The translations under genes were made by a program, and so were the position numbers. DNA of 64,000 bases. It comes from Ahniella affigens (GTDB lineage Bacteria; Pseudomonadota; Gammaproteobacteria; Xanthomonadales; Ahniellaceae). Each line of letters opens with the position of its first letter. Position 1 is the first letter of the stretch. Positions 1-64,000 of the stretch are shown piece after piece. The notes beneath the pieces were generated by a model. That model was not told the origin of the DNA. It saw only the letters and a program-made list of their open reading frames with translations, and made no database searches. The stretch lies in assembly GCF_003015185.1 (NCBI RefSeq), contig NZ_CP027860.1:4206501-4270500 (forward strand), read 5' to 3'.

Positions 1-414
1 ATCGTTTCGCGCGCCGAAGATCAACGTCTTGCCTTCTGACGTAAAGACCAGACCAGCAGGTTGGTAGTCGAAGTTCGGATCGGGCACGGCGGGCACGACC
101 TTGCCATCGCCGCTGAAGCTCAAGTCCGCCGTCCCATCGGCGTTAAAACGTGCCAGACCATGCCGGAAACGCCGAATCCCCCCAACCGGCACCGCGACAC
201 GTGCCGCCAACAGCAACTTGCCGTTGCCGAGTCGACGCAGGCCCACGGTGTCATCAAAGGCGTTGGCCATCAGGTTGAAATCGACACTGGCAGTACCGGC
301 GTCCGTGCCGCCGAACGCGGGATCAGGCAATCCCTCCAATAGCTGCGCGCTGGCAGACCCAACAACCAGCGTTGTGGCGAGCAGAACAGTAGCTTTCAAA
401 CATCGAACGACCAT
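1..414 (-). CDS. Secreted delta-60-repeat-like protein (N-terminal part; runs off the window)
   Basis: The gene is read on the minus strand from ATG at 414 and stays open to position 1, so only the first 138 codons are present. The start is supported by GGAG about nine bases upstream. The N-terminus is a classic signal peptide: MVVRCLK, then a hydrophobic stretch, then a VGSASA-Q cleavage site. The mature part contains NADGTADLSFSGDGKV, which resembles the delta-60 repeat found in beta-propeller-like secreted proteins. The product is probably exported, but its function is unknown. The C-terminus, which would show any sorting signal, lies outside the window. Confidence 0.75.
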   Translation of the reverse strand, partial: MVVRCLKATVLLATTLVVGSASAQLLEGLPDPAFGGTDAGTASVDFNLMANAFDDTVGLRRLGNGKLLLAARVAVPVGGIRRFRHGLARFNADGTADLSFSGDGKVVPAVPDPNFDYQPAGLVFTSEGKTLIFGARND

Positions 415-668
415 GAGCGGATTCTCCAGGAGGTGATCCGCAGTACGGATTAATCGAGCCAAAAGGATCACGTGTGCGACCTGGCCAAAAGTCCGGGGCC
501 TGATCGATCACCGCCTGCAAAAGCGCGCCAGGATTAGTGCGATCCAGCAAAACATCCCGAATGACCGATAGGATTCGGTGACCAAGCGTGGGTGGTGAGC
601 GACCACTCGCCATTCGGCGCTACGATGCGGAAGATGGCCCCACACCAACCCATTCGGAATCCGGCACT

Positions 669-1208
669 GTGTTCGTAGTCTTCATCCATGGCCCCGCAGC
701 GGCGGGCAAACACACCATTGCACAGGCGCTAAGCGGTCGCACCGGCTTGCCCCTGTTCCACAATCACTTGGCAGTCGACGCAGCACTGAGTCTGTTCGAG
801 TTCGGTTCGCCCGGGTTCAAGGCCATGCGGGAAGTGATCTGGAAGACGGCCTTCACGGAAGCCGCCGCCGCCGGACGCTCATTCATTTTCACGTTTCATC
901 CCGAGGCCTCGGTCGCGCCGGACCTGATCCAGTCATTGCAGGATTCGATCACGACAACCGGCGGCAGCGTCTGGTACGTGGCGCTGTCTTGCTCAAGGAC
1001 GGCCATTCTGGATCGGATCGGCAACGACAGCCGTCGCAAGTTCGGCAAACTCACTGACGCCAACTTCTATCTGACTCTGGAACAACAAGGTGCCTTTGCG
1101 TTTCCAGACCTGCCATCACCGTGGCTGGAGATTGATACCGAACAAGTCGATCCTGAGACCGCAGCCGCATCCATTGAATCCGCCTTGCGCAACGAGAACA
1201 TGACGTAG
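669..1208 (+). CDS. P-loop ATPase/kinase-like protein
   Basis: This is a protein of about 180 residues whose N-terminus carries a Walker A motif (HGPAAAGKHT) directly after a beta strand (VFVVFI). That arrangement is typical of small AAA/shikimate-kinase-like nucleotide kinases. The motif FHNH follows, and RKFGKLTDANFY near residue 130 resembles a lid segment. The substrate cannot be inferred. The start is uncertain: GTG at 669 puts the P-loop close to the N-terminus, as the fold expects, while an upstream in-frame GTG at 588 would add 27 unconvincing residues. No ATG is available before the P-loop. The gene stands alone and is convergent with the next gene. Confidence 0.65.
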   Translation: MFVVFIHGPAAAGKHTIAQALSGRTGLPLFHNHLAVDAALSLFEFGSPGFKAMREVIWKTAFTEAAAAGRSFIFTFHPEASVAPDLIQSLQDSITTTGGSVWYVALSCSRTAILDRIGNDSRRKFGKLTDANFYLTLEQQGAFAFPDLPSPWLEIDTEQVDPETAAASIESALRNENMT

Positions 1209-1370
1209 TTGCAAGGATCGCGAATCGCCACGGACCATCATATGCGCGAATAGGCGCAACGACTGGCTGATGCGCCTTGAACGGCGCGAGTTGCTTGGCA
1301 TCAGGATCGAATCGGATTGCATCAGCGCGAACACCCGATCAAGCGACGCTCGGCTTGGCCACGAACTGGC

Positions 1371-2429
1371 CTATTGCGAATCGGGGACGCACGTCTTGCC
1401 GATATAGGGACCAAATACGCCGCTGGCGAAATTCCGAGGCGGCTGATTGCGATAGATCTGCGCGTACCGTGCTGCTTCCGCACGTGCAGCGGCGATCTGG
1501 GCGGGACTCATCGTCGCCATCAATCGGCTCGTGGTGTCGTTAATGCCAGCATTGGTGCTGCCGTCAGAGAAGGCTTTGAGCGCCAAGCCGGCGGCCACCG
1601 CGACGATGGGATCGGCCTCAATCTTGAGCGCGCCAGCTACCGTGGCAATTTCCCCGCGCGCATGGGCATGATAAAGCCCGAATAGCGCGGTGGGCTCGCC
1701 TTCATTGGCGGCGCGCGTGAGCATTCCGAGTGCCTCATTGTTGAACGCGGCCATCGTATCTGCGTCAGCCAAAGTCAGTGTCTCGGGGAAAGGCGGTGCC
1801 TGGCCGAATCGCGCCATCGAACGCAAGTCGCCAAGACGTGCCGCCTGCAACATTCGGTCGGCTGATTGCTGCAGATAGCGACTTGGCAGATCTTTGCATA
1901 CGGGCTCGGCACGCGTCTGCCATTGGCCGATCTCCTGCAATAGTTTGATGACTTGCTTTTCCTGCCGAGATCCCGGCGGCGCCTTTGCAGCCGCTTCTTC
2001 GAACATGGCTACACCGCTATCCAGGTTGTGACCGACAAATTGACACAGATCAAGATCCCAAGCCAATCGGCAGGCGGCACTTCGATTTCCAGCGTCGGCT
2101 TGCTGGATCAGCTCATCAATCTTGTCTTTCAGTGGGGTGTTAGCCGGCAGGTCCGATGCGGACCATGCTTTTTCGGTTGGCACTGAAGGCGCCGCGGAAT
2201 TTGGCGCAGTGATCGCCGATTGCTGGTCATCGAGACCGGGATGGTCGATGACGTCGTGTTGGGTGACGTCATCTTGAATCGCCACCTGAGCACTCGCCGA
2301 AACCTGGGTCGGATCAGCCTCGGCATTGGGTTGCAAACGGTCCGTCGGCGCGATTGGTATCAGCCCGATGATGAGCAAAACCAGGGCGATTGCGACAGCG
2401 CCGATCAATATCCAGTGAGTTCGATTCAT
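1371..2429 (-). CDS. Membrane-anchored protein of unknown function (Sel1-like helical character)
   Basis: A 352-residue protein starting at ATG 2429. It has one N-terminal membrane anchor (WILIGAVAIALVLLIIGLI), a Pro/Ala/Gln-rich linker to about residue 85, then an alpha-helical, Ala-rich region. The segments GNRSAACRLAWDL, ARLGDLRSMARFG and ANEGEPTALFGLYHAHARG resemble degenerate Sel1/TPR-type helical pairs. The C-terminal tail carries a Cys (GKTCVPDSQ). The bulk is probably periplasmic. I recognise no enzyme motif. It is monocistronic and divergent from the VOC gene. Confidence 0.7.
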   Translation of the reverse strand: MNRTHWILIGAVAIALVLLIIGLIPIAPTDRLQPNAEADPTQVSASAQVAIQDDVTQHDVIDHPGLDDQQSAITAPNSAAPSVPTEKAWSASDLPANTPLKDKIDELIQQADAGNRSAACRLAWDLDLCQFVGHNLDSGVAMFEEAAAKAPPGSRQEKQVIKLLQEIGQWQTRAEPVCKDLPSRYLQQSADRMLQAARLGDLRSMARFGQAPPFPETLTLADADTMAAFNNEALGMLTRAANEGEPTALFGLYHAHARGEIATVAGALKIEADPIVAVAAGLALKAFSDGSTNAGINDTTSRLMATMSPAQIAAARAEAARYAQIYRNQPPRNFASGVFGPYIGKTCVPDSQ

Positions 2430-2559
2430 GAGGTCTATTCGGTACCTTGGCCCAAGTCACGCAAGCGTCGTGACAACGCCGCATGATAGCTGGAAACGAG
2501 TTCGCGCCTGATATGCTTTGCCCCGCCAAACTGTGGCATCGCGCCGACTGGAGGACCCC

Positions 2560-2937
2560 ATGGCGATCACCAGTTTCGAAATCATTTCAGTTCCGGTCAG
2601 CGATCAGCAGCGCGCCAAACGCTTCTACACCGATGTCCTTGGTTTTGAATTGATCCGTGAATCACCCATGGGCCCTGGTATGAGTTGGATTCAGCTCGCT
2701 CCGCCGGGCCAGAACGTCACCATTGCATTGGTGACCTGGTTTGACACCATGAAGCCAGGCGGACTGCAGGGAGTCATGGTCAACACCCCCGATATCGACG
2801 CCGAGTATCAAAGCCTGCAAGGTCGCGGCCTCGAACTCAGCGAGATCAAGACCGAGCCCTGGGGCCGCTTTGCCATGTTCAAAGATCCGGACGGTAACGG
2901 CTGGATCTTGCGCGAGCCACCAGATGGCAGCGGTTAG
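2560..2937 (+). CDS. VOC-family (glyoxalase/bleomycin-resistance fold) protein
   Basis: A 125-residue single-domain protein of the vicinal oxygen chelate fold. It begins MAITSFEIISVPVSDQQRAKRFYTD, the usual first strand-helix, and ends with the family signature FAMFKDPDGNGWILRE. The start at ATG 2560 is supported by GGAGG at 2550-2554. The metal-ligand pattern is partial: no His is seen in the first strand where glyoxalase I has one, so the activity (lyase, dioxygenase or antibiotic binding) cannot be assigned. The next small gene starts inside or just after its 3' end, suggesting co-transcription. Confidence 0.85.
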   Translation: MAITSFEIISVPVSDQQRAKRFYTDVLGFELIRESPMGPGMSWIQLAPPGQNVTIALVTWFDTMKPGGLQGVMVNTPDIDAEYQSLQGRGLELSEIKTEPWGRFAMFKDPDGNGWILREPPDGSG

Positions 2938-3265
2938 CCCGCTGATGTTGCCCACGCCGGTTTTGGTGGATGCCGCCAATCATCATTTGTGCCTGGAGTT
3001 TGGTGATTGGCCTGATCCTTTCTGGGACCAGGTCGTCGGTCAGTTGGAATCCGAATTTGGCATGCAGCGCGAAGGCATGGCGGTCGAGGGTCCGGGCGAG
3101 CGCATTGAGCCGAGCTTCGTCGGCCAGGGTGTCCGACTGTTGTCTGGATGGGATTGCCATTCTGGACGCTATCTTCTGGCGGAATCCGACGCGGGAGATG
3201 CACTCCTTCGGGACGTGTATCGGAAGGCCTCTGAATCTAAAATCTTTGAGATCAACCCGTGTTGA
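2924..3265 (+). CDS. Small soluble protein of unknown function
   Basis: A protein of about 113 residues from ATG 2924, overlapping the VOC gene by 14 bases. ATG 2945 would give 106 residues, and neither start has a strong ribosome-binding site. It is acidic, with features such as NHHLCLEFGDWPDPFW, and ends SKIFEINPC. There is no signal peptide or membrane segment. Its stop overlaps the GTG start of the downstream membrane protein, so the two are probably translationally coupled. The family is not recognised. Confidence 0.55.
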   Translation: MAAVSPLMLPTPVLVDAANHHLCLEFGDWPDPFWDQVVGQLESEFGMQREGMAVEGPGERIEPSFVGQGVRLLSGWDCHSGRYLLAESDAGDALLRDVYRKASESKIFEINPC

Positions 3266-3675
3266 AAGTCGTGATTGCATTTTTCGTGGGCTGTTTCTTG
3301 GTCTCGATGGGTATCGGCACCGTCGATGCTTATGTCAAGGGCCCAGCCAATCCCAATTTCCAACACGTAGCGGCCGACCTGTTTGAGCTCGTGCTCTATG
3401 CGTCGTTGATCCTGTCGCTGCTTGGCTCTGGCATCGTCGCCGCCGCCTGTTTGATTCGCCGGAACCACGTGCAGTATGGCCCGCGTGCATGGCTGATCGG
3501 CTTGGCTTGGGGCGTGACCTATGCGCTGGTCATCTGGCTGATCGGCCCCACGTCCAACTGGACCAAGCCGGTGTCCGACCTCATCATCATTCTGACTTGG
3601 TCGCATATTCTGGTGACACCCACCATGATCGTGAGCCGGTTGGGCCTTCGAAAACGCCCTGAGGCGCTGATTTAG
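3259..3675 (+). CDS. Small integral membrane protein of unknown function
   Basis: A 138-residue protein with four predicted membrane segments: VVIAFFVGCFLVSMGIG, LVLYASLILSLLGSGIVAAACLI, WLIGLAWGVTYALVIWLIG and LIIILTWSHILVTPTMIV. It begins with GTG at 3259, overlapping the stop of the preceding gene by seven bases (GTGTTGA), a typical coupling arrangement. The product should lie in the inner membrane. No transporter signature is visible. It may act with the upstream soluble partner. Confidence 0.7.
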   Translation: MLKVVIAFFVGCFLVSMGIGTVDAYVKGPANPNFQHVAADLFELVLYASLILSLLGSGIVAAACLIRRNHVQYGPRAWLIGLAWGVTYALVIWLIGPTSNWTKPVSDLIIILTWSHILVTPTMIVSRLGLRKRPEALI

Positions 3676-4134
3676 TGGCGCGTAGGTTGACTATCGCGGC
3701 TCACTGACGATCGACGGCGAACGATTCAGACCAGAAAGTGCCTGCCCCTGTTGGCCCCAGGTGATTGCATCCATTCGCCGCGAATCGTCGTAACAGAAGG
3801 ACGATACGGGACCATGACCATGCAGTCAGCTGACGCCGAAAGCGCACGCGCCACCATACGACCACCTTGGCTCGTCGATGGCGCTGCGCTGATCACACAC
3901 ACGATGCCCCATGACGCTTCCTCGCCTAGTGATTCGAGCGTAGTGACCGTTCTCATCGCAAGTAACCCCCTCCCCGGCCCTCCCCCGCGATCGCGGGGTA
4001 GGGAGTCATCCGTATGCAGCGCGGGTGGGAGCGGGCTGCTTGACACATCGTTTCGGCGTCTGAAGCGCGCTGCATTTCCAACGTTTGAATGCGCCCATCT
4101 GCGCTTAAGGGGCGCGACCAAAGCGCTCATCGCA
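3676..4134. other. Gene-poor spacer with a palindromic element
   Basis: About 460 bases without a convincing gene. A minus-strand reading frame crosses it but overlaps the signal-peptide region of the next gene and has no recognisable domain. The clearest content is the GC-rich palindrome at 3966-4006. The sequence may hold the promoter of the cysteine-rich protein gene or decayed coding sequence. Confidence 0.4.
3966..4006. repeat. GC-rich palindromic intergenic element
   Basis: The core is a perfect 16-base palindrome (CCCCGCGATCGCGGGG, 3983-3998). It is flanked by CCCTCCCCGGCCCTC on the left and TAGGGAG on the right, which extend the dyad imperfectly. It resembles the short repetitive palindromes scattered between genes in many proteobacteria. 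No open reading frame or transposase is linked to it. Confidence 0.6.
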
Positions 4135-4962
4135 ATGGTTTGTGCGCTGGCCACAACCATCGCAGTCGCACAGAGCGAACCTTCGGAAAACGCCAGACCA
4201 AAGGCGTCCGCGGTATGCGAACTACTGGTCGGTACCATCCAGGCAAAACGCACCTCATGTTGTGATCAGGCCGGGGCTGCCGATCTACTTGATCTTTGCA
4301 ACGCCACACTCAAGCCGATCAAGCGCCAACTGCGATTGGACTCGGCGGCCTGGCAGCGGTGTGCCAGCGATCTCAGCGCATTCACCAAAGACTGCGCATT
4401 CGTGCAGCAACAACTCCCGCCCCTGCCGGTCAGCTGTCGTGGCATCGTTGAAGGCACTCTGAGGGAAGGCGCGCAATGCGATAGCAGCCTCAGCTGTCAG
4501 GACGGGCTCTATTGCCTCGGCTTGTCGGTGGGCAAATCCGGCGTCTGCAGCAAGCCCGTTGCGATTGGCGCCCGCTGCGAATCGGCACACGACAATCTGG
4601 CTGGCATTCTCGGGTTGAACGAGTTGCCGGAACATCGATCGTGCCAAGGCCGATGCGAGCGCGGATTCTGCCTGGCGGCCGCCAACGAAGGCGGCTCCTG
4701 TCAACACAGCGGGCAGTGTCGGGAATCGCTGCAATGCGTCTCCGGATCGTGCCAAGTTGCTGAGCCCGCCGCCCCAGGCGCAACGTGTGATGCCAGCCAT
4801 TTCTGTGAATTTGGCAGCACCTGCCGGGACGGTCGCTGTCAGTTCCGCAAACCGGGCGGGGCCAGTTGCCGGATTGGCTTTGAATGCGCGTCCTTCGCCT
4901 GCGAGAAGTCAGAAGGCGCCGAACTCGGGGTTTGCGCGGCGGTTTGCCCCGGAGCGGGCTGA
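4135..4962 (+). CDS. Secreted cysteine-rich protein with Dickkopf-like C-rich repeats
   Basis: A 275-residue protein with a hydrophobic N-terminus ending AVAQS, read as a signal peptide, and 28 cysteines in the predicted mature part. From about residue 100 the cysteines fall in repeated modules of the type GxxC-xxxxxC-xxGLxC-xxGxC (AQCDSSLSCQDGLYC, GGSCQHSGQCRESLQC, ATCDASHFCEFGSTC). These resemble Dickkopf/EGF-like disulfide modules known in eukaryotes and in myxobacterial secreted proteins. The start is uncertain: ATG 4135 gives a signal peptide without the usual basic n-region, and the AAGGGG at about 4107-4112 lies too far upstream. A non-ATG start a few codons earlier (adding KALIA) is possible. 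Likely extracellular and disulfide-bonded; role unknown. Confidence 0.7.
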   Translation: MVCALATTIAVAQSEPSENARPKASAVCELLVGTIQAKRTSCCDQAGAADLLDLCNATLKPIKRQLRLDSAAWQRCASDLSAFTKDCAFVQQQLPPLPVSCRGIVEGTLREGAQCDSSLSCQDGLYCLGLSVGKSGVCSKPVAIGARCESAHDNLAGILGLNELPEHRSCQGRCERGFCLAAANEGGSCQHSGQCRESLQCVSGSCQVAEPAAPGATCDASHFCEFGSTCRDGRCQFRKPGGASCRIGFECASFACEKSEGAELGVCAAVCPGAG

Positions 4963-5084
4963 ACCCGACCAACCGGTCGCCAAGCGGGCCCAAATCGCTG
5001 ATTTGCAAAGAATCTGACGAAACACCGGAGCCAAGGCGCCTGAGCCCCCGCTCCAGGCCCTGGCGGCTATACTCGCGGGTTCTT

Positions 5085-6041
5085 ATGACCCAGGTATTCC
5101 GCGATGCTTTGGGGCCTTGCCTGTTTCCTAACGGCTCGGTCCTTTCAATCGGCGCCTTTGACGGCGTCCACCTCGGCCATGCCGCGCTGATCGCGTGCTT
5201 GGTCGAAACTGCCCGTGCCCGCCGCTTGCCGCCCGTCCTGCTCAGCTTCGAGCCGTTGCCACGCGCCTACTTTCAGAAGGCCACGCCCTTGGTGCGGCTC
5301 TGTTCGCCACGTGAAAAGATCGAGCGCGCCGCCGAACTCGGTGTCGATGCGGTCGGCCTGTTGCGCTTCAACAAGGCGCTTGCCGACATGCCGGCCGAGC
5401 GCTTTATCGAAGACGTCCTGATCGCCCGCCTGAACGCACGGGAAATCTGGATCGGCCCCGACTTCCGTTTCGGCCATGGCCGGCGCGGCGATGTCGGCAT
5501 GCTGGAGCGCTTCGCAGGTACCCATGGCTACACCGTCAAGGTGTTGCCAGTCTGCGAGATCAACCAAGAGCGGGTGAGCAGCACACGTATCCGCTCGGCC
5601 TTGCTGGCCTCACGTTTTGAGGAAGCCGAAACCCTGCTTGGCCGACCGTACTCGATCAGCGGGCGCGTCATCCGCGGTCAACAGCTTGGTCGCACGCTCG
5701 GCTATCCCACGGCGAATTTGTCGCTGCATGGTCGCGTGCCGCCCGTGCATGGCATCTACGCGGTGCGCGTGACCGGTGCCGGCATGCGGGATTACCCATC
5801 GGTTGCCAGTATCGGCAATCGCCCCACCGTCAACGGCAAGGAACTTCTGCTCGAAGTTCATTTGTTCGATTTCAACGGTGACTTGTATGGTCAGCGCCTG
5901 ACGGTGGATTTTGTCGCCAAGATTCGCGATGAAGTCCGCTTCGCCAGCCTCGATGATCTGGTCGAGCGCATGCATATTGATGCCCGGGACGCGCGGGCAC
6001 TTCTTCAGTCCCATCCGGTTCGCAACCGGCCATCACTCTGA
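5085..6041 (+). CDS. ribF: Bifunctional riboflavin kinase / FAD synthetase
   Basis: A 318-residue protein making FMN and then FAD from riboflavin. The N-terminal nucleotidyltransferase domain carries [10 protein letters not shown] (near residue 24), [11 protein letters not shown] and the VSSTRIR motif. The C-terminal flavokinase domain carries [20 protein letters not shown] and ends with the expected [13 protein letters not shown]. Length is normal for the family. ATG 5085 directly precedes the conserved N-terminus. It leads the co-directional block ribF-ileS-lspA-ispH, 11 bases before ileS. Confidence 0.96.
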
Positions 6042-6052
6042 AAGGTCTTCCC

Positions 6053-8929
6053 GTGAGCACCGATTACAAAAGCACCGTGCATCTGCCCAAAACCGAGTTC
6101 CCGATGAAGGGCGACCTGCCCATTCGTGAACCGAAGATTTTGGCACGCTGGGAAGACAGCAAGTTGCGGGAACGCCTGGACGCGGCCCATGCCGGCCGAC
6201 CGACGTATTTGCTGCACGATGGCCCGCCTTATGCCAACGGCCAGATCCATGTGGGCCACGCGGTTAACAAGACGCTGAAGGATGTGGTCGTCAAGTCAAA
6301 GCAACTCGCCGGGTTCCGCTCGCCGTATGTGCCGGGCTGGGATTGCCACGGCCTGCCGATTGAACTCAAGGTCGAAAAGGATGTTGGCAAGGTCGGCCAT
6401 AAGGTCGATGCGCGCACCTTTCGGCAAAAGTGTCGCGACTATGCACTATCGCAAATCAGCGCGCAGCGGGTGGACTTCAAGCGCCTTGGCATCATCGGCG
6501 ATTGGGAAAATCCTTATCGCACGATGGACTATCGCTTCGAGGCCGACATTCTTCGTTCGCTCGCGAAGATCGTGGCCAACGGCCATTTGAGCCGCGGCGC
6601 GAAGCCGGTGCATTGGTGCTTTGACTGCGGCTCGGCGCTTGCAGAAGCCGAGATCGAATATCACGACAAGAACTCGCCGATGGTCGACGTGGCATACGTC
6701 GCCCAAACGCCTGAAGAGATCGCACGCGAATTCGGTGTTGATAGCGCAGGCGCGTCGATCGCAATTCCGATCTGGACGACCACGCCATGGACGCTGCCGG
6801 CAAGCCTCGCGGTGACGCTTGGCCCGGAGCTCGACTATGTGCTGGTCGAAGGCCCACTGCGTGATGGCCAGCGCCAACTTCTGGTGCTCGCCGAAGCACT
6901 CGCAGCCGAGTGCGGCAAGCGCTACGGCATGATCGAAATGACCATCTTGGGCCACGCCAAAGGCGCGTCGCTCGAGCACCAAAAGCTCAAGCATCCCTAT
7001 CTCGATCGGATTGTGCCAGTCATCCTCGGCAATCACGTCACCACCGATGCCGGTACGGGCGCTGTGCATACCGCGCCTGGCCACGGTGTTGAAGACTTTC
7101 AAGTGGGGCAGAAATACGGCTTGGAAGTGCTGAATCCGGTCGGTGGCAATGGCGTGTTTGTTGCTGGCACACCGGAAGTAGAAGGCCAGTTTGTTTGGAA
7201 GGCCAACGACTTCATCATCAATTTGCTTAGAGAGCGAGGCGCGTTGCTCGCCAGTGGCACGCTGCATCATAGCTACCCGCACTGCTGGCGGCACAGCACG
7301 CCCGTGGCGTTCCGCGCCACGGCCCAGTGGTTCATCAGCATGGAGCAAGCCGGGCTTCGGCAAAAGGCGCTCGACGCGATCAAGCAAGTACGCTGGCAGC
7401 CGGCTTGGGGCGAGGAGCGCATCAGCAGCATGATCGCGAATCGCCCGGACTGGTGCATTTCGCGCCAGCGCACCTGGGGCGTACCGATCGCGTTGTTCGT
7501 GCATCAAGTCACGGGTGAGCCGCATCCGAACTCGGTCGCGCTGATGGAACAAGTCGCAACGCGAATTGAGCGCGAAGGCGTGGATGCCTGGTACGAACTC
7601 GATGCCAAGGAATTGCTGGGCGAGGAAGCCGCTGTCTACGACAAGGTCACCGACATTCTCGATGTCTGGTTCGACTCCGGCGTCACGCACGCGTGCGTGC
7701 TCGACGCGCGTGACGAGCTCAAAGGTCCGCGTCAGGTCATGTACCTCGAAGGCTCGGATCAGCATCGCGGCTGGTTCCATTCCTCGCTGCTGACCTCGGT
7801 CGCGATGCATGGCAAGGCGCCCTATGACGAAGTGATCACGCATGGTTTTACGGTCGATCAATCCGGCCGCAAGATGTCGAAGTCGCTCGGCAACATCATC
7901 GAGCCGCAAAAAGTCATCAGCAACATGGGCGCCGATGTATTGCGCCTGTGGACCGTGTCGACCGACTACGCAAACGAAATGGCGGTGTCGGACGAAATCC
8001 TGAAGCGCGTCGGCGACACGTATCGACGTCTGCGCAACACCGCCCGCTTCCTGCTTGGCAATCTGCATGGCTTCGATCCCGTGCGCGATGCCGTCTCGGC
8101 CGACCAGATGTTGCTGCTGGATCGCGCGGCACTCGCACAAGCGAAGCGGGTGATGGACCTTGCGCGCCGCGTCTACGGCCCGGAGGCTGATGGCTACGGC
8201 ACGGCAGGTCCGGACACCTACAATTACGCCGCGTTGGTACAGGAATTGATGCGCTTCTGCACGGTTGACCTGGGCGCTGGTTATCTGGATCAAACCAAGG
8301 ACCGCCTGTATACGATGCCCGAAACGAGCCTCGGCCGGCGGTCTGCGCAAACGGCGATGTATGCGGCACTCGAAGTACTCGTGCGTGCATTGGCGCCGCT
8401 GACCACCTTTACGGCCGAAGAGATCTGGGCGCATATGCCCGCGCGTCAGCACGATTCCGTCTACTTCGCCACCTGGAAGGACATTGAGGCACTGTTCGCC
8501 AACGCGACGCTGAACGATGCCGATCAGGCGCTGCTGGATGACCTGAACCAGATTCGCCAAGTCGTGCTGAAGCGCATCGAGGAATTGCGCAGCAGCGCTG
8601 GCATGGGTGGTTCGCTCGAAGCCACCGTTGACCTCTATGTTGCGCCGGCGCAGCGCGATCGACTCGCTGCCGCATCGACCGAGCTTCGCTTCTACCTCAT
8701 CACGTCCGGATGTGATTTGCATGAGCTGGATGCCGCGCCCGCCGATGCGCTGACCATTCGCCTCCACGAGTCTGAGGCCAAGGCGGTCGTCCGCGCTGCC
8801 AGCGGGCACAAGTGCGTGCGCTGCTGGCATCACCGCGAGGACGTCGGCACGCACGCTGACCATCCAGAACTCTGTGGCCGCTGCATCGACAACGTTGCCG
8901 GAAGTGGAGAAGCGCGTGCCTGGTTCTGA
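6053..8929 (+). CDS. ileS: Isoleucyl-tRNA synthetase
   Basis: A 958-residue class I aminoacyl-tRNA synthetase charging tRNA-Ile. The HIGH signature appears as [12 protein letters not shown] near residue 60. The editing (CP1) domain includes [10 protein letters not shown], and the KMSKS loop ([10 protein letters not shown]) is near residue 607. The C-terminal zinc site is CVRCW...CGRC near residues 920-945, as in the E. coli-type enzyme. The start is GTG 6053. The 3' end overlaps lspA by 14 bases, so the two are probably translationally coupled. Confidence 0.98.
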
Positions 8930-9425
8930 CCGACTCGGCGTGCAAGCCTGGCGCTACCTGCTGATCTCGATCCTCGTCATCGGCGTCGATCAGTGGAGCA
9001 AATGGCTCGCCGAGCACCATTTGAGTTTTGGCGAGCGCATCAACGTGATGCCAGGCTTTGACTGGACGCTCGCCTACAACACCGGCGTTGCGTTCAGCAT
9101 GTTTGCCGATGGCGAAGCGTGGCAACGCTACGGGCTGGCCGGATTCGCTATTCTGGTGTCCGGCGTGTTTATCTGGATGCTTGCCGGTCTGCAACGCGCG
9201 GAGCGAATCGCGGCGATCGCCTATGCCTTGATCATCGGCGGCGCGCTCGGCAACGTGATCGACCGCATCCGCCACGGCCATGTGGTCGACTTTGTGCTCT
9301 GGTACGTCCGCGACTACTACTGGCCGGCATTCAATGTTGCCGACTCCTGTATTGTGGTCGGTGCCGGCCTCCTGCTGTTGTTTGGCTGGCGGCACAAAGA
9401 ACCCTCAGCGCCCGCCAAGGTCTGA
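8916..9425 (+). CDS. lspA: Prolipoprotein signal peptidase (signal peptidase II)
   Basis: A 169-residue inner-membrane aspartyl protease that cleaves lipoprotein signal peptides. Both catalytic Asp motifs are visible: [15 protein letters not shown] and FNVADSCI. Four membrane segments are apparent. The start is taken as GTG 8916, inside the end of ileS, because GTGGAGA at 8904-8910 gives a well-spaced ribosome-binding site. An upstream in-frame start at 8874 lacks one. It sits 21 bases before ispH. Confidence 0.96.
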
Positions 9426-9446
9426 TCCCGAAACAAGGACACTGCC

Positions 9447-10397
9447 ATGGATGTCATTCTCGCCAATCCCCGCGGTTTCTGTGCTGGCGTTGACCGCGCC
9501 ATTGAAATCGTCGAGCGCGCGCTCGATGCCTTTGGCGCACCGATCTACGTGCGGCACGAAGTCGTGCACAACCGGTTTGTCGTGGATGGCCTGCGCAAAC
9601 GCGGGGCTGTATTCGTCGAAGAATTGGACGAAGTGCCGGACGCCGCCACGGTGATTTTCTCAGCACACGGTGTCTCGCAAACGGTGCGCGGCGAGGCGAG
9701 GCGGCGCAAGCTCAATGTCTTTGACGCGACGTGCCCGCTGGTGACGAAAGTGCACATCGAGGTTGCCCGGCATGCGCGCGCCGGCCGCCATGTTGTGCTG
9801 ATCGGCCATGCTGGCCACCCCGAAGTCGAAGGCACACTTGGCCAGTGGGCCGCAGCGCACGGCTCGGCGCAGATTCACTTGATCGAGACGCCTTCAGACG
9901 TCGAGAAGTTGCCGGTTCCGCTCGAGGCTGAACTCGCGTACGTCACCCAGACCACCCTGTCGGTCGATGACACGCTCGATGTGATTGATGCGCTCAGAAA
10001 GCGCTATCCGAACGTGATCGGCCCGAAGCACGATGACATCTGCTACGCGACGCAGAATCGCCAGGACGCGGTCAAGCGGTTGTCCGAACGCTGCGATCTG
10101 GTGTTGGTCGTGGGCTCGCCGAACAGCTCGAACTCCAACCGGCTGCGCGAACTGTCAGAAAAGCGCGGCGTGCAGTCGTTCTTGATTGATGGTGCTGCCG
10201 ACATTCAAACGGCGTGGCTTGAAGGCCGCCAGTGTGTTGGCGTGACGGCAGGAGCCTCGGCGCCAGAAAGCCTCGTCCAGGGCGTGCTTGATCGGCTGCG
10301 TGCCGAAGGCGCCAATGCCGTTCAGGAATTGGATGGTGAGCCGGAAAACGTGGTGTTTGCGCTGCCGAAGGAACTGCGCCTGATCATGATCGACTGA
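9447..10397 (+). CDS. ispH: 4-hydroxy-3-methylbut-2-enyl diphosphate reductase
   Basis: A 316-residue iron-sulfur enzyme, the last step of the MEP isoprenoid pathway. The three cluster cysteines are visible in GFCAGVDRA (C13), FDATCPLV and [11 protein letters not shown] (about residue 199). The substrate-binding SSNS motif ([11 protein letters not shown]) and TAGASAPE follow. Length equals the E. coli enzyme. Unlike the E. coli operon, no fkpB lies between lspA and ispH. Confidence 0.98.
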
Positions 10398-10418
10398 TGG
10401 GGCGCGCGTCCAACCGGA

Positions 10419-10874
10419 TCATTGCAACATCGCTGCAACTTGACCGCGAATGGCGTTAACCGACGTATTGGCCAACCAGATGGGGGCGCTGGCATCGCGC
10501 TTGTCACCCTTCGCATTCGGCACTATTGGGCGCGCCTGCCCGTCAACGCACCGCACACCGAGCATGGGTAGTTGCCAGCTGGCAGCCACATGAAAGCGCA
10601 CCACTTGCGGCGTGCAGTTTGTTTGGTTCGAAGCCGTTCCTTTGATCAGGTCAAACGCTCGCTGACGCCAGGCTTCTAGGACCTGGTCGTCAGCGTCGGC
10701 AGGGAAAACCAGGACGTAGTCGAAGACGGTATCGGCGTTTGTAGGACGGACGGGTTGGGCGCCGGCAACGGCATCTGCGGCGACGCTCATGCTACCGATC
10801 AGCAATACCGCGCTCACCAGCGTGCCGATGGCGAAGCCTTTGAGTTGCGCGAGGACACCAGCCAGACCAGACAT
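10419..10874 (-). CDS. Secreted/periplasmic protein of unknown function
   Basis: A 151-residue protein starting at ATG 10874 with a signal-peptide-like N-terminus (LKGFAIGTLVSAVLLIGSMSVAADA). The mature part has two Cys (QTNCTPQVV and GVRCVDGQ) that could form a disulfide, and an otherwise mixed composition. It lies convergent to ispH with only 21 bases between stops. I recognise no family. Confidence 0.6.
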   Translation of the reverse strand: MSGLAGVLAQLKGFAIGTLVSAVLLIGSMSVAADAVAGAQPVRPTNADTVFDYVLVFPADADDQVLEAWRQRAFDLIKGTASNQTNCTPQVVRFHVAASWQLPMLGVRCVDGQARPIVPNAKGDKRDASAPIWLANTSVNAIRGQVAAMLQ

Positions 10875-11029
10875 GAATCGCTCCCAGGATGGTCGGCATT
10901 GTTGCCAAGCGGCGCGTCCTTGGGCACCCCGTGATCAGGGGGGCGGGCGATCAGGTGTTGGCATATGAACGACGGCAGGTCGGGGCGGCGATGGATCGCC
11001 ACAGCGGCCTTTTGATTCGCAGCGCTCTT

Positions 11030-11485
11030 CTCTTTGTGGGAGGGCCTTCAGGCCCGAACCAAGCTTGCGGCAGTCCCGTTCCCTTTTTGTAGGAGGGCCT
11101 TCAGGCCCGAACCAATCTTGCGGCAGTCCCCTTCCCTTTTTGTAGGAGGGCCTTCAGGCCCGAACCAATCTTGCGGCAGTCCCCTTCCCTTTTTGTAGGA
11201 GGGCCTTCAGGCCCGAACCAAGCTTGCGGCAGTCCAGTTCCCTTTTTGTAGGAGGGCCTTCAGGCCCGAACCAAGCTTGCGGCAGTCCCGTTCCCTTTTT
11301 GTAGGAGGGCCTTCAGGCCCGGACCAAGCTTGCAGCATCACCGTTCGCGGCTGAAGCCGCTCCTACAAAACAGCGGGTTCCGACCACCTGCGCGGCAAGA
11401 TTGGTGTGCTGTTTGTAGGAGGGCCTTCAGGCCCGAACCAATGTTGCGACAAGATCGGTTCGCGGCTGAACTCGCTCCCCCAAAA
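11030..11485. repeat. Tandem REP-like array, 53-bp period, with inverted terminal copies
   Basis: Six direct copies are spaced exactly 53 bases apart, with cores starting at 11041, 11094, 11147, 11200, 11253 and 11306. Each has a perfect short hairpin (GGGCCTTCAGGCCC) preceded by TTTTTGTAGGA and followed by GAACCAA(T/G)CTTGCGGCAG. The array ends at 11341-11370 with an inverted relative, TTCGCGGCTGAAGCCGCTCCTACAAAA. A second direct/inverted pair follows at 11412-11485. This is the general style of REP/BIME elements. It fills most of the 650-base gap between two minus-strand genes. Confidence 0.92.
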
Positions 11486-11521
11486 ACCCGCGATTCAATG
11501 TGCGCGGGCGCCAAGGCTTCA

Positions 11522-13273
11522 TCAGCGCTTGCGATCTATCTCCGGCCCCTTCGCCGAACCCGTGCCGCGCCTTGGGTCATTCGCGCCATAGAACCGATTG
11601 CCCGCTACTGGTGACGCGCCCAACGCTGGCGCGCCAATCAAGATCGCCGCCAGATGGTTCTCGGGTTGCGGCTCGGTGAACACATGGCCCCACAACTCGA
11701 GAATCATTCGCGTATCCGGGCTCAACGCGCGTGCCTCGACAGCGGTCGCCTCGGGCTGCCACTGCTGATGGAACCGAGGCGCATCCACAGCCTCCTGAAT
11801 GTTCATGCCAAAGTCGATGACGTTGACAATCGTGTGCAGCACGGCCGTGATGATTCGACTGCCGCCCGGTGTTCCGACCACCATGAAGGGTTGGCCATCG
11901 CGCAGCACGATTGTTGGGGTCATCGAGCTCAACGGCCGTTTGCCCGGTGCAATCGCATTGGCTTCGCCTTGCACCAGTCCGTACAGGTTGGGTACCCCGG
12001 GTGCCGACGTGAAGTCGTCCATTTCGTTGTTCAGCAAGATACCCGTGCCCGCGGCCGTCACTTTGGCGCCGAACCAGTCGTTCAACGTATAGGTCACGGC
12101 CACCACATTTCCATCCGCGTCGGCAATCGAATAGTGCGTGGTGTTGCTGCCTTCGTGCGGCGCCTTGCCGGGCGCCAGCGCGTCGGAATCGCCCGCCTTC
12201 CGATCATGGATGGCGCCACGAATGCGACCGGCATGCGCGTCGTCGAGCAGGCGCGCGATGGGGTTCTCAACGAAATCCGGATCGCCCAAGTAGTGATTGC
12301 GATCGACATACGCATGACGCATGGCCTCGATCATCCAGTGCGTTGCCTGGGCCGAGCCCCAACCGGCATCGCTGAGCGGATACGCCTCGAGAATATTGAG
12401 AATCTCGCAGAGCACGACCCCACCGGAGCTCGGCGGCGGCGCCGAAATCACATGAAACCCACGGTAGTCGCACTCCAGCGGCGCGCGCAGTTTGGCCTGG
12501 TAGGACGCCAAATCTTGTTCGGTAATCAGCCCGCCGCCGGCCTTGCTCGCATCGGCAAGACGTGTTGCCGTGGCCCCACGATAGAATCCGTCGCGACCGT
12601 TTTTCGCAATGCGTTTCAGACTCTCGGCGAGGTCTTTTTGGATCAACCGATCACCGGCTTTGGGCGCGCTGCCGTCGGCGTTGAGGAAGATGGCGGCCGT
12701 TGCCGAGTCTTTGCGAAGGTCCGCCGCGACGGCTTCAATCATGTCGACGTCACCCTGCTCTAACACGAAGCCCTTTTGCGCGAGCACGATGGAAGGTGCG
12801 ACCAAGCGCTTTCTAGGCAGTGTGGCAAAACGCTCTCGTGCCAGTTCCAGCCCGGCCACCGTGCCCGGCACGCCGACAGCTTTGTATCCCAGCGTGCTAA
12901 GCCCCGGAATCACCTGCCCGTTTTCGTCCAGATACATCTTCGCCGTCGCAGCAGCTGGCGCCGTCTCGCGGAAATCAATGAATTGCACCGTGCCATCCGC
13001 GAGACGCAAGGTCATGAAGCCGCCGCCACCCAGGTTGCCTGCGGCGGGGTACACCACGGCCAGGGCATAACCCACCGCAATCGCCGCGTCCACGGCATTA
13101 CCGCCCTCCGCCAACACCCTTGCGCCGACGTCAGTCGCCAGATGTTGCGCGGTCACGACCATACCGTCCCGGGCCGCAACGGGCGGCTCCGATGCAGCGT
13201 GGAGCTGACTGAAGTTCAGGCAAAGACTGAAGGCCAATACGCAAGAGGTTGATTTCTTGTAACTCAGTGACAT
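11522..13273 (-). CDS. ggt: Gamma-glutamyltransferase
   Basis: A 583-residue periplasmic enzyme that hydrolyses or transfers gamma-glutamyl groups from glutathione and related compounds. ATG 13273 gives a good signal peptide (MSLSYKKSTSCVLAFSLCLN). Family landmarks are AAGNLGGGGFM, the self-processing site GSNTTHYS (nucleophile Thr near residue 380), LNNEMDDF, PLSSMTPTIV and GTPGGSRI. The precursor is expected to split into two subunits before the catalytic Thr. It is monocistronic, divergent from the nuclease gene, and its 3' end faces the REP array. Confidence 0.95.
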   Translation of the reverse strand: MSLSYKKSTSCVLAFSLCLNFSQLHAASEPPVAARDGMVVTAQHLATDVGARVLAEGGNAVDAAIAVGYALAVVYPAAGNLGGGGFMTLRLADGTVQFIDFRETAPAAATAKMYLDENGQVIPGLSTLGYKAVGVPGTVAGLELARERFATLPRKRLVAPSIVLAQKGFVLEQGDVDMIEAVAADLRKDSATAAIFLNADGSAPKAGDRLIQKDLAESLKRIAKNGRDGFYRGATATRLADASKAGGGLITEQDLASYQAKLRAPLECDYRGFHVISAPPPSSGGVVLCEILNILEAYPLSDAGWGSAQATHWMIEAMRHAYVDRNHYLGDPDFVENPIARLLDDAHAGRIRGAIHDRKAGDSDALAPGKAPHEGSNTTHYSIADADGNVVAVTYTLNDWFGAKVTAAGTGILLNNEMDDFTSAPGVPNLYGLVQGEANAIAPGKRPLSSMTPTIVLRDGQPFMVVGTPGGSRIITAVLHTIVNVIDFGMNIQEAVDAPRFHQQWQPEATAVEARALSPDTRMILELWGHVFTEPQPENHLAAILIGAPALGASPVAGNRFYGANDPRRGTGSAKGPEIDRKR

Positions 13274-13446
13274 CGCGGCTTGCACCCAAATCGCCAAAGT
13301 GAGCGCGCATGCTAGCAGTCCCAGGATTGTGGGACCCGCATCCGGGCCAACCCAAGGCATCGTTCAGGTTGCGCCGTGTCATGCCTTCGCCACGCGGCGC
13401 TGCTACGCTCAGGGATTCCAAACAAACTCGCCAAGACAGGGTTTTC

Positions 13447-16400
13447 ATGAACAGAATCGTTCGGCTAAGCGCGCTTGCGCTGGCCATGTCGTCCGTCAGC
13501 AGTCTCGCACCAGGGGCGGCATTCACCCCAGGCAACTTGGCCGTCGCGCGCGTAGGCACCGGCAGCGGCGCCCTGAGCGCCGCAGCGACTGCGGTCTTTA
13601 TCGACGAGTACACCACAAGCGGCACGCTGGTGCAGTCCATCCCGCTGCCCACGGCCGATTCTGGCGCGAATCAGACCTTAACCGTCGCCGGCTCGTCGAC
13701 CTCGGAAGGCATGCTGACACGCTCGACAGATGACCGCTATTTGGTCCTGACCGGTTATGACGCCGCACCCGGAACAGCCTCTGTGGCGGGCACGACCGCC
13801 GCCGCCACGAATCGCATCATCGGCAGAGTGGACGCTACGGGCAGCGTGGACACCACGACCGGCCTCAACAGCGCCTTCAATACGAGCAATATCCGCAGTG
13901 CCGCCACCGCCGATGGCTCCGGCATCTGGGCTGGCGGCACCGGCGCCAGCGGTACGGGTGGTATTTGGTACCAGACTTTCGGTGTGATCGGCGCAGGTAC
14001 CCAGGTGAGTACGACGGTCACCAACACGCGCAATCTGGGCATTTTTGCCAATCAGCTTTACACCACCGCACAATCAGGCGCGATCCGACTCGCGTTCATC
14101 GGCTCAGGCTTGCCAACCACAACCGGCCAGATCATGACCAATCTGCCTGGTCTGCCTACGGCGTCGAATTCGCCCTATGGGTTTGTGGTACTCGACCGCA
14201 CACCCAGTGTTGCCGGAATCGATACCCTTTATTTCGCTGATGACGCAGCGGGACTGCAAAAGTATTCCACCGGTGACGGCATCAACTGGATCGCGCGAGG
14301 TTCCGTCGCTGGCAACCTGCGCGGTCTGACCGCGAGAGTCGACTCCATTACCGGTAGCGTCGTCTTGTTCGGCACGTCAACCGCCACGAGCGCCAACACG
14401 CTGATCACGCTGACCGACACCGCGGCCTTTGACGCGAATATCGTAGCGACGCCTACGGTGATTGCAACGGCCGGCACCAACACCGTATTCCGTGGCGTTG
14501 CGTATGTCCCGTCGGTCGCGGCAACCCCAGAGCTGTCGATTGCCGCAGCGAATGTTGCGGAAGGCAACACGGGCTGCGGCGGCGGCTCGACACCGCTGGA
14601 TTTCCCCGTGACCGCAACGGTGGCGCCGCTCAGCACGTTGACGTTCAACTTCGCCACCAGCGACGGCAGTGCCACCGCAGGCAGTGACTACACCGGCGTC
14701 ATGGCCGGAACCGGCACGATCAATGCGGGCCAGACGACCGGTACCGCAACGGTGCAAGTCAGCTGCGACAATCGCGTTGAAGCCAACGAGAATTTCACCG
14801 CGAGCCTGACGGCGGGCGCGGGCTACACGATCAGCGCCACGAACGGTAGTGCTACGGGCACGATCGGCAACGACGAAGTCGTGGCGGCTCGAATCAGTGA
14901 TGTCACGCAGGCCGAGGGCACGGGCGGCGGCACCACCGCGTTCAACTTCACCGTGTCGCTTGATAACGGTGTCGAAGCCGGTCTGGGCGGCATCAGCATG
15001 CTGTACACCGTCGATGCTGCGGGCGCCACGCCCGGCACCGATGGCGTCGACTTCCTGAGCCCAGCACCCGAACCCGGCCTGTTTACGATTCCAGATGGCA
15101 GCAATAGCGCGACGCTGACCGTGCAAGTCGGCGCCGATAGCACCGATGAACCCAACGACACGTTTGCAGTCACGCTGAGCAACATCGTCGCCGGCAGTAT
15201 TGTCGATGCGACCGGCGATGGCACGATCACCAACGATGATTCGGCTGTGCCCGTGATCAGCATCAATGATGTGTCAGTCACCGAAAACGACGCCGGCGGT
15301 CCAGCCGTCAATGCGGTGTTTACCGTGTCGATCGTCCCGGCACCAACTGGTACGGTCACGGTCACTGCCGACACGGCCAGTGATTCCGCGGTGTCGCCTG
15401 GTGACTTTACGTCGACCAATGCAGTCCTCAGCTTTGACAATGCCAACACGACTCGTCAGTTCACCGTACCGATCACCAATGACTGCACGATCGAAGGCAG
15501 CGAAAGCTTCTTTGTGAATCTGAGCGGCCTGACCGGTACCGCCGCGATTGGCGATAGCCAAGGCGTGGGCACGATCACCGATAACGATGTCGCGATCAAT
15601 GCCAGCATCTCGTTCCTGACGCCGAGTGCCAACGAGGGCGACACCGGCACGAACACCCGCGTGGCACGCGTCACGCTGGATCGCGCGATGCAATGTGGTG
15701 ACTTCACCTACAGCGTCAACAGCACAGGTGGCACTGCGACCTCTGGCACCGACTATCAAGCCGTGGCTGTCAGCAACCAGACAATCAGTGGCGCGGCGAC
15801 GACCGCCGACGTCAACGTCACGATCAACGGTGACCTGGACAGCGAAAGCGATGAAACCGTGACGCTGACCCTGACGGGCGGCGGCACAAACGTCACGATC
15901 ACTCCCAATACCGCCACGGCCACGCTCGTCAACGACGACACCGCGCCGGTCATGACCATTGCCGAGATCCAGGGCGACGGCTCGGCCACGACGGTGCCGG
16001 CCGCACCGAACAACGTGGTCACGACCTTTGGCAATGTGGTGACGACGGTCGCGCCGACCGGCTTCTACATGCAGATGGCGGTGGGCGACGCGAACATGGA
16101 CACGTCGGATGCGATCTTCGTGTTCACGGGCGCGGGCAGTCCATCCCTGACCAACCTCGCGGCTGGCGACGTGGTCACCGTGCGCGGACCAGTGGTCGAG
16201 TTCAACGGTATCACCGAGTTCACCACGGGCTCGGGCATGCCGATTGTTGCTGAGACCGGCACCGCAGCCTTGCCGGCAGCGTTCGTGCTCGACAATGCGA
16301 TTCCGTCGCCGAACAACCTCGTGCCGTTCTGCGATGCCGACAATGACAACAATACGGGCGGCGCCAGCGGTCAGTTCCAGACTACCGATACGTTCCTCAC

Positions 16401-18243
16401 GCGCAACTATGAGTGCCTGGAATTCATGCGCGTGACGACGAGCACGGGCGTGGTCAATGGCCCGAACCAGACGTTCGGTACCGATCCGTATGCCGAGATG
16501 TACATGACCACGAGTGGCGCCCGCAGCTTCCGTGAGCCGGGCCACTCGGTCCTGGTCAACAACGAAAACGTCGCTGCGGTGAATCTGACCCCGCCAGCAC
16601 CGGTGCTGCCAACGTCGCCGATCTGGGATGCCAACCCTGAAATCTTCGAACTGGACGTCGACAAGTTCTTTACGACCACGACGAAGAACGTCCTGCCACC
16701 GCGCACCACGTTCTCAGCAACTGGCTTGCTGGGCTTCGAATTCGGTGGCTACGAGTTCTGGGTCACCGCGAACAGTGGCAACACCGAAGCTGACCTGACC
16801 GTGCAGACGCCCGGCCCCGAACTGCCCATTCCGGTGCCAACCGCCGCACCGACCCAGCTGACCGTCGGCTCGCTGAACGTGCTGCGCCTTTATGACTACT
16901 GCGATGACCCGGGCAGCAGCTCGGGCAACGAGCCCGTCAACGTGGCCGAAACCGACCGCAAGCTGCTGAAGCTGTCGGCGTATATCCGCAACGTGCTGAA
17001 GAGCCCGGATGTCATCGGTATTCAGGAAGTCGAGCTGCCAAGCGTTACGTGCACAACGGGCGACCCGACATCGGCACTGCAATTGCTCGCCAACAAGATT
17101 GCCGCCGATGGCGGCCCGTCGTATGCCGCGATCAATTCGCCGAGCACCAACGACATCGGTCGCATTTCGGTGGCCTTCCTGGTGAACACGGCACGGGTAT
17201 CGGTGACCACCACTACCCAGCTCCGTGCAACCGAGCAGTGGACGTTCACGGCGAACGGCACCCCAACCACCGCGCTGTTGCATGACCGACCACCGTTCCT
17301 GCTGCGCGCCCAGACGACGGTTGGCAATGGCGGCGTGTTCGACTTTGCGGTCATGACCAATCACCTGCGCTCGCTCGGTGGCATCGACACGATCAACACC
17401 GTCACGAATCAGGAGAACGCACACCGCATCCGTCGGAAGAAGCTGGCGCAGTCTGTGGCCGTGGCGTGTGAGGCCCAAACCTTCCAGACCGCCAACCCGC
17501 TGGTGCCACTCGTCTTGATCGGCGACTACAACGCGTTCGAGTTCTCCGACGGCTATACCGATGTCAACGGCATCATCCGTGGCGACACCGATCCGGCCAA
17601 GAGCGAGTACGACATCGGCTTTGACGGCATGACCGGCGGCTGTACCCCGTTTCCGAACGGCCAGATCGTGTCGCCCGCGTTAACGGAAGCGTTGTTCTCA
17701 CTGCCTGCCACCGAGCGCTATTCGTATGTGTTTGGCGGCAACCCGCAGGAGCTCGATCACGCGTTCCTGAGCACAGGGGCACAGTCGCGCTTTATTGCCT
17801 TTGCTTACGGTCGCGGCAATGCTGATGCGCCCGCCCGCGAAGAAACGCAGCCGCTGATCACGGTGCCGGTGGAAAAGGTTCTGTTTGCGTCCGACCACGA
17901 CGGCTTTGTGATGCGACTCGACCCAAGCGCCAATCGCGCGCCGCTTGTCGCGAGCCCGATTGCGAATCAGAGCGGGGTCGTCGGCAACAGCGTCACGCTG
18001 AATGTGCTGAGTTCATTCTCCGATCCGGACAACGACACGCTGACTTGCACCGCTCAGAGTCTGCCGAATGGCCTCAGCATCAATAGCAGCTGCGTGATCT
18101 CGGGCACCTTGGCGGCTGGTTCGGACATGGGCTCGCCTTACACGGTCACCGTACGCGCAACCGACACCTCCGGCCTGTTTGTCGAGACCACGTTTACGTT
18201 CACGGTGTTGCCGGTCGCCGTGTTCGCCGACGGCTTCGAGTAA
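13447..18243 (+). CDS. Modular extracellular nuclease (ExeM/NucH-like) with C-terminal DGFE peptide
   Basis: A 1598-residue secreted protein. It has a signal peptide (MNRIVRLSALALAMSSVSSLAPGAA) and a beta-rich, propeller-like region to about 355. About four Calx-beta domains follow at roughly 360-475, 478-600, 601-715 and 716-832, each with acidic calcium-type motifs such as EANENF, DEPNDTF and ESDETV. A region resembling the ExeM/NucH OB-like domain runs to about 1134. The endonuclease/exonuclease/phosphatase domain (about 1136-1488) shows IGIQEVE, TNHLRS, LIGDYNAFE and FASDHDGF. An Ig/cadherin-like domain (NRAPLVASPIANQ onward) follows, and the protein ends VAVFADGFE. It probably degrades extracellular DNA. 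The final octapeptide is shared with the esterase at 51.9 kb. Confidence 0.9.
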   Translation: MNRIVRLSALALAMSSVSSLAPGAAFTPGNLAVARVGTGSGALSAAATAVFIDEYTTSGTLVQSIPLPTADSGANQTLTVAGSSTSEGMLTRSTDDRYLVLTGYDAAPGTASVAGTTAAATNRIIGRVDATGSVDTTTGLNSAFNTSNIRSAATADGSGIWAGGTGASGTGGIWYQTFGVIGAGTQVSTTVTNTRNLGIFANQLYTTAQSGAIRLAFIGSGLPTTTGQIMTNLPGLPTASNSPYGFVVLDRTPSVAGIDTLYFADDAAGLQKYSTGDGINWIARGSVAGNLRGLTARVDSITGSVVLFGTSTATSANTLITLTDTAAFDANIVATPTVIATAGTNTVFRGVAYVPSVAATPELSIAAANVAEGNTGCGGGSTPLDFPVTATVAPLSTLTFNFATSDGSATAGSDYTGVMAGTGTINAGQTTGTATVQVSCDNRVEANENFTASLTAGAGYTISATNGSATGTIGNDEVVAARISDVTQAEGTGGGTTAFNFTVSLDNGVEAGLGGISMLYTVDAAGATPGTDGVDFLSPAPEPGLFTIPDGSNSATLTVQVGADSTDEPNDTFAVTLSNIVAGSIVDATGDGTITNDDSAVPVISINDVSVTENDAGGPAVNAVFTVSIVPAPTGTVTVTADTASDSAVSPGDFTSTNAVLSFDNANTTRQFTVPITNDCTIEGSESFFVNLSGLTGTAAIGDSQGVGTITDNDVAINASISFLTPSANEGDTGTNTRVARVTLDRAMQCGDFTYSVNSTGGTATSGTDYQAVAVSNQTISGAATTADVNVTINGDLDSESDETVTLTLTGGGTNVTITPNTATATLVNDDTAPVMTIAEIQGDGSATTVPAAPNNVVTTFGNVVTTVAPTGFYMQMAVGDANMDTSDAIFVFTGAGSPSLTNLAAGDVVTVRGPVVEFNGITEFTTGSGMPIVAETGTAALPAAFVLDNAIPSPNNLVPFCDADNDNNTGGASGQFQTTDTFLTRNYECLEFMRVTTSTGVVNGPNQTFGTDPYAEMYMTTSGARSFREPGHSVLVNNENVAAVNLTPPAPVLPTSPIWDANPEIFELDVDKFFTTTTKNVLPPRTTFSATGLLGFEFGGYEFWVTANSGNTEADLTVQTPGPELPIPVPTAAPTQLTVGSLNVLRLYDYCDDPGSSSGNEPVNVAETDRKLLKLSAYIRNVLKSPDVIGIQEVELPSVTCTTGDPTSALQLLANKIAADGGPSYAAINSPSTNDIGRISVAFLVNTARVSVTTTTQLRATEQWTFTANGTPTTALLHDRPPFLLRAQTTVGNGGVFDFAVMTNHLRSLGGIDTINTVTNQENAHRIRRKKLAQSVAVACEAQTFQTANPLVPLVLIGDYNAFEFSDGYTDVNGIIRGDTDPAKSEYDIGFDGMTGGCTPFPNGQIVSPALTEALFSLPATERYSYVFGGNPQELDHAFLSTGAQSRFIAFAYGRGNADAPAREETQPLITVPVEKVLFASDHDGFVMRLDPSANRAPLVASPIANQSGVVGNSVTLNVLSSFSDPDNDTLTCTAQSLPNGLSINSSCVISGTLAAGSDMGSPYTVTVRATDTSGLFVETTFTFTVLPVAVFADGFE

Positions 18244-18252
18244 TCGGCCTTT

Positions 18253-18296
18253 GGGAGGTCTGAAACAGTCCACCGCGGCTGCATTCAGACCTTCCC
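18253..18296. repeat. GTCTGAA...TTCAGAC hairpin (intergenic element family)
   Basis: A dyad of GGGAGGTCTGAA (18253-18264) with TTCAGACCTTCCC (18284-18296) has one bulge. Its outer arms match the hairpins at 31261-31303 and 43638-43671, although the inner loop differs. It lies 10 bases after the nuclease stop codon and just before the intrinsic terminator. Confidence 0.7.
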
Positions 18297-18312
18297 CGTT
18301 GGCCCCACGATC

Positions 18313-18342
18313 AAGGCCCGCGCATAGCGGGCCTTTTCTTTT
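18313..18342 (+). terminator. Rho-independent terminator of the nuclease gene
   Basis: The hairpin AAGGCCCGC-GCATA-GCGGGCCTT is followed by TTCTTTT. The stem is nine pairs when flanking A/T pairs are included. It lies about 70 bases downstream of the nuclease stop codon, in the right orientation. Confidence 0.85.
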
Positions 18343-18415
18343 GGGACTCGGTGATTCGTATTGTGGAGCTGTTCCGGCCGCAGCGATTCGCGACGGGCCA
18401 AGGGCGCTCAGGCAC

Positions 18416-18485
18416 CTATCGCGAAGCCAACCGCGCGTGGTCGGCTCTTGCTATCGCGAAGCCAACCGCGCGTTGTCGGCTCCTG
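18416..18485. repeat. Two tandem 35-bp REP-like units
   Basis: Two head-to-tail 35-base units (18416-18450 and 18451-18485) start CTATCGCGAAGCCAACCGCG and differ at two positions. Each holds an imperfect dyad (AGCCAACC / GGTCGGCT). They end four bases before the nagE stop codon at 18490 and may act as a 3'-end structure for that minus-strand transcript. Confidence 0.75.
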
Positions 18486-18489
18486 CGGG

Positions 18490-20199
18490 TTAAGCAGGCA
18501 TCGTCGGCAACAGGTCCAACATTGCGACAGCATCTGCATGCAGCAAATGCCAGGTACCATCCGCGGACTCATAAACGCCGCGTGGAAACAGCGCCGCGAT
18601 CGCATCGCGCTCGACCATGGCGGCATGATGCACGGACACGAGTGCTCGTCCGCTGCGTGCGACAACCGTTTTAATATTGTGCTGACCGCCCATTGCCGTA
18701 ACCAGGGTACGAAGAACGTCGGGGTCCAGCGCCGGACGCGTCGACTGAGCGGACGCACGCGTCTGACGCGACAACGGTTGCGGCGCGCTACCCGCGTCGG
18801 TCAATCGGCTCGATTGCCAATGCGTGCGAATCTGACTGGCGATCCGATCGGCCTCAGGCCCTACAACGACTTGCAGACCCTGCTTGCCCACTTCGATCGT
18901 GCCGCGAGCACCGAGTTGCTTAAGGGCATCGCGCTGGATGCTCTGGCGATCCTTCAAGTCGAGGCGAAGTCGTGTGGTACAGGCAGAAATATCGAGGATG
19001 TTCGACGCACCGCCGAGTCCGTCGATCCAGGCTTGCGCCGCACGGCTCGGGGTGCCATCTGACGATGCCGCAGGCAAGGACGCTGTGCCTTCGGCTTCAC
19101 GGCCGGGCGTGGCCAGATTGAACCGCCGAATCGCGACGGTGAAGGCGAAGTAGTACACGAGCGCATACGCTGCACCGACCGGCAGCAGCAGCCATGGCTT
19201 TTGCGCTTTGTCCAGATTCAGCACGAAGTCCAATGCACCCGCAGAGAAGCTGAAGCCGAGGTGCACATTGAGTGCGTCCATCAAGGCCATCGAGACGCCG
19301 GTCAACAACGCATGCAGTGCATACAGCACCGGAGCCAAGAACATGAAGCTGAACTCGATCGGCTCGGTCACGCCCGTCAGGAACGACGTCAAGCCCATCG
19401 ACAGCAACATGCCGCCCACCGCTTTGCGCCGCTCGGGCCGGGCTTGTCGATACATCGCGAAACATGCAGCGGGCAATCCAAACATCATCACCGGGAAGAA
19501 TCCGGTCATGAACGCACCCGCATTCGGGTCGCCCGCAAAGAAGCGCTTCAAGTCACCGCTGACGCCCTGGAAGTCGCCAACGATGAACCAGGCCACGTTG
19601 TTCAGGATGTGGTGCAACCCGGTGACGATCAGAATGCGATTCAGCACCCCAAACACGAACAGTCCCATGCCGCCGCTCTCGATCACTGCGTGACTGAGCG
19701 CGTCCATACCGCTGTTCAGATACGGCCAGGAGAATCCGAATACGGCGGCCACCACGAGCGCCGCGCAACCCGATGCGATCGGCACAAACCGCCGGCCGCC
19801 AAAGAACGCGAGATAGGCGGGCAACTGGATGTCGCTGTAGCGGTTGTACAGCACGCCCGCGATGATGCCGGACAGTATCCCGATCGGCACCCCGAGCTTG
19901 CTGACCTCCAAGCCATCCGTTCCGAGAATCGCCGCGATGCCTTCGCTCGCAATCAGGAATCCGACGACGCCAGCCAACCCAGCGGCGCCATGATTCTCTT
20001 TTGCCAAACCCACGGCGACGCCGATCGCAAACAAGAGCCCAAGGTGCGCGAAGATCGCATTGCCAGCCGCCGATACAAACGGCAGATCGAGGAGATCGGG
20101 TTGACCAAACCTGAGCAGCAGTCCGGCCACTGGCAATACGGCGATCGGCAGCATCAACGCGCGACCAATCTGTTGGGTCGCCTGGCGCCAATCAATCAT
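18490..20199 (-). CDS. nagE: PTS N-acetylglucosamine transporter, EIIC-EIIB-EIIB*
   Basis: A 569-residue inner-membrane permease that imports GlcNAc as GlcNAc-6-phosphate. Residues 1-360 are the glucose-family EIIC domain (LMLPIAVLPVAGLLLRFG, GLHHILNN, TGVTEPIEF). Residues about 390-460 form EIIB with phospho-acceptor C407 (DISACTTRLRL). After a Ser/Gln-rich linker, residues 490-565 form a second EIIB-like domain in which the Cys is replaced by Arg (R515 in VVARSGRAL), so it should be non-catalytic. ATG 20199 has GGAG upstream and overlaps the nagF stop (ATGA). No EIIA is fused here; NagF supplies it. Confidence 0.93.
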   Translation of the reverse strand: MIDWRQATQQIGRALMLPIAVLPVAGLLLRFGQPDLLDLPFVSAAGNAIFAHLGLLFAIGVAVGLAKENHGAAGLAGVVGFLIASEGIAAILGTDGLEVSKLGVPIGILSGIIAGVLYNRYSDIQLPAYLAFFGGRRFVPIASGCAALVVAAVFGFSWPYLNSGMDALSHAVIESGGMGLFVFGVLNRILIVTGLHHILNNVAWFIVGDFQGVSGDLKRFFAGDPNAGAFMTGFFPVMMFGLPAACFAMYRQARPERRKAVGGMLLSMGLTSFLTGVTEPIEFSFMFLAPVLYALHALLTGVSMALMDALNVHLGFSFSAGALDFVLNLDKAQKPWLLLPVGAAYALVYYFAFTVAIRRFNLATPGREAEGTASLPAASSDGTPSRAAQAWIDGLGGASNILDISACTTRLRLDLKDRQSIQRDALKQLGARGTIEVGKQGLQVVVGPEADRIASQIRTHWQSSRLTDAGSAPQPLSRQTRASAQSTRPALDPDVLRTLVTAMGGQHNIKTVVARSGRALVSVHHAAMVERDAIAALFPRGVYESADGTWHLLHADAVAMLDLLPTMPA

Positions 20200-22691
20200 G
20201 GGGAGACTCCTTGCAAGGTATGACGAACGGCGCGCCGCACAGCGTCGGCAGACGGCAGACTCAGCACATCGGCCGCGAGCTGTTGACACTCAGCCAGTCG
20301 CAACTGGCGCGCCTGCTGCTTGATCCGTGGTACTTGCCTGGGCACGACCGACAGTTCAGCAACGCCAAGTCCGAGGAGGACCGGCACCGCCTCCGGATCG
20401 CCCGCGAGTCCACCGCAGACCGACACGCTACGGCCCGCCGCCAGACCTGCCTTCGCGACCATGCTGATCATCCGCAATACGGCGGGGTGCATCGCATCGA
20501 GGGCGCCCGCGAGTGCTGCGTGGCCGCGATCCATTGCGAGCACGTATTGCGAGAGATCGTTGCTGCCAATCGATAGGAACGCCGCTTCGGTGGCGAGCTG
20601 CTCGGCGAGCATGGCGGCTGCGGGCGTTTCAATCATGACGCCGAGCGACACCGGCGCGGCGATATTCAACTCGGCCACGCAAGCATCGAAGCACGCTTTG
20701 GCGGTTCGAAACTCGGACAGATCGTTGACCATCGGCAACATCACGCGCAGTGGCCCGGCAGCGGCTGCTTTCAGCGCTGCGCGGAACTGCACGGCCAACA
20801 GATCCGGATGCCGCAACGAGAAGCGCAGCCCGCGAATCCCGAGCGCTGGGTTTTCTTCGGCCGCAATCGGCAGATACGGCAACGGCTTGTCGCCGCCGAC
20901 ATCCAGCGTTCGCAGCGTCAGCATGCCGCCGTTCAGGCCTTGCACGATCCGCGTGTATTCCTGTGTCTGCTCCGCTTCGTCTGGCGCGGCACGCCGATCG
21001 AGAAACAGAAACTCGGTCCGTAGCAGCCCACAGCCATCGGCACCGTGTGCCGCCGCGGGCGCTGCTTCGTCAGCGGCACCGAGATTGGCATGCACGCGAA
21101 CAGGCACGCCGTCCTGAGTCAGCGCTGGCTTCGCGGCCTCGCGCAGCGCCACCGCGTCGCGTTCACGCTGCGCTTCCAGACGGGCGCGTGCTAAAGCGCA
21201 TTCGGCGTCGGTGGGTGTGCGGTGCAGCGCACCGCGATCGGCATCGAGGATCAGTGCCTGACCCGGTTCGATCTGCAGCACCGCGCTCCCCAGACCCATC
21301 AACGTCGGCACGCCGCGCGCGGCGGCAAGCAGCGCCACGTGGGAGCTCGGGCCGCCCCGAGCCATCGCCAATGCTGCAAGCCTGCCGAGATCGAGCTGCG
21401 CAAATTGCGAGGGCAGCAATTCGTCCGCAATGACAATCGCCTGCTCCGGTAACGGGCGATCGGGCATCGGGTCCTGCCCCAGCATGGCACGCAGCACCTG
21501 CCGTTCCAGATCAACCAAATCCGCAGCACGCTCGGCGTGTAAAGCGTGATGACTACCCTGCAGCAACGCGACATGATGACGTACTGCGAGCCGCCAGCCC
21601 GCACCGGCACTGGCGCCGGCCCGGATTTCGGCCTCCGCTCGTGACTGGAGTTCTGGGTCTGTCAGCAACACCGCGTGCGCATCCAGAATCGCGGCAAGCG
21701 CGCCGTTCGCACGCGCCCGAGTACGGGTCTGCGCGGCGGCAACCGTCGCCAGTGAATGGGCGAGTACGGCGAGCTCGGTTGTGATCGCACCCGCGCGGGC
21801 GGGCACTTCCAATTCGGGCTCGACGAGTCGGTACGCCACACCGACTGCCAATCCACGAACCGCGATGATGCCCAACAATGCATCGGTCTGTGCGGCTGGC
21901 GCGACCGGCAGCGTCTCTGCTGGCGTCGTCAAAGCGGCCAGTGGCACCAGCTGATGACGCAGTTGCTGCAACGCCGCCTCGGCGTCCGGGCCTTCGGCCA
22001 ACACTTCAACCTCGTCCTGACACACCAGCCCGAGACTCATCAACGCGATTGCCGAACGCGCATTCGCATCGCGGCCGCGATGAATCACCCGTACATCAGC
22101 CTGCAGTGACTTCAAGCTCGACACCAGTTGCGCCGCGGGACGCGCATGCAAGCCGTGCTCGAATGGAATCCGAAAACACTGACGTGCCGTAGTGGCGACG
22201 ATGGCATTTGCAGCGACTGATTTCTCGGCAGTCTCAGGCTCCGACTCGATGGCAAACAGCGCATCGCCGCGCTGCACGGGCCTCGGTGTCGGCAGATCGA
22301 TGATCTGACCACCCGAGACCAGCAGAATCGGTGTGGCGGTGCTGGGCGCTTCGCGGGCGATCAAGTCCAGATCGAAACGCAACAGACAATCACCCTGACG
22401 CACTTCCTGACCATCCTGCACACAACACTCGAACCCGCTTCCATGCAGGTTCACGGTATCGATTCCGACGTGCATCAGCACGTCCATGCCGCCCGCCACC
22501 CGGAGCGTCAGCGCGTGCCGGGCCGCGCCCATCAAGATGACGGTGCCGTCGGCGGGTGCGTACAGGGCGTCATCCAACGGCTCGATCGCCAGTCCGGGAC
22601 CCGCGAGCCCTGTACTGAACACCGCGTCAGCCACTTCACTCAAGGGCAGCAGCCATCCGGCGCAGGGTGCCCGCAATTGCACGCGACTCAT
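20196..22691 (-). CDS. nagF: Fused PTS EIIA(Glc-type)-HPr-Enzyme I
   Basis: An 831-residue cytoplasmic phosphotransferase relay passing phosphate from PEP to NagE. The EIIA domain (1-150) has catalytic H74 in MHVGID. HPr (about 172-255) has H182 in HGLHARPAA and a serine at 213 where regulatory Ser46 sits. Enzyme I (about 270-831) has H451 in GGPSSHVALL, the TEFLFLDR and GGDKPLPY motifs, and GSNDLSQY. This architecture matches NagF of Pseudomonas. ATG 22691 overlaps the hexosaminidase stop by four bases (ATGA), and its own stop overlaps nagE the same way, so the three genes are translationally coupled. Confidence 0.94.
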   Translation of the reverse strand: MSRVQLRAPCAGWLLPLSEVADAVFSTGLAGPGLAIEPLDDALYAPADGTVILMGAARHALTLRVAGGMDVLMHVGIDTVNLHGSGFECCVQDGQEVRQGDCLLRFDLDLIAREAPSTATPILLVSGGQIIDLPTPRPVQRGDALFAIESEPETAEKSVAANAIVATTARQCFRIPFEHGLHARPAAQLVSSLKSLQADVRVIHRGRDANARSAIALMSLGLVCQDEVEVLAEGPDAEAALQQLRHQLVPLAALTTPAETLPVAPAAQTDALLGIIAVRGLAVGVAYRLVEPELEVPARAGAITTELAVLAHSLATVAAAQTRTRARANGALAAILDAHAVLLTDPELQSRAEAEIRAGASAGAGWRLAVRHHVALLQGSHHALHAERAADLVDLERQVLRAMLGQDPMPDRPLPEQAIVIADELLPSQFAQLDLGRLAALAMARGGPSSHVALLAAARGVPTLMGLGSAVLQIEPGQALILDADRGALHRTPTDAECALARARLEAQRERDAVALREAAKPALTQDGVPVRVHANLGAADEAAPAAAHGADGCGLLRTEFLFLDRRAAPDEAEQTQEYTRIVQGLNGGMLTLRTLDVGGDKPLPYLPIAAEENPALGIRGLRFSLRHPDLLAVQFRAALKAAAAGPLRVMLPMVNDLSEFRTAKACFDACVAELNIAAPVSLGVMIETPAAAMLAEQLATEAAFLSIGSNDLSQYVLAMDRGHAALAGALDAMHPAVLRMISMVAKAGLAAGRSVSVCGGLAGDPEAVPVLLGLGVAELSVVPRQVPRIKQQARQLRLAECQQLAADVLSLPSADAVRRAVRHTLQGVSP

Positions 22692-24931
22692 CGTGGACTC
22701 CAGCGAATGCGATCGATCACCCAGACTGGTTCCAGTTGCGCCTGCGCAAACTGCAGACATACATCGTCGTCCTCTGCGAGCGTCGGAAGCTCGGTCAATA
22801 GCAATGCGGTGACACCCGGATTGCTGAGTGCAGCCTGCAACGACCAACGATGCAATTCTGGCCCCTGACAACTACCCCGGCGCATGACGAGCTCTGGAAA
22901 CGTCGACTGCGGTGACTCGAACCGGATCTGATCCTTGGCCGCGCCAATCTGGAAGTTGAATGGCACCTGGCCAATGTCGATCTGGACGGCGGCCGCTTTG
23001 GTCAGCGGCGCCTTGGGCCAGATCCAGCATGGGTGTTGAATATCAACGGCAAAGCGTGCGCGCGCGCCAGCAAACGGGGCGTCGTCTTCGAGGTGGATCG
23101 GTATCGCGTCGCCACAGAGCTTCAGCGACGCACTGGTGCGCAACCAGCGCTCGGCACCCGGCTCGAGTTGTCGCACGCGCGAGATCGGTTGGTCGCCCAA
23201 ATAGGTTTGGGCGTAGATCGTTCCAGGACGTTTCGCCAACGCTTGCCATGTGGGATCGCGCGCCGTCACCGTGGCGCTGCTGCTGACGCGGATCGTGCCG
23301 AACTGCACTTGATTGACGACCATCGTCTCGCCTGCGGCGTCCGTCTCGACACGTGGTGCAAACGCGCTGTCGGCATAGGCGAGATGCAAGCGGTCATAGA
23401 TCGCAAACGACGCGGGCAACCGCTTCAGAAAGCCTTGCCAGTCCTTCTGCGCCGACTGGGTCCAAGCTACTTCCGCGAGTGCCGCCAAACGCGGGAACGC
23501 CATGTGTGCCATTCGGTCTTCGGTGCGAATATGTTCGCTCCAGAGGTTGGCTTGAATGCCGAGCACGTGTTGCCGCTTATCGGCTGCGATCCCCTTCGGC
23601 ATGGGGTTGAACGCATAGACCGATGCGAGTGTGACCTGGCGGACGCGGCCGGGCGGTTCATCGCTGGCATCAGACTGACTGTTGTCCAGATACAGATCAG
23701 GCCACGGCGATAACACGGTGTCGTGGCCCTTCGCGGCAGCTTGCAAGCCCCCATCAATGCCGCGCCAGCTCATGATGACGGCCCCCGGATCAAGTGCGGG
23801 GCTGAGCATTTCGTCCCATCCGATCAAACGGCGCCCGGAGTTGGCAACGAATTGGGCGAGCGGCTCCGTGTAGGCCGCTTGCAAGGTGGCGCGGTCATCG
23901 CGTCCCAATCGGGCGATCAATGTCTGCCCGGCTGGCGATTGGCGCCATTGCGTCGCGTCCAGTTCGTCGCCACCGACATGCAGGTAATGGCTCGGAAACA
24001 CCGCCATCACTTCGCGCAAAACGTTCTCGACAAACGTCTGCGTCGTGGGCTCCAAACTCAGGAGATTCTGATAGATGCCCCAATCGGCGGGAACCGCTTT
24101 GACACTGCCCGGAATCGCGCCAAGTTCGGGGTAGGCGGCGATGATGGCACTGGCGTGCGCCGGCACGTCGATCTCGGGAACGATCAAGATCCCGCGCGCG
24201 GCGGCATAGGCCGCCAGTTCGCGCGCCTCGGCTTGGGTGTAGAACCCGCCGTATGAGCGCGGCTGCCCGGAATCGTCCGTGCCCGCGGCGCCAGCCGGGA
24301 CACGGAATGCCCCGACTTCCGTCAGCCTTGGATACTGTTTGATCTCCAAGCGCCAGCCCTGGTCGTCGGTCAGATGCCAATGCAACACATTGAGCCGGTG
24401 CCAAGCCATGGCATCGATGAAGCGCTTGATGAAGTCGACGGATTGCATGTGCCGGGCTGAATCGAGCAGCGCGCCACGCCAGCGAAATCGCGGCGCATCG
24501 ACGATTTGCTCTGCAGGCAGTGACCCACCGTCAGCCGAGCACAACAATTGCAGAAACGTATTGGCCGCCTGATGCAGGCCTGCGGCGTGCCGCGCCGAGA
24601 GCAGAACGCGCTCCGGTTCGATCGTAATCCGATACGACTCGTCGGAGTCGCCAATCGCCAGAACGGCAAGGTCGATGCGCTTTTGCGCGGGCGCGTCCGG
24701 GTTCAGCGGAATCGTTCGGTCGCAGAGCGCCATCGCCCGCTGCGCGAGTGTTTCGGCGATGGCCGCCGCGGCAGGATCTTGGGCCCGGAACGCGGCATCG
24801 CGAAGATCGAACGCACCGGCTTGCTCGGTGCGCTGATTCGGCTGCGGCACGATCGGCAAACTGGCCGCCTGTACGAACCAGACCACCATTGCGAGCGTTC
24901 CGAACAGAAAGCTTTTTTGTAATCCAGACAT
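22688..24931 (-). CDS. nahA: Beta-N-acetylhexosaminidase, glycoside hydrolase family 20
   Basis: A 747-residue secreted enzyme releasing GlcNAc from chitobiose and related oligosaccharides. A signal peptide (MSGLQKSFLFGTLAMVVWFVQAAS) is followed by a GH20b-type domain to about 145, then the GH20 barrel: RWRGALLDSARH, WHLTDDQGWRLEI and the catalytic pair D322-E323 in HVGGDE. A C-terminal beta-rich region follows. ATG 24931 is preferred over an in-frame TTG two codons upstream. It is first in the coupled nahA-nagF-nagE unit, where its product feeds the PTS. Confidence 0.94.
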   Translation of the reverse strand: MSGLQKSFLFGTLAMVVWFVQAASLPIVPQPNQRTEQAGAFDLRDAAFRAQDPAAAAIAETLAQRAMALCDRTIPLNPDAPAQKRIDLAVLAIGDSDESYRITIEPERVLLSARHAAGLHQAANTFLQLLCSADGGSLPAEQIVDAPRFRWRGALLDSARHMQSVDFIKRFIDAMAWHRLNVLHWHLTDDQGWRLEIKQYPRLTEVGAFRVPAGAAGTDDSGQPRSYGGFYTQAEARELAAYAAARGILIVPEIDVPAHASAIIAAYPELGAIPGSVKAVPADWGIYQNLLSLEPTTQTFVENVLREVMAVFPSHYLHVGGDELDATQWRQSPAGQTLIARLGRDDRATLQAAYTEPLAQFVANSGRRLIGWDEMLSPALDPGAVIMSWRGIDGGLQAAAKGHDTVLSPWPDLYLDNSQSDASDEPPGRVRQVTLASVYAFNPMPKGIAADKRQHVLGIQANLWSEHIRTEDRMAHMAFPRLAALAEVAWTQSAQKDWQGFLKRLPASFAIYDRLHLAYADSAFAPRVETDAAGETMVVNQVQFGTIRVSSSATVTARDPTWQALAKRPGTIYAQTYLGDQPISRVRQLEPGAERWLRTSASLKLCGDAIPIHLEDDAPFAGARARFAVDIQHPCWIWPKAPLTKAAAVQIDIGQVPFNFQIGAAKDQIRFESPQSTFPELVMRRGSCQGPELHRWSLQAALSNPGVTALLLTELPTLAEDDDVCLQFAQAQLEPVWVIDRIRWSPR

Positions 24932-25034
24932 CGACAATCACCGTGGGCGCAGCATTCGGGCGGTCGCGTCGATCTTATCCAGCGTTGCCGGATGTACAAG
25001 CAGCGCGCGACGTGCGCCCGACGTGGTTGGGCCT

Positions 25035-25061
25035 AAAAAAAGAGCCCGGTATCCCGGGCTC
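25035..25061 (-). terminator. Rho-independent terminator after the TonB receptor gene
   Basis: On the minus strand GAGCCCGG-GATA-CCGGGCTC (25061-25042) is followed by seven T (25041-25035). It lies 75 bases downstream of the receptor stop codon and should separate the receptor from nahA-nagF-nagE. Confidence 0.85.
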
Positions 25062-25077
25062 GGAACTGAGAAAGCGA

Positions 25078-25116
25078 TGCCGGTGGATGAGGATCTTGGG
25101 GAGGTATCCACCGGCA
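25078..25116. repeat. 11-bp-stem inverted repeat between receptor and hexosaminidase genes
   Basis: TGCCGGTGGAT (25078-25088) pairs perfectly with ATCCACCGGCA (25106-25116) across a 17-base loop. It lies between the receptor stop and the intrinsic terminator, so it could protect the 3' end of the receptor mRNA. Confidence 0.7.
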
Positions 25117-25136
25117 CCTAATGCATCCATCCGTTC

Positions 25137-27857
25137 TCAGAATCCCACACGCACACCAAAGTAGAACTGGCGACCGTTGCGATAGAACGCACGCGGCTGA
25201 TCCTCATTCATGCCGTAATACTTGAGGATCGGATCATTGAGGTTCAGACCTTCGAGCGTGAAGGTGACATGGTCATTGAGGCGATACGACGCCGACGCCG
25301 ACACCGTGGCGGTCGCATTCTGATATTGCGGTGAGCTGCGATCGAGGCCAACGAAGAAGTCCGAGCGACGGCTGTACGACAAGCGCGCGTTGAAGCGCTC
25401 GTTTTCGTAGTAGGCGCCAAAGTTGTAAGTGTTCTTCGATGCACCAACCAGATCAGCACCGTTGTCTTCCTCAGCGTCGGCAAACGTATAGTTCGCGAAC
25501 GCGCCAAAGTCACCGGCAATCGGGCCTTGCCAGGCGAGTTCAAATCCTTGCACCGAGCCTGACGTGTTGACTGGTGCCGAGATCGTGTACGTCGCGAAGC
25601 CACCCGTACGGATGTTGAGCAGTGAGGTCTGATACGTACCAAACCCGACGTAGTTGTCGAGATCCATGTAGTACACGCCACCAGACAATAAACCGCGCGG
25701 GCTGTAATACCACTCGAGCGCCGCATCGAAGTTGTTCGAACGGATCGGTTCCAGTTCCGGATTGCCGCCGTTGCCCGTCAGCGTGGTGTCATCCGCCGTC
25801 AAGGCGCCACCGAGCGCGCTGAAGTCGGGGCGTGCCATCGTGCGTGACGCCGCGATACGGCCGACGAGATCGTCAGTCAGGTCCCAACGCAGATTCAGGC
25901 TTGGCAGAATGTCGTGATACGTATTCTTGACCGGCAGTTGGTAGTAGGAACCAAATGCCGACGTCGTGATCGCACCGGCCACCGAACACGGCGCCAACGG
26001 TGCGCAGACCGAGCCCGGGATGGCGACGTTGGTCAGCACTTCTTCTTCCGTGCGCACAAACCGCACGCCCACGTTGCCACTGAAGGTGTCGGTGCCAAAC
26101 GAGCCCATTACGTAGGCGGCCGTGTTCTGCTCTTCGATTGCAAACTCACCCGGCCAATAGTCGCGCGTCTCTGGATCGCGATTCGAGAAGATGTCGCCCC
26201 AACGCTCCAGTTCAGCCGGCGACAGCTGCCACACGTTGCGCGGGAAATTGCCGCCCAAGCCGGAGCCGAAATCGCCCGGATACGTCTCGCCGTTCCAATT
26301 TGGCAGGTTCGCCGGATTGAACGGATCTGCGGCCCAATTCGGGCCCTGCGCGACCTGTTCGGTATCGCGATCGTGACCGGCGTAACGCACACCGAACTTC
26401 AGCGTGTTGAAGACGCCATCGAGCGCGTATTCGCCGTCCAGCTGCGCATATTGTTCTTTGTCGTTGGTCTTGGCCGGGCTGGCGCCGAAGATCCAGTCCA
26501 GGCTGGTGCCGGCGAAGTTGCTGACATCGCCACTCGGAAAGCTGACATCGGCCGCACTGCCAATGCCATGGAACGTGTATGCCGCGCCCGTATTGAACAC
26601 ATCACCTTCGAATACTGCTTGCTTCGGCGTGACACCGTTGCCTTCGCTATAGCCAAACTTCCCGGCGACGCTGAAGCGATCGGTCGCCAGCCAGTTGACG
26701 TCGAGATTCAGGAAGTCGGTATCGGAGTAGGCGCCCGGACGATAGATCTGATCAACGATCGCATACTGGGCGCGGTTCGCGTCGGTCCCGACGTTGTTCC
26801 AGGTCGCCGAAACGAGCGTCCCGTTGCGGACGGTGTAGCTGTCCGGAATGCGGTTGTCGGTGCCGATCACGCGACTGCCCCAGAACATCCAATTGCGATT
26901 GAAGTTGCTCGCGTTCAACTTGCTCTTGAAGTAGTTGAGATCGATGTCCAGGTTGTCGGTCGGCTTGAACTGCAAATCCAACACGCCGCCTTTGCGCTCG
27001 CGCTTCTGTTCGAACAACGCCGAGCCAATCAACGTCGGATACCAAACATTGGCCAGGTCGGGACGCGCCTGCGCAAGTGCGCTCGTTGGCGCGATTTGGG
27101 AATAGCCCAGGATCTCTTGACCATCGCGACGCAGCGAGCGCTTTTCGTCGAACAATTGCAGCAGCGCGCCAAAGGTGCCCGCTTCGTTTTTCCAGTTGCC
27201 GAGCACGCTGAACTGCGGCTCCGTGTCGCCTGGCAGATCGGAATAGACACCCTGCAGGCTCGCTTCGAGCGTGGTCGCGTTCTTGAAATCCAGCGGCTTT
27301 CGGGTCGCGATGTCGACCGCACCAGCAACGCCACCCTCGACGAGGTCAGCCGTCGCACTCTTGCGAACAGTCACCTTGCCGACGATTTCGGACGGCAACA
27401 TCGAATAGCTGACGCTACGACCCACCAGACCGACCTGGTCGAGCACAAACCAATCGCCCGACGCCACGGCGTGGCCATTGATCAAGGTCTGCGTCAGACT
27501 CGGATTCGTGCCTCGCAGACTGACGCGATCGTTTTCGTCAAATCCACCCGAGCCACCCGATTGCGATTGGGTGGTGACGCCCGGCACGCGCTGCAGCGAG
27601 TCGGCGACATTCTTGTCCGGCATCTTGCCAATGTCTTCGGCCGTGATCACTTCGGACACGGTGTCGGCGTCGCGCTTGTCAGACAGCGATTTCTCCAAGG
27701 AGGAACTGATGCCACGGACGACCATGGCTTCGAGTTCGGTGGCCTCTTCTGGTTTGGCCTTGCCGGAATCGTCAGTTTCGGCGGCGGATGTGCCGAATGC
27801 GGCACTGAGCAGCGCGACGGAAACCGCCACTGCGATCGTATTGCGCTTGAATGTCAT
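25137..27857 (-). CDS. TonB-dependent outer-membrane receptor (probably for chito-oligosaccharides)
   Basis: A 906-residue outer-membrane active transporter. It has a signal peptide (MTFKRNTIAVAVSVALLSAAFGTSAAE), a TonB-box-like segment (ATELEAMVVRG), a plug domain with MPDKNVADSLQRVPGV, VSLRGTNPSLTQTLINGH and EGGVAGAVDIATRKP, and a 22-strand barrel ending in an aromatic residue (QFYFGVRVGF). The start at ATG 27857 has a strong GGAGGAAGG. The plug signature is that of the large carbohydrate-receptor group in Xanthomonadales. The substrate is inferred from the neighbouring GlcNAc genes. It is transcribed divergently from nagR. Confidence 0.93.
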   Translation of the reverse strand: MTFKRNTIAVAVSVALLSAAFGTSAAETDDSGKAKPEEATELEAMVVRGISSSLEKSLSDKRDADTVSEVITAEDIGKMPDKNVADSLQRVPGVTTQSQSGGSGGFDENDRVSLRGTNPSLTQTLINGHAVASGDWFVLDQVGLVGRSVSYSMLPSEIVGKVTVRKSATADLVEGGVAGAVDIATRKPLDFKNATTLEASLQGVYSDLPGDTEPQFSVLGNWKNEAGTFGALLQLFDEKRSLRRDGQEILGYSQIAPTSALAQARPDLANVWYPTLIGSALFEQKRERKGGVLDLQFKPTDNLDIDLNYFKSKLNASNFNRNWMFWGSRVIGTDNRIPDSYTVRNGTLVSATWNNVGTDANRAQYAIVDQIYRPGAYSDTDFLNLDVNWLATDRFSVAGKFGYSEGNGVTPKQAVFEGDVFNTGAAYTFHGIGSAADVSFPSGDVSNFAGTSLDWIFGASPAKTNDKEQYAQLDGEYALDGVFNTLKFGVRYAGHDRDTEQVAQGPNWAADPFNPANLPNWNGETYPGDFGSGLGGNFPRNVWQLSPAELERWGDIFSNRDPETRDYWPGEFAIEEQNTAAYVMGSFGTDTFSGNVGVRFVRTEEEVLTNVAIPGSVCAPLAPCSVAGAITTSAFGSYYQLPVKNTYHDILPSLNLRWDLTDDLVGRIAASRTMARPDFSALGGALTADDTTLTGNGGNPELEPIRSNNFDAALEWYYSPRGLLSGGVYYMDLDNYVGFGTYQTSLLNIRTGGFATYTISAPVNTSGSVQGFELAWQGPIAGDFGAFANYTFADAEEDNGADLVGASKNTYNFGAYYENERFNARLSYSRRSDFFVGLDRSSPQYQNATATVSASASYRLNDHVTFTLEGLNLNDPILKYYGMNEDQPRAFYRNGRQFYFGVRVGF

Positions 27858-28138
27858 AACCTTCCTCCAGAGGGGTTGAGCTGTACCCAGTTGTGCCGTG
27901 CCCGGCGCGTGTCGATGAGCCCGACAATGCCGATCCCTGACCGGTGCAAGTAAGGGATAGATACCAAAGCAATGCCAGATGCAAAACGTGACAATACCTA
28001 TACCGTACCATTTTAACGAATGCAATGCTAAAGTGGCCTCGAAGTGGTCATTTTCGATGGTGCGCTGCGCCATTTGTGGTTCAGAGTGAAATTTTCCCAG
28101 ACTTGTGGTACTAAATTGGTTCTATTGAGAATTAACCC
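27858..28138. promoter_or_regulatory. Divergent control region of the GlcNAc locus with candidate NagR half-sites
   Basis: This 281-base A/T-richer region must hold both the receptor and nagR promoters. TGGTAC occurs on the plus strand at 28106-28111 (TGGTACTAAATTGGTTCTATTG, about 30 bases before the nagR ATG). It also occurs on the minus strand at 28010-28005, followed there by GGTATAGGTATTG. The two copies share TGGTAC and a trailing TATTG. GntR/HutC-type regulators often use TGGT/ACCA half-sites, so these are candidate operators for the adjacent regulator. No clear sigma-70 hexamers were assigned. Confidence 0.4.
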
Positions 28139-28879
28139 ATGAGCCCATTGCTGAAAGCGCTGCGCCCGCTCGACCCGGACAACCAGCAACCGCTGTATCA
28201 GCAGTTGCAGCGCGCCCTGCGCGAAGCCATAGAACAGCGCGTACTCGGGGTCGACGACGCGCTGCCGGCCGAACGCCAGTTGGCCGAAGAACTGCAGGTG
28301 TCACGCATCACCGTTCGGAAGGCCATTGAAGGCCTGGTCGAAGAAGGGCTGTTGGTGCGAAAGCAAGGCGCCGGCAATTTCGTGGCCGCGCGCGTGGAGA
28401 AGAATTTCGCCAAGTTGACGTCGTTCTCGGAAGACATGCGCGCCCGCGGCCGGACGCCTCATAGCCAATGGCTGCGCCGCCTGGAAGGCACGGTCACGCC
28501 GGAAGAAGCGCTCACATTGAGGCTCAGCCCGGGCGCGCCGGTGTTTCGCTTCCACCGCATCCGGTTTGCCGATGACACGCCGATGTCGTTGGAGTACGCG
28601 ACCATCGTCGCCACGGCCCTGCCCGGACTTGCGGCAGTCGACGACTCGCTTTACGCCGCCTTGGAGCACGCTGGCAATCGGCCTGTGCGGGCCTTGCAAC
28701 GTCTACGCGCTCTGGTGCTGCGAGCCGAGCAAGCCAAGTTGCTGCAGGCGCGCGAAGGGGATGCCGGATTGCTGGTCGAGCGCGTCGGGTTTCTGCGCGA
28801 TGGCCGCGCGATCGAATTCTGCCAATCCTATTACCGCGGCGATACCTACGATTTCGTCGCTGAGCTGAGCGAACAATGA
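28139..28879 (+). CDS. nagR: GntR-family (HutC/NagR type) transcriptional regulator
   Basis: A 246-residue DNA-binding regulator. The N-terminal winged helix (residues 10-75) contains QQPLYQQLQRALREAI, LPAERQLAEELQVSRITVRKAI and LVRKQGAGNFV. The UTRA ligand-binding domain (about 95-240) includes PVFRFHRIRFADD and ends CQSYYRGDTYDFVAEL. Relatives bind GlcNAc-6-phosphate or glucosamine-6-phosphate. It heads nagR-nagB(II)-nagA, is divergent from the receptor, and overlaps nagB by four bases (ATGA). It probably represses both arms and itself. Confidence 0.92.
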   Translation: MSPLLKALRPLDPDNQQPLYQQLQRALREAIEQRVLGVDDALPAERQLAEELQVSRITVRKAIEGLVEEGLLVRKQGAGNFVAARVEKNFAKLTSFSEDMRARGRTPHSQWLRRLEGTVTPEEALTLRLSPGAPVFRFHRIRFADDTPMSLEYATIVATALPGLAAVDDSLYAALEHAGNRPVRALQRLRALVLRAEQAKLLQAREGDAGLLVERVGFLRDGRAIEFCQSYYRGDTYDFVAELSEQ

Positions 28880-29925
28880 TGCCGCAAGCATTGCATCCAA
28901 GAACCCCTACCTTGCTGTTTCGCGAAGCCGCCGAAGCCGCCCAGGCCGTGCGCGTGGCCACCATTCGCAATCGCGCGGCATTGGCGGAACTATCGGCCCG
29001 TTTGCGAGCACAGCCGCCGCGTGTGGTCGTGACGTGCGCGCGCGGCAGCAGCGACCATGCCGCGACCTATGCCAAGTATCTGATCGAAACCCGCACGGGT
29101 TGCATCGTGGCCTCGGCGGCGCCGTCGATCTGCTCGGTGTACAGCACACGGATGCAATGGCAGGGCGCCTTGTTCCTCGCCATCTCGCAATCGGGCAAGA
29201 GCCCCGATTTGTTGGCTGCGGCCAAGGCTGCCCGCGCTGGCGGCGCCTTGGTGGTATCGCTGGTCAATGTCGAGGATTCGCCGCTCGCCGGCGCATCAGA
29301 CTATGTGCTCGCGCTCTCTGCTGGGAGCGAGCAGAGCGTGGCCGCATCCAAGAGCTTCATTGCGGCATTGGCCGCCATCCTGCAATTGGTCGCCGCCTGG
29401 ACCCAGGACCCTGAGCTCAAGCAAGCCAGCAACGCGCTGCCTGACCTTCTCGAACAAGCCTGGGCGCTCGACTGGCAGTCTGCCGAGCAGGCGCTGCAGC
29501 AGGCATCGCACCTCTTTGTGCTGGGCCGCGGCCTCGGGCTGGCCATCGCCCAGGAAGCTGCCCTCAAGTGCAAGGAAACCTCGGGGCTGCATGCCGAGGC
29601 CTTTTCCGGCGCCGAGGTGCAGCATGGTCCACAGGCCTTGCTGAACGCGAACTTCCCGGCGCTGTTGCTGGTGCAGGAGGACGAGACGGAAGTGGGCATG
29701 CATGATTTGGCGCAGAGCCTCCTGAATCGTGGCGTTCGGGTGCTGATGGCAGCACGCCGCGTGCCCCCGGGTGCGATAGCGCTGCCGGCAATCAGCGCCG
29801 ACCCGGCAATCCAGCCAATCCTGCTTGCGCAGAGCTTTTATCGGATGATCAATGGGCTCTCGTTGAATCGCGGATTCAATCCCGATCAACCCCCGCACCT
29901 TCGCAAAGTGACCGAGACCCACTGA
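28876..29925 (+). CDS. nagB: SIS-domain glucosamine-6-phosphate deaminase (NagB-II type)
   Basis: A 349-residue protein with two SIS sugar-isomerase domains: CARGSSDHAATYAKYLIE and SQSGKSPDLLAA in the first, and LGRGLGLAIAQEAALKCKE with HAEAFSGAEVQHGP in the second. It lacks the glutaminase domain of GlmS. Such proteins replace classical NagB in many proteobacteria, converting GlcN-6-phosphate to fructose-6-phosphate and ammonia. The start overlaps nagR (ATGA) and the stop overlaps nagA (TGATG), so expression of the three is coupled. Confidence 0.9.
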   Translation: MMPQALHPRTPTLLFREAAEAAQAVRVATIRNRAALAELSARLRAQPPRVVVTCARGSSDHAATYAKYLIETRTGCIVASAAPSICSVYSTRMQWQGALFLAISQSGKSPDLLAAAKAARAGGALVVSLVNVEDSPLAGASDYVLALSAGSEQSVAASKSFIAALAAILQLVAAWTQDPELKQASNALPDLLEQAWALDWQSAEQALQQASHLFVLGRGLGLAIAQEAALKCKETSGLHAEAFSGAEVQHGPQALLNANFPALLLVQEDETEVGMHDLAQSLLNRGVRVLMAARRVPPGAIALPAISADPAIQPILLAQSFYRMINGLSLNRGFNPDQPPHLRKVTETH

Positions 29926-31079
29926 TGCGCCAAGCGCTTTACCATGCCCGCGTACTCACCCCGACTGGATTCGTCGACAATCGGGTCCTGTTATTGCACG
30001 GCCGGCATATTCTGGATCTGGTCACCCCCGATGATCGTCGCCTGCAAGGTGCGGAACGAATCGATTGCGGCGGCGATCTGTTGTTGCCCGGATTCATCGA
30101 CGTGCAAGTGAACGGCGGCGGCGGTGTGTTGTTCAATGATCAACCGAGCGCGGAAGGGATCCGGCAGATCGCGGCTGCCCACCGGCGCTTCGGCACGACC
30201 GGCCTGCTACCGACGCTGATCACCGATGACCGCATTCAGATTGAACGTGCCGTGTCGGCCGTGCGCGATGCGATTGATGCGAACGTACCGGGCGTACTCG
30301 GTGTCCATATCGAAGGTCCATGCCTCAATGAGGTCCGCGCCGGCGCGCATGACGCGAGCAAGTTTCGCGACCTGGACGAGGACGACATTCGCACGCTGTG
30401 CGCACTCCGCAATGGCCGAACGCTGGTCACGTTGGCGCCGGAAATGACCAAGCTCGCGACCATTTCGCGGCTTGCCGACGCCGGCGTCCGAATCTCAGCC
30501 GGCCACACTAACGCGCGCTACGACGACATCGCCGCCGCGCTCAAGTATGGCCTGACGGGCTTCACTCATTTGTTCAATGCCATGTCGGGCCTGACCAGCC
30601 GCGAACCAGGCGTGGTGGGTGCGGCATTGATTGACGCCGACAGCTGGTGCGGCATCATTGTCGATGGTCATCATGTCGATCCGGTCGTGTTGAAACTGGC
30701 GTTGTCGTGCAAGCCCAAGAAGCGGTTCATGCTGGTTACGGATGGCATGCCGTGCGTGGGCACAGAGGCCCAGGAGTTCATGCTGCAGGGTCGGCGCATT
30801 CACGTTGAAGGCGGGCGTTGCGTTGATGACGACGGCGTGATCAGCGGCTCCAGCCTGGATATGGCCAGTGCGCTCAGGAACGCAGTCCGTTGGCTTGGCC
30901 TCAGCATGGCAGAGGCCGCTTACATGGCGAGCACGGGACCAGCCGAGTTTCTTGGTATTGCACACGAGTATGGCAAGATCGCTGCGGGCTATCGGGCGAA
31001 CCTGGTCCGCTTGGGCGATTGCTTCAAGGTGCGTGGCACCTGGATCGACGGGCAGTGGCAGTCTGCTGAACCAGTCTGA
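29925..31079 (+). CDS. nagA: N-acetylglucosamine-6-phosphate deacetylase
   Basis: A 384-residue amidohydrolase making glucosamine-6-phosphate. The first strand motif is PGFIDVQVNGGGG, with Gln where other amidohydrolases have the first His, as normal for NagA. Metal and catalytic residues lie in HIEGPCLN, SAGHTNARY, GFTHLFNAMSG, DGHHVDP and VTDGMPCVG. The end GKIAAGYRANLV is also typical. It overlaps nagB by one base (TGATG) and is last in the operon. It is followed by the multi-hairpin element. Confidence 0.96.
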   Translation: MRQALYHARVLTPTGFVDNRVLLLHGRHILDLVTPDDRRLQGAERIDCGGDLLLPGFIDVQVNGGGGVLFNDQPSAEGIRQIAAAHRRFGTTGLLPTLITDDRIQIERAVSAVRDAIDANVPGVLGVHIEGPCLNEVRAGAHDASKFRDLDEDDIRTLCALRNGRTLVTLAPEMTKLATISRLADAGVRISAGHTNARYDDIAAALKYGLTGFTHLFNAMSGLTSREPGVVGAALIDADSWCGIIVDGHHVDPVVLKLALSCKPKKRFMLVTDGMPCVGTEAQEFMLQGRRIHVEGGRCVDDDGVISGSSLDMASALRNAVRWLGLSMAEAAYMASTGPAEFLGIAHEYGKIAAGYRANLVRLGDCFKVRGTWIDGQWQSAEPV

Positions 31080-31146
31080 ACTGCTGCGTTTCACGCCATT
31101 CGAGCGCCGCGGCAATCAGCATCGAATCGAATTCGGCCACCGAGGC

Positions 31147-31303
31147 GCTGCGTCCCGCGCCCGGCCGGACGCAGCACTTTAGGATCAAACAGCTACTTGT
31201 TGGATTCCAAACGGGCCATCCATGGCCCAGGGCGAACCGAAACCGATCCAGTCCGACTTTGGGAGGGTCTGAAAGTCCAGGATGGACTTGTTCAGACCCT
31301 CCC
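31147..31303. repeat. Composite multi-hairpin intergenic element (copy A)
   Basis: Three dyads lie in the 293-base gap after nagA. They are GCTGCGTCC/GGACGCAGC (31147-31175), GGGCCATCCATGGCCC (31213-31228), and a 43-base near-perfect hairpin at 31261-31303. The last has GGGAGGGTCTGAA/TTCAGACCCTCCC outer arms and AAGTCC/GGACTT inner arms around AGGAT. The last two motifs recur in opposite orientation at 43635-43783. There is no T-run, so a classical intrinsic terminator is not supported. Confidence 0.8.
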
Positions 31304-31372
31304 TCGGTAGACGCCTGCAAGCGCGTCACATGGATGGCAACCCGGATGTCCGATCGACTCCAGCGCACGACG

Positions 31373-32524
31373 CTAGCTGGCGACCAGTTGTCGCAGGAAT
31401 CGAATCAGCACGCGACCTGTGTTGGCCAGATTTTTGTGTGAGCGCGCGATCAATGTCACATCGTCGACATGATCTCGCGGCTGCTCCAATGCTGCACACA
31501 TCTGATGGCAAAGGTCCACGGGATCACCTGCTTTGAACCAGCGCACGCCCTCGCCTTTCACTTCCAAATTGACCGGAATATCAGACAGCAACGTCAGAAT
31601 GCCCAAACCGATTGCCTCATAGCTTGCGCCGCCACCAGGAGCGCCCTCGTACAAAGTCGGCTGGATCAGCATCCGGGCACCACGGAGCAAGGCCAATTGC
31701 GTGGACTTGGGCACAAAGCCGAGCCGATGGCAGCGCGCGGAAATGCCGAGCGCCTCGATATGCGCCTGTAGCTTGGGATAATGCGTCGGGTCACGAAAAT
31801 CATTGGTATCACCGGTCAGCACCAGTTCGAAGTCGCTGTACTCAGGACGCTGGACCAGCGCTGCAAACGCGTCGATCACCGTGCGGTGGTCTTTGTGAAT
31901 CCAAAAGTGATTGCAGACCATCAGGTAGTTCGACCCAATGCCGAACTGCGCGCGGGCCATGATGGGATCGTGCTGAAACCAATCTGGATCAACGTACGAG
32001 GTATAAGGCATCACCAGGATGCGCGATGCCTCAATGCCGTAATAGCGCATCAAGCCCTCTGCCACGACCTGCGATGTGCAGTACATCGCGTCGCTTCGGC
32101 GCACGAGCTCGCCGAACTCCTCATCACGCTCAGCGCGTTCCTCGGCACTGAACCAATCCGGCCGGTCGCGATGCTGAAAATCGTAAATGTAACCAACCCG
32201 GTGCACATGCTGGGTACGAATCGGCAAGCGATTGGGAAAGATCACGTCGGCACCGGACTCGACTGCTGCCAGATTCAATCCACGTGCATCGGTCTCGCAC
32301 GGCACGAACTGACCGTCCTGCATGAACGCGCGCACCCGTGCGCGCGCCGCCGCAGACTCGGCGCTGATGCCCTCATCGCTGTTCGGTACCGCGTACAGGA
32401 GCTGCACATTTTCGCTCGGTGCGGCGGCGCGCAGCGATTTCACGATCACGGCCAACAGATCAATGCCGCCACCCCAGACGACAAATCCGTGCATGGGAAT
32501 CAAGATCTTCAGCGGTCTGGTCAT
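31373..32524 (-). CDS. Glycosyltransferase family 1/4-like (GT-B fold)
   Basis: A 383-residue protein from ATG 32524; an in-frame TTG nine codons upstream is the alternative, and neither has a strong ribosome-binding site. The N-terminal domain starts KILIPMHGFVVWGGGIDLL. The C-terminal GT1-type domain has NHFWIHKDHRTVIDAFA, ELVLTGD, RLGFVPKSTQLALLRGARMLIQPTLYEGAPGGGASYEAIGLG and a loose EX7E-like region. It probably transfers a sugar from an activated donor in the cytoplasm. The acceptor is unknown, and no polysaccharide cluster surrounds it. Confidence 0.85.
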   Translation of the reverse strand: MTRPLKILIPMHGFVVWGGGIDLLAVIVKSLRAAAPSENVQLLYAVPNSDEGISAESAAARARVRAFMQDGQFVPCETDARGLNLAAVESGADVIFPNRLPIRTQHVHRVGYIYDFQHRDRPDWFSAEERAERDEEFGELVRRSDAMYCTSQVVAEGLMRYYGIEASRILVMPYTSYVDPDWFQHDPIMARAQFGIGSNYLMVCNHFWIHKDHRTVIDAFAALVQRPEYSDFELVLTGDTNDFRDPTHYPKLQAHIEALGISARCHRLGFVPKSTQLALLRGARMLIQPTLYEGAPGGGASYEAIGLGILTLLSDIPVNLEVKGEGVRWFKAGDPVDLCHQMCAALEQPRDHVDDVTLIARSHKNLANTGRVLIRFLRQLVAS

Positions 32525-32654
32525 GGTTGGTATAAATGAAGTCAGCTGCAAATGCTAGCAGCTTGGACGTCTGCGCCGGCACGGCAGCGGCGGCAAACCC
32601 CAGGCTCGGGCCGCTTGCGTTATTCTGAATTCGTGGCCTTTGGAACTACCGAAC

Positions 32655-33632
32655 ATGATCCGCGCCCTCCAAGATGACGACAATTCGGAGTACCGGCGCG
32701 CACTGATTGCTGTGCCCATCGCCATGATGATTGTCGGAACGGCGTTGTATGGGATGGCGCACAGCACCGGCGTACGCCGATTACCGAAGGCGATCCCGGC
32801 GCCGGCGCTGACACTATCGACGCGACAAGCTGGTCCGGAGGCCGTTGCGCATCCGCCGATTCCGCCTGACGCGCGCTATTTCGAGTCGGCCCACTATGGC
32901 CTGCACAGCACCGCGGATCCTGATATCTCGATGCTGATCCTAGGTCGTGCCGAACGCGCTCGTGACGAGTTAGCGCGCTTGTTGCCAATTCAGGAGGGTC
33001 CGCGCATGCAGATGCGCCTGGCCCGGGACCAGGTCGAGTTTCAGAAGTGGTTTCCACGTCGACGTTGGGCAGAGGGTCTGTATCTGAGACCCGTCTCCTA
33101 CGCTTACGCCGATGCGCAGGAACAACGTCCAGACCAATGGCTGATTCACGAGTCGGTGCACCAGGTGCTGCGTGAGCAAACACCGTTTCATCCCCCGCGC
33201 TGGATCGAGGAAGGATTCGCCAGCTATATCGCCTCGGCCACGGTGACCGAAGACCATTGGGCACTCGGCAACTTGGATCCCCACACTTATCCGACTTGGT
33301 GGTTCATTGGCACCGACCCCGAGTTCTGGACTCCACAGAGCGCCAACTACTGGCCGCGCAACGGCATGATTCCGATCAGCGTGTTGATTGGCCATGTTGA
33401 TGGCCCGCCGCACAACCAATCGTTCAACAGCTACTACGTCAGCAGCATGTTGCTGGTGCACTATTTGATGCATGGTGAGCAAGGCCGACATCGGGCGGCG
33501 TTTCTGCGCTACTTGCAGAGCCCCGGCACGCCAGCTGATTTCGAGCAACGGGTGGGACGTCTCGGCGTCATACAAGCGCAGTGGGAGCAGGCGCTACCGG
33601 CGCAACTGGCGATGGGCTACCGTGTTGAGTAA
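32655..33632 (+). CDS. Membrane-anchored HExxH metallopeptidase-like protein
   Basis: A 325-residue protein from ATG 32655. One N-terminal membrane segment (ALIAVPIAMMIVGTALYGMA) is followed by an extracytoplasmic domain. The zinc-peptidase signature is H165-E166-SV-H169 in LIHESVHQVL. E185/E186 in WIEEGFASYI supply the gluzincin-type third ligand, a 'peptidase MA'-like layout. The rest shows FNSYYVSSMLLVHYLMHGE, typical of the helical back half of such enzymes. The substrate is unknown. It is divergent from the glycosyltransferase gene. Confidence 0.75.
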   Translation: MIRALQDDDNSEYRRALIAVPIAMMIVGTALYGMAHSTGVRRLPKAIPAPALTLSTRQAGPEAVAHPPIPPDARYFESAHYGLHSTADPDISMLILGRAERARDELARLLPIQEGPRMQMRLARDQVEFQKWFPRRRWAEGLYLRPVSYAYADAQEQRPDQWLIHESVHQVLREQTPFHPPRWIEEGFASYIASATVTEDHWALGNLDPHTYPTWWFIGTDPEFWTPQSANYWPRNGMIPISVLIGHVDGPPHNQSFNSYYVSSMLLVHYLMHGEQGRHRAAFLRYLQSPGTPADFEQRVGRLGVIQAQWEQALPAQLAMGYRVE

Positions 33633-33689
33633 ACCGCTGGCGCGACGGATCGAGCGATGCCCTTTGCGTCGCAATTTGCAGCGTTGCCA

Positions 33690-34961
33690 TCACGTCGCTG
33701 CGCCATCTTCCCGCTGCAACCACCTAGTAGCACCCTGTGCCGCGACCACGCCGCTGGCCATGCTCGCGGTCAGCAAGTACCCGCCAGTGGGTGCTTCCCA
33801 GTCGAGCATTTCGCCAGCGCAGAAGACGCCTGGCGCCTGACGCAACATCAGCGTTTCGTCGAGACTGGACTGCACGACGCCACCGGCGGTACTTATTGCT
33901 TCGGCGATGGGCCGCGGTCGGTCGAAGGGCAACGGCAGCGCTTTCAAAGCATGCGGAAACGCCGTCGCAGGGAGTTTGAACTGCTTGTGCGCTTCAAGGC
34001 ACAGATCCACCTTCAATGCATCCAGGCCGGGCATTCGGCGCAGACGTTCAGACAGGCTGCGCTTAGCCGGTTGCTGGCTCCATTCACGCAGCACGCGATC
34101 CGTCGCCAAATCCGGCAGCAGGTCGAGTTCGATCGCAGCAGGGCCAGACTCAAGCCGATCCCGAATCCAGCGCGCGTGGGCGTAAATGAGACTACCTTCC
34201 AGCCCATATTCGCTGATCACGCATTCACCCTTAGCACTGGGCTGAGCTTCCACCAGATGATCGGCTCCCACAGGCGGGATCAACGCAATCGACTTTAGCG
34301 GCGCACCAGCCTTTCTGCGTCGGAAGCCTTCAGACCATGCTAACTCGAAACCACAGTTTGCAGGCTTGAAGTCTGCGACCGTGGCATATGGCGACAACCA
34401 ACTTGCGAAGCTGCCATCCGATCCGAGTTGTGGCCATGATGCCCCTCCGAGCGCCAGAACCACCGCCCGAGTGGCTACTTGAACGGATTCGCTGTCATGC
34501 TGAAAACGAAGCGACCATCCGCCCTGACCATCAGACTCCAGCGCGCTCAACCGATGCCGCATGTGCATCAGCACACCCCGCGAACGCAGCCGCTGCACCC
34601 AGGCACGCAGCATCGGTGCCGCCTTCATGTCATCGGGGAATACCCGGCCGGAAGTGCCTACGAACGTCGCGATACCGAGTTCAGCAGCGAATGCGCGCGC
34701 ATGGTCAGCGCTGAACTGCGACAGCCACGGACTGACCCAAGCCTGCTGCAGCCCAAAGCGCTGCGCGAAGCGATCTGCCGCTTCGTTGTGGGTCAGATTC
34801 AAACCACCCCGCCCAGCGATCAGAAACTTCCGACCCACCGACGGTTTGCCCTCATAAAGTGCGACCGCAACGCCTTGCTCGGCTGCGGTCAGCGCTGCCA
34901 TGAGCCCAGCTGGGCCACCACCGATGACGGCGAGCGTCGTCGATTGTGTTGACGTGCTCAT
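33690..34961 (-). CDS. HI0933/YhiN-family flavoprotein oxidoreductase
   Basis: A 423-residue FAD-binding protein. The Rossmann motif is at the N-terminus (AVIGGGPAGLMAALTAAEQG), followed by the family signature GRKFLIAGRGGLNLTHNE and the C-terminal FAD motif FCAGEMLDWEAPTGGYLL. The physiological reaction of this family is not established. ATG 34961 overlaps the stop of the upstream S9 peptidase gene by four bases (ATGA), so the two genes are translationally coupled. Confidence 0.9.
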   Translation of the reverse strand: MSTSTQSTTLAVIGGGPAGLMAALTAAEQGVAVALYEGKPSVGRKFLIAGRGGLNLTHNEAADRFAQRFGLQQAWVSPWLSQFSADHARAFAAELGIATFVGTSGRVFPDDMKAAPMLRAWVQRLRSRGVLMHMRHRLSALESDGQGGWSLRFQHDSESVQVATRAVVLALGGASWPQLGSDGSFASWLSPYATVADFKPANCGFELAWSEGFRRRKAGAPLKSIALIPPVGADHLVEAQPSAKGECVISEYGLEGSLIYAHARWIRDRLESGPAAIELDLLPDLATDRVLREWSQQPAKRSLSERLRRMPGLDALKVDLCLEAHKQFKLPATAFPHALKALPLPFDRPRPIAEAISTAGGVVQSSLDETLMLRQAPGVFCAGEMLDWEAPTGGYLLTASMASGVVAAQGATRWLQREDGAAT

Positions 34962-37417
34962 CGCTTCAGAGCGACAGGAGCCGATGAGACACGTTCCTTG
35001 TCGGCCAGAACCTGATTCAGGAAGGTCACGATCTTCGGCCAGACCTGGACTTGATCGTCATATTTCACCACACCGTGCTCGTTCGATTTCAGTGTCAACA
35101 CCGGCACCGGTCGGCCAATCATCTTAGTCATTCGGATCATCCGTTGAACGTGCTGATAGGTCACCCGCTCGTCACCGTAGTCATGCACGACTAACATGGG
35201 GTTCTTCAGCTCACGATACCGGTAGACTGGCGAAATGTCTCGACAGTTCGCCGCGTCGCCACGATCTCCGCCAATCCAATGCCGCAAGACTTCGATGGTC
35301 GCCTGCGAACCCACGAAGTCGGCGTCGCTCATCATCAGACACAGATCGAACGGCGCCGCAATGGCGACACTGGCAAGGTACCGCTCCGGCCAACGAAGTG
35401 TCAGCATCACCGCGGAATAGCCACCATAGCTGGTACCGAGCGCCACAACTCGACGTGCGTCCACGCCGCCCAGAGTCAGTGCGTAATCAACAGCGTCGTT
35501 GATGTCGTCTTCAATACCCGTGCCGAACTGTCCCACGCCCTCTGCGAGCGCCTGCTCGGTCGCATTGCCAGAGCCACGATAGTTCACGCGCAGTACCGCG
35601 AACCCCATCCGCGCCAGATACTGAACTTCCTGATCGAAGGTGTCAGCGTCGTAGGCGCCGATTGGGCCGCCGTGCGGCATAACGACCAAAGGCGATGGGA
35701 GCCTGCTGCTGGAACGGGTCAGAAAGCCTTCGATGGATTGCCCATTGGATCGCTTGAGAACGAATCGCTCGGTGCCACTCAGCGCACCATAGTCCGGCGT
35801 TTTCAGCTCGTACTGTGGCGCCACGAGCTTCTGTTTTGCGGCGTCATACACCATCATGGTGGGTGGCGAATCGCCCGCCTCAACATACACGAGTCGATTG
35901 GCATTGCCAGTGGCGGGCCCGACCAAAACTGACTTGTTCCTTTGCTCTGCCTGAATACGCTGCAAAGCGCCCGCGTCGGTCGCGTTGAGGTAGTGCTGGC
36001 GCAAATGCCCACCCTGACGGTAGACGGCAAAGTCAACCAGAGTCGAGTCCACACTTCCTGCTTGCAACACGTCCTGGCCCGGTTTGGCAAAAACGGTTCG
36101 GCCCAATGTCAAGGTCCGCTGATCGAACTCCACCAGCTCCTGCTGCGGCCGATCGATATTGGTTATCGCAAGCAGACGCCCATCACGTGTGAAACCAACG
36201 AACGTAATGCTCTCGTTCGTGCGGGTCTTGACCGAGAATGCCCGGCCTTTTCCGTCTTCGTCAACGAGCTGATACGAGCTACCCTCGTCGTCGATCTGCC
36301 AAGCGAGTCTTGGGCGGCCATGTTCATCTGCCCACCAGTACACCTCATCGCGAATCTGCTTTAAGACTTCGGCTTTCGCTTTCTTCACCCAGGATTCGGG
36401 TGGCAAGCGGGTGTCGACCCGATAGACCTTTAATTCCTTACGCTTAAGTGCTGCAAAGTAGCCCAGCCCCGATCCATCTGGATCGACCGAAATGAGCATG
36501 GCGGTAGTCGGCATGATCAGTTGCAGCGAGTACGGTGGTGGCCCACCGATATCGACTGTGTAGGCCCGAATTCCACCCCTTTCCGGCGAGAGGTGAGCGA
36601 CAAAGCGACGGTTTGCGATCCAGACGAGATTGAGCAGTTTGCCCGGCGGCAGTTCGATCCGATCCACATGGTCGCCAGACAGCCAATAGACCCGCAGCCG
36701 CGGCTCTATTTCGTTGTCGACGCGCTCGACTAGCGCCAAACCATCGGGCGACAAGTAGCCCATGCGGTCCGGGTAGTATCGGAACATCTGCTTCGCAAAC
36801 GCCACGCTGTCCGACCTTGGCGTCAGGGCAGGCAGGGCGGATACGGGTTGGCTTGGCTCCTTTTGAGCCGCCTGCTCGGTCTGCCAGAAGTCAAAGTACG
36901 GATCCGGCTCAGCCATGGCATGACGCCACGGAAACCGCTCAATCAGACCAGGGTACTCTTGCTGGACCGTAACGTAGGCGGACAGGTTGCGATTGGCCAT
37001 TCGAAAACTGCGCATCGAGATCCCGCGCGAGACCAAATCACCGGCATAGTTGATTTTGCCAGCCTCCACTTTGAAGCGCGCACTTGGGATGTCACCGATC
37101 TCGTAAATGATGCTTGAGCGACCAAAGTTCATCGCGACCAGTTCGTTGACCCGGTACTCGGCCGCATCTAACTTCAAGAGGCGAAGGTAGCGGCCCTGAC
37201 TGAGCTGCTCCAACTTGGGCGAGGCGATCAAGTTGCCGATCTTGTCGAGCCGCACTGAGCTGACTACGGCATCTGAATCGATGACCAATGCGAGCAAACC
37301 TTCGTTGTCTTTCAGACTGACCGGCTCGCCGGGTTGAACCCAGTGCGCGCCAACCGGGAGGCCAGTCAGCAACAAACCAAAGACGAGGACAAGGCGGACC
37401 ATGAAAGGATCTAGCAT
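34958..37417 (-). CDS. Prolyl-oligopeptidase-family (S9) serine peptidase
   Basis: A protein of about 819 residues. Start choice is ATG 37417 or ATG 37402; both lead into the same signal peptide (MVRLVLVFGLLLTGLPVGA). AGGA upstream slightly favours 37417. The N-terminal two thirds form a beta-propeller-like region. The C-terminal alpha/beta hydrolase has the nucleophile in ALGTSYGGYSAVM, the acid in VVHDYGDERV and the His in SNEHGV. It is expected to be periplasmic and to cleave peptides. Its 3' end overlaps the flavoprotein gene. Confidence 0.9.
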   Translation of the reverse strand: MLDPFMVRLVLVFGLLLTGLPVGAHWVQPGEPVSLKDNEGLLALVIDSDAVVSSVRLDKIGNLIASPKLEQLSQGRYLRLLKLDAAEYRVNELVAMNFGRSSIIYEIGDIPSARFKVEAGKINYAGDLVSRGISMRSFRMANRNLSAYVTVQQEYPGLIERFPWRHAMAEPDPYFDFWQTEQAAQKEPSQPVSALPALTPRSDSVAFAKQMFRYYPDRMGYLSPDGLALVERVDNEIEPRLRVYWLSGDHVDRIELPPGKLLNLVWIANRRFVAHLSPERGGIRAYTVDIGGPPPYSLQLIMPTTAMLISVDPDGSGLGYFAALKRKELKVYRVDTRLPPESWVKKAKAEVLKQIRDEVYWWADEHGRPRLAWQIDDEGSSYQLVDEDGKGRAFSVKTRTNESITFVGFTRDGRLLAITNIDRPQQELVEFDQRTLTLGRTVFAKPGQDVLQAGSVDSTLVDFAVYRQGGHLRQHYLNATDAGALQRIQAEQRNKSVLVGPATGNANRLVYVEAGDSPPTMMVYDAAKQKLVAPQYELKTPDYGALSGTERFVLKRSNGQSIEGFLTRSSSRLPSPLVVMPHGGPIGAYDADTFDQEVQYLARMGFAVLRVNYRGSGNATEQALAEGVGQFGTGIEDDINDAVDYALTLGGVDARRVVALGTSYGGYSAVMLTLRWPERYLASVAIAAPFDLCLMMSDADFVGSQATIEVLRHWIGGDRGDAANCRDISPVYRYRELKNPMLVVHDYGDERVTYQHVQRMIRMTKMIGRPVPVLTLKSNEHGVVKYDDQVQVWPKIVTFLNQVLADKERVSSAPVALKR

Positions 37418-37632
37418 GGGAGTCATTCCTGGCGACGGACTGAACACCTTGCCCGACTGCAGGCGAGGCTTCCAGGATCATGCCAGACTCACGGGTGATC
37501 GTGCGGCCCGCTCCCACTCGCAACGATCATCGGCGCGAAACGACACCCATGTTTCGCCCCGACTGAATCAAGACAGGGTCACCGCTTTCTGCCACTTGCC
37601 CGGGCTCTCGCGACGCCAAGTACGATGCCGGC

Positions 37633-38361
37633 TTAATTGCTCTGACCACCATTGACCAACGTGCCCACCGATTCGCCAAGCACGATCCGCATCAAATCGC
37701 CCGGGCGGGTCATATCGTAGATGCGAAGCGGCATGTGGTGATCGCGGCACAGGGCAATCGCGGCCGTGTCCATCACGCCCAGATTGCGTTGAATGACTTC
37801 TTCATAGCTCAACTTGTCAAAGCGTTTGGCAGTCGGATCTTTCTTCGGATCAGCGGTGTACACACCATCGACCTTAGTTGCCTTCAACAGCAGATCGGCG
37901 CTGATTTCAACGGCGCGCAGCGCAGCGGCGGAATCAGTCGTGAAGAACGGATTACCCGTGCCGGCTGCAAACAGCGTGATGCGGTTCTTTTCCAGATGAC
38001 GTACCGCGCGACGGCGAATGTAGTCCTCGCACACTTCGTTGATCTTGATCGCGCTCATGACGCGCGCCGACGCGCCTCGCTTTTCGAGCGAATCCTGCAT
38101 GGCGAGACAGTTCATCACCGTCGCGAGCATGCCCATGTGATCGCCGGTGACGCGATCCATCCCCGCAGCGGCCAGACCGGCGCCGCGGAAAATGTTGCCG
38201 CCACCAATCACGACACCAACCTGCACGCCGATGCGCGCGACTTCAATGACTTCGTCTGCAAGCCGGCCAATGACGGCGGGATCGATGCCATAGCTTTCCT
38301 TGCCCATCAGGGCCTCGCCGCTCAGTTTCAGAAGAATGCGCTTGAATTTGGCGTCGCTCAT
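37633..38361 (-). CDS. pyrH: UMP kinase
   Basis: A 242-residue amino-acid-kinase-fold enzyme phosphorylating UMP to UDP. It shows [51 protein letters not shown] and [15 protein letters not shown] 38361 matches the conserved N-terminus. It follows tsf, but an intrinsic terminator lies between them, so it probably also has its own promoter. The usual next gene, frr, is not downstream. Confidence 0.97.
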
Positions 38362-38497
38362 GGCTTGCTCCTTGTTGGCTCTGACTGGTTCGCGTCGATC
38401 GGGCTTTGATCGCCCGCGAGATGTGTTGCGCTTTGAAGCACGCGCTCCCGCGCCGGCTTCCTTGTTGCTTGTCGATTGGCAAGCTCACACTTTGGTG

Positions 38498-38528
38498 AAA
38501 AAAAAGGAGCCTTTCGGCTCCTTTTTTT
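38498..38528. terminator. Intrinsic terminator between tsf and pyrH
   Basis: A-tract, GGAGCC-TTTC-GGCTCC hairpin (38506-38521), then a T-tract. Because both flanks are A/T-runs it can work in both directions. On the minus strand it ends the rpsB-tsf transcript nine bases after the tsf stop. Confidence 0.92.
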
Positions 38529-38536
38529 CGGGGCCC

Positions 38537-39415
38537 TTAGGCCAGTCCTGCTTGTTTCATCACTTCGGCAGCGAAGTCTTCGGTCTTCTTTTCGATGCCT
38601 TCGCCGACCGCAATGCGCTGGTAGCTGATCACGTCCGCGCCAGCGGCCTTGACGGCGGCTTCGACGGTCAGATCGCTATTCAGGGCATACGGCTGGCCGT
38701 ACAGCGTGTTCTCGTTGATGATCTTGGCAATCTTGCCACCAATGATCTTCTCCAGGATTTCGGCCGGCTTGGCGCGATCCTTGTCGGTCATCTTGGCGAG
38801 CTCGATTTCCTTTTCCTTCGCCACGAAGTCGGCCGGAACGTCGGCAGCCTTGTTGTACGGCGGGTTCATGGCCGCAACGTGCATCGCAATGCCACGCGCC
38901 AGTTCGGCGTCGCCGCCCTTCAGTTCGACCAACACGCCAATACGGCCACCGTGCACGTAGGCGCCGATGTGGTTCGCGGTGTTCAGCGAAATCATGCGCC
39001 GCAGCTGCACGTTCTCACCGCACTTGGCGACCAAAGCCTGGCGGGCTTCTTCGATCGTGCCGCCAGCTTCGGCAGCCGTCGTCTTCAGCAATTCGACGTC
39101 GCTGACCTTGTTGGCCAGAGCCTGCTTCGCGGCCATCGCGGTGAACGCGACAAAGCCGTCGTCCTTGGCGACGAAGTCGGTTTCCGAATTGATTTCGATC
39201 ATCACGGCGAAACCATCGGCGCTAGCCGTGACAATGCGACCTTCGGCAGCGACGCGGCCAGCCTTCTTGTCAGCCTTGGCGAGACCCGACTTGCGCAGGT
39301 TTTCCATGGCCACGTCGATGTTGCCACCGGCTTCGCCCAGGGCTTTCTTGCACTCCATCATGCCGGCGCCGGAACGCTCGCGCAGTTCCTTCACCAGCGA
39401 GGCGGTGATTTCCAT
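38537..39415 (-). CDS. tsf: Translation elongation factor Ts
   Basis: A 292-residue EF-Tu nucleotide-exchange factor. It begins [26 protein letters not shown] and continues with GRVAAEGRI, the TDFVAKDD segment contacting EF-Tu, and a dimerisation domain with [12 protein letters not shown]. Length is close to E. coli Ts. It lies 80 bases downstream of rpsB, the usual order. Confidence 0.98.
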
Positions 39416-39495
39416 GTGTGTACTCCAATTGGGGTGATTCGGCGAAACCCGGGCAGCGACTGAACGCGCCCCGGGCTCCTTGAATTCGGCGCGGA

Positions 39496-40413
39496 TTATT
39501 CGCCCGATTCGTCGTCCTGCGGTTGCGGACGGCCACCGCGGCCGCCTCGGTCATCACGGCGACCGCCGCGATTGTTGTTGTTGTTATTGCCCGGACGCTT
39601 GGCGCCTGGCTTGTTCGGACCTGGGCGACGCGGACGGTCGTCCTTCTTCGGCGCGGCCTTCGCTTCCACCGGGTTGCCTTCGGCGTCGAGTTCAACGAAC
39701 TCGTCCTTGGCCACAACCGGAATCAACGGGGCAGCCGCCTTGCCTTCGAGCACGGCGTCGGCCGCGGCGTGGGCGTACAGCTGCACGGCGCGAATGGCGT
39801 CGTCGTTGCCCGGAATGGCGTAGTCAACCAGGCGCGGGTCGTAGTTCGTATCGACCACGGCGATGACCGGGATGCCCAGAGCCTTCGCTTCCTTGATGGC
39901 GATTTCTTCGTGACCGATGTCGACCACAAACAGCGCGTCCGGCAGGGTCGGCATGTTCTTGATACCGCCGAGCGAACGCTCAAGCTTTTCCTGCTCGCGC
40001 TTGATGGTCAGCACTTCATGCTTGACCAGGCGCTCGAAGCTGCCGTCGTTGTACATGGCTTCGATTTGCTTCAGGCGGGCGACCGACTGCTTGACCGTAC
40101 GGAAGTTGGTCAGCATACCGCCGAGCCAGCGGTAAGAGACGTGCGGCATACCGCAACGCTCGGCTTCTTCCTTCATGACTTCGCGGGCCGAACGCTTCGT
40201 GCCGACGAACAGAATCGTGCCGCGCTTCTGCGCCATGCCCGAGATGAAGTTCATCGCGTCCTGGAAGAGCGGCATCGTCTTTTCCAGGTTGATGATGTGA
40301 ATCTTGCCGCGGGCGCCGAAGATGTACGGGGCCATGCGCGGGTTCCAATAGCGGGTCTGGTGGCCGAAGTGAACGCCGGCTTCCAGCATCTGACGCATCG
40401 TGACTTGAGACAT
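39496..40413 (-). CDS. rpsB: Ribosomal protein S2 with RG/Asn-rich C-terminal tail
   Basis: A 305-residue small-subunit protein. The core (1 to about 235) is canonical: [55 protein letters not shown] and [15 protein letters not shown]. It is followed by about 55 extra residues (from about 250) made of [15 protein letters not shown], a run of six Asn and RGG/RDD repeats, ending DDESGE. E. coli S2 has 241 residues, so the tail is an extension. ATG 40413 has GGAG eight bases upstream; longer in-frame starts would add unconserved sequence. Confidence 0.97.
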
Positions 40414-40816
40414 TGTGACTGCTCCATTCATGGTGAAGCCCGCCCCCTGAATGAGTAGGATGGGGCGCTGAGCTTCGGGGTTGGTCCTCCACGGTGCCGC
40501 GACATCTGACCGGTCTTCGCATAAGCGCGACCGGCACCCCAGATGGGCATTCGAACCGTGTGTGAATTCAGGCTTCGGATTGGATTTTCGGCCAACCAGA
40601 GTCCCGGCTTGGCCCCAGACGGGCGGCAAAGCCTGTCGATCATAACGCGGTTGCGGCCGTTCCGCCAAGCACCAACCTGTCCAGCATCCTAGTGGAATCC
40701 GGATTCGCTTGTAAATTCAAACACTTACTGAAACTGAACGGGGTTCGGCCGGCGACGAGGCACGCCGGATGGCACAGGCATCGCGTCGCGCGTGTTGATG
40801 GAATCGGGTAGCCCCA
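40414..40816. promoter_or_regulatory. Divergent promoter region and putative rpsB mRNA leader
   Basis: About 400 bases separate rpsB (minus) from the FG-GAP protein gene (plus). The half next to rpsB should be its 5' leader, which in gammaproteobacteria is an S2 autoregulation target. Minus-strand segments such as GGTGCCGGTCGCGCTTATG and GAAGACCGGTC can pair locally, but I could not fold or align it. No gene was found. Confidence 0.35.
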
Positions 40817-42424
40817 ATGCTTGGATTCACTGCGATGCCCCACCCTCAACGGTCTACGCTGATCTCAATGATCCTCCTGGTCACCACCAAGGTCACGCTC
40901 GCTCAGAACCCGTTTCAAGACGAGTCGAATGCGCGCATCCCGACCGACCTGAACGCCGGCAGCACCATGGATATTGCTATGGCTGATCTCGACAGCGATG
41001 GCGATGACGACCTGGTGCTGGCGAAGGAGTTCCGCCCGAACCAGTTCCTGCAAAATGACGGCCAGAATCGATTCTCTGCGATCGGTGGCGCGTTTGGAGA
41101 CCGTGTTGAAGACTCCGAGGACATCGCGATTGGCGATTTCGACCGCGATGGCGACTTGGATGTGGTGTTCGTTTCGGAAGATACGACTGGAAACGAGTTC
41201 TACCGAAACAGCGGCCTGGGCCGCTTCACGTTTGTCGCTGGGGTGATCCCAAACAACACCAACTCGAACGCGGTGGTAGCCGGTGATCTGGATCGCGACA
41301 ATGATCTGGATCTGGTGATTTCCCGCAACACCGCCCGCGAACTGGTGCTGCTGAACAACGGCGTGGGCAACTTCACCGACGCGAGCAACACCTGGATGCC
41401 AGATGTCGTCGATGTGACGCAAGACCTGAAACTCATCGATATCGACAATGATCAAGACTTGGATCTGATCGCCGGCAACGAGGCCGCAAATGGCGGTCGC
41501 AATCGGCTCTACATCAACACCGGCACGCGGTTCATTGATGAGACCAGCACGCGAATTCCGGCAGCCGGTTATGCCGAAGCGACGCGCAAGGTGTCATTTG
41601 CCGATGTGGATCGCGACAGCGACATCGATCTGTTCTTCGCCAATGCCGATGGCAGCAGCACGGCCTACACGGCGTATCGGCTGCTATTCAACAATGGCCA
41701 AGGCGTGTTCACCGATGTGACACGCGATCGCCTGCCGGCATTTCGACGGCTATCGATGGATGCCGAGTTCAGCGACCTCGATCAGGACGGCGATCTCGAT
41801 CTCGTCGTGGCCGATTTCCAACAGAATCTGCAAGTGCTCGCCAACGATGGAACAGCCCATTTCACGGACGCCAGTGCAGCGTTCCTCGGCAATCTGGTGC
41901 AGCCACGGAGCAGCATCGGCGTCTTTCTGTTCGAGTCGGCCAACACGCGCTATCTGTTCGATGCGGGGTATCAGGATGTCGATCGCCTGCTCGTGCAATC
42001 CAAAGCCGCGCGGCTCGATAGCCGTTACTCCGGCGGCTTTTACAACCCGGCCCAGAATGGCCATGGCTTTCAGTTTTATGTCCTCGAAGATCAGATCGCG
42101 CTGACTTGGTTCACGTTCGACACTGATGGCAGCACCCGCTGGGTCGTGGCTCAGGGCGCCATTCCTGAAGCTGGCGATGACACCGCCGAGCTGCAGGCAT
42201 TTCGCGGCGCCGGCATGGTGTTTGGCACATTCGATCCGAGCCAGTATCAACTGCAGCCCTGGGGCACGATCCGTTGGCGGACGATCGATTGCGATCACGC
42301 CGAAGTCCGCTATGAGTCCGTCGTCAATGGCGCAAACGGTCAACCCCTTGGCAACGGCACCATTCCTGTGGCGCGCCTGGTGCGAATTCCAGGGCTCGAT
42401 TGCCGGAGCAACCCGAGCGGCTGA
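40817..42424 (+). CDS. Secreted FG-GAP/VCBS-repeat protein with a C-terminal 'FYNPAQNGHGF' domain
   Basis: A 535-residue protein with a signal peptide; starts at 40817 and 40835 are both plausible, the latter giving MPHPQRSTLISMILLVTTKVTLAQ. Residues about 45-370 hold about seven FG-GAP/VCBS blades marked by calcium-type motifs (ADLDSDGDDDLV, GDFDRDGDLDVV, GDLDRDNDLDLV, DIDNDQDLDLI, DVDRDSDIDLF, DLDQDGDLDLV), likely a seven-bladed propeller. A separate domain of about 130 residues follows, with SGGFYNPAQNGHGFQFYVL, ALTWFTFDTDGSTRWVVAQG and a Cys near the end. It ends NPSG, not DGFE. Function unknown; likely extracellular. Confidence 0.85.
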   Translation: MLGFTAMPHPQRSTLISMILLVTTKVTLAQNPFQDESNARIPTDLNAGSTMDIAMADLDSDGDDDLVLAKEFRPNQFLQNDGQNRFSAIGGAFGDRVEDSEDIAIGDFDRDGDLDVVFVSEDTTGNEFYRNSGLGRFTFVAGVIPNNTNSNAVVAGDLDRDNDLDLVISRNTARELVLLNNGVGNFTDASNTWMPDVVDVTQDLKLIDIDNDQDLDLIAGNEAANGGRNRLYINTGTRFIDETSTRIPAAGYAEATRKVSFADVDRDSDIDLFFANADGSSTAYTAYRLLFNNGQGVFTDVTRDRLPAFRRLSMDAEFSDLDQDGDLDLVVADFQQNLQVLANDGTAHFTDASAAFLGNLVQPRSSIGVFLFESANTRYLFDAGYQDVDRLLVQSKAARLDSRYSGGFYNPAQNGHGFQFYVLEDQIALTWFTFDTDGSTRWVVAQGAIPEAGDDTAELQAFRGAGMVFGTFDPSQYQLQPWGTIRWRTIDCDHAEVRYESVVNGANGQPLGNGTIPVARLVRIPGLDCRSNPSG

Positions 42425-42522
42425 AACCGCTCGCAACGATATGCAACGGCATCATGTCGGTGCCGTTCGGGGGCGCCCTGCAGAGGCTATGCTTGGGTTT
42501 CGCCGAGCCATTACTGCAAGCC

Positions 42523-43626
42523 ATGACCAATAGTCCCGACCTAAAAGCCCTGCGCGACCGCCTCGATGTGCTCGATGGCAGCCTGCTCGATGCCATCCGT
42601 GAGCGCCAGCAGATCATTGCCGCCATTGGCGAGGCCAAGCGCGGCATGGGCAAGCCCTTGCGCGATTTCGCACGCGAGAAGGACGTACTGGATCGGGCCG
42701 AGGCCAATGCCGCAAAGCGTGGACTGGATGCCAGTCTCGCGCACGAACTGATGAAACTCCTGATCCAGCATTCGTTGACGCATCAGGAGATTGCCCACAT
42801 TCGCGCTCAGGCGACCGGCGCGGGACTCCGTGCCTTGGTGGTTGGTGGCGCCGGCCAGATGGGCCGTTGGTTTGCGAGCTTCCTCGATTCGCAAGGGTTC
42901 AATGTCGAAATCTGCGACCCGAATGCATCGGCTGACGAAGCGTTTCCCGCTCATACCCGTCTGGATTCGAGCCTTCTGAACACGGACCTGATCCTGGTCG
43001 CAGCCGGGCTTCGGGCCAGTGCGGGCATCCTTCGCGAACTGGTCACAATGGCGCCGACTAAGGCCGTGATCATTGATATCGCGTCAATCAAGGAGCCACT
43101 GCGCCCAAGCCTGGTGGCGCTGAAGGATGCCGGCTGGCAGGTCGCATCGCTGCATCCGATGTTCGGGCCAAGCGCGGTGCTCCTGGCTGATCGACATGTC
43201 GTCGTCATCGACCTGGGCTGCCCCGATGCGACGGCGCTGGCACGCAGTTTGTTCGCAAATACCACGGCCGTGGTCAGCGAGCTGTCGCTTGATGCGCATG
43301 ACCGCATCATGGCCGAGGTGCTTGGGCTTTCCCATGCGTTGAATATCGCGTTCGCGCTGGCACTGGCGGAAGGCAAGGCCGACGGGGACCTGCTGCAGCG
43401 GGTATCGAGCTCGACGTTTGACGCGCAGTCGAAAGTCGCCCGCCGCGTCCTGAACGAAAATCCGAACTTGTATTTCGAGATTCAGACCGAGAATCCGAAC
43501 AATGCCGCTCAATTGGATCGCCTGGCCACCGCGCTGCAACACCTATCGCTGGCGGTTGCCGCCCGGGATATCGACACATTCCGCGCGCTGATGGCCCGCG
43601 GCCGGGAATTGCTCGGGCCAGGCTGA
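42523..43626 (+). CDS. tyrA: Bifunctional chorismate mutase / prephenate dehydrogenase (T-protein)
   Basis: A 367-residue enzyme for two steps of tyrosine synthesis. The N-terminal AroQ chorismate-mutase domain (1 to about 90) has LKALRDRLDVLDGSLLDAIRERQQII and AIGEAKRGMGKPLRD. The dehydrogenase domain has the NAD-binding motif VVGGAGQMGRWFASF, DIASIKEPL, LHPMFGPS and QTENPNNA. The layout matches the enteric T-protein. ATG 42523 lies just before the mutase helix, without a strong ribosome-binding site. The multi-hairpin element follows directly. Confidence 0.94.
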   Translation: MTNSPDLKALRDRLDVLDGSLLDAIRERQQIIAAIGEAKRGMGKPLRDFAREKDVLDRAEANAAKRGLDASLAHELMKLLIQHSLTHQEIAHIRAQATGAGLRALVVGGAGQMGRWFASFLDSQGFNVEICDPNASADEAFPAHTRLDSSLLNTDLILVAAGLRASAGILRELVTMAPTKAVIIDIASIKEPLRPSLVALKDAGWQVASLHPMFGPSAVLLADRHVVVIDLGCPDATALARSLFANTTAVVSELSLDAHDRIMAEVLGLSHALNIAFALALAEGKADGDLLQRVSSSTFDAQSKVARRVLNENPNLYFEIQTENPNNAAQLDRLATALQHLSLAVAARDIDTFRALMARGRELLGPG

Positions 43627-43634
43627 AGCATTGG

Positions 43635-43783
43635 CTCGGGTCTGAATAAGTCCATCCTGGACTTTCAGACCCGCACCGAGTCCGGCGCGTGTCCGGACTC
43701 AGTGCTCCAGAATCAAGCACTGGCGTGCTTGATTCCGGGGGGCCATCCATGGCCCCGGCGACTCTAAACGTGTTCAGAGTCGC
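43635..43783. repeat. Composite multi-hairpin intergenic element (copy B)
   Basis: Five consecutive dyads fill the gap between tyrA and the radical-SAM gene. They are CTCGGGTCTGAA...TTCAGACCCGCACCGAG with an AAGTCC/GGACTT inner stem (43635-43680); GAGTCCGG/CCGGACTC (43678-43700); an 11-bp stem GAATCAAGCAC/GTGCTTGATTC (43710-43735); GGGGCCATCCATGGCCCC (43739-43756); and GCGACTCT/AGAGTCGC (43758-43783). The first and fourth recur, inverted, at 31213-31303. Confidence 0.85.
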
Positions 43784-43834
43784 CTCAATCAGCCGGCCGC
43801 GTCCAGCGTGCGGCAGTCCTGCCATAATGGCCGG

Positions 43835-45364
43835 ATGAGCGACGTTGTCCTGACCACCCTGAATGCCCGCTATGCGCATGCCTCCATGGGCTTGCGCTGC
43901 CTGGCTGCGAATCTGGGCTGCTTCCGCGAGCGCACCGAAATCATCGAGTTCGTCATCGGTCAGAAAACCGAGGAGATCGTCGAGCGCTTGCTGGCTTTGC
44001 GACCCAAGCTGATCGGCATCGGCGTCTACATTTGGAACGTCGAGGAATGCACGCGGCTGGTCGGCATGCTGCGGGCGGTCGCGCCGGACGTTCGCATCGT
44101 CCTGGGTGGCCCGGAAGTCAGTTACGAGACGGGTAGCCAGCGTATCTGCGAGCTGGCCGACTACGTGATCAGCGGCTGGGGCGATGTCAGCTTTCGCGAA
44201 TTGCTCGAGTCGATCGAGCGCGGTGAACCACCACCGCACAAAGTGATTGCCGGCAAGCAGCCGCCGTTGCCGGAGTTGGCAATGCCCTACGCCGAGTACA
44301 CGGAAGAGGACATTCGGCAGCGGTTTGTTTACGTTGAAGCCTCTCGGGGTTGCCCGTTCAAGTGCGAGTTCTGTTTGTCGGCGCTCGACAAGACCGCGTG
44401 GCCGTTCCCGCTGGAGCCTTTTCTGGCTGCGCTGGAGACGCTCTACCAACGCGGGCTTCGGGTCTTCAAGTTTGTCGATCGCACGTTTAATCTCAAGATC
44501 GATACGTCAGTCCAGATTTTGGACTTTTTCCTGGACAAGCTGACGCAGCATCCAGACGACCCGGTATTCGCGCATTTCGAGCTGATCCCCGATCACCTGC
44601 CCGATAAGTTGAAGTTGCAGATTCAGCGATTCCCGCCAGGGACATTGCAGTTTGAAATCGGCATCCAGACATTCGACCCGGATGTGCAAACGCGTATTTC
44701 GCGCCGCCAGGACAATGCCAAGGCCGATGCCAACATCCGCTGGTTGCGCGAGCAGTCTGAGGCACATCTGCACGTGGACTTGATCGCCGGCCTGCCGGGC
44801 GAGAATGTCGAGTCATTCGGCCGTGGCTTTGATCGCCTGGTGGCGATGAATCCACATGAGATCCAGTTCGGCATTCTGAAGCGACTTCGCGGTACGCCGA
44901 TCATCCGCCATACCGAACCCTACGGACTGCGCTTCAATCCGGACCCACCTTACAACATCCTCGCGACGAATGTGATTTCGTTTGCCGAGATGCAGAACCT
45001 GAGTCGGTTTGCGCGCTACTGGGATATCGTCGCCAACTCCGGACGCTATACCCGCACACTGCCGGTGTTGCTCGGCACGTCGCCGTTCCAACAGTTCCAT
45101 CGGTTCAGTCAATGGCTGTGGTCCCGAACCCGGCAAACACACGCGTTGGCGCACGAGCGGATGGTGCACCTGCTGCATGAGTTTCTGTGCGAACGCAATG
45201 CGGACCCGCGCGAGTTGATCGAGTCCAGCCTGCTCGCTGATTACCGCGGCGCCGGTGGCCGCACGCGGCTGAGTTTCGAGGCCGCCGATTCGGTGTTGCC
45301 ACCGCCGCGACCCAGCAAACGCGCGGGTGCGACGCTCGCGCGTCAGGCGCGGCATCTCGGCTGA
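43835..45364 (+). CDS. B12-binding-domain radical SAM protein
   Basis: A 509-residue protein from ATG 43835. An N-terminal cobalamin-binding-like Rossmann domain (VVLTTLNARYAHASMGLRCL, LIGIGVYIWN, IVLGGPEVSYE) is followed by a radical-SAM core. The core has the cluster motif RGCPFKCEFC, then FKFVDRTFN, IGIQTFD and LIAGLPGE. A C-terminal DUF4080-like region follows. The reaction is unknown; relatives include methyltransferases and anaerobic cofactor enzymes. It stands alone downstream of the hairpin cluster. Confidence 0.9.
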   Translation: MSDVVLTTLNARYAHASMGLRCLAANLGCFRERTEIIEFVIGQKTEEIVERLLALRPKLIGIGVYIWNVEECTRLVGMLRAVAPDVRIVLGGPEVSYETGSQRICELADYVISGWGDVSFRELLESIERGEPPPHKVIAGKQPPLPELAMPYAEYTEEDIRQRFVYVEASRGCPFKCEFCLSALDKTAWPFPLEPFLAALETLYQRGLRVFKFVDRTFNLKIDTSVQILDFFLDKLTQHPDDPVFAHFELIPDHLPDKLKLQIQRFPPGTLQFEIGIQTFDPDVQTRISRRQDNAKADANIRWLREQSEAHLHVDLIAGLPGENVESFGRGFDRLVAMNPHEIQFGILKRLRGTPIIRHTEPYGLRFNPDPPYNILATNVISFAEMQNLSRFARYWDIVANSGRYTRTLPVLLGTSPFQQFHRFSQWLWSRTRQTHALAHERMVHLLHEFLCERNADPRELIESSLLADYRGAGGRTRLSFEAADSVLPPPRPSKRAGATLARQARHLG

Positions 45365-45442
45365 TTCAACCATCTGTGTCCGGATTGCTGGAGCACTCGC
45401 CACAGTCGTGGCATGCTCGGGCCACTTTGCTGGAGTCATGAC

Positions 45443-45664
45443 ATGACCATTTGCCCGATAGCGATTGCGGTTGGCTGTAAGAAGTGCCCGGTGTTTTCGG
45501 TTTGCCCGGCCACCAGGATTCTCGGCGACCAACCTGCTGCTGCGCCTCCAGCGCCGGCTGCCGACGAAGCACCGAAGAAGTCGAGTGGCGGCAAACGCGG
45601 TCGCGGCCATACGAACGCACAGCGCACGCGGAGCAAAGGCGGCAAACGACCGCGCAAGGCTTGA
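45443..45664 (+). CDS. Small Cys-rich protein with basic tail
   Basis: A 73-residue protein from ATG 45443, supported by GGAG at 45432-45435. The N-terminal half has four Cys (MTICPIAIAVGCKKCPVFSV then CPATRILGD), a spacing able to bind zinc or an iron-sulfur cluster. The C-terminal half is Ala/Pro-rich, then very basic (GGKRGRGHTNAQRTRSKGGK), suggesting nucleic-acid contact. It ends four bases before the next gene, so the two may be co-transcribed. I believe the N-terminal motif recurs in small proteobacterial proteins, but no function is known to me. Confidence 0.7.
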   Translation: MTICPIAIAVGCKKCPVFSVCPATRILGDQPAAAPPAPAADEAPKKSSGGKRGRGHTNAQRTRSKGGKRPRKA

Positions 45665-45668
45665 GCGG

Positions 45669-46802
45669 ATGCGCTGGCAACTGCTCGCAATCGGGCTGTG
45701 TGTTTGGAGCAGTTCGATTCTCGCTGCGCCATTTGGCTCTGGCCAATACGGTGAGGGCTGGAACGTGGCGGTTGATCCCGATGACGGGCGACTGACGGCC
45801 GATTTGACGATTGGCAGTGATGCCACGCATCCAGCCTGTCGCCTCTATGTGTTTGGAGAGCCGGTCAGCGGTGGCTCGTATCAACTCGCAGCAGTAGGGC
45901 CTGATGCCAAGACCGTCCATGCGGGACAGGCCACCGTCACGACAGACGGTGGCGCCATCCGAATCGAGCTACCCACGGTGCCGCCCGAGTGTCACAGCGT
46001 TGCCGAGTCGCTGCAGCAGGGCATCCAGCGGCAACTGACCGCAGCCAAACCGTGGCGCGGGGTTCGCTGGGTCGCGGCCGAGCGCGCTTACTTCCACCGG
46101 GAAGCAGATGATTCGACGCGACGCAAAGCCTATGTCGTTCGGGGTGACGCCTTGGCGTACACCAAAGAGACGGCCGCGTTTGTCGAAGCCGAGTACCTGA
46201 AATCGGGCAGCACGACTCGCGGTTGGGTGTCATGGGCAGACTTAGGGGCGATGCGGCCGACTGCCCAAGGGCGAACCGCCAACCGATTCCCGAGACTCTC
46301 AGAGCCAGCAACATCGGCCGAGCGCGCGGCGTGGCGGCAGGTGTTGCACTGGGCCGATCACAACGAAGAGCACTTTCAGGCGTCAATGGGTGATGCGGCG
46401 ACGGATGGCGGGATTCAACCATTGCTGAGTATCGGCTCGACCCGCGTGCTACGAATCAGTTTTGGGTTCGCGGCCTATCAGGAAATTTTTGGCTATGCGC
46501 TCATCGACGATGCCTTGGGCGAAGCCCGGATGCTCACGCTGAAGGGCTTTCCGCCCGACGCAGACGTGCCCTATAGCGAAATATTCGGATTTGATTCGTA
46601 CAACGCTAACGATCAGATCGTTCAGGTGTTCAGCAAGTCCCGCGGGATGGGCGATTGCGGCCGGGTGTTGCAATACACATTGCAGGACGGCGGACTGCAG
46701 CTGCTGCAGTGGCGCATGCGCGAGTGTGGCGATGAGATCGACGAAGGCGACATCGACACGGATTCGTGGCCGGTGCAGTCCGGGGACCCGGATCAATACT
46801 AA
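45669..46802 (+). CDS. Secreted DUF1176-like protein
   Basis: A 377-residue protein from ATG 45669 with a signal peptide (MRWQLLAIGLCVWSSSILAA). The C-terminal third shows the pattern FSKSRGMGDCGRVLQYTLQD...RECGDE. This resembles the C-terminus of DUF1176 proteins, where a Gly-Asp-Cys-Gly segment and a late Cys are conserved. The middle part has LLSIGSTRVLRISFGFAAYQEIFGY. Likely periplasmic, role unknown. It starts four bases after the small Cys-rich gene. Confidence 0.7.
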   Translation: MRWQLLAIGLCVWSSSILAAPFGSGQYGEGWNVAVDPDDGRLTADLTIGSDATHPACRLYVFGEPVSGGSYQLAAVGPDAKTVHAGQATVTTDGGAIRIELPTVPPECHSVAESLQQGIQRQLTAAKPWRGVRWVAAERAYFHREADDSTRRKAYVVRGDALAYTKETAAFVEAEYLKSGSTTRGWVSWADLGAMRPTAQGRTANRFPRLSEPATSAERAAWRQVLHWADHNEEHFQASMGDAATDGGIQPLLSIGSTRVLRISFGFAAYQEIFGYALIDDALGEARMLTLKGFPPDADVPYSEIFGFDSYNANDQIVQVFSKSRGMGDCGRVLQYTLQDGGLQLLQWRMRECGDEIDEGDIDTDSWPVQSGDPDQY

Positions 46803-46829
46803 GCAGGCTGGCGCTGCCTCAGGGCTGTT

Positions 46830-46904
46830 TTTTGTGGGAGGGCCTTAAGGCCCGAATCAGGCTCACCGCGAGAATGGTTCGGGCCTGAAGGCCCTCCCAC
46901 AAAA
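46830..46904. repeat. Inverted pair of REP-like hairpins between convergent genes
   Basis: TTTTGTGGGAGGGCCTTAAG... and its inverted partner, which ends GGCCCTCCCACAAAA, form two small hairpins (GGGCCTTAAGGCCC and GGGCCTGAAGGCCC). The pair can also fold into one long stem. It belongs to the same family as the arrays at 11 and 55.5 kb. Its place between convergent genes suggests a bidirectional 3'-end structure. Confidence 0.85.
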
Positions 46905-46915
46905 GGCGAACGGCA

Positions 46916-47629
46916 CTATTTGCGGCGATAGAGCAAATCCGCAACCTCATGCCCGAGCTTCAGCCCACGGCGCTCAAAATGCGTTTCGATCCGCCAGCTT
47001 GGCCGCTCGGCAATCCCGCGCGGTCCACGCTCATTGACGAATTCCGGGCTCGCTTCCAGCACATCCAGCATGTGCTCGGCGTAAGGCATCCAATCAGTCG
47101 CGAGATGAAACAAGCCGCCCGGAGCCAGTTTGCTCGCAATCAACGCCACAAACGGCGGCTGCACAATGCGCCGCTTGTTGTGACGCTTCTTGTGCCATGG
47201 GTCCGGAAACCACAGCCGCACTTCATTCAACGCGCCATCGGCGATTTCATGGCGCAACACCTCAACCGCATCATGCGCATAGACACGTAGATTCTGCAGA
47301 TTCAAGTCCGCCGCCGCATTCAACGCGCGCCCAACGCCAGGTCGGTGGACCTCCGCACCAATGTGATTGCGCGCCGGGTCGGCCGCGGCGCTCGCGATCA
47401 ATGCCTGACCGTTGCCGAAGCCAATCTCCAGGATCAAGGGCTGCTGTGCCGGGAACAACGCCTGCAGGTCACGCGGCTGACCGTGGTACTCGATCCCGAA
47501 GCGCGGCCAGTTCAGATCGAATGCGCGCTTCTGGGCCTCCGTCGTCCGGCCCTGGCGCAGCACAAAGCTCTTGATTTCCCGTCGAAACGGGCTCGACGCC
47601 TCGTGGTCGTTGTCGTCTTCCGGACACAT
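46916..47629 (-). CDS. trmB: tRNA (guanine-N7-)-methyltransferase
   Basis: A 237-residue SAM-dependent enzyme modifying G46 of tRNA. It shows the SAM motif [13 protein letters not shown], the signature [17 protein letters not shown] and [13 protein letters not shown] 47629 shares its first base with the thiG stop (TGATG), so translation is coupled to thiG, a common neighbour pair in this lineage. Confidence 0.96.
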
Positions 47630-48420
47630 CAGAAAAACGTCCCGTCGATCGGGCTCGATGCCGATGCAAAACGCTTTCTCGGAATGCGCCCGGCCAGGAA
47701 CGCCTCGCGCCCGGCCTCGATCGCCTTCTTCATCGCGCTGGCCATCTGGATTGGATTCTTGGCGCCCGCGATCGCGGTGTTCATCAGCACGCCGTCGCAA
47801 CCGAGCTCCATCGCAATCGCGGCATCCGATGCCGTGCCGACACCAGCATCGACGAGAATCGGCACCTTCGCCTGGTCAATGATTTCAAGCAGGTTGTAGC
47901 GGTTCTGAATACCAAGTCCGGAGCCGATTGGTGCTGCGAGGGGCATCACGGCCACGCAACCGATTTCCTCCAGTCGCTTCGCCAAAATCGGATCGTCGCT
48001 GGTGTACACCATGACCTGGAATTGCTCGGCGACGAGTTGCTCGGCTGCCTTCAGCGTTTGCACCACATCCGGAAACAACGTGCGCTGGTCGCCGAGCACT
48101 TCGAGCTTGACGAGGTTATGGCCATCGAGCAGTTCCCGCGCCAACCGGCACGTACGAACCGCATCGTCGGCGGTATAGCAGCCCGCGGTGTTCGGCAGGA
48201 TCGTGTACCGATCCGGCGGCAGCACATCGAGCAGATTCGGCTCGTTGGCGTTCTGGCCGATGTTGGTACGGCGAATCGCCACGGTGACGATCTCGGCGCC
48301 GGCAGCCTCGGTGGCCAGGCGGGTCTCTTCGAGATCCTTGAACTTGCCGGTGCCCGTCAGCAGCCGCGAGCGATACGATTTGCCGGCAATCACCAATGCG
48401 TCATTTTGTGCGTTCGACAT
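47629..48420 (-). CDS. thiG: Thiazole synthase
   Basis: A 263-residue TIM-barrel enzyme forming the thiazole of thiamine from DXP, dehydroglycine and ThiS-thiocarboxylate. Markers are [28 protein letters not shown], the catalytic Lys in [31 protein letters not shown] and [11 protein letters not shown]. The start at ATG 48420 is conserved. No thiS gene fits between it and the divergent nitrilase gene, so the sulfur carrier must be encoded elsewhere. Confidence 0.96.
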
Positions 48421-48576
48421 AAACGGTTCCAGATTCCAGGGCACCGGGCGGGCGGGGCGGGATGCCCTTGAGGCCAGCGGCGCGAACACACCATTATCGC
48501 AAATGCCGGCCGGCACTGTTCAGCCATTCTGCTTCGCGCCAGACTCTTGACCGATTCCTGCCTGGTATTCCTGTCG

Positions 48577-49551
48577 ATGAGTGACACCCAACTCACTGTA
48601 GCGATTGCCCAAATCGAGCCGTTCTGGCTCAAACGTGATGCCACCGTCAACAAGGTGGCGCAATGGGTCCGCGATGCGGGCGATCGCGGCGCGCGCCTCG
48701 TCTGCTTTGCTGAGGCGATCGTGCCCGGATATCCGTTCTGGCTCGAGCACACCGATGGGGCACGTTTCGAGTCGGCCGAACAGCAGCGCTGGCACACGCA
48801 CTACCTACGCGAGGCCGTGGTCATCGAGCGCGGTGATCTGGACCCAATCCGCGCCGCTGCGCTCGAGTCAGGCTGTCACGTCGTGCTCGGCGTCATTGAG
48901 CGCGCACAGGATCGGGCCGGACACAGCGTTTACTGCAGCATGGTCACGATTGACCAGTTCGGCCATATCGTCAACGTTCATCGGAAGCTGATGCCGACGC
49001 ACGAAGAACGCCTGGTTTGGGCGCAGGGCGATGGGTATGGCCTGCGCGCCCTCCCCTTGCCACCGTTCACGCTCGGCGCATTGAACTGCTGGGAGAACTG
49101 GATGCCGCTGGCGCGGGCGGCGCTCTATGCGCAGGGCGTGAATCTGCACGTCGCGACCTGGCCGGGCAGCCTGCGCAATACCGAGCAGATCACCCGCTTC
49201 GTGGCGTTCGAATCGCGCTCCTATGTGTTGTCGGCATCATCAATTCTGAACCGGGATCATCTGCCAGACGACCTGCCACTTCGGGAGCGTCTGCACGCGG
49301 CGCTGCCCGCGCATCCCGCAAACGGCGGCAGCGCGATTGCCGGGCCAAATGGGCAGTGGGTCGTTGAACCAGTGGTGGATCGAGAAGCCCTGCTGGTCGC
49401 GACGCTTGATCTGGACGCCGTCTACGCCGAGCGCCGCCTGTTTGACCCGTTTGGCCATTATTCCCGACCAGATGTGCTGGAATTGCACGTCCGCAGACAT
49501 CGACCAACCGGTATTCGAATTCTGGATGAGCAAGACCCTTCTGATTCCTGA
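48577..49551 (+). CDS. Carbon-nitrogen hydrolase (nitrilase superfamily)
   Basis: A 324-residue enzyme with the Glu-Lys-Cys triad of the superfamily: Glu in LVCFAEAIVPGYPF, Lys in VHRKLMPTHEERLVW and Cys in LGALNCWENWMP. The combination GYPFW, HRKLMPTHEER and NCWEN is that of true nitrilase-branch members acting on nitriles, or possibly aliphatic amidases. The substrate cannot be told. ATG 48577 leads into the conserved first strand (LTVAIAQIEPFW). The M23 peptidase gene follows after 16 bases. Confidence 0.9.
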   Translation: MSDTQLTVAIAQIEPFWLKRDATVNKVAQWVRDAGDRGARLVCFAEAIVPGYPFWLEHTDGARFESAEQQRWHTHYLREAVVIERGDLDPIRAAALESGCHVVLGVIERAQDRAGHSVYCSMVTIDQFGHIVNVHRKLMPTHEERLVWAQGDGYGLRALPLPPFTLGALNCWENWMPLARAALYAQGVNLHVATWPGSLRNTEQITRFVAFESRSYVLSASSILNRDHLPDDLPLRERLHAALPAHPANGGSAIAGPNGQWVVEPVVDREALLVATLDLDAVYAERRLFDPFGHYSRPDVLELHVRRHRPTGIRILDEQDPSDS

Positions 49552-49567
49552 CCGCCCCTGGTCCATT

Positions 49568-50491
49568 ATGCGCCCCCTGTTGCAAGCATTGCTGCTGGCT
49601 TGCGCGCTGCTGCCGGGACTTGCCCTGGCAAAGCGGATCTACCAATACCGCGACGCCAGCGGCGTCCTGCATTTCACCGATAAGCGCCCGGAGGACCCGA
49701 GCCTTAAGGTCAAGGAGACCAAGGTGCAGGCCGACCCAACACAGTGGCTCGAAATGCTGGTGACGGAATCCGGGGCCGAACGCGTGGTGACGATGATCAG
49801 CCGCGTGGGCGGCAGCATGATGGTCACGCTGTCATTTAAGGATCAGGAAAACATGCAGTCCGATCCGCCGCTGCCAGCGGTCATTGCGCTCGGCGCCTAC
49901 GAAAACCGCCAGGTCGCGCGCATCCAGCAGGCAGACCCGTACAAACCCGGGCACTTTGGGATCCATTACGCCGCCGTACCGGGCCGACCGGTTGCCATTC
50001 AGCGGAGCGACTTTCGCTACCACTACCCCTTTGCCGACCGATCGCAGACGATTCTGGGTCAGGGGTTCAACGGCAGTTTTTCGCATACCGATGTGCAGTC
50101 GCGGTATGCCGTCGATCTTGGCGTTGCCGAGGGCACACCCGTGCTTGCCGCCCGCGGCGGTCGGGTCATGCTGGTTGAGGAGGACTTTGAAGGTGCCGGA
50201 CTCGATCGCAAACGTTATGGCGAGCGCGCCAACAGCGTCCGGATTGAACACGAAGACGGCACCATGGCGGTCTACGCGCATCTGGAATTCGAAAGCGTCG
50301 TGGTCAGCGGCGGGCAGCGGGTCAATGCGGGGCAGATGCTCGGACGGGCCGGCAATACCGGTTTTTCGACCGGCCCCCACCTGCATTTCGCAGTCCAGAT
50401 CAATGACGGGCAGGACCTCCGCGCGATTCCGTTCGAGTTCGAGGACGGCCTGCCACCCCTGGCGGCCGGTGCCCCCAGACCCGCAAACTGA
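49568..50491 (+). CDS. Periplasmic M23 (LytM-type) peptidase with DUF4124 domain
   Basis: A 307-residue protein with a signal peptide (MRPLLQALLLACALLPGLALA) and a DUF4124 segment (KRIYQYRDASGVLHFTDKRP). The C-terminal zinc peptidase domain has ligands in GSFSHTDVQSRYAVDLG and TGPHLHFAV. It is expected to cleave cell-wall peptide crosslinks or to regulate amidases. It lies 16 bases after the nitrilase gene and 79 bases before pilU. Confidence 0.92.
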   Translation: MRPLLQALLLACALLPGLALAKRIYQYRDASGVLHFTDKRPEDPSLKVKETKVQADPTQWLEMLVTESGAERVVTMISRVGGSMMVTLSFKDQENMQSDPPLPAVIALGAYENRQVARIQQADPYKPGHFGIHYAAVPGRPVAIQRSDFRYHYPFADRSQTILGQGFNGSFSHTDVQSRYAVDLGVAEGTPVLAARGGRVMLVEEDFEGAGLDRKRYGERANSVRIEHEDGTMAVYAHLEFESVVVSGGQRVNAGQMLGRAGNTGFSTGPHLHFAVQINDGQDLRAIPFEFEDGLPPLAAGAPRPAN

Positions 50492-50570
50492 GCAAAACTG
50501 AGCCCTCGTCGGCAAGACGCGAGCCGGCTTTGGCGGTATAAATCAGCAACTCCCGATTTCCGAGGCAATC

Positions 50571-51698
50571 ATGAGCAGCGTCGATTTCACCTCCTTCCTC
50601 AAACTGATGGTGCATAAGAAGGGCTCCGACCTGTTCATCACGGCCGGCGTGCCGCCTTCCATGAAGGTCAACGGGCGCATTCAGCCGATCACCCAGGCAC
50701 CGCTGACCCCGCAGCAGAGCCGCGACATGGTGCTGAACGTGATGGCTCCAAGCCAGCGCGAAGAGTTCGAAAAGACGCACGAGTGTCAGTTTGCAATCTC
50801 GCTGCAGGGCGTCGGCCGGTTCCGTGTCAGCTGTTTCTACCAGCGCAACCAGGTCGGCATGGTGCTGCGTCGCATCGAGACCAAGATCCCGGGTGTGGAC
50901 GAACTCAGCCTGCCGCCGATCATCAAGACACTGGCCATGACCAAGCGTGGCCTGATCATGTTCGTCGGTGCAACCGGTACCGGTAAGTCCACGTCGTTGG
51001 CGGCCATGATCGGCTATCGCAACCAGAACTCGACCGGCCACATCATCACAATCGAAGACCCGATCGAATTCGTCCACAAACACGAAGGCTGCATCATCAC
51101 GCAGCGCGAAGTGGGGATCGATACCGACTCCTGGGAAAACGCCCTGAAGAACACGCTGCGTCAGGCACCCGATGTCATTCTGATCGGCGAAGTCCGTACC
51201 CGCGAGACCATGGAGCACGCGATCGCATTCTCCGAAACGGGCCACTTGTGCCTCTGCACCTTGCACGCGAACAACGCGAACCAGGCGCTCGATCGCGTCA
51301 TCCACTTCTTCACGGAAGACCGCCGGCCACAGTTGTTGATGGATCTGTCGCTGAACTTGAAGGGCGTCGTCGCGCAGCAGTTGATTCCGACCCCCGATGG
51401 CAAGGCCCGTCGCGTGGCCATGGAAGTGCTGCTCGGCACACCGCTCGTGCAGGACTACATTCGCGACGGCGAAGTGCACAAGCTGAAGGAGGTCATGAAG
51501 GAATCGACCAACCTCGGTATGCGCACGTTCGACCAGAGCCTGTTCGAACTCTATCAATCCGGCGAAATCAGCTACGAAGACGCACTCCGCCATGCCGACT
51601 CGGCCAACGAAGTCCGCCTGCGCATCAAGCTGGCGCAAGGTGGCGACGCGCATTCCCTGTCGCAGGGTTTGGATGGCGTGGAGCTGATGGAACAGTAG
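50571..51698 (+). CDS. pilU: Type IV pilus twitching ATPase PilU
   Basis: A 375-residue cytoplasmic hexameric ATPase of the PilT/PilU group. It has a PAS-like N-terminal domain (GSDLFITAGVPPSMKVNGRI), a Walker A motif (GATGTGKSTS), an Asp box (HIITIEDPIEFVH), Walker B (DVILIGEVR) and a His box (ETGHLCLCTLHANN). The C-terminal segment after FELYQSGEI is the longer PilU type, so PilU rather than PilT is called. PilU helps PilT retract pili. pilT is not adjacent. An intrinsic terminator follows. Confidence 0.93.
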   Translation: MSSVDFTSFLKLMVHKKGSDLFITAGVPPSMKVNGRIQPITQAPLTPQQSRDMVLNVMAPSQREEFEKTHECQFAISLQGVGRFRVSCFYQRNQVGMVLRRIETKIPGVDELSLPPIIKTLAMTKRGLIMFVGATGTGKSTSLAAMIGYRNQNSTGHIITIEDPIEFVHKHEGCIITQREVGIDTDSWENALKNTLRQAPDVILIGEVRTRETMEHAIAFSETGHLCLCTLHANNANQALDRVIHFFTEDRRPQLLMDLSLNLKGVVAQQLIPTPDGKARRVAMEVLLGTPLVQDYIRDGEVHKLKEVMKESTNLGMRTFDQSLFELYQSGEISYEDALRHADSANEVRLRIKLAQGGDAHSLSQGLDGVELMEQ

Positions 51699-51738
51699 CC
51701 ACTGGCGCGGTCGCCGGCCGCTTGTCGCAACCGTCACC

Positions 51739-51775
51739 AAAACCGCCCATCCGATGTCGGCTCTGGGCGGTTTTT
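51739..51775 (+). terminator. Rho-independent terminator of pilU
   Basis: AACCGCCCA (51741-51749) pairs with TGGGCGGTT (51764-51772) and is followed by T-rich sequence. It lies about 40 bases after the pilU stop. Confidence 0.88.
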
Positions 51776-51878
51776 GTCGTTTGTGAGGGTGGCGACCGTG
51801 ATCTGGCACCAGCGTGCCGGCGCGTCCCGCACGTCCTTGCCGCCCGGCAGGGCGCCAGTTTGCCAATAGGAGACGACG

Positions 51879-53198
51879 ATGGCCACGATCCGGGAGCTGT
51901 TCTGCAACGTGGCGGTTGGGTTCGTGCTGGCGGCAGCAAGTGCCGTCGCAGCGGCGCAATACACGACCAGCAATCGCACCTTGCAGGTCGGGCCGATTCA
52001 GCGCTCCTACCTGCTGGCAACCCCAAATAGCGGAAGCGCGGGCAAGCCTTTGGTACTTTCGTTTCATGGTGATGGCGGCACCGGTGCCGGCATGCGCAGC
52101 AGCCTGCCGATGGAAACTGCGGCGGGTGGTGGTGCTGTGTTTGTGTATCCGAATGCCTCGAATGCGCCGGCCGTTGGGGGCACCTTCGAGTATTTCAGCG
52201 ACTCGGGACGCAGCGCTGGCGTCGATTTCGTTCGCGCAGTGATCGACGCTTTGGAAACCGAGCTCCAGATCGATCGCAGCCGCGTGTTTCTGGCTGGGTT
52301 CAGTGGCGGCGCGACGATGATCAACGCGCTCGGCTGTCGCATGGAGGCAGACGAGATTCGCGGGCTCGGGATCCATTCCGGATCGCTGTATCCGATCAAC
52401 GACTTCACCTACACCGGCAACGGGGGCGTGTCGTGTGCGCTGCCGGCGTCGATGCTGATCTGGGGCGAGGCCGACAACACGTCTGGCGTGACGTTTGCCA
52501 TCGGCCAGGGCGTGCGTGACAACCACCGCTTTACGCAGACCTGCGCCAGTACCAATACACCGTTCGCGCCGTCCCCCTGCATTCAATATGAGTCGTGTCA
52601 GCGCGACGTGGCCTGGTGCCAGATTCCCGCGATGGGCCATAGCATTTGGGCACAGGCCGCTACGGCATTCTGGAACTTCTTCTCGGCTCAAAGCCCGGCG
52701 CCGCCGCCAACCAGCGTGAGCATTTATGCCGACAGCCTGCAGAACAACTGGGAAGACTATTCCTGGGGCACGGTCAATTTCAGCGCCACACCTGCGCATG
52801 CGGGGACGTTGGCAATCCGCTTTGATGCGCACAGCTTTCAAGGATTGTCGTTTGCGCGTCCGAGCATGCCCGTTCAGCAATCGATGTTTCCCGAAATACG
52901 CTTCTACGTTCGTGGCAACGCTGGCAACGAGAATCTGAATGTGTCACTGCAGTCTGGCAACACACTGCATGCCAATGTGGCGCTGAACCAACTGCTACCG
53001 GGCGGCGTTTCGACGAGTTGGCGGGAGGTCCGATTCCGACCTGCCGACCCACCCATGTCGTACGCCGGCGACTTTGAGCGCATCAATCTGCAAGACAACA
53101 CCGGCAATGCCGCCGGGAATCCGCAGGTCGTGTTCGTTGACACGGTCGATCTGCTGGCGCCAAGCACTGCAAGCGTGTTCGGCGACGGCTTCGAATAG
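51879..53198 (+). CDS. Secreted PHB-depolymerase/feruloyl-esterase-like hydrolase with C-terminal DGFE peptide
   Basis: A 439-residue secreted alpha/beta hydrolase. The signal peptide ends VAAAQ. The catalytic domain (about 30-275) has LSFHGDGGTG (oxyanion region), the nucleophile S142 in LAGFSGGATM, a likely Asp in WGEADNTS and the His in PAMGHSIW. This is the layout of the LpqC/PHB depolymerase family, whose members cleave polyesters or feruloyl/acetyl esters. After a Pro-rich linker (PAPPPTS), a beta-sandwich of about 150 residues suggests carbohydrate binding. The chain ends ASVFGDGFE, matching the end of the extracellular nuclease. Confidence 0.87.
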   Translation: MATIRELFCNVAVGFVLAAASAVAAAQYTTSNRTLQVGPIQRSYLLATPNSGSAGKPLVLSFHGDGGTGAGMRSSLPMETAAGGGAVFVYPNASNAPAVGGTFEYFSDSGRSAGVDFVRAVIDALETELQIDRSRVFLAGFSGGATMINALGCRMEADEIRGLGIHSGSLYPINDFTYTGNGGVSCALPASMLIWGEADNTSGVTFAIGQGVRDNHRFTQTCASTNTPFAPSPCIQYESCQRDVAWCQIPAMGHSIWAQAATAFWNFFSAQSPAPPPTSVSIYADSLQNNWEDYSWGTVNFSATPAHAGTLAIRFDAHSFQGLSFARPSMPVQQSMFPEIRFYVRGNAGNENLNVSLQSGNTLHANVALNQLLPGGVSTSWREVRFRPADPPMSYAGDFERINLQDNTGNAAGNPQVVFVDTVDLLAPSTASVFGDGFE

Positions 53199-53243
53199 CC
53201 AAGGCGTGCAGCGTCACGGCGCCTCGCAGATGGCCCACGCCAA

Positions 53244-54359
53244 TCAGTCGCTGTGGTGCGCTAAAGGCGATGGCAAGATGCCACTTTCGACGAGCACATT
53301 CGCGGCCATGCCCACGATCTGCGGATCAGGTGCATAGACCACCGACAAGTCCTTACCGGTGTACGGCAGCGTGTGCAGGAAGTAGCGCATGCAGTTGATG
53401 CGGGAACGCTTCTTGTCGTCGGACTTGAACACTACCCATGGCGCATCTGCAGTATCGGTGTGGAAGAACATGGCTTCCTTCGCTTCGGTGTAGTCGTCCC
53501 AGCGATCAAGCGATTGCAAGTCAATCGGCGATAGTTTCCAGTGCTTGAGCGGATCGCTACGTCTGGAGTTGAAGCGGCGCAGTTGTTCTTCGCGACTGAC
53601 CGAGAACCAAAACTTGTAGAGCCTGACGCCGCTTCGAACCAGCATGCGCTCGAACTCAGGCGCCGCGCGCAGAAACTCGTGATACTCGGCCTGGGAGCAG
53701 AATCCCATGACCCGTTCGACACCGGCGCGGTTGTACCAACTGCGGTCCAGAAACACGATCTCGCCGTAGCTCGGCAGATGCTGGATGTAGCGCTGGAAGT
53801 ACCATTGCCCGCGCTCCAGTTCGCTTGGTTTTTCGAGCGCAACGACTTTCGCGCCACGCGGGTTCAGATGCTCATTGAACCGTTTGATCGCGCCGCCCTT
53901 GCCGGCCGCGTCGCGGCCTTCAAACACCAGAATGATGCGCTGTCCGGTTTCCTTGACCCAACTCTGCATCTTCAGCAATTCGATCTGCAGCTTCTTTTTC
54001 TCGGCTTCGTAGTCCCTTCGCTTCAACCGCGATTTGTAGGGATACGACTCGGGAAGCGGCGCGGTCGTACTGTCTTCACCCGTGACCGGCATTTGTTCCA
54101 TAGCCGTCGCCGCTTGTTCCGACACGCCGAGCTCGCGCGCGGGTACGCCAAGCGGCGGCACCTGCTCGGGCTTGCGCTTGGCAACGCGGGAGCGCGCCTC
54201 GAGCTCGGCGATGGCCGCCGCCGCAATCTGCTTGACGGCTTCCAGCTCTTCGGCGCGGCTAATCTTCCGCATCGGCCGTGGTGGCTTGGCGATCACTTTG
54301 GTCTTGCGGGCTGCCGGTTTGTTCGGCTGGGACGTTGACTGACGCTTGGACGTGGACAT
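53244..54359 (-). CDS. ppk2: Polyphosphate kinase 2 (PPK2 family)
   Basis: A 371-residue cytoplasmic kinase moving phosphate between polyphosphate and nucleotides. The core has Walker A (FEGRDAAGKGGAIKRF), ALEKPSELERGQWYFQRYIQHLP, FLDRSWYNRAGVERVMGF and the lid WVVFKSDDKKRSR. It is preceded by an extra N-terminal stretch of about 110 Lys/Ala/Pro-rich residues, longer than usual class I PPK2. It is convergent with the esterase gene, 45 bases between stops. Confidence 0.93.
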   Translation of the reverse strand: MSTSKRQSTSQPNKPAARKTKVIAKPPRPMRKISRAEELEAVKQIAAAAIAELEARSRVAKRKPEQVPPLGVPARELGVSEQAATAMEQMPVTGEDSTTAPLPESYPYKSRLKRRDYEAEKKKLQIELLKMQSWVKETGQRIILVFEGRDAAGKGGAIKRFNEHLNPRGAKVVALEKPSELERGQWYFQRYIQHLPSYGEIVFLDRSWYNRAGVERVMGFCSQAEYHEFLRAAPEFERMLVRSGVRLYKFWFSVSREEQLRRFNSRRSDPLKHWKLSPIDLQSLDRWDDYTEAKEAMFFHTDTADAPWVVFKSDDKKRSRINCMRYFLHTLPYTGKDLSVVYAPDPQIVGMAANVLVESGILPSPLAHHSD

Positions 54360-54592
54360 GACTCGGGTCTCTTGGCACGGGGCTCAGTCTGCGCCCGCTC
54401 TGAGCGCGTCTTGTTGACTTGCCTCAAATCTCCGGTGCGGACTGAATCCCTTGCCGCATGCCGCAGTCTGTGGGAGGCTCTGCGACGAACGATTGGGGGC
54501 ACCAGGGACTACCTTGGGCGTTCCCACGACAGGTTCTGCAGGCGACCGATTGGTGTCGCCTGCCTGACTGCAAACCGCACTGGAGGTATGTC

Positions 54593-55426
54593 ATGGTGGA
54601 TCCCGTATTGGTGCAACGACTTTTTCCGGGTGCGAGCGACGCCACTCGTGCGGCCTTTGCCGAGCAGGCGCCGAGCCTCTTCAAGCAGTTTGAACTAACC
54701 AACGCCCAGAACCGGTTGTTCTTTTTTCTGGCGCAGATTGCGTACGAGTCGAATGGTCTGCGGGTCACCAGCGAGAATTTGAACTACTCCGCCGCGCGCC
54801 TGACTCAAGTCTGGCCGAAGCGCTTTCCGAATATGGCCGCGACGATTGGCTATGCGAACAACCCCGAAGCCCTGGCGAATCTGGTCTACGGCAATCGTCT
54901 GGGCAACACCGCCCCGGGAGATGGCTACAAGTACCGAGGTCGCGGTTTTATCCAACTGACTGGCAAGGACAACTATGCGGCGGTCGGTGCAGTTGCGAAG
55001 CTCGATCTGGTCAATCAACCCGACCTAGCTGCAGCTGCGGACAGCGCATTGCACGTGTCATGCGCGTACTGGGACTGGCGGAATCTGAATCCGATTTGTG
55101 ATCAGGGCGATTTCGTCACGTTGACGCAAAAGATCAATGGCGGCACAGTCGGTTTGCAAGATCGTTATCGCTGGTTGAGCCAAGTTCAGGACATCGTGCC
55201 GTGGCCGCTGCCGGGTATTACTCCGGCCGACACGGAATCCGGTTTACCGGTCGCGCGTATCAAAGCGATTCAGTTGAAACTGCAGAGCCTCAACCTTTAC
55301 CACGATTCGATCGACGGCATTCTTGGTGAGCCAACGCGTGCGGCGCTGAAGACGTTTCAGATGGAACAGCATCTGGATGAGACCGGCACGGTCACCGATG
55401 CCACGCTGGCGGCGTTGAAGGTTTGA
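54593..55426 (+). CDS. GH19 chitinase/endolysin-like enzyme with peptidoglycan-binding domain
   Basis: A 277-residue protein from ATG 54593, with GGAGG at 54582-54586. The GH19 lysozyme-fold domain has AQIAYESNGLRVTSENLNYSA, whose two Glu match the catalytic positions, and GDGYKYRGRGFIQLTGKDNY. The C-terminal part (about 215-277) is a peptidoglycan-binding-1 domain (IKAIQLKLQSLNLYHDSIDG, PTRAALKTFQ). No signal peptide is evident, as in phage endolysins, but no other phage genes are near. It may act on chitin, feeding the GlcNAc locus, or on cell walls. Confidence 0.88.
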   Translation: MVDPVLVQRLFPGASDATRAAFAEQAPSLFKQFELTNAQNRLFFFLAQIAYESNGLRVTSENLNYSAARLTQVWPKRFPNMAATIGYANNPEALANLVYGNRLGNTAPGDGYKYRGRGFIQLTGKDNYAAVGAVAKLDLVNQPDLAAAADSALHVSCAYWDWRNLNPICDQGDFVTLTQKINGGTVGLQDRYRWLSQVQDIVPWPLPGITPADTESGLPVARIKAIQLKLQSLNLYHDSIDGILGEPTRAALKTFQMEQHLDETGTVTDATLAALKV

Positions 55427-55439
55427 GCTGGAATCGGTT

Positions 55440-55962
55440 CTAGGTTGCAGCAGGGTCTTTCAGGCCCGAACCAAGCTTGTGGCAAGACCTGTTTTCTTTT
55501 TGTAGGAGGGCCTTCAGGCCCGAACCAATCTCGTGGCAAGACCTGTTTTCTTTTTGTAGGAGGGCCTTCAGGCCCGAACCAATCTTGCGGCAAGACCTGT
55601 CTTCTTTTTGTAGGAGGGCCTTCAGGCCCGAACCAATCTCGTGGCAAGACCTGTCTTCTTTTTGTAGGAGGGACTTCAGGCCCGAACCAATCTTGCGACA
55701 AGACCTGTTTTCTTTTTGTAGGAGGGCCTTCAGGCCCGAACCAATCTCGTGGCAAGACCTGTTTTCTTTTTGTAGGAGGGCCTTCAGGCCCGAACCAATC
55801 TTGCGGCAAAACCTGTCTTCTTTTTGTAGGAGGGCCTTCAGGCCCAAACCAATCTTGCGGCAAGACATGTTCGCGGCTGAAGCCGCTCCCACAAAAACCC
55901 CCGCTCCGACAAAAAACCGCTCTTTGCCGGTGGGACTTCAGGCCCTCTTACAACGAATCCGG
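55440..55962. repeat. Tandem REP-like array, 54-bp period, alternating spacers, inverted terminal copy
   Basis: Eight direct copies have hairpin cores at 55452, 55507, 55561, 55615, 55669, 55723, 55777 and 55831. They are 54 bases apart except the first step, which is 55. Spacers mostly alternate between CTCGTGGCAAG and CTTGCGGCAAG, giving a partial 108-base super-period. The array closes with an inverted relative (TTCGCGGCTGAAGCCGCTCCCACAAAA, about 55869-55895) and a decayed copy near 55938-55960. Because 54 is a multiple of 3, long spurious reading frames run through it. Confidence 0.93.
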
Positions 55963-58653
55963 TCACACCGTGACCGGGTTCGCCTTGTCGGTGTCGATGC
56001 CGTAGAGCTTCAGCGCGCGCTCGACATCCGTCGGCTTCAGCTTGCCTTCCGAAGCCAGCGCCGCCACTGCCGCGTGCGCGACATAGTTGCGATCGACCTC
56101 AAAGAAGCGGCGTAGATTCGCGCGGGTATCGGACCGACCAAAGCCATCGGTACCGAGCACCGTGTAGTGCTTGCCGGATGGCATGAACGCACGAACCTGA
56201 TCGGCGTACTGACGCACGTAGTCGGTCGCTGCAATCGCCGGCCCATCGAAGCCTTCCAACTGTTCGGTGACCCACGGCTTCTTTGGTGCGGCAGTCGGAT
56301 GCATGCGGTTATGCCGCTCGCAGTCGTAACCATCGCGACGCAGTTCGACAAAACTCGGGCAGCTGAAGATGTCAGACTTGATGCTGAAATCGCGCTCCAG
56401 CATGTCGGCTGCCGCAATGACCTCGCGCAGAATCGTGCCCGAGCCGAGCAGCTGCACGCGCAACTCGCCCTTCTTGGTCTTGCCCGCATTCTTCAACAGA
56501 TACATGCCTTTGATGATGCCGGTCTCGGCACCTTCGGGCATTTCCGGATGCGTGTAGTTCTCGTTCATCAGCGTCATGTAGTAGTACACGTCTTCCTGAT
56601 CGGTCAGCATGCGGCGCATGCCGTCCTGCAGAATCACTGCGACTTCGAACGCAAAGGTTGGGTCATAGCTCTTGCAGTTCGGAATCACACCCGAGAACAG
56701 ATGCGAGTGACCGTCCTCGTGCTGCAAGCCTTCACCGTTCAGGGTCGTGCGGCCAGCGGTCGCGCCGAGCAAGAAGCCACGTGCACGCATGTCGCCGGCG
56801 AGCCACGCCAGGTCGCCCACGCGCTGCATGCCAAACATGGAGTAGAAGATAAAGAATGGCAGCATGGGCAGGTTGTTCGTCGAATAGCTGGTGGCCGCAG
56901 CCACCCAACTCGACATGGCGCCCGCTTCGGTAATGCCCTCCTGCAACACTTGGCCTGCGGCATCCTCGCGGTAGTACATCAATTGGTCCGCATCGACGGG
57001 GCGATACAGCTGACCAAACGGTGCGTAGATACCAATCTGCCGGAACAGACCTTCCATACCAAACGTGCGCGCTTCATCGGCAACGATCGGGACGGTACGC
57101 GGCCCCACGCTCTTGTCGCGCAAGATCACGTTCAGCGCTTGCACGAACGCCATGGTGGTCGAGATTTCGCGGTCGCCTGAGGCCTTCAACAGGCGCTCGA
57201 ACGCGGCGAGTTCCGGCACAGGCAGTGACTCATCGGCTTTGCGCCGACGCTGCGGCAATGAACCGCCGAGCGCTGCACGTCGGGCCTTCATGTATTGCAC
57301 TTCAGGCGAGTTCTCGCCCGGGTGATAGAACGGCACTTCTTCCAGTTTATCGTCCGGAATCGGCAGGTTGAAGCGGTCGCGGAACGCCTTGATCGATGCC
57401 GTGTCCATCTTCTTCTGTTGATGCGTGATGTTCTTCGACTCGCCGGCCTCACCCATGCCATAACCCTTCACCGTCTTGGCGAGAATCACAGTCGGTTGGC
57501 CCTTCTTCGCGTGTGCAGCTGCATAAGCCGCATAGACCTTGTGCGGGTCGTGGCCACCGCGATTCAGATGCGCGATGTCTTCATCGGACAGGCTCGCGAC
57601 CAGCGCCTTCGTTTCGGGATACTTGCCGAAGAAATGTTCGCGCGTGTAAGCGCCGCCGAAGGCTTTGTAATTCTGATATTCGCCGTCCAGCGTTTCGTTC
57701 ATCAGCTTCCGCAGCATGCCCTTGGTATCGCGCATCAATAGCGGATCCCAATAGCTGCCCCAGATCAGCTTCAGCACATTCCAGCCCGCGCCACGGAATA
57801 CGCCTTCGAGCTCTTGGATGATCTTGCCGTTGCCGCGCACCGGGCCATCGAGACGCTGCAGATTGCAGTTGATGACGAACACGAGGTTGTCGAGCTGTTC
57901 GCGGCCAGCGAGCGCAATCGCGCCCAGGCTTTCCGGCTCGTCCGACTCACCGTCGCCCATGAAGCACCACACCTTGCGGTCGCTTTCGGGCAACAGTCCA
58001 CGATGCTCCAGATACTTGAAGAAGCGCGCCTGATAGATCGCCGTGATCGGGCCCAAGCCCATCGACACGGTCGGCGTCTGCCAGAAATCCGGCATCAACC
58101 AGGGATGCGGATAGCTCGACACCCCTTTGCCGTCGACTTCCATGCGATACGCGTCGATCTGCGACTCATCGATGCGACCTTCGAGGAACGCGCGCGCATA
58201 GATACCCGGCGACGAATGGCCCTGGATGTAGAGCAGGTCACCCGGATGCGCCGCACTGGGCGCCCGCCAGAAATGATTAAAGCCCACGTCGTACAATGTG
58301 GCGCTCGATGCAAAAGAGGAGATGTGACCGCCGAGATCACCGGGCTTCCGATTCGCGCGAACCACCATCGCCATGGCATTCCAGCGCAGGATCGAGCGAA
58401 TTTTCCACTCCAGTGCCGCATCGCCCGATGACTTTGATTCAAGCGCCGCCGGAATCGTATTGACGTAATCAGTCGTCAGCGGGAACGGGATATGACCGCC
58501 ACTGCGGCGCGTCTCGTCAACCATGCGGGTCAACAGATAATGCGCACGCTCCGGACCATCGGCGCCGATGACGGCACTGATTGCCTCCATCCATTCCCGG
58601 GTTTCGGTCGGATCCAGGTCCTGGTCCAGCAAGTCCTTCAGCAAATCATTCAT
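55963..58653 (-). CDS. aceE: Pyruvate dehydrogenase E1 component (homodimeric)
   Basis: An 896-residue thiamine-diphosphate enzyme decarboxylating pyruvate and acetylating the E2 lipoyl group. The TPP motif is GDGESDEPESLGAIALAGRE...NCNLQRLDGPVRGN. Others are GHISSFASSATLYDVGFNHFW, YGMGEAGE, TFGMEGLFRQIGIY and DGFGRSDTRANLRRFFEVD. ATG 58653 is preceded by GGGAG. E2 and E3 genes are not adjacent on either side. A 300-base upstream region with palindromes precedes it. Confidence 0.97.
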   Translation of the reverse strand: MNDLLKDLLDQDLDPTETREWMEAISAVIGADGPERAHYLLTRMVDETRRSGGHIPFPLTTDYVNTIPAALESKSSGDAALEWKIRSILRWNAMAMVVRANRKPGDLGGHISSFASSATLYDVGFNHFWRAPSAAHPGDLLYIQGHSSPGIYARAFLEGRIDESQIDAYRMEVDGKGVSSYPHPWLMPDFWQTPTVSMGLGPITAIYQARFFKYLEHRGLLPESDRKVWCFMGDGESDEPESLGAIALAGREQLDNLVFVINCNLQRLDGPVRGNGKIIQELEGVFRGAGWNVLKLIWGSYWDPLLMRDTKGMLRKLMNETLDGEYQNYKAFGGAYTREHFFGKYPETKALVASLSDEDIAHLNRGGHDPHKVYAAYAAAHAKKGQPTVILAKTVKGYGMGEAGESKNITHQQKKMDTASIKAFRDRFNLPIPDDKLEEVPFYHPGENSPEVQYMKARRAALGGSLPQRRRKADESLPVPELAAFERLLKASGDREISTTMAFVQALNVILRDKSVGPRTVPIVADEARTFGMEGLFRQIGIYAPFGQLYRPVDADQLMYYREDAAGQVLQEGITEAGAMSSWVAAATSYSTNNLPMLPFFIFYSMFGMQRVGDLAWLAGDMRARGFLLGATAGRTTLNGEGLQHEDGHSHLFSGVIPNCKSYDPTFAFEVAVILQDGMRRMLTDQEDVYYYMTLMNENYTHPEMPEGAETGIIKGMYLLKNAGKTKKGELRVQLLGSGTILREVIAAADMLERDFSIKSDIFSCPSFVELRRDGYDCERHNRMHPTAAPKKPWVTEQLEGFDGPAIAATDYVRQYADQVRAFMPSGKHYTVLGTDGFGRSDTRANLRRFFEVDRNYVAHAAVAALASEGKLKPTDVERALKLYGIDTDKANPVTV

Positions 58654-58810
58654 GCCCGCTCCCATTGTGCTGTGAATGTCCAAGCTGGTGCAGACAGCGC
58701 GACATCACCGCGCACCAGAATGGCTCGGCCGCAACCCTGTCTGAACGACAAAGATCGACCGGCGTCGGGCGATTCTATTGAGGTTTTGCAGAAAACCCTA
58801 CCTGCATTCG

Positions 58811-58843
58811 TTTGAATTCAAATTCGCAGCACCACAGTGGTGC
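58811..58843. promoter_or_regulatory. Two palindromes upstream of aceE (candidate operators)
   Basis: TTTGAATTCAAA (58811-58822) and GCACCACAGTGGTGC (58829-58843) are perfect dyads six bases apart, about 160-190 bases upstream of the aceE start codon in an A/T-richer stretch. Such close perfect palindromes suggest dimeric regulator sites. The regulator is unknown. Confidence 0.45.
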
Positions 58844-58953
58844 AAATGACGTCAGCCACGCTGACACTCAAAGCAGACATCCTGACAGATCGCAGGTTCC
58901 AAGCGCCCTCCGCACCATCGCGCTTGCACTAAAGCGAAGCAATCGGAATTTGC

Positions 58954-59391
58954 TTAGTGGGACTCCAGTGGGTCCGGACTAAGTGCGAGGTCGGCCCGAT
59001 GCACGGGCAGCGCGACGTTTAGGGCCTCCAGCAACTTGTCGAGCCAAAACGGCTTGGCCAGCACCGCCACCATGTTGAGCCCGCGGGAACGCCAATGCTC
59101 CTGGCGCTCGCTCAGGTGCTCCTTCTCCAAACCACTCATCAGAATGATCGGGGTGTCATCGTGGCGGGCGAGCATGGCCTCACAGAGACTCCGCGACGCA
59201 TCGCCGGGCATGACGAGGTCCAGAATCACGCACAGTGGCTGCCGCGCCAACGCCGCTTCGGCCGCTTCGAACGTCAAGGCCTGCTCGACCCCGTAACCGG
59301 CATATTCGAGCATTGCGGTAACCAGCATCTGGCTGTCTGGGTCATCATCGACAATCAGGGCAAAGCTGCTGGTGGGGATGGATTCGAGCAT
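58954..59391 (-). CDS. Single-domain response regulator
   Basis: A 145-residue CheY-like receiver domain without an output domain. Acidic pocket residues lie in LIVDDDPDS, the phospho-acceptor is D58 in VILDLVMPG, and the Lys is K113 in VLAKPFW. ATG 59391 has GAGGAA upstream. It lies 41 bases downstream of the hybrid histidine kinase gene and is probably co-transcribed and phosphorylated by it, but it is not at the usual pilG/pilH position. Confidence 0.88.
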   Translation of the reverse strand: MLESIPTSSFALIVDDDPDSQMLVTAMLEYAGYGVEQALTFEAAEAALARQPLCVILDLVMPGDASRSLCEAMLARHDDTPIILMSGLEKEHLSERQEHWRSRGLNMVAVLAKPFWLDKLLEALNVALPVHRADLALSPDPLESH

Positions 59392-59432
59392 GTTCGAGAT
59401 TCCTCGATCAGTAATTTCCGGGGACTTGGACG

Positions 59433-62400
59433 TCAGTTCGGTGCCGGCTTGCTGAGCCGTTCGACAATTTGGACCAGCGCATCATCCTGATACGGCTTGG
59501 TCAGCAGCGTGGTGACCCCGGCGTCGCGGGCAAGTTCACGATGCCGTTCGGACGTCCGCGAGGTGATCATGATGATCGGCACATCCTGCAGCCATTCGTT
59601 GTTGCGTACATAGGTACTGAGTTCCAAACCATTCATTCGCGGCATTTCGAGATCCAGCAGTATGCAAACCGGGCGAAGCCCCTTGCTGAAGTGTTCCAGC
59701 GCTTCGAGACCGTCACGAGCCGTGACCGCCACAAAACCGATGTCTTGCATCAGCGTAGCGAGCGCGCGCCGAACTGATAGCGAATCATCCACGACCAGTA
59801 CCTTGGCAACCTGCCCCATTTCGGCCGCTGACCAAGCGGCGATACTGACGTCCTGGCGATGTTCCAGCATCAGCGCGAGGTCCACCACCGGCGCCAAACC
59901 ACCCGTGCCAAGAATCGTTGTGCCCAAGAGACCGTTAATCGGCGCGAGATAGCGACCGAGTCCTTTGACAATGACTTCGCGCAGCTCATCAATTTGACGC
60001 GTCACCACAACCATCGATTGCCCACTTGGGTCATGAATCAGCATGCCGATGGCCGACTGCTCCAACGCATCGCGACCCGTTCCGCTGCCGCAGAGCGCGT
60101 CCAGAGTAACGGCCGGAATGGGTTGCCCATCGACTTTTACGATGAGGCGACCGGAATCGCCAAGGTCATAGTCTTCGGGCCGCAGCGGCACAAAGCGCTC
60201 GATCGAGCCGGTGACCGCCGCAATGACGCCATCGCGGGTCCGCGCCAACACGACATGAGCGGCGTTCAAACTGGCCGGTACCACCAGTTCGAGACTCGCA
60301 CCCTGCCCAGGGGTGGACCGGACCTGCACGCTGCCACGCAGGGCCCGAACGCGTCTGGCCAGCACATCCATGCCCATGCCACGACCCGAAACGTGCGTCG
60401 CCTGATCACGTGTCGAGAACCCGGGCAACATCACAAGCTGCAGTGCCTGCTCTGGACTGATCGGTGTCGATGGGTCCAACAGACCGCGCTGAATGGCGAC
60501 TCGGCGAATTGCGTTGTGATCGAACCCAGCGCCATCGTCGCGCAAGCGGATCAGGATATCGCCAGCCTGCCGGCGCACCTCAAGGCGCAATTGTCCGACC
60601 ACAGCCTTGCCGACGGCCGCACGCACGCTCGCAGCTTCGATGCCATGATCGATTGCGTTGCGGAGCGCATGCACCAGAGGCTCGGCAATCTGTTCGAGAA
60701 TGTCGGCATCAATCGGCGTTTGTTCCCCAACAATGTCGAGACTCACGGGTTTGTCCAGCTGTCGCGAGGTCTGTCGCACCACACGCTGGAACCGCGGCAC
60801 CTGGCTGGCAAACGGCACGCTGCGGGTATTCAACACGGATTGCTGCAGCGCCTGATGCACGCGCTCTTGCTGCGCGGCGAGGTCACGCGCATGACTAAGC
60901 GAACGGTCGAGATGGTGTAAGTGCGCGCTGGCGTCGGCGGACGTTTCAATGAGCCGACGGGAGACGACATGCAACTCGTTGTATTGATCCATCTCGAGTG
61001 CATCGACTTCGCGTTCGCGCTGCAATTTTGTCGACTGCAGGGCCGCACCGCGCAGCGCAACGAGATCGTCGAGTTGATTGACCAAGTCCCGCGACAGGCG
61101 GTTCTGTTGATCCAAGTCCATCTGCGCGGTGCCGATCTGCTGCAATTGCGCTTCGACTTGACGCGCCAACACGATCGTCTCCGACGACAATCGCAACAGC
61201 TCATCCAGCACCGATACCGGCACCTGCAGATGGCGCTCATGGTGCGCGTCCTCTGCGACTGGCGTGGAATCAGCCTTTGGCGCTTGAACCACATCGGCCG
61301 CAGGCAGGTCCATGGCGGTCTCGGTCAGCTCGCGCTCGCCACACTGAACCTGCCCATCGAGATCCAGCAATTGCTGATAAACGGCCTGCGCATCGTCCGG
61401 TGGTGCCCCGCGCCCGAGCAGATGATCCGCCATCGCCTCGACACAGTCAGCGGCGCGCAACAAGACGTGGCCGACATCGACCGCGGGCACGCCCGGCGCT
61501 CTCGCGAGCGCCACCAACAGATCCTCCAGCGCGTGCGTGACGTTCGCAATGCCGCGCACACCCACCGTATTGGCGTCGCCCTTCAGCGTGTGGGCATAGC
61601 GGCGGGCATCATCGATGTCTCGCAACTGCCCACGATCGCATGTGGCCGCCAACGCAAGCCGCAACTGCTCGCAGTTGCGTGGCAGCTCGCGCAACATGCC
61701 CTCGCGGACGCTGGCCACGACATCGGCTGCCATGGTCAAGTCCAGGTCCTCGGGATGCGCCTGCGTTTTAGCCTCGACAAACAAACTTGGATCGCGGCCA
61801 ACACGGACCCGCGACATTTCTGTCAGCACGGCTACCTGCGCGTCCGATTCAGCCGCCACGGGCCAGCCTGGATCAGCCAAAGTTTCAACAAATGCCTCGG
61901 CCATCGCCGAATCCGCTTCGGTGTGAAACCAGCCGAGGAGACAGACCAGCCAATTGCTGATGCGCTCCAGACCTGGCCTCGCGAGGCGCGGCGCGAGATC
62001 ACGCAAGATCGCGAGCTCTGCAACGACCACATCGCCCGCCGATTGCACGGCCGGTAAGTTCAATAACTCGAGCGCATTGAGAATCAGCGTGAAATGGTAG
62101 TGAAAGTCCTCAATCAGGCCGGGCTGCCGTATCGCATCCGTGTTCTGACTCAGTTGATCCAATTGCGGCAGCAACTGCTCGGACAATGCGGTCACGGCCA
62201 ATGCCATTTCATCGGCACTGATCCAATTGCCGCCATGGCCGGTAGGGCTCGCTTCAATGTCCGCGAACGGTGCGACCACCATCGACTCGTATGGCTCGAT
62301 CTGCATGCAATCGGACGCCGGGCCATCCATCATGTTTGACACAACGCTGGCGGCACCTGGCGGCGACGGCGTTTCCGCTGCGTCTGCGTCTGGAACGTAC

Positions 62401-62822
62401 AGCGTGCGCGCGTCATCAATGAGCCGACTGATCAGCACCTCGTGCATGCGCGGAATGATCGGCGGGATCCACGGCACTTCGGCAAATGGCGCCAGCAACA
62501 ATTCAACCGACTCTGGCGGCAACATCCCAATCTGCAACGCCGCCGCGTGCTGGCACCACAGAACGAGCTCAGCGGCATTCGCAGGCGTCGCCGACTGCTG
62601 ATTATTGACGCGATCTCTAAGCCCGGCCGCCAGCAGCCTCAGCAACTCGGGCAGTCCCTTCGCGCCCACCAGCAGAGCCTGCTGCGCCAAACGCTGCACG
62701 AGGCCGGCAAGCGCCTCAGGCGACTCATCGGCCTCTCCCGGCTCGTCCAGAGTCAGCAGCGCGGACGCCAATGCCTGCAACTGCTCGGCGAGTTGGGCGC
62801 GTGGCGACAGAGTTTCAGTCAC
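59433..62822 (-). CDS. chpA: Hybrid CheA-type histidine kinase of the pilus chemotaxis system (ChpA/PilL-like)
   Basis: A 1129-residue signalling kinase. An N-terminal helical region (1 to about 365) is followed by an Hpt domain with phospho-acceptor H411 in YAHTLKGDANTVG. Then come a dimerisation region, an ATPase domain (HALRNAIDHGIEA, RDDGAGFD, GRGMGMDVL), a CheW-like domain (about 870-990) and a C-terminal receiver (1005-1125) with D1057 in LLDLEMPRMNG and K1109. One canonical Hpt is seen, fewer than in Pseudomonas ChpA. GTG 62822 starts 10 bases after the pilJ stop. It should couple surface sensing by PilJ to pilus activity. Confidence 0.9.
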   Translation of the reverse strand: MTETLSPRAQLAEQLQALASALLTLDEPGEADESPEALAGLVQRLAQQALLVGAKGLPELLRLLAAGLRDRVNNQQSATPANAAELVLWCQHAAALQIGMLPPESVELLLAPFAEVPWIPPIIPRMHEVLISRLIDDARTLYVPDADAAETPSPPGAASVVSNMMDGPASDCMQIEPYESMVVAPFADIEASPTGHGGNWISADEMALAVTALSEQLLPQLDQLSQNTDAIRQPGLIEDFHYHFTLILNALELLNLPAVQSAGDVVVAELAILRDLAPRLARPGLERISNWLVCLLGWFHTEADSAMAEAFVETLADPGWPVAAESDAQVAVLTEMSRVRVGRDPSLFVEAKTQAHPEDLDLTMAADVVASVREGMLRELPRNCEQLRLALAATCDRGQLRDIDDARRYAHTLKGDANTVGVRGIANVTHALEDLLVALARAPGVPAVDVGHVLLRAADCVEAMADHLLGRGAPPDDAQAVYQQLLDLDGQVQCGERELTETAMDLPAADVVQAPKADSTPVAEDAHHERHLQVPVSVLDELLRLSSETIVLARQVEAQLQQIGTAQMDLDQQNRLSRDLVNQLDDLVALRGAALQSTKLQREREVDALEMDQYNELHVVSRRLIETSADASAHLHHLDRSLSHARDLAAQQERVHQALQQSVLNTRSVPFASQVPRFQRVVRQTSRQLDKPVSLDIVGEQTPIDADILEQIAEPLVHALRNAIDHGIEAASVRAAVGKAVVGQLRLEVRRQAGDILIRLRDDGAGFDHNAIRRVAIQRGLLDPSTPISPEQALQLVMLPGFSTRDQATHVSGRGMGMDVLARRVRALRGSVQVRSTPGQGASLELVVPASLNAAHVVLARTRDGVIAAVTGSIERFVPLRPEDYDLGDSGRLIVKVDGQPIPAVTLDALCGSGTGRDALEQSAIGMLIHDPSGQSMVVVTRQIDELREVIVKGLGRYLAPINGLLGTTILGTGGLAPVVDLALMLEHRQDVSIAAWSAAEMGQVAKVLVVDDSLSVRRALATLMQDIGFVAVTARDGLEALEHFSKGLRPVCILLDLEMPRMNGLELSTYVRNNEWLQDVPIIMITSRTSERHRELARDAGVTTLLTKPYQDDALVQIVERLSKPAPN

Positions 62823-62832
62823 GATCGCGCAC

Positions 62833-64000
62833 TCACGCCTTGGGCAGGCGGAATACGTTGACGGTATCGACCAGGCCGGCCGCGTACTTGACCAACTCCT
62901 CGGTCGCCTCCGACTGCTCGGACAACTGGGTGATCGTGCGCTGGTTGGTATCGATCAGCTGGCGGGCGCGCTGGATCAGCACGTCCGAGACCTTCGCCTG
63001 CGACTCGGTCGTATCGACAATGCCCCGCACCGAGCTCACCAATTCTTCGGTCGAACTGCGGGTTTCCTGCATTTGGCCGCCCGCGCGCTCAGCGAGTCGG
63101 GAGATATCCACGACCTGGGTGATCGCGCTGTTCATGGCTTGCACGGTTTCCAGCGTATCGGCTTGGATCGCCGAAACCAGGGAGCCGATCTGCTGCGTCG
63201 CCTGGCGGGCGTTTTCGGCCAGGCGCTTGACCTCGTCCGCCACGACCGCAAAGCCGCGCCCCGCCTCACCCGCAGCGACCGCTTGCATCGACGCGTTCAG
63301 CGCCAGCACGGACGTTCGTTCGGCAATCTGACCGATGATGTTGACGACGCCCGTGATTTCCTGCGAACGCTCGCCGAGTCGCTTGATCCGCTTTTCGGTT
63401 TCCCGAATCTGATCGCGGGAGGCCGATATCCCATCAACGGTGGCACGCACGATGGCCAATGCCTCGTTGGTGGTCCGGATCGCCGTTTCGGCCGTACTTG
63501 ACGCCTTGGCCGCCTGCTGCGCGATGGCGCGCAGCGCCCCTGCCGCAGCATTCAGCTCCTGCGAGGCCGAAATGGCTTCCGAGCCGGAGATCTGGGCAAC
63601 CTGCAACGCATCGTCGGAACGACTGCGCACTTGCTCAGCCACTTTGGATACGGAATTGGAGATCAGGTTGACCTGCCGCAATGCCCCCGTGGTGGCCGAC
63701 GTCATCATGTTGATGGCGTCGGAAATCGTACCGGTCACATCTTCCTGCACCGGCACACGGACGGTGAGGTCGCGCTGGGCCAGTTGCGCCACCGACATCA
63801 TGATCTCGATCACCGAGTTGTTGAGCTGCTCGTTTTCCTTGGCCGCTTGCTCCAGGGTGGCGACACGTTCGTCCAGCAACTTGTCAAACGCCCGCGCCAG
63901 ATCGCCGACTTCGTCGCGCGCCACCGAGTGCACGCGGGCAGTGGAGTCGCCCGCGGCGATTTGCTGCACCACGCCTTGGAAGTGCTTCAATGGCCGGTCG
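62833..64000 (-). CDS. pilJ: Methyl-accepting chemotaxis protein, PilJ-like (C-terminal part; starts beyond the window)
   Basis: The frame is open to the window edge, so the sensor and membrane segments are missing. The visible 388 codons begin inside a HAMP-like segment (HFQGVVQQIAAGDSTARV, DEVGDLARAFDKLL). A long coiled-coil signalling domain follows, with hairpin tip AGEAGRGFAVVADEVKRLAE, and the end is VNVFRLPKA. It lies directly upstream of the hybrid CheA, matching the pilJ-chpA order. The PilJ name rests on context; the domain itself is a certain MCP. Confidence 0.88.
   Translation of the reverse strand, partial: DRPLKHFQGVVQQIAAGDSTARVHSVARDEVGDLARAFDKLLDERVATLEQAAKENEQLNNSVIEIMMSVAQLAQRDLTVRVPVQEDVTGTISDAINMMTSATTGALRQVNLISNSVSKVAEQVRSRSDDALQVAQISGSEAISASQELNAAAGALRAIAQQAAKASSTAETAIRTTNEALAIVRATVDGISASRDQIRETEKRIKRLGERSQEITGVVNIIGQIAERTSVLALNASMQAVAAGEAGRGFAVVADEVKRLAENARQATQQIGSLVSAIQADTLETVQAMNSAITQVVDISRLAERAGGQMQETRSSTEELVSSVRGIVDTTESQAKVSDVLIQRARQLIDTNQRTITQLSEQSEATEELVKYAAGLVDTVNVFRLPKA

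Follow-up and report, generated by a model that had tools for sequence, protein, structure and literature searches.

Why do two unrelated secreted enzymes end in nearly the same peptide? The question is raised by a 64,000-nucleotide stretch of the Ahniella affigens genome (the window), which encodes both. The first, on the forward strand at 13447–18243, is a secreted ExeM/NucH-type nuclease of 1598 residues, counted from the ATG at 13447 that was taken as the start of an ORF opening at 13309. A simple predictor finds a Sec signal peptide, MNRIVRLSALALAMSSVSSLAPGAA (13447–13521). It is followed by three Calx-beta repeats, an endonuclease region (16039–17922) that matches NF033681 with a score below the curated cut-off of that model, and a He_PIG Ig-type domain found by Pfam search (17938–18207). 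Directly downstream of this domain lies the tag, AVFADGFE with its stop codon (18217–18243), and the protein ends in ...VLPVAVFADGFE. The second enzyme, also on the forward strand (51879–53198), is a secreted PHB-depolymerase-like esterase of 439 residues recognized by domain searches; it ends in ...STASVFGDGFE, with the tag SVFGDGFE and stop codon at 53172–53198. Its probable Sec signal peptide, MATIRELFCNVAVGFVLAAASAVAAA (51879–51956), was read by eye from the sequence; a single acidic residue in the n-region keeps the simple predictor from calling it. Both endings and both N-terminal signal peptides agree with an earlier note on this DNA. The note had also placed a beta-sandwich before each tail; the He_PIG domain bears this out for the nuclease, and for the esterase it is plausible, with no Pfam match ahead of the tail and an uninformative single-sequence AlphaFold model (mean pLDDT 34). 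Among the closed ORFs of the window, these two alone have the motif. At the left edge, positions 1–414 of the reverse strand encode the N-terminal part of a third tag protein, a delta-60/DUF5122 beta-propeller ending in GVFSNSFE, whose tag lies about 1 kb to the left of the window.

The ending proved to be frequent in the genome. Across its 6.12 Mb, FxDGFE followed by a stop codon was matched 17 times and the reversed pattern 0 times; Fx[DN]xFE followed by TAA or TGA gave 52 matches against 0 for the control, and F-x-x-x-F-[ED] before a stop-like codon gave 115 against 26. Sixty regions of 20 kb were cut around motif matches and yielded 78 different tail ORFs; with the listed matches outside these regions added, we estimate about 90 tagged proteins in the genome. 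Residues were counted by position in the 73 tail ORFs longer than 100 residues, where F at −6, F at −2 and E at −1 are fixed by the collecting pattern. Position −7 was L, V, I or M in 70 of the 73; A, R or S predominated at −5; N (35), D (30), H (5) and S (3) occupied −4, and −3 was mostly G (41) or S (26), with D in 4. This gives [LVIM]-F-x-[N/D]-[G/S]-F-E as the C-terminal consensus, and near variants with L or Y replacing the first F are also present. Among 986 predicted proteins (358,684 residues), F-x-[DN]-[GS]-F-E was terminal in 54, lay up to 20 residues from the end in 11 and was internal in 3; these proteins come from regions picked for tails, and the scarcity of internal copies is the only unbiased figure among the three. 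Tag genes use all three stop codons, both F codons and both E codons, a variation that points to selection at the level of the peptide. Several tag-ending ORFs of 50–70 codons (L058, L061, L063 and L077) have no signal peptide and are probably gene remnants or truncated duplicates; the last 18 residues of the one in L063 are common to the intact gene of L064, 15 kb away.

The proteins that carry the tag are predominantly of the exported kind, a Sec signal peptide being present on almost all whose ORF is full-length. Tail proteins were called from ORFs rather than from annotation, and a strict home-made rule (M start, positive n-region, hydrophobic core, AxA-like site) found a signal peptide in 55 of 67 of them, compared with 204 among 786 other proteins from these regions. 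Those that failed mostly had GTG or TTG starts, came from truncated ORFs, or had clear signal peptides that narrowly missed the rule. Tails from other genomes of the order likewise sit on signal-peptide proteins. The folds ahead of the tail are unrelated and include ExeM/NucH and endonuclease I nucleases, M14 carboxypeptidases with MAM-like domains, the esterase, right-handed beta-helices, beta-propellers, cadherin/Ig and Calx-beta domains, and a MopE metal-binding motif protein. A shared ending could in principle arise by chance or by common descent of a C-terminal domain, and some carriers are indeed paralogues. This account is extremely improbable in view of the control counts (17 against 0, 52 against 0), the unrelated preceding domains, the varied codons and the near absence of internal copies; we regard it as practically certain that the tag is a genuine protein-level signal.

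These counts bear on several points of the earlier note. The genome scan that it had proposed places the motif ending far above chance, and its central observation, a C-terminal tag on unrelated exported proteins, extends to dozens of unrelated signal-peptide carriers, among which the expected enrichment for signal peptides is plain. The contrary outcome that it had considered, a motif no commoner at the C-termini of exported proteins than elsewhere, is not what was found (internal copies are scarce, 3 among 986 proteins). Its phrase 'exact terminal peptide' captured a real shared ending but was too narrow, as N and D alternate, and so do G and S. The tag forms the very last residues, as had been stated, in both window copies and in most other proteins, but a minority carry 1–20 extra residues after the motif. 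Its view that the tag differs in class from PEP-CTERM and GlyGly-CTERM stands as well: in the last 32 residues we found neither the hydrophobic segment nor the basic cluster of PEP-CTERM, GlyGly-CTERM or MYXO-CTERM signals, and the tails end in FE. Among the twelve proteins scanned, no NCBIfam model covered the tail itself.

Other C-terminal signals were also compared with the tag. In Bacteroidota, the T9SS signal takes the form of a long folded domain. The tag resembles it in being a soluble C-terminal signal on Sec-exported proteins, but it is a short peptide found in one order of Gammaproteobacteria; conservation is confined to the last 7–9 or so positions, the preceding domains are unrelated, and a folded domain of about 80 residues is not seen. 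A type I secretion signal, which is C-terminal and goes without an N-terminal signal peptide, does not fit proteins that have Sec signal peptides. In SsrA-like and DegS/Tsp recognition, PDZ-type domains read short peptides at the extreme C-terminus; this tag, in contrast, is genome-encoded on exported enzymes and linked to a T2SS described below. With GlyGly-CTERM/rhombosortase, PEP-CTERM/exosortase and MYXO-CTERM/myxosortase the tag shares its occurrence on many unrelated exported proteins and its patchy distribution among genomes, and the partner was, as in those systems, sought by phylogenetic profile. It differs from them in being some seven residues long and, in most proteins, strictly terminal, and in that the partner found is a T2SS locus and not an intramembrane protease. 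GlyGly-CTERM proteins also use a T2SS (PMC3237569, PMC12369372).

A dedicated enzyme encoded beside the tag genes was sought and rejected, since the neighbours in the 60 regions of this genome and in 20 regions of low-copy genomes share none. The only recurrent neighbours are paralogous tag proteins and a large family of proteins of about 900 residues whose sequence suggests that they may be Ser/Thr-kinase-like. This family was seen at 14 loci, nearly all of them in this genome (L047, L048, L050, L067 and L069 among them).

Among genomes, the tag is limited to this order and is patchy inside it. The strict motif occurs in 96 of 299 genomes of the order, with up to 36 copies per genome and few control matches, so that the similar endings mentioned earlier for other Xanthomonadales do recur across the order. 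It is common in families f1, f3, f4, f5, f6, f8 and f11 and almost entirely missing from f2 and f12, where isolated genera make the exception (g48 and g72 of f2; g17, g26, g54 and g64 of f12). Lone FxDGFE matches in G094, G140 and G179 are false, the motif being followed by TGG and not by a stop codon. Outside the order, 365 genomes of the class gave 0–2 matches per genome, a background near the control.

What accompanies the tag is a particular T2SS. The presence of a T2SS as such was discarded as a partner, as every genome searched has a GspD match and the subtype alone discriminates. Tag-positive f12 genomes have an extra GspD scoring 562–584 bits that the sampled tag-negative f12 genomes do not have. 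When 40 GspDs were placed in a tree, the extra copies from sampled tag-positive genomes grouped as one clade (support 99/98), which we named T2SS-A; the sampled tag-negative genomes contain other GspD types only, the exception being G009, from a genus whose tag is of a variant form. Since the inner branching of the clade follows the families, T2SS-A seems to have been inherited vertically, with losses across most of f2 and f12. It was found, among others, in records named Dokdonella fugitiva, Rehaibacterium, Aquimonas, Tahibacter, Rudaea, Chiayiivirga and Wenzhouxiangella; D. fugitiva, a culturable species that also has the tag, is represented by the T2SS-A loci L234 and L251. The locus consists of gspC-gspD-gspE, followed by gspF in some genomes, and adjoins ftsE-ftsX and rpoH in several (L140, L154 and L156 represent a conserved neighbourhood). 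Pseudopilin and gspL/M genes are not found at the T2SS-A locus; the genes beside gspC-D-E were considered as pseudopilins and rejected, being ftsE, ftsX and rpoH by sequence. By tblastn, GspC was present in 21 of 21 T2SS-A loci examined and in none of the sampled type-B and Xps-type loci, with a weak match in one Xcs-like locus.

A GspC-A profile built from the 21 sequences was run over the 299 genomes, and its matches were compared with their tag numbers. Over all 299, the unselected figures, at least two tags were found in 82 of 109 genomes with GspC-A and in 11 of 190 without. Among genomes at least 90% complete and with f9 left out, a step taken only after the low counts of that family had been seen, at least two tags were present in 56 of 58 GspC-A genomes and in 3 of 166 lacking GspC-A (Fisher p = 1.7e-46). 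Within f2 and f12, the best-sampled families and nearly all complete, the counts were 12 of 12 with GspC-A against 0 of 142 without (p = 4e-18); both p-values ignore shared ancestry, and the independent contrasts number about five (f2, f12, f8/G019, f7/g56 and, partially, f9). In the tail-rich family f8, the complete genome G019 has neither tag nor GspC-A. Among the exceptions, the assemblies of G041 and G117 are fragmented. G096, at 98% completeness in 80 contigs, has four convincing tag proteins, yet the profile search finds no GspC-A there, and it stands as an exception; f9 keeps T2SS-A, yet its tags are rarer and often of the form FxDRFE. Of the protein families compared with the tag, namely Peptidase C13, GspD and GspC, those of T2SS-A follow it, and a gene outside these families may correlate better still. 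T2SS-A supplies the co-occurring secretion gene that the earlier note had thought worth looking for, as an alternative to a protease; co-distribution cannot tell which T2SS-A component or linked gene reads the tag. The tag proteins are what T2SS cargo is expected to be, Sec-exported proteins of extracellular type in genomes with the matching T2SS. On the strength of motif, signal peptides and co-distribution, they are likely to be targeted to T2SS-A.

ExeM/NucH homologues offer a comparison within one protein family. In f2 genomes without T2SS-A they end right past the catalytic end, in SDHDPLLLGFDL or similar; several in T2SS-A genomes run on into the tag, such as SDHDPIVVAIVPALVFADGFE (G072) and SDHDPVLIGLFDSDLIFRDGFQ (G012), and the copy of our genome in L075 ends in ASDHDPVMVGLFGLPDPMFQNGFE. 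Tail-less paralogues are also kept in some T2SS-A genomes. From tailed and tail-less homologues the tag behaves as an added module. In G096, G118, G113 and G064 the homologues have an IPTL-CTERM-like anchor in place of the tag. IPTL-CTERM-like ends such as IPTLSQYGLALLALMMLMIGVVSVRRFA were seen in homologues of f7, f8 and f9 (L185, L187, L191 and L204), at the place where relatives have the FxDGFE tag; the IPTL-CTERM signal, a hydrophobic anchor followed by arginines, thus shares a comparable position with a tag that is itself soluble.

That the homologues of the order carry either the tag or an anchor in a comparable place recommends the main rival to targeting, a surface sorting or processing signal. 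Proteins would leave by T2SS-A, and a putative enzyme would cut the tail at Asx-Gly/Ser and anchor or release them, much as happens with the tails of GlyGly-CTERM, MYXO-CTERM or T9SS proteins. Modules known to precede C-terminal sorting signals do lie ahead of the tag, as the choice-of-anchor Q region of one tag protein stops 12 residues short of the C-terminus, and several others match, immediately ahead of the tag, the terminal parts of M36 peptidases that depend on rhombosortase or myxosortase. Residues beyond the motif are also tolerated, and [ND]-[GS]-F resembles Asx ligase sites. On the other hand, the tail has no membrane segment to hold a precursor, H and S are also found at the Asx position, and the obvious Asx transpeptidase family, Peptidase C13 (PF01650), does not follow the tag: it is absent from our genome and from tagged f3, f5 and f8 and present in many tag-negative f12 genomes. 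We consider processing somewhat unlikely; among the roles of sorting, secretion and processing that had been proposed for the peptide, the evidence favours secretion as its predicted function. The f4 genomes G016, G034 and G004 have partial Peptidase C13 domains in very long ORFs of roughly 870–3600 codons, as many as about ten per genome.

Which part of T2SS-A would read the tag? GspC-A matches PF11356 and has a C-terminal PDZ domain, and by profile it matches the PDZ structures of OutC/PulC and EpsC. A confident model built from relatives has the TM helix, HR domain and PDZ domain that make up a GspC and matches 3oss, 2i4s and 5hj1. The modelled PDZ domain is nearest to those of PulC and EpsC (Z 11) and is similar to the DegS PDZ bound to C-terminal peptides. 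The TM-HR-PDZ order is that of OutC of Dickeya and EpsC of Vibrio, systems in which part of the cargo depends on a PDZ-bearing GspC. The extreme C-terminus of a protein is the classical target of a PDZ domain, and the EpsC PDZ is required for VesB secretion (PMC12369372). XpsC of Xanthomonas has a helix in place of the PDZ fold (PMC11981180). We infer the following route. Tagged proteins would enter the periplasm by means of Sec signal peptides and reach their folded state there; the tail, being short and flexible, would then dock the folded protein on T2SS-A, with the peptide groove of the C-terminal GspC PDZ domain as the most likely site, and the docked protein would leave, still folded, through the T2SS-A secretin. 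Our explanation of the tail as a whole, a soluble linear C-terminal targeting tag of T2SS-A most likely read by the GspC PDZ, is accordingly put forward as probable. Given targeting to T2SS-A, the PDZ domain is also the probable reader, a prediction about binding.

Several observations weigh against this reading. A GspC with a PDZ-region match occurs in tagless genomes (Xcs-like in some f2, G246, G229 and distant Gammaproteobacteria), which makes a PDZ domain alone insufficient. Tags with 1–20 further residues (11, against 54 strictly terminal ones) sit badly with strict carboxylate recognition, G096 has tags without a detected GspC-A, and f9 has T2SS-A but few tags. The known VesB signal for the EpsC PDZ lies in an Ig fold and is graftable, and is not a linear tail (PMC12369372). 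The divergent GspCs (E about 1e-37 to 1e-45) of G246 and G229, one f2 and one f12 genome, perhaps mark a separately acquired T2SS.

Another part of T2SS-A, such as the N-domains of GspD or the pseudopilus tip, might read the tag instead of the PDZ. Co-distribution does not separate the components, the extended tags are ill-suited to a strict PDZ mode, and there is a precedent in PelI of Dickeya, which contacts both GspC and GspD (PMC7949064). A conserved extreme C-terminal peptide is nevertheless the classical PDZ ligand, and the PDZ-bearing GspC is, by tblastn, absent from the sampled type-B and Xps-type loci; we judge such a reader unlikely. A connection outside secretion is offered by PDZ proteases such as DegS, which read C-termini, and the tag could on that ground be a periplasmic retention or quality-control signal recognized by a protease or chaperone. 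The carriers are typical extracellular enzymes, however, the patchy distribution follows the secretion system, and no protease was seen to track the tag (C13 being the one examined), all of which renders this reading highly improbable.

With targeting by T2SS-A and reading by its GspC PDZ as the preferred explanation, the tag would address a long-standing open question, how a T2SS chooses its cargo. No common or universal linear T2SS signal is known (PMC12369372, PMC7949064), and the signals known for OutC and EpsC are structural, in Fn3/Ig loops (PMC12369372, PMC7949064), unlike the one linear C-terminal motif on dozens of proteins seen here. No earlier description of the tag was found in the open-access literature searched, where queries with the motif letters gave noise only. 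Tentatively, this seven-residue C-terminal peptide read by the GspC PDZ may be the first linear, transferable and near-universal T2SS address tag. If so, the T2SS-A exoproteome could be read directly from a genome sequence and the exoproteomes of the order predicted, T2SS selection could be tested directly, by deleting the tag, by grafting it and by measuring peptide binding, and a small secretion tag for exporting folded enzymes would be at hand. Even as a surface-sorting signal, it would represent a class without a membrane anchor, with defined candidate genomes in which to find its enzyme.

Family f9 also shows a variation on both sides of the proposed interaction, which concerns one clade and was kept out of the evidence. 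Its tags are few, and several signal-peptide proteins end instead in F-x-D-R-F-E (L313, L314, L316, L317, L319 and L320). The GspC-A PDZ of this clade has a deletion of 3–4 residues beside the GVRL-like strand and a change at position 282, possibly a co-change with the FxDRFE tag.
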